Shown here in pieces: positions 1 to 17,608 of a stretch of 17,608 nt of DNA. The translations under genes were made by a program, and so were the position numbers. Location: positions 1-17,608 of the forward strand of contig JADLHH010000117.1 in NCBI GenBank assembly GCA_020848855.1, read 5' to 3'. Source of the DNA: Anaerolineae bacterium (GTDB lineage Bacteria > Chloroflexota > Anaerolineae > Aggregatilineales > Phototrophicaceae). The number at the start of each line of letters is the position of its first letter. Within the stretch, counting starts at the first letter, position 1. The notes beneath the pieces were generated by a model. That model saw only the letters and a program-made list of their open reading frames with translations, was not told where the DNA came from and searched no databases.

Positions 1-908
1 CCAAGCTGGACGAAGTGCAGTTTGTGTTCCTGGATCAGCAGGTTCAGTTGGCGAACTTCGAAGCCGGTACGCTTGGCGTTGCTGAAGTGCCGAATGCCGA
101 CATCCCGCGCATTCTGGCTAGCCCGACCCTGAGCGCCGGCTACTTCACCGGTCCCGGCACCTGCACGTACTACTACGGCTTCAACTCCGAGAGCGTGCCG
201 TTCAACGACGCCCGCGTGCGCCGCGCCTTCTCGATGGCAATTGACCGTCAGGCGATTGTCGAGAACGTGACCCGCGCCGGCGAAAGCCCGGCGGGCTTCT
301 TCGCGCTGCCGAGCCTGAATGCCGCTCCGGTGCAGGCGGATTACCCCGGCATGGGCATCACGACCGATCCCGAAGGCGCCAAGGTGCTGTGGCAGGAATA
401 TCTGGACGAGACCGGCACACAGGCGAGTGATTATACGCCGAGCCTGCTGTACAACACCAGCTCACTGCATGAAGCGATGGCTCAGGCTGTTCAGCAGATG
501 TGGAGCGAGACCCTCGGTGTCACCGTTCAGCTCACCGTGCAGGACTTCGCCACCTACCTCGAAGAACGCGGCAACTTCGACATCTACCGCGCCGGCTGGT
601 GCTTCGACTATCCTGACTCGCACAATTTCTACTACGATGCGGGCTGGCACAGCGACCTGCTGGCGGAGAACGACACTCACTGGAGCAATGCCGATTATGA
701 CAGCTTCATCGACCAGGCTTTCGCAGCCCCGACCGTCGAAGAACGTCGTGATCTGTATGCCCAGGCGGACAACATTCTGGTGAACACCGATGCGGCAATC
801 GCGCCGATCTACTTCTACGTTACCAAAGACCTGACGCAGCCGGATGTCGTGCGCACGCATTCGCTCATCACCCGCGAAGCCTACGAAAAGTGGGATCTCA
901 ACGGCTAG
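1..908 (+). CDS. ABC transporter substrate-binding protein, family 5 (OppA/DppA-like), 5' partial
   Basis: This is the C-terminal 301 residues of an extracytoplasmic solute-binding protein of the SBP_bac_5 type, which captures peptides or similar solutes and delivers them to an inner-membrane permease pair. The reading frame is open from base 3, so the GTG at 15 is internal and the true start, signal peptide and lipobox lie before the window. Visible family features are the segment NDARVRRAFSMAIDRQAIV, typical of OppA-like proteins, and late aromatic-rich stretches (YRAGWCFDYPDSHNFYY). The chain ends in KWDLNG. The two permease genes that follow in the same direction support the call. The substrate cannot be read from sequence, and dipeptide, oligopeptide or nickel-type importers share this fold. 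The gap to the next gene is 91 bp and is filled mostly by a hairpin. Confidence 0.9.
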   Translation, partial: KLDEVQFVFLDQQVQLANFEAGTLGVAEVPNADIPRILASPTLSAGYFTGPGTCTYYYGFNSESVPFNDARVRRAFSMAIDRQAIVENVTRAGESPAGFFALPSLNAAPVQADYPGMGITTDPEGAKVLWQEYLDETGTQASDYTPSLLYNTSSLHEAMAQAVQQMWSETLGVTVQLTVQDFATYLEERGNFDIYRAGWCFDYPDSHNFYYDAGWHSDLLAENDTHWSNADYDSFIDQAFAAPTVEERRDLYAQADNILVNTDAAIAPIYFYVTKDLTQPDVVRTHSLITREAYEKWDLNG

Positions 909-933
909 ACCGTGCGGGGAGTATAGTTAACTT

Positions 934-977
934 GTAGGGGTATGGCTCGGCAACCGATGGTTGCACCATACCCCTAC
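934..977. repeat. Two-tier hairpin repeat between binding-protein and permease genes
   Basis: A perfect 12-bp inverted repeat, GTAGGGGTATGG (934-945) and CCATACCCCTAC (966-977), encloses a second 6-bp stem GCAACC (950-955) / GGTTGC (959-964) with a 3-nt loop. Four unpaired bases lie on the left and one on the right between the stems. The element at 7996-8040 has the same geometry with different stem sequence, so this looks like a member of a dispersed family rather than a private terminator. It has no U-tract. Its place between a binding-protein gene and its permeases is where RNA hairpins often protect the upstream message and lower downstream expression; that role is inferred. Confidence 0.75.
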
Positions 978-999
978 CCATATCAGGATAGTGTAAGTT

Positions 1000-2016
1000 A
1001 TGGCAAGGTTCATCTTCCGCCGCCTCCTCTGGATGCTGCTCGTGCTCACGGTCGTTTCGGCGATCACCTTTACACTGATGCGTACCGTCCCCGGAGGTCC
1101 ATTCCAGACCGAGCGCGGCGTTCCCCAGTCGGTGCTGAACAATATCGCCGAAAAGTACAACCTCAACGCGACGCTCCCTGAGCAGTACCTGAAGTGGATA
1201 GGCGACATCGTCGTACCGCGCATTACCGATGCGAGCTTTAGGCGCACCGCTGTCGAAGATTATCTGGTCAACATACCGCTGCCCATTCTGGGCGAAAAAG
1301 CTGCGCTCCGCTGGGGGAACTTCGGTCCGTCGCTGAAGAACCGCAGCAGCACGGTCACCAGCATTTTCCAGGATAACCTGCCGGTCTCGATTCAATTGGG
1401 GACGGCGGCGCTGGCGGTGGCGATGGTCATCGGCATTCCTGCCGGCATCATCGCCGCGCTGAACCGCAACACCATCTACGACTACGCGGGCATGGGAGTC
1501 GCCATCATCGGCGTATCCGTGCCGGTGATCGTGATGGGACCCATCCTGCAGTACGCTTTCGGCGTCCAGTGGAAGCTGTTACCGGTTTCCGGCTGGGGGT
1601 CGGTCGCGCAGTTGGTGCTGCCGGCGTTCGCGCTCGGCTTCGCGCAGTCGGCGCTGCTTGCCAGGCTCACGCGCGCCAGCCTGCTGCAGGTTATGAACGA
1701 AGATTTCATCCGTACCGCGCGCGCTAAAGGCTTGAGCGAGCGGATGGTGGTCATCTTCCACGCCTTGAAAAATTCGCTGATCCCGTGCGTCACCGTACTG
1801 GGACCGCTTTTCGCCGCCCTGCTGACCGGGACATTCGTCACCGAGACGATCTTCGGCATCCCCGGCATGGGGCGCTTCTTCGTGACCAGCGTCACCAACC
1901 GCGATTATCCGGTGATCATGGGCACGATCTTACTGTATGCCGCTTTTCTGGTCATTATGAATATGGTCGTCGATATTGTGTATGCGTGGCTCGACCCGCG
2001 TATCCGGTTTGATTGA
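1000..2016 (+). CDS. ABC transporter permease, OppB/DppB type
   Basis: 338-residue inner-membrane permease that forms one half of the translocation channel of a peptide-type importer. The N-terminus MARFIFRRLLWMLLVL is the usual OppB opening, with TM1 at about 9-28. A soluble stretch of about 95 residues (30-125) separates it from TM2 and is long for the family. The EAA loop that docks the ATPase lies at about 235-260 (DFIRTARAKGLSER, conserved Gly244). FGIPGMGRFF (285-294) and the terminal LDPRIRF are further family signatures. The ATG at 1000 has AGGA at 985-988, 11 nt upstream, so translation initiation may be modest. The stop is followed 10 nt later by the OppC-type gene. No ATPase gene is present in the window, so the energising subunits must be encoded upstream or elsewhere. 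Confidence 0.93.
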   Translation: MARFIFRRLLWMLLVLTVVSAITFTLMRTVPGGPFQTERGVPQSVLNNIAEKYNLNATLPEQYLKWIGDIVVPRITDASFRRTAVEDYLVNIPLPILGEKAALRWGNFGPSLKNRSSTVTSIFQDNLPVSIQLGTAALAVAMVIGIPAGIIAALNRNTIYDYAGMGVAIIGVSVPVIVMGPILQYAFGVQWKLLPVSGWGSVAQLVLPAFALGFAQSALLARLTRASLLQVMNEDFIRTARAKGLSERMVVIFHALKNSLIPCVTVLGPLFAALLTGTFVTETIFGIPGMGRFFVTSVTNRDYPVIMGTILLYAAFLVIMNMVVDIVYAWLDPRIRFD

Positions 2017-2026
2017 GAGGTACGAA

Positions 2027-3070
2027 ATGGCAGTGGCGGAAAGCAAGCAAAAAACCGGAACGGGCGTAGTCAAAATCGAGCAGCCGGTGAAGGGCGAGAG
2101 CCTGTGGATGGACGCCTGGCGTCGGCTGCGGCGCAACCGTATGGCACTTCTCGGCATCGTGATCATCATCATCAACATTCTGATGGCGATCTTCGCCGCG
2201 CAGATCGCCCCGCGCGATTACGCCACCAACTCGCTGCGCGACAACAACGCCGCGCCATTATGGGTGACGAAAGTCTTTCCGAACATGGTGCCCACCGAAA
2301 ACGGCGGCTATATTACCATCAACGAGAATTACTTTCTCGGCGCGGACAACCTGGGGCGCGACATTCTGAGCCGCATCATTTACGGGTCGCGGGTGTCGCT
2401 GCTCGTCGCCTTCGTCGGTCCCACCGTCTCGCTGCTGGTTGGCATCTCGTTCGGGCTGCTTTCCGGCTACCTCGGCGGTCGGGCAGACAACATCATGATG
2501 CGCTTTGTCGACGTGATGTATGCGTTTCCAACCCTGCTGCTCGTCATTCTGCTGATGGCGTTCTTCCGTTCGAGCTTCGCCAAAACCGATCCGGGTACGT
2601 TCGCTTACAGCGTCGGGCAGCTTGATCAGTCGATGGGTGGGATGCTGTTCATCTTCATCGGCGTTGGCATCACCTCGTGGATGAACCTGGCGCGGCTGGT
2701 GCGCGGGCAAATCCTTTCGGTGCGCGAGAAAGAGTATATCGAGGCGGCGCGCTCGATTGGTACGGGCACGCGTGGGATCATGTTCCGGCATATGCTGCCC
2801 AACATTCTCGGTCCCATCATCGTCGCCGAAACGCTCACCATCCCGACCTACATTTCCTACGAAGCGTTCCTCAGTTTCATCGGCTTGGGCGTAAACCCGC
2901 CGACGCCAAGCTGGGGCGCGATGATTTCGGAAGGGTCACGCTCGATTAGCGCTTACCCGAATCAGGCGATTTTCCCGGCGCTGGCGCTGTTCATGGTGAT
3001 GTTCGCGTTCAACTTCCTGGGGGATGGCTTGCGCGACGCGCTTGACCCGCGTATGCGCGGCGTGGATTAG
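2027..3070 (+). CDS. ABC transporter permease, OppC/DppC type
   Basis: 347-residue partner permease. I chose ATG 2027 because GAGAGG (2015-2020) sits 6 nt upstream and the frame before it overlaps the OppB gene. An N-terminal cytoplasmic segment with WRRLRRNRMALLG (31-43) leads into TM1 at about 40-60, as in OppC proteins. The signature FLGADNLGRDILSRIIYGSR occupies 103-122. The EAA loop is EYIEAARSIGTGTRG (236-250, Gly245), and SYEAFLSFIGLGV and PPTPSWGAMI follow (278-300). The end, LDPRMRGVD, mirrors LDPRIRFD of OppB. An insertion of about 25 residues near 182-205 and another near 75-100 make it somewhat longer than typical members. The gene is the last of its operon: a strong hairpin terminator begins 18 bp after its stop. 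Confidence 0.93.
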   Translation: MAVAESKQKTGTGVVKIEQPVKGESLWMDAWRRLRRNRMALLGIVIIIINILMAIFAAQIAPRDYATNSLRDNNAAPLWVTKVFPNMVPTENGGYITINENYFLGADNLGRDILSRIIYGSRVSLLVAFVGPTVSLLVGISFGLLSGYLGGRADNIMMRFVDVMYAFPTLLLVILLMAFFRSSFAKTDPGTFAYSVGQLDQSMGGMLFIFIGVGITSWMNLARLVRGQILSVREKEYIEAARSIGTGTRGIMFRHMLPNILGPIIVAETLTIPTYISYEAFLSFIGLGVNPPTPSWGAMISEGSRSISAYPNQAIFPALALFMVMFAFNFLGDGLRDALDPRMRGVD

Positions 3071-3087
3071 CTGGGGCGACACAACTG

Positions 3088-3129
3088 ATCGGGGAGCGCG
3101 ACAAGACGGGGTTGTCGCGCTCCCCCGAT
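3088..3129 (+). terminator. Hairpin terminator of the ABC importer operon
   Basis: A 17-bp GC-rich arm (3088-3104, ATCGGGGAGCGCGACAA) pairs with 3112-3129, with a single bulged C, across a 7-nt loop (GACGGGG). The bases after it are TGTTTAT, a weak T-rich tail. It lies 18 bp after the OppC stop and about 60 bp before the sdh promoter, so it separates the two operons. Confidence 0.8.
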
Positions 3130-3186
3130 TGTTTATCCCCCATGTAATTCGCCGGATGACCATTTTTCTGCGTCCATACCATCTCG

Positions 3187-3215
3187 TTTGCAGGCTCCCG
3201 TGCCGGTGCTATAAT
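3187..3215 (+). promoter_or_regulatory. Sigma70-type promoter of the sdh operon
   Basis: A perfect TATAAT (3210-3215) is preceded at exactly 17 bp by TTTGCA (3187-3192), which matches the -35 consensus at 4 of 6 positions. The predicted start is near 3222, giving an 88-nt leader before the TTG start of the anchor gene. It sits right after the terminator of the preceding operon and is the only good promoter match I found in this gap. The rest of the 3130-3309 gap holds nothing else I recognise. Confidence 0.65.
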
Positions 3216-3294
3216 TCGAAAAATACTTCTTTCGCACAAATTTTAGCGGCGTCACTCCCACACGCTGCCACTCGTTAGATCAGTTTATACATTC

Positions 3295-3300
3295 AGGAGA
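3295..3300 (+). promoter_or_regulatory. Ribosome binding site selecting a TTG start
   Basis: AGGAGA is placed 9 nt before TTG 3310. It is the strongest Shine-Dalgarno in the region, and it decides for TTG 3310 over the in-frame GTG at 3322, which would leave the site too far away. Confidence 0.6.
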
Positions 3301-3309
3301 AAGCCCACC

Positions 3310-4314
3310 TTGACCTCGCTTGTGCTAACACTTACCGAGACGCTGCGCTATCGCGGCGCGATCGGGCAGTGGAGCTGGGTGCTGCACCGTATCACCGGCT
3401 TGGGCGTGCTGCTGTTCCTGACTCTCCACGTCATCGATACCTCGTGGTCGGTCTTCTACCCGGAACTGTACGTCGAAGCAATCGCCACTTATCAGACGCC
3501 GCTGTTCACCATCGGCGAGTTCGCGCTGGTGGCGGCGGTGGTTTACCACGCCCTGAACGGCATTCGGATCGTCGTCTTCGACTTCCGCCCGCGCTGGTGG
3601 AAATACCAGCAGCGCGCCGCTTACTGGGTGCTGGGGATCAGCGTCGTGATCTGCGTGCCCACTTTCCTGATCATGTTCGCGCACGTCCTCGACTTCTACA
3701 ACAGCGGCGGACAGGTGCTGGGGCTGGTCGAAGTGCTGACCGCTCAGCTTCCGTTCGTGGCGGGCTTTGCAGCCGCCATTATTGCCGCGCTGGTGCTGGC
3801 GGGCGTGTCGTCGGTCATCCTGCCGGATCGCCCACAGACCGGCAGGCCGCGCGCCAGCCGTCTGGAGAAATTCTGGTGGTCGTACATGCGCGTGAGCGGC
3901 ATTTTGATCCTGCCGCTGGTGTTCGGTCACCTGGCGATGCAGCATCTGATTCAGGGCGTGTTCGACATCACCGCTGCCGGACATTCGGTCGTCGGAACCG
4001 ATTTGGTCAACCAGACCGGCACGTCGGTCGAATTCGTGGCGCGGCGCTGGCAGATGCTGGTCGCCGGGGTGGCGGTGTGGCGCGTTTACGACATCGCCCT
4101 GCTGGCGCTGGCGGTCATTCACGGCTTCAACGGTCTGCGCTATGTGCTGACCGATTACACGATGGAATCGACCTGGCTGAAGCGCGCGGCGATCTACCTG
4201 TGCGTGATCGCGGCGGTTATCCTGCTGGTGCTCGGCGGGCTGGCGCTGTTCAGCACGATTGATCAGTCGGCAATCGACATCGCGCAGCAGGCGGCGCAAA
4301 CCTTGCACGAATGA
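3310..4314 (+). CDS. sdhC: Succinate dehydrogenase membrane anchor, fused SdhC-SdhD (cytochrome b subunit)
   Basis: 334-residue membrane protein that would anchor the SdhA-SdhB catalytic dimer and pass electrons to quinone. Two anchor modules are visible in tandem. The SdhC-like half has SWVLHRITG (22-30) and HALNGIR (80-86) followed by Asp91. The SdhD-like half has SYMRVSG (191-197), His207 and His212, and HGFNGLR (271-277) followed by Asp282. Each HxxxG[IL]R motif is a candidate heme or quinone site. I count hydrophobic segments at about 28-48, 67-90, 104-127, 148-170, 192-215, 253-280 and 293-316, seven in all. Ordinary SdhC and SdhD have three each, both starting in the cytoplasm. The extra segment at 148-170 is what a topologically correct head-to-tail fusion needs. 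Known one-chain anchors (type B) have five helices, so this is not simply one of those. No separate sdhD follows. Confidence 0.85.
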   Translation: MTSLVLTLTETLRYRGAIGQWSWVLHRITGLGVLLFLTLHVIDTSWSVFYPELYVEAIATYQTPLFTIGEFALVAAVVYHALNGIRIVVFDFRPRWWKYQQRAAYWVLGISVVICVPTFLIMFAHVLDFYNSGGQVLGLVEVLTAQLPFVAGFAAAIIAALVLAGVSSVILPDRPQTGRPRASRLEKFWWSYMRVSGILILPLVFGHLAMQHLIQGVFDITAAGHSVVGTDLVNQTGTSVEFVARRWQMLVAGVAVWRVYDIALLALAVIHGFNGLRYVLTDYTMESTWLKRAAIYLCVIAAVILLVLGGLALFSTIDQSAIDIAQQAAQTLHE

Positions 4315-4330
4315 GTCGTTGAGGTTCGGC

Positions 4331-5254
4331 ATGGCGGACAGCACAAGCTCAACTCCTCGAATCATTGCAGCGTGGGTGATGGTCGTTATCTTCGCCATCT
4401 TCTGCCTGATCCTGCTGCCGATTGGACTCGACGCGGGCAACACCGAGCTGCTGGTTGGCTTCGGCTCGTTCGTGCTGTGGATGGTGATCATGGGCATCCT
4501 GCTCACGCTCGACTGGATACCGTCCAGCCGGGACGATAGCTGCGTCGCCGACCACGACTGTCACTGCGAAGCGCTGCTCTCTGGGCATAAGAAAATCAAG
4601 CAGCCGATCAATACCTGGTCGGATCTCGGCTTCGTCGCCGGCGGCTTGATCATCATGTTCCTGATCGGTCAGGATCGGCTGAGCGGCGTGCCTGCCGCCA
4701 ACCCGATGCGCGAAACGAGCCTGTATTCCATTGCCTACGGCTTGCTGGCGATCTACCTGGGACCCGGCAGCATGTTCTACCACGCCTCGATCAAGAAATG
4801 GGGCGGCTGGGCGGATAACATGTCGATGGTGCTGTGGACGGCGTTCCTGCTGGTGTACGTGTTCGCGCGCGGCATCCCGCTGCCGGACAGCCTCGCCGTG
4901 ATCGTCTTTCTGGTGATCGTCTCGACCAGCGGCGTGATCATCTGGTTCGTCGAAGGCAGCGGCAAGTATATTTTTGGCGGTATGGTCGCGGTATGGGGCG
5001 TTCTGGAGATCGTCATTCTGATCGCCCAGGCGACCGGCGGCGCGATCATGGGGCTGCACCGCACCGAGTGGGGATATCTGGTCGGCGCGGGCATTTCGTT
5101 CGCGGCGGCTGTCATCATCTGGACGTATTCGAAAGACGGCAAGCCCTGGTGCCGCCCGTATTCGGTCGCGCAGGGGCACGCCATCTGGCATTTTCTCTCG
5201 GCGCTGAGCGCGTACTTTATCTTCCTGTACCTGCGTTCAGAAGTTATGGTCTAA
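4331..5254 (+). CDS. Ceramidase-like CREST-superfamily membrane hydrolase
   Basis: 307-residue polytopic protein, probably a zinc-dependent membrane amidase or lipid hydrolase. I chose ATG 4331 (GAGG at 4321-4324) because the frame upstream overlaps the anchor gene in a different, arginine-rich register. The catalytic pattern of alkaline ceramidases is fully present: Ser147 and His151 four residues apart (GPGSMFYH), Asp162 eleven further on, and His283/His287 in the last helix (GHAIWH). This Ser/His/Asp/His/His spacing matches that known for human ACER3, where the three histidines bind zinc. The N-terminal segment CHCEALL and IKQPINTWSDLGFV (77-102) corresponds to the calcium-site region of ceramidases, with Gln91 where ACER3 has a glutamate. 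It lies 16 bp after the anchor gene and 9 bp before sdhA, so it is surely co-transcribed with sdh. The substrate is unknown; ceramide is only one option. Confidence 0.82.
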   Translation: MADSTSSTPRIIAAWVMVVIFAIFCLILLPIGLDAGNTELLVGFGSFVLWMVIMGILLTLDWIPSSRDDSCVADHDCHCEALLSGHKKIKQPINTWSDLGFVAGGLIIMFLIGQDRLSGVPAANPMRETSLYSIAYGLLAIYLGPGSMFYHASIKKWGGWADNMSMVLWTAFLLVYVFARGIPLPDSLAVIVFLVIVSTSGVIIWFVEGSGKYIFGGMVAVWGVLEIVILIAQATGGAIMGLHRTEWGYLVGAGISFAAAVIIWTYSKDGKPWCRPYSVAQGHAIWHFLSALSAYFIFLYLRSEVMV

Positions 5255-5263
5255 GGTCGTGGC

Positions 5264-7090
5264 ATGAAAACACATCAATACGAGTCGCTGATCGTCGGCG
5301 CGGGGGGCGCGGGGCTGATGGCAGCCCTGTACGCCAGCAAGGGCGGCGCTCAGGTCGCGGTGATCAGCAAGCTCTACCCGACGCGCAGCCATACCGGCGC
5401 GGCGCAGGGGGGCATTGGCGCGGCGCTCGGCAATCTGGAAGAAGATAAACCTATCTGGCACGCCTACGACACCGTCAAGGGCGGCGACTATCTGGTCGAC
5501 CAGAACGCCGCGCACGTGCTGGCGGAAAACGCCGTCGACGCGGTGATCGAACTGGAGCACATGGGCTTGCCGTTCGACCGCACGCCCGAAGGCAAAATCA
5601 GCCAGCGGCGCTTCGGCGGGCACACCAGCAACTTTGGCGAAAAGCCCGTTCGCCGCGCCTGCCACGCGGCTGACCGCACCGGACACATGATCCTGCAGAC
5701 GCTCTACCAGCAGTGCATCAAGAACAACGTGACCTTCTTCGACGAATTCCACGTTGTGGACGTGATCCAGAACAACGGCGCGGTGTGCGGCGTCATCGCC
5801 GTCGACCTGAGCACGGGCGAAATCCACATCTTCCATGCCAAAGCCACTCTGTTCGCCACCGGCGGCTGGGGGCGCGTGTGGTCGGTGACGAGCAACGCGC
5901 ACAGCCTCACTGGCGACGGCGCGGCGCTGGTCTACCGGCGCGGCATTCCGCTGCAGGACATGGAATTTTTCCAGATTCACCCGCCTGGCATTTACAAGCT
6001 CGGCATTCTGATCACCGAAGGCGTGCGCGGCGAAGGCGGCGTGCTGATCAACGGGCGCGGCGAGCGCTTCATGGAACGCTACGCCCCCAACATCAAAGAC
6101 CTTGCCAGCCGCGACGTGGTCAGCCGGGCGATCTACCTCGAAATCCGCGAGGGGCGCGGCATCAAGGGCAAGGATTACGTCTATCTGGATGTGACGCCGG
6201 AAACCGTCAATCGCTATCTTGCCGAAGCGGGCGAGACCCGGCGCATCGACGCCAACTACGTCGAATCCAAGCTGCCGGACATCCTCGACTTCTGCCGCGT
6301 GTATCTCGGCGTCGACCCGGTCAAGGAGCCGATGCCAATCCAGCCGACCGCGCATTATGCGATGGGCGGTATTCCCACCAACATCGATGCCGAAGTTGTA
6401 ATCGACGAAAACTGGACGGTGCTGCCCGGTCTGTACGCGGCGGGCGAAGTCGCCTGCGTGAGCGTTCACGGCGCGAACCGTCTCGGCACGAACTCGCTGG
6501 TCGATCTGATCGTGTTCGGTCGGCGCGGCGGCATGAAGATCGCCGAATACGTCAAGCACGCCGATTACGTGCCGCTGCCTGCCAATCCGTCCGCCGAAGT
6601 CGAAGCCGAGATGAGCCGCATCCGCACCAGCAGCGGCAAGACGCGCCCCGGCGAACTGCGTCAGACGATGCAGAAGACGATGATGAGCGACGTTGGCGTT
6701 TTTCGCAACGCGACGGACATGAATTCGGCGCTCAACACTCTGCGCGAGCTGCGCGAGCGCTTCCAGAACGACCTGACGATTGACGACAAGGGCATGAAGT
6801 TCAATACCGACCTGCTCGAAGCGTGGGAGCTTGGCTGCCTGCTCGACCTCGCCGAGATCACGACCCTGAGCGCGATCAACCGCACCGAAAGCCGGGGCGG
6901 GCACAGCCGCGAGGACTACCCCAAGCGCGACGACGAAAACTGGATGGTGCATACGCTCATCAAGCGTCCGGCGGAGCGCGGGGCGTACCCGAAGGGCGAC
7001 CTGCACCCGGAGATCAATACCGCCAAGAAGGTCGATATGTCGCTGGCGGAGCAGGACGAGCGCTTCAAGCCGAAAGTCCGTACATATTAA
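5264..7090 (+). CDS. sdhA: Succinate dehydrogenase flavoprotein subunit SdhA
   Basis: 608-residue FAD subunit that oxidises succinate to fumarate (complex II, TCA cycle), on the cytoplasmic face of the membrane. The dinucleotide-binding GAGGAG is at 12-17. [12 protein letters not shown] (41-52) carries His43, the residue expected to bind FAD covalently. The active site is complete: His239 (QIHPPG), GVRGEGG (253-259), Arg283 (SRDVVSR) as proton-transfer arginine, His364 (HYAMGG), and Arg406 ([14 protein letters not shown]). The C-terminal domain has the usual [18 protein letters not shown] segment. HPPG replaces the more common HPTG next to the substrate His. The length is typical for SdhA and too long for L-aspartate oxidase, and the SdhB gene follows, so NadB is excluded. 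The direction of catalysis (Sdh or Frd) cannot be fixed from sequence alone. The spacing from the upstream gene is 9 bp. The gap to sdhB is 105 bp and holds a heptamer-based palindrome. Confidence 0.97.
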
Positions 7091-7092
7091 CC

Positions 7093-7158
7093 AGTGCTGA
7101 GTGCTGAGTTCCGAGTACTGAGGTTTTTCTCAGCACTCAGTACTCAGCACTTGGCACT
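7093..7158. repeat. Heptamer-built imperfect palindrome between sdhA and sdhB
   Basis: The left arm 7093-7122 consists of four heptamers of the AGTGCTG kind (AGTGCTG, AGTGCTG, AGTTCCG, AGTACTG) plus AG. The right arm 7129-7158 is its inverse (units such as CTCAGCA and CTCAGTA). The arms pair at 25 of 30 positions around a GTTTTT loop, so the transcript would fold into one long hairpin. Runs of this AGTGCTG heptamer are known as dispersed short tandem repeats in several bacterial phyla. Its site splits sdhA from sdhB and may set their relative expression, which is an inference. Confidence 0.8.
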
Positions 7159-7195
7159 CAACCGACGCTCATATTCAGTTACAGGATGAGTCCCA

Positions 7196-7969
7196 ATGGA
7201 AGTAACGTTCCGAATTCGACGGTTTAACCCGGAAGTGCCGGGGAAGAACAAGCCTTACTGGGAAGAATTCACGCTCCAGAACGTGGATTCGACCGACCGC
7301 GTGCTGGAACTGCTGCACCGCGTCAAGTGGGAGCAGGATGGCACACTGACGCTGCGCCGGTCGTGCGCGCACGGCGTCTGCGGCTCGGATGCGATGCGTA
7401 TCAATGGGCGAAATATGCTCGCCTGCAAGGCGCTGGCGAAAGACTTCGGCACGGGCGACCGCATCAAAATTCAGGTCGAGCCGATCCTCGGCTTGCCGGT
7501 GCTGAAAGACCTCGTGGTCGACATGGAGCCGTTCTTCGCGCACTACCGTCAGGTGATGCCGTATTTCATCAACGACACGCCGCTGCCGGAAAATGGACGC
7601 GAACGGCTGCAATCGGTTGAAGACCGCGAGAAGTTCGACGACACGACCAAATGCATCCTGTGCGCCGCCTGCACGACCGCGTGTCCGTCGTTCTGGGCGA
7701 ACGGCGACTACGTCGGTCCGGCGGCGATTGTTCAGGCGCATCGCTTCATCTTCGATACCCGCGATCAGGCGCTGGACGAGCGGCTCGACGTGCTTGCCGA
7801 GCCGAACAGTGTCTGGCGCTGCCGCACCATCTACAACTGCACGCCCGCCTGCCCGCGCGGCATTCAGGTGACGCGCGCGATCGGCGAAGTCAAGCTGGCG
7901 ATCCAGCGCGGCACGCGCGACGGCGTCATCGTCGACCCACCGATGCCGTCCGGCGAAGGCGGCGGATGA
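7196..7969 (+). CDS. sdhB: Succinate dehydrogenase iron-sulfur subunit SdhB
   Basis: 257-residue protein carrying electrons from SdhA flavin to the membrane quinone site through three Fe-S clusters. The N-terminal ferredoxin-like domain has Cys57, Cys62, Asp65 and Cys77 (CAHGVCGSDA...LAC) for the 2Fe-2S centre; Asp in the fourth ligand position is also the E. coli pattern. The C-terminal domain has Cys153, Cys156, Cys159 and Cys219 for 4Fe-4S, and Cys163, Cys209 and Cys215 for 3Fe-4S (CILCAACTTACPSFW and CRTIYNCTPACPRGI). RRSCAHGVCGSD and the terminal helix TRAIGEVKLAIQRG are typical. The start ATG 7196 has AGGA at 7183-7186. The tail after about 245 is short and glycine-rich. It is separated from sdhA by a repeat, but nothing suggests a new promoter, so it is probably still one operon. 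Confidence 0.97.
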   Translation: MEVTFRIRRFNPEVPGKNKPYWEEFTLQNVDSTDRVLELLHRVKWEQDGTLTLRRSCAHGVCGSDAMRINGRNMLACKALAKDFGTGDRIKIQVEPILGLPVLKDLVVDMEPFFAHYRQVMPYFINDTPLPENGRERLQSVEDREKFDDTTKCILCAACTTACPSFWANGDYVGPAAIVQAHRFIFDTRDQALDERLDVLAEPNSVWRCRTIYNCTPACPRGIQVTRAIGEVKLAIQRGTRDGVIVDPPMPSGEGGG

Positions 7970-7995
7970 CCGCACCCCATCCACGAATAGACGTT

Positions 7996-8040
7996 GTAGG
8001 GGCAGGTCTAGGCTTGCGAAGCAAGCACACCTGCCCCTAC
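7996..8040. repeat. Two-tier hairpin repeat after sdhB
   Basis: A perfect 12-bp stem GTAGGGGCAGGT (7996-8007) / ACCTGCCCCTAC (8029-8040) encloses a 6-bp stem GCTTGC (8012-8017) / GCAAGC (8021-8026) with loop GAA. Four bases (CTAG) lie on the left and two on the right between the stems. The architecture is the same as 934-977, where the left linker is CTCG. Both copies are preceded by TT. The inner and outer stem sequences differ between copies by compensated changes, which argues that the fold is what is kept. It ends 14 bp before the ATG of the small membrane protein. Confidence 0.78.
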
Positions 8041-8054
8041 CGGTGTCCATTGTG

Positions 8055-8255
8055 ATGGATAACCTGCCTGAAGACGACAACCTGTACGAAATCTACGACG
8101 CGCCCGATGAGCCGCAGCGCTACTGGACGGCACGGCGCATTCTGCTGCTGATCCTCGTCCTGATCATGGTGATCGCGCTGCTGGCGTACAGCTACTACGG
8201 CTTGTTCGTGCCGCCGCCCCCGCCGCCGACGCTCGCCCCCGGCTCGCTGATTTAG
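8055..8255 (+). CDS. Small single-pass membrane protein, unknown function
   Basis: 66-residue protein that I do not recognise as a family. It has an acidic, tyrosine-rich N-terminal segment (1-22), a basic TARR (25-28), one strongly hydrophobic helix at about 29-47, then YSYYGLFV, six prolines in a row (53-58) and a short tail. The positive residues before the helix predict a cytoplasmic N-terminus and an external proline tail. ATG 8055 is the preferred start; GTG 8052 and GTG 8043 are in frame, but 8043 nearly touches the hairpin repeat. No Shine-Dalgarno is visible, because the repeat occupies the upstream region. The composition is clearly protein-like, and the gene is in line with sdhB, 85 bp downstream. 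A role as a small accessory subunit of complex II is possible but unsupported by homology. Confidence 0.6.
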   Translation: MDNLPEDDNLYEIYDAPDEPQRYWTARRILLLILVLIMVIALLAYSYYGLFVPPPPPPTLAPGSLI

Positions 8256-8268
8256 GGGCATGGATAAC

Positions 8269-8296
8269 GCAGGGGCACGACATGTCGTGCCCCTAC
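8269..8296. repeat. Perfect palindrome between convergent genes
   Basis: AGGGGCACGACA (8271-8282) and its inverse TGTCGTGCCCCT (8283-8294) form a 24-bp perfect palindrome without a loop, extended by one more G-C pair at 8269/8296 after a mismatch. The ends read as the GTAGGGG / CCCCTAC family seen at 934 and 7996, but the inner stem is lacking. It lies between the stops of the small membrane protein (+) and ftsK (-), where it could end transcription from both sides. No clear T-tract adjoins it. Confidence 0.7.
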
Positions 8297-8325
8297 TTAG
8301 CGCCTTTGCGTTGAATCTTTTTCTT

Positions 8326-11300
8326 CTACCGCACCGGCAGCACCTCGCGCGGCTTGCTGCCTTCGGTCGCCGGACCGACGATGCCGCGCTCCTCCATCAT
8401 GTCGATCAGCCGGGCGGCGCGGGTGTAGCCGATGCGCAGGCGGCGCTGGAGCAGCGACACCGACGCCTTGTTGAGCCGCCGCACCATCTCGACCGCCTGC
8501 TCGTACAGTTCGTCCTCGCCGTCGCCGGGGTCGTTCTCGTCGTCGACGGTATCATCTTCGTCCTCGTCGTCATCCCAGAAGGCGGTCGCCGGGCGCGGGC
8601 TGTCGGCGCGTTTCGGCTGAGCGTTGCTGCGCATGATCACACCGCCGCCCTCGCTGCGGCTGCTGTCGTCCGGCGACAGGCTGCCGCCAATTGGTCGTGA
8701 CGCGGCGATCAGGTCGTCCTGCGTCATCTGGCTGCGCCAGAAATGGGTGATGTTGTTGATCTCGTTGTCGGAGACGTACACGCCCTGCAAACGCACCGGC
8801 GCGGGCGAGTCGCCGCTCATCCACAGCATGTCGCCGCGACCGAGCAGACGTTCCGCGCCGGGCTGGTCGAGGATGACGCGGCTGTCGGTGTTGCCGGCGA
8901 CGGCGAACGCCACACGCGCCGGGAAGTTCGCCTTGATCAAGCCTGTGACCACGTCCACCGACGGGCGCTGCGTGGCGATCACCAGATGGATGCCGGTGGC
9001 GCGCGCCAGCGCGGCGATGCGCGTGATCACCCGCTCGGTTTCGTCGGGGGCGAGCATCATCAGGTCTGCCAACTCGTCGATGATCACGACGATGTAGGGC
9101 ATCTGCTCCTCGGTGGCGGGCAGGTGCTTGTTGTAATCCTCGATATTGCGGGCGGCGGCGTTGCTGAACTTGCGGTAGCGCTCGTCCATCTCGCGCGTGA
9201 CCCACTTGAGCACGCTGACGATGCGCTCCAGCTCAACCACCACCGGCGCGACCAGATGCGGCACGCCGTTGTACTGCGTCAGCTCGACGCGCTTGGGGTC
9301 GACCATGATGAACTTCATGCGCTGCGGCGGGTTGTTGAGCAGCAGCCCGGCGATGATCGCGTTGACCAGCACCGACTTGCCCGATCCGGTCGTCCCGGCG
9401 ATCAACAGGTGTGGCATCGAGCCGAGGTCGGCGGCGACCGGCGTGCCGTCCACCCCCTGACCGAGCGCAATCGCCAGCGGCGACTTGATCTTCTTGAACT
9501 CCGGCGATTCGAGCACGTCGCGCAGGTGGACGATCTCGGCTTTCTCGTTCGGCACTTCGACGCCGACGTAGCCTTTACCGGGCACGGGCGCTTCGATACG
9601 GATCGCCTTCGCGCCGAGCGCAAGCTGCAGGTCTTTGTCCAGCGCCGCGATTGCACCGACCTTGACGCGGTTCTTTTTGCCGCCGCGACCGGGCACATAA
9701 TCCGGCTCGACGCCGAACTGAGTGACAACCGGACCGGTGCGCACGTCGACCACGCGCCCCGGCGCGCCGAAGCTCGACAGCGTTTCCTCGATGATGTGCG
9801 CCCGCTTGAGCAGCATTTCGTGATCCGGCGCTTGATCCACGCCGGTCGCCAGCAGCGCCGACGGGTCGGGCAGCTTCCAGTCCTTCTTCGGGCGGCGCGC
9901 TTGAGGCGGCGGCGTCACGTCCGACGAAGGGGCATGGGTGCTGCGCGTCGGCTGGGCGGACGGCAGGTCAGGCGGCTTGCCGAATGCCGGGGACGCCGTC
10001 GAGCGCGGCGGTTCTGCCAGCGGCGCGCGTGGCGGCGGTGCGGTGGCTCCGCCGGTGGTCGATTCGCGCAGCGTGCGCATCCGGCTCTGTAGGTCGGGCA
10101 TCGGTTCCGCCGAGCGCGGCTCCGGCGCTTGCTGTGAAATGCGCGCGGCTGGCGCTTCGGCTGGCGCTTCGATGGGGAAAGCGGCGGGCGTCCCGGCAGG
10201 TATGCCATTCGGCTTGCGCTCGCCGGATGGCGTCAATTCGGGGCGCTGCGGGCGCGGATACGGCTGCACGCCGCCCGGCGGTGCGCCGGGAGTCGCCGGC
10301 GTCTGGCGGCGCAGCAGGTCGCTGAGGCGCGGCGTCTTGTCTTCCGGCTGAGGCGTCGGCGTTGCAGCGGGTGTTGGCTTCGCCGGCGTGGACGCTTCCG
10401 CTGCCTGAGCCTGCAACGGCGGCGTTTGCGGCTGCGCCGGTGCGACTGCGGCGGGCGTTTCGGGCACGGGGTCGGGGTCGGGCAGCAGCGCGGCAGCCGC
10501 CCCCGCGACCACAGCGGCGACCGTGCCAACGGCGCTGCCGTTCGCCTGCTGCCGCCCGGCGAACAGCCGACCCCGCAACGCCGAGGCTTTCTCGGCGGCG
10601 GGTTGTTGAACGGGCTGCTGAACGGGTTTTTCGACCGGTTTTTCGGTTTCCGGTTTATCGCGCCCCGGCATAATGCTGCGCACCCGCGAGAATAAGCCGC
10701 CGGATTTTTCCTCCGCGACCGGGATCGGCTGCGGCGCGGCTTCCGCCATCTCCGGCGCGCGGAACGGCACGCTGCTGGTGCGTCCGGCGGTCGTGATTGG
10801 GATGCGGCGGCTGCTGACTTCCGCTGCGGCGGGCGCGGGCAGCGCGGGCGATACCGGGGTCGGCAGCGCTTCGGCGGGCTTGCTCACGCTGATCTGCTGG
10901 GTAGCGGTCGCCAGCACCTGCTGCTTCTCGGCGCGTTCGGCAGCGATGCGCTGCTGGCGCTGGTGCATGGCGTCGCGCAGGTTGCGCCCGTTGCTGATGA
11001 GGATCATCGCCAGGTCAGCCGCGCTGACGTTCAGCGCCAGCATCAAGCCGACGATGACCGGGATGAACACCACCAGAAAACCGCCGATCTCGCCGAAGTT
11101 GCTGAGCAGCAGGAAATAGATTTCGCCACCGACCCAGCCGCCGCCGCGTCCCAGTTCGTAGGCGGGTTCCAGAAACGCCATCTTGATCGTCCGCAGGTAG
11201 TCTTGTCCGGGACCGACCTTGTACTGGAAGGCGTCGATGAACTGCGCCAGCACCAGCAGGCTGACGAACAGCAGCCCCAGCCCGATCAGCCGCGTGCGGC

Positions 11301-12876
11301 TGATGGTCGGCGCGTCGTCGCCGAAGTGCCGCAGGATCAGCCAGACGCCGATGGCGAAGGTGACGAACAGCACGAACATCGCGCCCCAGCCGAAGGCATA
11401 GGACAGCCGGTGATTGATTGATTCGGTCAGCGCGCCTTTGGTGGGCGACAGGCTGCTGAGCAGCAGCACCAGCGAGCCGAGCACCAGCGTCACGCCGATG
11501 ATGTCCAGCTTGCTGTCGAGCGACAAGCCGCCCTGTTCGACGCGCGGCGCCTTGCTGGCGCGCGCCCGCGCCGGGCGTGCCTCTTCCTTCTTCTGGAATG
11601 GATTCAGCCCGCGCAGCCGCTCGCCGAGTGACTGCTTCTGCGCGCCGGTGGTGCGCGCGCCGCCGGCAGCTCCATACGATGAGCGCGCGCCGCTGGAACT
11701 GCCGAACGCTGAACTGCTCGGCTCTGGCTTGTTGCCCCGGCTCAGCGTCCCGCCCAGCGGGCTTTGCTGGCGCGATGACTGATCGCCCAGCCGACTGGAG
11801 CCGAACGCGCCCGACGCGCCGGCGGTTGGCTGTTTTTCTTCCTTCTTGCCGCCGCCAAAGCGCGAGGTCAATCCGCCGAGACCGCCGCCCTGCTTCGGCG
11901 CGCCGGAGGTGCCGGGCTTGTCGTCTTTTTTACCACCGCCAAAGCGCGAGGTCAGCCCACCGAGACCGCCGGGGCGGTCGTTCTGCCTGGTGCTGGAGCC
12001 GAAGGCGCTGGGCTTGTCGTCTTTTTTGCCGCCGCCAAAGCGCGAGGTCAGCCCGCCGAGTCCGCCGCCGGAGCGGTCGTTCTGCTTGGCGCTGGGCTTC
12101 TCGTCTTTCTTTCCACCGAAGCGGGAAGTCAGCCCGCCGATACCGCCGCGCTTTTCCTCGGTCTTTTCGCTCGTACCGCCGTAAGTCGAGCGATTCGCCG
12201 CGCCAAAGCCGCTGGATGTGCGCTCGTCGCGCCGGTCGCCGCCACCCAAACGGGACGCGCCGCCGGGGGAGCGTTCATCGCCGCTGCCGCTGTCGCCAAG
12301 ACGCGATGGATTGCCAGACATGCCGCCGGACGTGCGCTCGTCGTTGCCGCCGAGGCGCGTCGTCTGCCCGCCGAGTCCGCGCGTTAGCCCGGACGACCGA
12401 TCATCGCGCTCGTCGCCGCGCTCGCGCCCGCCGAAGCGCGACGGATTGCCCGATACGCGCTCGTCGTCCCGCTCGGACGAGCGGTCGCTGCCGAGCTTCT
12501 GTCCGAAGCTGCCCAGCGCCCGGTTGACGGCGGCGCTGCGGTCGTTCGGGTCGTCGGTCTGGTCATCCCGGTTGCCTGGCGTGCGCGGCGGAACTGGATT
12601 GCGCTGGTAAGGCTGGACGCCGCTCGGCGCAGGACCGGCGGTTCGATTCGGCGGGTTGTTGGGACCGCCCAAGCCGCCCGAACGGATCGGGCTGGGCGTC
12701 GTGGGGGGTGTGCCGCTCTGCGTCGGCTGGGGGCGCGCGGGCAACCCCGCCCCGCGCACGGTGCTCGGTCGGCTAAAAGGATTCGATGTCGAGCGGCGAA
12801 CGCCGCCCTCATCGTCTATTTCATCATCGTCGTCGCGTTCGTCCTCGTCGTCGTAATCGTCGTCATATCGACTCAT
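8326..12876 (-). CDS. ftsK: DNA translocase FtsK/SpoIIIE with long N-terminal extension
   Basis: 1516-residue septum-located motor that pumps chromosomal DNA at cell division. Order of parts: Asp-rich N-terminus (4-23); Gly/Arg/Ser/Pro-rich low-complexity region to about 445 with repeats; membrane helices near 457-477, 494-515, 530-549 and 585-617; a charged helical stretch (620-660); a Pro/Ala-rich linker to about 1000; and the alpha/beta motor. Motor motifs are Walker A GTTGSGKS (1161-1168), the DPKRVEL loop (1193-1199), Walker B VVIIDELAD (1263-1271), the ATQRPSVDVV segment (1301-1310) and LLGRGDML (1344-1351). An acidic block (1435-1455) precedes the gamma winged-helix domain (about 1456-1516, YTRAARLIDMMEERGIVGP), which reads orienting sequences on DNA. 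In usual FtsK the membrane helices come at the very N-terminus; here about 450 residues precede them. The start ATG at 12876 gives the MSRYDDDYDD opening and is the only plausible one near the divergent intergenic region. Confidence 0.95.
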   Translation of the reverse strand: MSRYDDDYDDEDERDDDDEIDDEGGVRRSTSNPFSRPSTVRGAGLPARPQPTQSGTPPTTPSPIRSGGLGGPNNPPNRTAGPAPSGVQPYQRNPVPPRTPGNRDDQTDDPNDRSAAVNRALGSFGQKLGSDRSSERDDERVSGNPSRFGGRERGDERDDRSSGLTRGLGGQTTRLGGNDERTSGGMSGNPSRLGDSGSGDERSPGGASRLGGGDRRDERTSSGFGAANRSTYGGTSEKTEEKRGGIGGLTSRFGGKKDEKPSAKQNDRSGGGLGGLTSRFGGGKKDDKPSAFGSSTRQNDRPGGLGGLTSRFGGGKKDDKPGTSGAPKQGGGLGGLTSRFGGGKKEEKQPTAGASGAFGSSRLGDQSSRQQSPLGGTLSRGNKPEPSSSAFGSSSGARSSYGAAGGARTTGAQKQSLGERLRGLNPFQKKEEARPARARASKAPRVEQGGLSLDSKLDIIGVTLVLGSLVLLLSSLSPTKGALTESINHRLSYAFGWGAMFVLFVTFAIGVWLILRHFGDDAPTISRTRLIGLGLLFVSLLVLAQFIDAFQYKVGPGQDYLRTIKMAFLEPAYELGRGGGWVGGEIYFLLLSNFGEIGGFLVVFIPVIVGLMLALNVSAADLAMILISNGRNLRDAMHQRQQRIAAERAEKQQVLATATQQISVSKPAEALPTPVSPALPAPAAAEVSSRRIPITTAGRTSSVPFRAPEMAEAAPQPIPVAEEKSGGLFSRVRSIMPGRDKPETEKPVEKPVQQPVQQPAAEKASALRGRLFAGRQQANGSAVGTVAAVVAGAAAALLPDPDPVPETPAAVAPAQPQTPPLQAQAAEASTPAKPTPAATPTPQPEDKTPRLSDLLRRQTPATPGAPPGGVQPYPRPQRPELTPSGERKPNGIPAGTPAAFPIEAPAEAPAARISQQAPEPRSAEPMPDLQSRMRTLRESTTGGATAPPPRAPLAEPPRSTASPAFGKPPDLPSAQPTRSTHAPSSDVTPPPQARRPKKDWKLPDPSALLATGVDQAPDHEMLLKRAHIIEETLSSFGAPGRVVDVRTGPVVTQFGVEPDYVPGRGGKKNRVKVGAIAALDKDLQLALGAKAIRIEAPVPGKGYVGVEVPNEKAEIVHLRDVLESPEFKKIKSPLAIALGQGVDGTPVAADLGSMPHLLIAGTTGSGKSVLVNAIIAGLLLNNPPQRMKFIMVDPKRVELTQYNGVPHLVAPVVVELERIVSVLKWVTREMDERYRKFSNAAARNIEDYNKHLPATEEQMPYIVVIIDELADLMMLAPDETERVITRIAALARATGIHLVIATQRPSVDVVTGLIKANFPARVAFAVAGNTDSRVILDQPGAERLLGRGDMLWMSGDSPAPVRLQGVYVSDNEINNITHFWRSQMTQDDLIAASRPIGGSLSPDDSSRSEGGGVIMRSNAQPKRADSPRPATAFWDDDEDEDDTVDDENDPGDGEDELYEQAVEMVRRLNKASVSLLQRRLRIGYTRAARLIDMMEERGIVGPATEGSKPREVLPVR
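11827..12147 (-). repeat. Tandem repeats in the FtsK N-terminal region
   Basis: Four copies of a protein unit GLGGLTSRFGGGKKDDKPS (allowing small changes) begin near residues 244, 272, 304 and 332, with a period of 28 to 32 residues (84 to 96 bp). At the DNA level the cores are nearly identical, for example the + strand string CCAAAGCGCGAGGTCA recurs near 11855, 11940 and 12034. Weaker relatives (SRFGGRERGDERD, SRLGGGDRRDERT) extend upstream to about residue 145. Copy number is likely to vary between strains. Confidence 0.8.
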
Positions 12877-12962
12877 CGTGCATCCTGTACCATTGTTCCG
12901 GTGAGGACATTCTCTCTACAGAACCGGACTAACGGAAATACGGGGATACCCCCCGTTCCCTT

Positions 12963-12971
12963 AGCATACCA
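12963..12971 (-). promoter_or_regulatory. Candidate extended -10 promoter of ftsK
   Basis: On the - strand TGG TATGCT forms an extended -10 (TGnTATGCT), about 87 bp before the ftsK ATG. No matching -35 is seen at 16-18 bp. The leader between them contains a modest GGGG/CCCC hairpin at 12942-12952. The intergenic region 12877-13089 is shared with the divergent gene on the other strand, and I see no other gene in it. Confidence 0.35.
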
Positions 12972-13045
12972 CAAATTGCCAACGGCGCAGATTAGAATAG
13001 CACAAGAGTTCTAAAATAGCTTTACGAACTTAACGGGCACACCCG

Positions 13046-13054
13046 TGCTACAAT
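13046..13054 (+). promoter_or_regulatory. Extended -10 promoter of the divergent small gene
   Basis: TGC TACAAT (TG 13046-13047, hexamer 13049-13054) is a good extended -10. Transcription would start near 13061, after the GTG at 13045, so that upstream codon cannot be the start. This supports ATG 13090. No convincing -35 is present. Confidence 0.45.
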
Positions 13055-13089
13055 ACTTTCGTGAAAGGTGTAAACGCCGGAGCCTTCCG

Positions 13090-13563
13090 ATGTTTGCCTC
13101 TGCCGAATTCCTGTGGCGCATCAATCAAGAGTACGTGAACCGGTTGGCGCGAGCGCGCAATTATCTTGACCTGCTCGAACAGTTGGTGCTCGAACGCGGC
13201 GGTGACGAGCTGAGCCATCGTTTCCTGCCGACGCTGCGCTTCACGCGCATGAATCTGGCGAGCCTGAGCGAAGAACACCGCGACTGGTGCTATACCTACT
13301 TCTATGAGACGCCGGACAGCAAACGGATGGTGCACGCGCCGTCCGCCGTGCGCCGCGCGCTCTCGAACTTCCGGCTGATGCGCGAACGGCAGGCGCACGC
13401 CTTCCACGACGTGGCGGCGCTGCTCGTCAAGCTGCCGCGCCCCGCGCCTTCCATCACCCGTGTCCCGAATGGCGATCTGTGGGACATGCTCCAGCGTGCG
13501 CTGCGCGATCTGGTCGATTTCGCCTCTGACGAGGAATTGCAGCCCGCCAGCATCCTGCGCTAA
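13090..13563 (+). CDS. Hypothetical protein, 157 residues
   Basis: I do not recognise this protein. ATG 13090 is chosen because GGAG (13079-13082) sits 7 nt upstream and an extended -10 lies just before; an in-frame GTG at 13045 overlaps that promoter. The chain is soluble by composition, with no signal peptide or membrane helix, and mostly helical, with many Arg, Leu and Glu. Conserved-looking stretches include FLWRINQEYVNRLARARNYL (7-26), the aromatic cluster DWCYTYFYETP (65-75), and a C-terminal helix LWDMLQRALRDLVDFASDEE (130-149). There is a single cysteine (67). It is divergent from ftsK with 213 bp between starts and convergent with the kinase/receiver gene. The divergent arrangement with ftsK could mean shared regulation, but no functional link can be shown. 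Confidence 0.7.
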   Translation: MFASAEFLWRINQEYVNRLARARNYLDLLEQLVLERGGDELSHRFLPTLRFTRMNLASLSEEHRDWCYTYFYETPDSKRMVHAPSAVRRALSNFRLMRERQAHAFHDVAALLVKLPRPAPSITRVPNGDLWDMLQRALRDLVDFASDEELQPASILR

Positions 13564-13567
13564 TCCG

Positions 13568-13666
13568 TTGAAGACACCCGCTAAGCTGGTTCTGCAAGGG
13601 AAAAAGATCGCGCTGCGCGATTGGGAAGCGCGCTATTCCGGCGGTTTCAGCGCGCACCCCGGCTGA
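13568..13666 (+). pseudogene. Possible 32-residue ORF or remnant after the hypothetical gene
   Basis: A TTG-initiated frame four bases after the previous stop encodes a 32-residue peptide. Its first half, LVLQGKKIALRDWE, resembles the first strand of GNAT acetyltransferases (the LxGxxxxLRxW pattern), but the rest does not continue that fold. There is no ribosome binding site. It may be a decayed gene start, or chance. The 123-bp gap holding it contains no clear terminator for either convergent gene. Confidence 0.2.
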
Positions 13667-13686
13667 TCATCAAACGGCTGCCGACC

Positions 13687-15198
13687 TCAATTGAGCGACT
13701 GCAATTCATCCAGCAGGATATAGCCCTGCCGCAGCGCCTGCAGCGCCGCCGCGTGGCGGTCTTTGGCGCGCATCTTGTCCATCGCCCCCGCCAGCGTCTC
13801 GATCAGCATTGGCACGGGCAGGTTGAGCCGCTCGGCGATCTGTTCGTTATCCATACCCCCGGCGATCATCAGCAGCACCTGACGCTCTTCGTCGGTCAGG
13901 CGGTTGGGGTCGGCTTGCGGCTTGAACAGCCCGGTCACGACCTTTTCTGCCACGCCCTGTCCCAGTACCAGCGTCCCCTGCGACACCTTGAGGATGGCGT
14001 CGATCAGGTCGCTTTCGCTGGCGGATTTCAGCACGTAGCCGTTCGCGCCCGCGCGCAGCGCCTGCGTGATGTACCACTCCTCGTCGCGTCCGGTCAGCAC
14101 CAGCACGCGGACGTTGGGCGCTTTCTCGCGGATTTCGGGCAGCGCCTCCAGACCACTTTTGCCCGGCATGTTCAGGTCGAGCAGCAGAATATCCGGTTGA
14201 AGCTCGACGGCGAGCCGGACGGCGCCGTTGCCTTCGCCCTCTTCGCCGACGATCACGAATTCGTCGCGCTGCGACAGAAAGTTGATCAGCGTCTTGCGCA
14301 GCATGGCGTGGTCGTCCGCCAGCGCGACGCGCATCGGCACACGCTCGTGGGGGATCGGCGCTGACTGCGACGACTGGGTCGCTGTATCGGAGACGCGTTC
14401 CGGTCGCTGGATGGCTGCCAACGCCTGCGCCAGCGCACCGGCGCTCTGGAAACGGCGCACCGGGTTCTTTTCGAGCGCTTTCAGCACGATGTTTTCCAGT
14501 GCGACCGGGATATTCGGGTCGAGCATCCGCAGCGGTGCGGGCGACTCCCGGACGTGCTGGAGCAGCAGCGCGGGGATGTCGTCCGACGTGAAGGGGAGAT
14601 CGCCGGTTGCCAGTTCGTACAGCACAATGCCGAGCGAGTAGATGTCGGTGCGATAATCCAGCGACAGTCCCTGCGCCTGTTCCGGCGAAAGATATGCCGG
14701 CGTGCCGATGATCATCCCGGCGCTGGTCACGCGCTTGGCGTCGCGCGGGAGCGCCAGCCCCAGGTCCATGATCTTGACCTGTCCATTGGGCGCGACCTTG
14801 ATGTTGGCGGGCTTGATGTCGCGGTGGATGATGTGATGCTCGTGGGCGTAGTCCAGCGCCAGCGCGATCTGCCGACCGATCTCGATCACCGTATCCGGCG
14901 GCGACGGGACGTGGTCTTCCAGCGTATCGCCATCGACGTATTCAACCACCAGAAAATGAATGTCGCTTTCCTGGTCGATATCGTAGATCGACATAATGCC
15001 GGGGTGGTTCAACTGCGCGACCGCCGTCGCTTCCTGAAAGAAGCGGGCGCGCACCGAATCCTTGACGTGCGGTAACAGGACTTTCAGGGCGACGGCGCGC
15101 CCCAGTCGTGTATCGAGCGCTTTGTAGACGGTCGCTGTCGAGCCTTCGCCCAGCAGCGTCTGAACCTGATACCGGTTGCGTAAGGTGTGTCCGAGCAT
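13687..15198 (-). CDS. Ser/Thr protein kinase fused to receiver domain and LuxR-type HTH
   Basis: 503-residue soluble protein with three domains. Residues 10-265 are a Hanks-type kinase: Gly loop GEGSTATVYK (17-26), Lys39, Glu56, catalytic HRDIKPAN (125-132), metal site DLG (145-147, instead of DFG), and GTPAYLSPEQ (165-174). All catalytic residues are present, so it should be active. After a short polar linker (266-288), residues 289-405 are a response-regulator receiver: acidic pair Asp295/Asp296, phosphoacceptor Asp341 (LLLDLNMPG), Thr369 and Lys391, again complete. Residues 433-495 match the LuxR/NarL helix-turn-helix (LTDEERQVLLMIAGGMDNEQIAERL), but the recognition helix is altered. There is no membrane helix or PASTA domain, unlike PknB. 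Kinase and response regulator normally sit in separate proteins. The start ATG 15198 has AGG 6-8 nt upstream. It follows an AI-2E family gene by 86 bp. Confidence 0.93.
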   Translation of the reverse strand: MLGHTLRNRYQVQTLLGEGSTATVYKALDTRLGRAVALKVLLPHVKDSVRARFFQEATAVAQLNHPGIMSIYDIDQESDIHFLVVEYVDGDTLEDHVPSPPDTVIEIGRQIALALDYAHEHHIIHRDIKPANIKVAPNGQVKIMDLGLALPRDAKRVTSAGMIIGTPAYLSPEQAQGLSLDYRTDIYSLGIVLYELATGDLPFTSDDIPALLLQHVRESPAPLRMLDPNIPVALENIVLKALEKNPVRRFQSAGALAQALAAIQRPERVSDTATQSSQSAPIPHERVPMRVALADDHAMLRKTLINFLSQRDEFVIVGEEGEGNGAVRLAVELQPDILLLDLNMPGKSGLEALPEIREKAPNVRVLVLTGRDEEWYITQALRAGANGYVLKSASESDLIDAILKVSQGTLVLGQGVAEKVVTGLFKPQADPNRLTDEERQVLLMIAGGMDNEQIAERLNLPVPMLIETLAGAMDKMRAKDRHAAALQALRQGYILLDELQSLN

Positions 15199-15231
15199 GG
15201 CAGACCTGCACTGATCACGAATTTGTGGTCA

Positions 15232-15240
15232 AGCATAACA
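15232..15240 (-). promoter_or_regulatory. Candidate extended -10 promoter of the kinase/receiver gene
   Basis: On the - strand TGT TATGCT (TGnTATGCT) lies 34 bp before the ATG, with the same hexamer as the ftsK candidate. Just downstream an imperfect palindrome CACGAATTTGTG (15216-15227) could be an operator. No good -35 is seen. Evidence is weak on its own. Confidence 0.35.
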
Positions 15241-15284
15241 TAACGCAGGTCAGTTCGCATGAAGATCGGCTCTGCTGGACGAGC

Positions 15285-16406
15285 TTATTTCGCCTCACCG
15301 GGAAGCGGCGCATCCACACTTGTATCTTCCCCGGCGATCAGGACACCGCCGGAGATGCGCTGCGGCATCGCGCCTTCCTGTCGTGGCTCGATGATCAGGT
15401 AGCGCGCCAGCACCATCAGCGTGCCCGCAATCGGCACGGCGGTCAGCCCGCCGATCACGCCTCCGACCGAGAAGCCGATGAACAGTGCGACGATCACCAG
15501 AATCGGGCTGATGTGGACGCTGTTGGACATCATGCGCGGCGTCAGGTAATGTGTCTCGACCTGCTGCACCAACACGAAGCTGAGCAGCGTCAGCACGGCT
15601 GCCAGCGGCGACTCGATCAGCGCGACGAACACGGCGAAGCCCGCGCCGATGAAGCCGCCGATCACCGGCAGCGCCGTCGTGATGCCGACGATGAACGCCA
15701 TCGTGATAGCGTTAGGCACGTGGAAGAGTGTCAGCAGCACGAAATTCGCCACCCCAACGAACGATACCACCAGCGCGATGCCGCGCACGTATGCGCCCAG
15801 CGACTGCTCGATCTCCAGAATGATCTGCTGAGCCAGCGTGCGCCGTCCCAGCGAGAATAACTGAAGCGTGAACCGCACGGCATTGTCGCGGCTGGTCAGC
15901 CAGTACACGCCGATCACCAGCACGAGAATTGTATCGCCCAGCAGACCGCCGAGTTCGCCCGCCATCGCCGGGAACGAGCGTTTCAGCCCGGCGACCATCG
16001 ACGTGACGTTGCTCCGTATCGTATCAGGCGTGAACAGCGTCACCGGCTCGGCGGGATGGAACAGCGCGTTGATCCGGTTTTCCATCCAGTCGTTCGTGCT
16101 GATCAGCTTGGCAGTCAGGCGGTCGTCGTTTTCGATATAGCCGCTCAGCCGGTCGATGGCGGGCGGCAGCACGACGATGAACAGCCCGAAGACCGCCAGC
16201 AGCAGCAGGACGTACACCAGTAGGATCGAGATCGCCTGCGGCAGCCCGTGACGCTGAAGCCACAGGACTGCCGGGCGAATCGCCGAAGCGATGATGATGG
16301 CGAACCACAGGACGATGATGATGCGGATACTCACGACCAGAATGTATGCCGTAAGCACCGTGAGGAGCACGATCACGGTGTTGCGGAAGACCTGCTGCGC
16401 GCTCAT
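15285..16406 (-). CDS. AI-2E family transporter (UPF0118/PerM-like membrane protein)
   Basis: 373-residue polytopic protein of the AI-2E family, whose members are proposed exporters of small molecules or sodium/proton antiporters; the AI-2 function holds for few of them. N-terminal helices at about 9-45 and 58-80 are followed by a soluble region of about 80 residues (82-165), as in the family. The C-terminal half has the characteristic segments LPVIGGFIGAGFAVFVALIE, QVETHYLTPRMMSNSVHISP (the family E...LxPxIMG motif) and GGVIGGLTAVPIAGTL. The length is normal. The C-terminal tail of about 30 residues is polar. The start ATG 16406 has GAGA about 12 nt upstream on its strand. Substrate cannot be inferred. 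It is transcribed toward the kinase/receiver gene and away from the glycosyltransferase, with its own candidate promoter. Confidence 0.88.
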   Translation of the reverse strand: MSAQQVFRNTVIVLLTVLTAYILVVSIRIIIVLWFAIIIASAIRPAVLWLQRHGLPQAISILLVYVLLLLAVFGLFIVVLPPAIDRLSGYIENDDRLTAKLISTNDWMENRINALFHPAEPVTLFTPDTIRSNVTSMVAGLKRSFPAMAGELGGLLGDTILVLVIGVYWLTSRDNAVRFTLQLFSLGRRTLAQQIILEIEQSLGAYVRGIALVVSFVGVANFVLLTLFHVPNAITMAFIVGITTALPVIGGFIGAGFAVFVALIESPLAAVLTLLSFVLVQQVETHYLTPRMMSNSVHISPILVIVALFIGFSVGGVIGGLTAVPIAGTLMVLARYLIIEPRQEGAMPQRISGGVLIAGEDTSVDAPLPGEAK

Positions 16407-16427
16407 AGTTTTTTCTCTGAATAAACT

Positions 16428-16440
16428 GTATTGACAATAC
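16428..16440. repeat. 13-bp palindrome in front of the AI-2E gene
   Basis: GTATTG A CAATAC is a perfect inverted repeat with one central base. It overlaps the proposed -10 hexamer and start region of the promoter at 16437-16465, a position suited to a repressor operator. The surrounding 50 bp are AT-rich, unlike the rest of the window. Confidence 0.45.
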
Positions 16441-16465
16441 TAAATTACGTATGTAATTAAATCAA
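16437..16465 (-). promoter_or_regulatory. Candidate promoter of the AI-2E gene with palindromic spacer
   Basis: On the - strand TTGATT (16465-16460) and TAGTAT (16442-16437) are separated by exactly 17 bp, each matching consensus at 4 of 6. The spacer is almost wholly a perfect inverted repeat, AATTAC GTAT GTAATT (16443-16458). Together with the neighbouring 13-bp palindrome this suggests a regulated promoter. It overlaps the last bases of the upstream glycosyltransferase gene. Confidence 0.45.
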
Positions 16466-17608
16466 CTGCCGGATTCGTTCGAACACCACCGTGACCGCCA
16501 CCGCTGAAAACAGGAACAGCAGCGGGTCGGACGGCACGCGGTAGCGCGTCGAGGGGTGGAACACCACATAGGTAATGGTCATGCTGATCTGCACGAACCA
16601 CAGCAAGGCAACGTCGCGCCACTGCTTCACCGTCAGCGCGACGCCGACCAGCGCCAGCAGCAGCAGCGCGCCGAAATACAACCGGTGGATGACGCGCGCC
16701 GGCGCGAATGCGTCGTTGTTGTACAGCGTCACTGGGTCGCCCGGCGGCAGCCCGCCGAGCGTTGGATCGCCTGCCGCGTCGGTCTGCTGTTCGGCAGCCC
16801 CCTGATAGTTGACGGGTGGCGCGGAATCGGCGGTGGGGTTCAGGCGCGGGAAGATGTCGATGCTCCAGTGAGTCAGGAACTTCACCCACACCAGTTCGGG
16901 GATGATGCCGGGGTTTTCGCGCAGCCAGTCGAGCGCGATCTGCATCCGCTCCTGGTCGGCGGCGGGGGTGTTAGGGTTTTCCTGCTGGTGTTCGGGTCCC
17001 GTCCACTGCACGTCGTAGCCGGCGCGCAGGTACGGGATCACGTCCGGGTTGTTGCCCTGAGAGAAGTTCGACCCGCCGGTGATCGAAATCGGCACGAACG
17101 CGCCGTACACGTCCTGATTGCGCACGATCCACGGGACGAGCGTCAGCAGGCTGACGACGGCGACCGGCAGCAGCCGCAGAATCGAATCGACCAGCGACCG
17201 CCGGACCAGGAACCACACGCCGACCAGCGCCGCCAGCGGCAGCAGAATCGGGCGGGTGAGGGTGGTCACGCCCAGTACCAGTCCGCCGAGCAGCGCCAGC
17301 GTCCACGCCCGGCGGTCGCGCTGCGGGCGGTCGCGCAGCAGCAGCACGATCAGCACGAAGGCGTGCAGTTCGGCGATGAACAGCGGCGTGTCGATCAGCG
17401 TGAGGTTCTGGAAGACGAGGTAGGGATAGACCGCGTAGAACACGCCCGCCAGCCAGCCGACCCATTCACCGAGCAGCCGTTTGCCGGTGACGTACAGCAT
17501 GAGGATCGACAGCGCATCGAGCAGGGTGTGAAACAGCCCGACCTGCCAGTAGCCGCGCCCGAAGATGCCGTAAACACCCGCCAGCGCATAGCTGTAGACC
17601 GGCGGCAG
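16457..17608 (-). CDS. PMT/ArnT-like membrane glycosyltransferase, 5' partial
   Basis: The visible 383 residues run to the window end with no start, so the ATG at 17500 is internal: 36 in-frame residues before it (PPVYSYALAGVYGIFG...) fit the family. These are GT-C enzymes that move a sugar from a polyprenyl-phosphate donor to a lipid or protein outside the membrane. Many helices are visible (LGEWVGWLAGVFYAVYPYLV; LLGGLVLGVTTLTRPILLPL; LLPVAVVSLLTLVPWIVRN). The TRPILL and PWIVRNQ segments are common in bacterial dolichyl-mannosyltransferase-like proteins. A hydrophilic loop of about 120 residues precedes the last three helices and would lie outside the cell. The catalytic acidic residue of the first loop would lie beyond the window. 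The acceptor is unknown. The stop codon overlaps the promoter of the next gene. Confidence 0.8.
   Translation of the reverse strand: MPPVYSYALAGVYGIFGRGYWQVGLFHTLLDALSILMLYVTGKRLLGEWVGWLAGVFYAVYPYLVFQNLTLIDTPLFIAELHAFVLIVLLLRDRPQRDRRAWTLALLGGLVLGVTTLTRPILLPLAALVGVWFLVRRSLVDSILRLLPVAVVSLLTLVPWIVRNQDVYGAFVPISITGGSNFSQGNNPDVIPYLRAGYDVQWTGPEHQQENPNTPAADQERMQIALDWLRENPGIIPELVWVKFLTHWSIDIFPRLNPTADSAPPVNYQGAAEQQTDAAGDPTLGGLPPGDPVTLYNNDAFAPARVIHRLYFGALLLLALVGVALTVKQWRDVALLWFVQISMTITYVVFHPSTRYRVPSDPLLFLFSAVAVTVVFERIRQLI

Follow-up and report, generated by a model that had tools for sequence, protein, structure and literature searches.

The window analysed here, a stretch of 17,608 nucleotides, contains on its minus strand a single ATG-to-stop frame of 503 amino acids (13687-15198), which raises the question of what a Hanks-type Ser/Thr kinase, a response-regulator receiver and a LuxR-type domain accomplish when they are carried by one chain. 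The first-pass annotation had placed all three on one protein, and three Pfam matches within this frame bear it out. The features of the protein are as follows.

13687-15198, minus strand: whole open reading frame, Hanks kinase, receiver and LuxR-like domain (503 aa).
14431-15171, minus strand: PknB-like Ser/Thr kinase, residues 10-256 (Pfam PF00069, E 1.7e-46).
14335-14430, minus strand: variable linker, residues 257-288 (mean pairwise identity 0.228 in 61 sequences; pLDDT below 50 at residues 266-285).
13993-14328, minus strand: receiver, residues 291-402 (Pfam PF00072, Response_reg, E 3e-24; conservation).
13744-13902, minus strand: LuxR/NarL-like helix-turn-helix (HTH) domain with an altered recognition helix, residues 433-485 (Pfam PF00196, GerE; marker loss; fold in the model).
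13771-13815, minus strand: equivalent of the recognition helix, residues 462-476, VPMLIETLAGAMDKM (helix at 462-476 in the model; marker loss).
13690-13740, minus strand: conserved C-terminal tail, residues 487-503, with an extra predicted helix at 496-501 (identity; helix in the model).

A frameshift or assembly error joining two genes, which the first-pass annotation had considered, can be ruled out, because the homologues are full length with kinase and receiver and align over 99-100% of the query, P0006 (74%) being the exception. Of 7184 proteins at E values up to 1e-30, the best 120 formed the homologue set, 119 of which, the query excepted, share 58-91% identity with it; in these best 120, the kinase and receiver entries of Pfam were listed for all and the GerE entry for 87, with 33 lacking it (counted by hand). 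P0006, a 665-residue homologue whose kinase C-lobe is internally duplicated almost exactly (this may be an assembly artefact), is left out of the 119-homologue set on account of that duplication. A second set of 61 order sequences was taken from loci L020-L075 and L077-L110 with a filter of 400 bits and 480 residues, four being set aside and the query included; a rough containment comparison puts the overlap with the 119 at no fewer than 12 of the 61.

With a search profile built from an alignment of 25 members, one Chloroflexota order (the order of G001) yielded orthologues in 97 of 154 genomes, as one full-length match in 87 genomes and as a match cut or in pieces in 10; three of these ten had two matches each, representing apparent split genes in G444 and G531 and an ambiguous case in G538. 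The class search returned a match in 25 of 396 genomes, 24 of them inside the fusion-carrying order, and the phylum-wide search in 3 of 400. Absences from genomes are provisional, since nine candidates per genome were scored in the order search and three in the class and phylum searches. Among 20 listed members of the 57 order genomes with no match, 11 had 8-16 kinase candidates at a first look, compared to 47-203 in genomes with a match, so a scarcity of such kinases in some lineages may account for part of the absence. Judging by the names of matches P0137 and P0181, the order is probably Aggregatilineales, a described bacterial order (PMC8067394). The fusion is conserved order-wide, normally in one copy per genome. 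In a kinase-domain tree, 33 order fusions group apart from five other kinases of these genomes, with support (94/96) just below the tool's mark for firm support, and the placement of L101, a fusion from outside the order, is unsure because long branches were flagged. A single-protein search of genome contigs gave 19 partial matches, mostly to the receiver/HTH half and at most 38% identical.

The kinase domain is intact in its catalytic residues. G17/G19, Lys39, Glu56, His-Arg-Asp127, Asn132, Asp145-x-Gly and Pro172-Glu173 are identical in 120 of 120 sequences, query included, as are the activation-loop residues T158 and T166; the window protein thus has the residues that define a Hanks-type kinase, and a pseudo-kinase reading is rejected on the retention of the catalytic residues in the 120 homologues and the 61 orthologues. 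Thr158 is presumably the equivalent of PknB Thr171, and the position of PknB Thr173 is not kept, residue 160 being Asp in 63 of 120, Ala in 29, Glu in 17 and other residues in the rest. PknB is the best solved match both by sequence (E 4.8e-58) and by fold (42% identity), and the best 50 matches of the PDB fold search were kinases only. Although the kinase domain resembles those of PknB, StkP and Stk1/PrkC, the fusion differs from PASTA-type kinases in that it has no transmembrane segment and carries a receiver where they have an outside sensor. The NCBIfam PASTA-kinase model matches residues 3-277 with 329 bits, below its equivalog cut-off of 450, the Pfam scan of the window protein gave no match to PASTA repeats, and the maximum 19-residue hydropathy is 1.13, as against 3.28 in an AI-2E transporter control; a value above 1.9 was reached by 0 of 120 homologues. 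On score, membrane helix and repeats alike, the protein falls outside the PASTA kinases (PknB equivalog). L32 and D73, which correspond to residues of the PknB dimer face, are invariant in the fusions; conservation of a PknB-like dimer face was nevertheless set aside as evidence because it is unspecific, being largely common to the few unrelated kinases compared.

The receiver is also well preserved. Asp295, Asp296 and Lys391 are invariant across the 120 sequences (query included) and Asp341 is kept in 119, with one gap, while position 369 holds Thr in 114 sequences and Ser in the other 6; in the 61 order sequences, the named kinase and receiver residues are kept in 61 of 61, residue 369 being Thr in 58 and Ser in 3. 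The window protein therefore has the acidic pair, phospho-acceptor Asp, switch Thr/Ser and Lys of a response regulator (D295, D296, D341, T369 and K391, together with Y388 and with S392 beside K391), and a pseudo-receiver reading is likewise rejected on the retention of these active-site residues in both sets. In this respect, the catalytic residues that the first-pass annotation had reported as retained (Lys39, Asp127, Asn132 and Asp145 in the kinase; Asp295/296, Asp341, Thr369 and Lys391 in the receiver) proved invariant in the kinase and practically so in the receiver. The receiver and C-terminal half align nearly over their whole length with NarL (E 5.5e-34) and, ungapped, with VraR (E 3.9e-32). 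Since the protein has no transmembrane segment, the receiver is its sole recognisable input domain, and this favours a kinase activity gated by the receiver.

The GerE match (residues 433-485, E 1.6e-6) is weak but above threshold, with 28.1 bits against a Pfam cut-off of 23.5, and the LuxR domain is predicted to keep its fold, Pfam and an AlphaFold2 model being in agreement. The model has a mean pLDDT of 84.7, with ten-residue blocks of 84-94 across residues 431-490. The structure prediction suggested by the first-pass annotation for domain contacts accordingly delivered the domain folds but not their mutual arrangement, the relative placement of the domains not being predicted because pTM is only 0.53 and the linker has pLDDT below 50. 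Across the 61 order sequences, mean pairwise identity is 0.670 in the kinase, 0.599 in the receiver and 0.447 in the HTH, and the C-terminal tail (0.544) exceeds the HTH; of the folded segments measured, the third helix (0.333) has the lowest conservation, for which relaxed constraint is another possible reading. The HTH is under purifying selection in close pairs: in the 12 closest pairs listed (overall pS 0.20-0.41), which are not independent of one another, HTH pN is 0-0.062 and pS 0.16-0.33.

For the recognition helix, a marker of Thr464 plus His, Tyr or Gln at 468 was defined from relatives and chosen after a stricter version. None of the 119 homologues or the 61 orthologues carries it, and none of 64 further matches binned as fusion pieces, compared with 53 of 56 proteins in a stand-alone bin delimited by eye, by rank, and 21 of 21 in a second stand-alone set; P0190 and P0197, among the misses of the bin, look like fusion fragments and were left in it. 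The stricter four-position signature gave 0/119 and 0/61 versus 51/56 and 15/21, and was too strict in that it fails in 6 of the 21 stand-alone regulators, in L101 and in NarL itself. At the helix positions, the close homologues have Ile466 in 98, Glu467 in 115, Leu469 in 108 and Ala470 in 115 of 119, a pattern that is looser across the order (Ile466 in 42, Glu467 in 43 and Arg467 in 10 of 61). The missing Lys at 466 is uninformative alone because stand-alone regulators often have E, Q or D there. Mean HTH net charge (residues 432-486) is -1.23 in the 119 and -2.31 in the 61, versus +3.3 in the stand-alone bin and +1.05 in the second stand-alone set; it is above zero in 10 of 119 homologues and 2 of 61 orthologues, and the second stand-alone set stands out less clearly from the fusions, 6 of its 21 members having no positive net charge. 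In addition, a C-terminal tail motif is shared by 115 of 119 close homologues and 44 of 61 order sequences, whereas the stand-alone bin has it in 2 of 56 proteins; one of these two carriers, P0190, is apparently a fusion fragment. Compared to the NarL/FixJ regulators NarL, VraR, DesR and DosR, whose receiver and C-terminal half resemble its own, the fusion thus has a kinase in front, a lost marker, a mostly negative HTH and a conserved extra tail; it has the GerE fold of these transcription factors and lacks their recognition-helix marker. For the LuxR-type domain of the first-pass annotation, fold and Pfam match stand and the recognition-helix marker is absent, and the expectation that this HTH is an ordinary output or a target of the kinase is not supported, the marker being missing in every order fusion examined.

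The marker loss does not follow from fusion itself, since the helix is normal in two fusions from other parts of the phylum (TVRNQV in L100 and TVKNHV in L101), both (2 of 2) carrying the marker, with GerE scores of 52 and 75 bits versus 28 in the window protein; the HTH net charge of L101 is -1 despite its normal helix. L100 (also L119) is Ca. Chlorohelix allophototropha WP_341472197.1, encoded at 224287-225915 of NZ_CP128402.1, a 241-kb plasmid record. Its kinase shares 61% identity with a kinase domain in G859, and a 237-residue frame in G861 matches its receiver-HTH at 68% identity; by this comparison L100 is apparently a separate, recent fusion. It has the same domain order as the window fusion but differs in its normal HTH, its plasmid record and an adjoining histidine kinase (HisKA_3, HATPase_c) on the same strand, which ends 45 bp upstream; a receiver in this architecture can therefore plausibly have a kinase partner. 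The adjoining histidine kinase is large and carries beta-propeller-like repeats.

These observations weigh on the view that the fusion is still a transcription factor, its altered helix binding DNA in another manner and its kinase phosphorylating its own receiver or HTH on a second signal. In favour of this view, the HTH fold is retained with high confidence in the model, the GerE match is above cut-off in the window protein and present in 87 of the 120 homologues listed, Arg or Lys stands at 467 in 12 of 61 order sequences, and 117 of 119 fusions retain Lys475, as do 53 of 61 order sequences and 56 of 56 stand-alone proteins, so that some DNA contact by the fusion HTH is conceivable. Separate Ser/Thr kinases are also reported to phosphorylate such regulators: Stk1 acts on VraR at four Thr, including Thr106 as well as Thr175 and Thr178 in the DNA-binding domain (PMC4601284), and PknH acts on DosR at T198/T205 in the dimerisation helix alpha-10, reports differing as to the effect on DNA binding (PMC12919924). 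However, the marker is absent from both fusion sets, the HTH charge is mostly not positive, and the VraR sites of the DNA-binding domain, Thr175 and Thr178, correspond to Pro461 and Met464 of the window protein (of the 119 homologues, 54 have Ser/Thr at 461 and 18 have Thr at 464); the remaining VraR site apart from Thr106 aligns with Val405. A transcription factor of this kind is considered unlikely.

Somewhat less probable still is a kinase that acts mainly on its own receiver, phosphorylation of Ser392 locking or blocking the aspartyl switch in a self-contained two-input gate. Residue 392 aligns with VraR Thr106, an Stk1 site reported in PMC4601284; Ser or Thr stands there in 115 of the 119 fusions and in 56 of the 61 orthologues, but in 20 of the 56 stand-alone proteins. 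At position 303, 105 of the 119 fusions have Ser/Thr, whereas 54 of the 56 stand-alone proteins have Gly. On the other hand, the same 20 of 56 indicate that Ser/Thr after the switch Lys also occurs in ordinary receivers, so its conservation may be structural; residue 303 is Ser/Thr in only 44 of 61 sequences across the order, and the specificity of the kinase for its own receiver is only putative.

The genomic surroundings bear on where the receiver takes its signal. As the first-pass annotation had stated, no histidine kinase is encoded nearby, none being present among the 12 window ORFs scanned with Pfam. Around 31 related loci, a histidine kinase was confirmed in at least one of 61 adjacent ORFs (beside L086, divergently oriented); neighbours were chosen by a simple longest-ORF rule, the listing covered 25 of 61 matched families, 18 distinct adjacent ORFs were rescanned in full, and the scan omits a 2,439-residue ORF beside L077 and missed L097 in ORF picking, so that a further kinase may be present. 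With one histidine kinase confirmed among the 61 ORFs, the receiver looks orphan, and the proposal of the first-pass annotation that it takes its signal from a distant partner is plausible. A conserved operon or partner gene was also sought and rejected, no conserved neighbour being found across 34 other loci, where the neighbourhood changes from genome to genome. It is improbable that the kinase is constitutively active and that the receiver and LuxR-like half mainly scaffold or localise it, with aspartyl phosphorylation mattering little: the lack of a conserved nearby histidine kinase in the loci scanned would fit, but the near-complete retention of the receiver active site across the order would then be unexpected.

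Receiver control of the kinase, one of the two options raised by the first-pass annotation, is the favoured reading, and we give about an even chance to its full form, a soluble receiver-gated PknB-type kinase in which the LuxR-like part is a dimerisation or docking module. In such a protein, a soluble PknB-type kinase would have its own response-regulator module as input. Asp341 would be phosphorylated by an unlinked histidine kinase or a small phosphodonor, and this would alter how the receiver and LuxR-like half dimerise or pack, which in turn would either bring two kinase domains together or release an inhibited kinase. The kinase domains would then autophosphorylate on the activation loop (Thr158) before phosphorylating Ser/Thr substrates. 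NarL-style DNA reading would be lost from the LuxR-like domain, which would act in dimerisation or docking instead, so that the chain would convert an aspartyl-phosphate signal into Ser/Thr phosphorylation. We infer receiver gating, the dimer route, the loss of DNA binding and all substrates of the fusion. Seen across the order, the protein may tentatively be regarded, at somewhat short of even chances, as a fixed, vertically inherited response regulator with a Ser/Thr kinase output in place of DNA binding, whose old LuxR HTH has turned into a coupling or dimerisation module.

Several known systems come close to this arrangement. Kinases of the HstK type, which we take to be the cyanobacterial cbSTKIII kinases, carry GAF and histidine-kinase domains, whereas the fusion carries a receiver and HTH instead and has no HisKA/HATPase Pfam match on its chain. 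The cbSTKIII kinases are described as combining a Hanks kinase with two-component domains on one chain (PMC2176072). In Stk1-VraR, PknH-DosR and StkP-ComE, both phosphorylation chemistries are reported to meet on one regulator (PMC4601284, PMC12919924, PMC6010298); in contrast to the fusion, these systems keep the kinase on a polypeptide of its own and have a DNA-binding regulator. In the publications found, Hanks kinases and response regulators cross-talk through separate proteins, with DNA as the end point. No study of a kinase-receiver-LuxR protein was found among the matches listed from open-licence PMC papers, as judged by titles and the beginnings of abstracts, and literature searches on the NarL residues and the PknB dimer face returned no match. 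The first-pass annotation had asked whether this architecture is common and already characterised; it is common, being order-wide, and a characterised member was not found. Within the literature searched, an order-wide fusion with a remodelled HTH appears undescribed, although each of its parts is familiar. With an order-wide protein that joins both chemistries on one chain and has a remodelled DNA-binding domain, direct control of a Hanks kinase by a receiver could be tested on a single purified protein, and the Ca. Chlorohelix fusion, with its normal HTH and adjoining histidine kinase, offers a natural comparator.

Some further features of the loci deserve mention. An ORF of 172 residues (window 13045-13563, plus strand) has no Pfam match and recurs in 3 of 34 other loci; it adjoins the fusion in the window, L081, L086 and L105, and lies between ftsK and the fusion in the window, L081 and L105. 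The ftsK gene is near the fusion in 3 of 34 other loci. In L091, L092, L102 and L108, a protein of about 200 residues without a Pfam match (cluster 9) is encoded directly downstream of the fusion on the same strand, with an overlap or gap of -3 to 85 bp. The window also encodes an ABC peptide transporter, a succinate dehydrogenase set, FtsK, an AI-2E-family transporter and a mannosyltransferase-like protein whose match is below the Pfam cut-off. A ceramidase-family membrane protein (PF05875, E 4e-14; window 4259-5254, plus strand) is encoded inside the succinate dehydrogenase gene set, and FtsK (window 8326-12876, minus strand; 1516 aa) has a very long N-terminal region, its FtsK alpha domain starting at about residue 1005.
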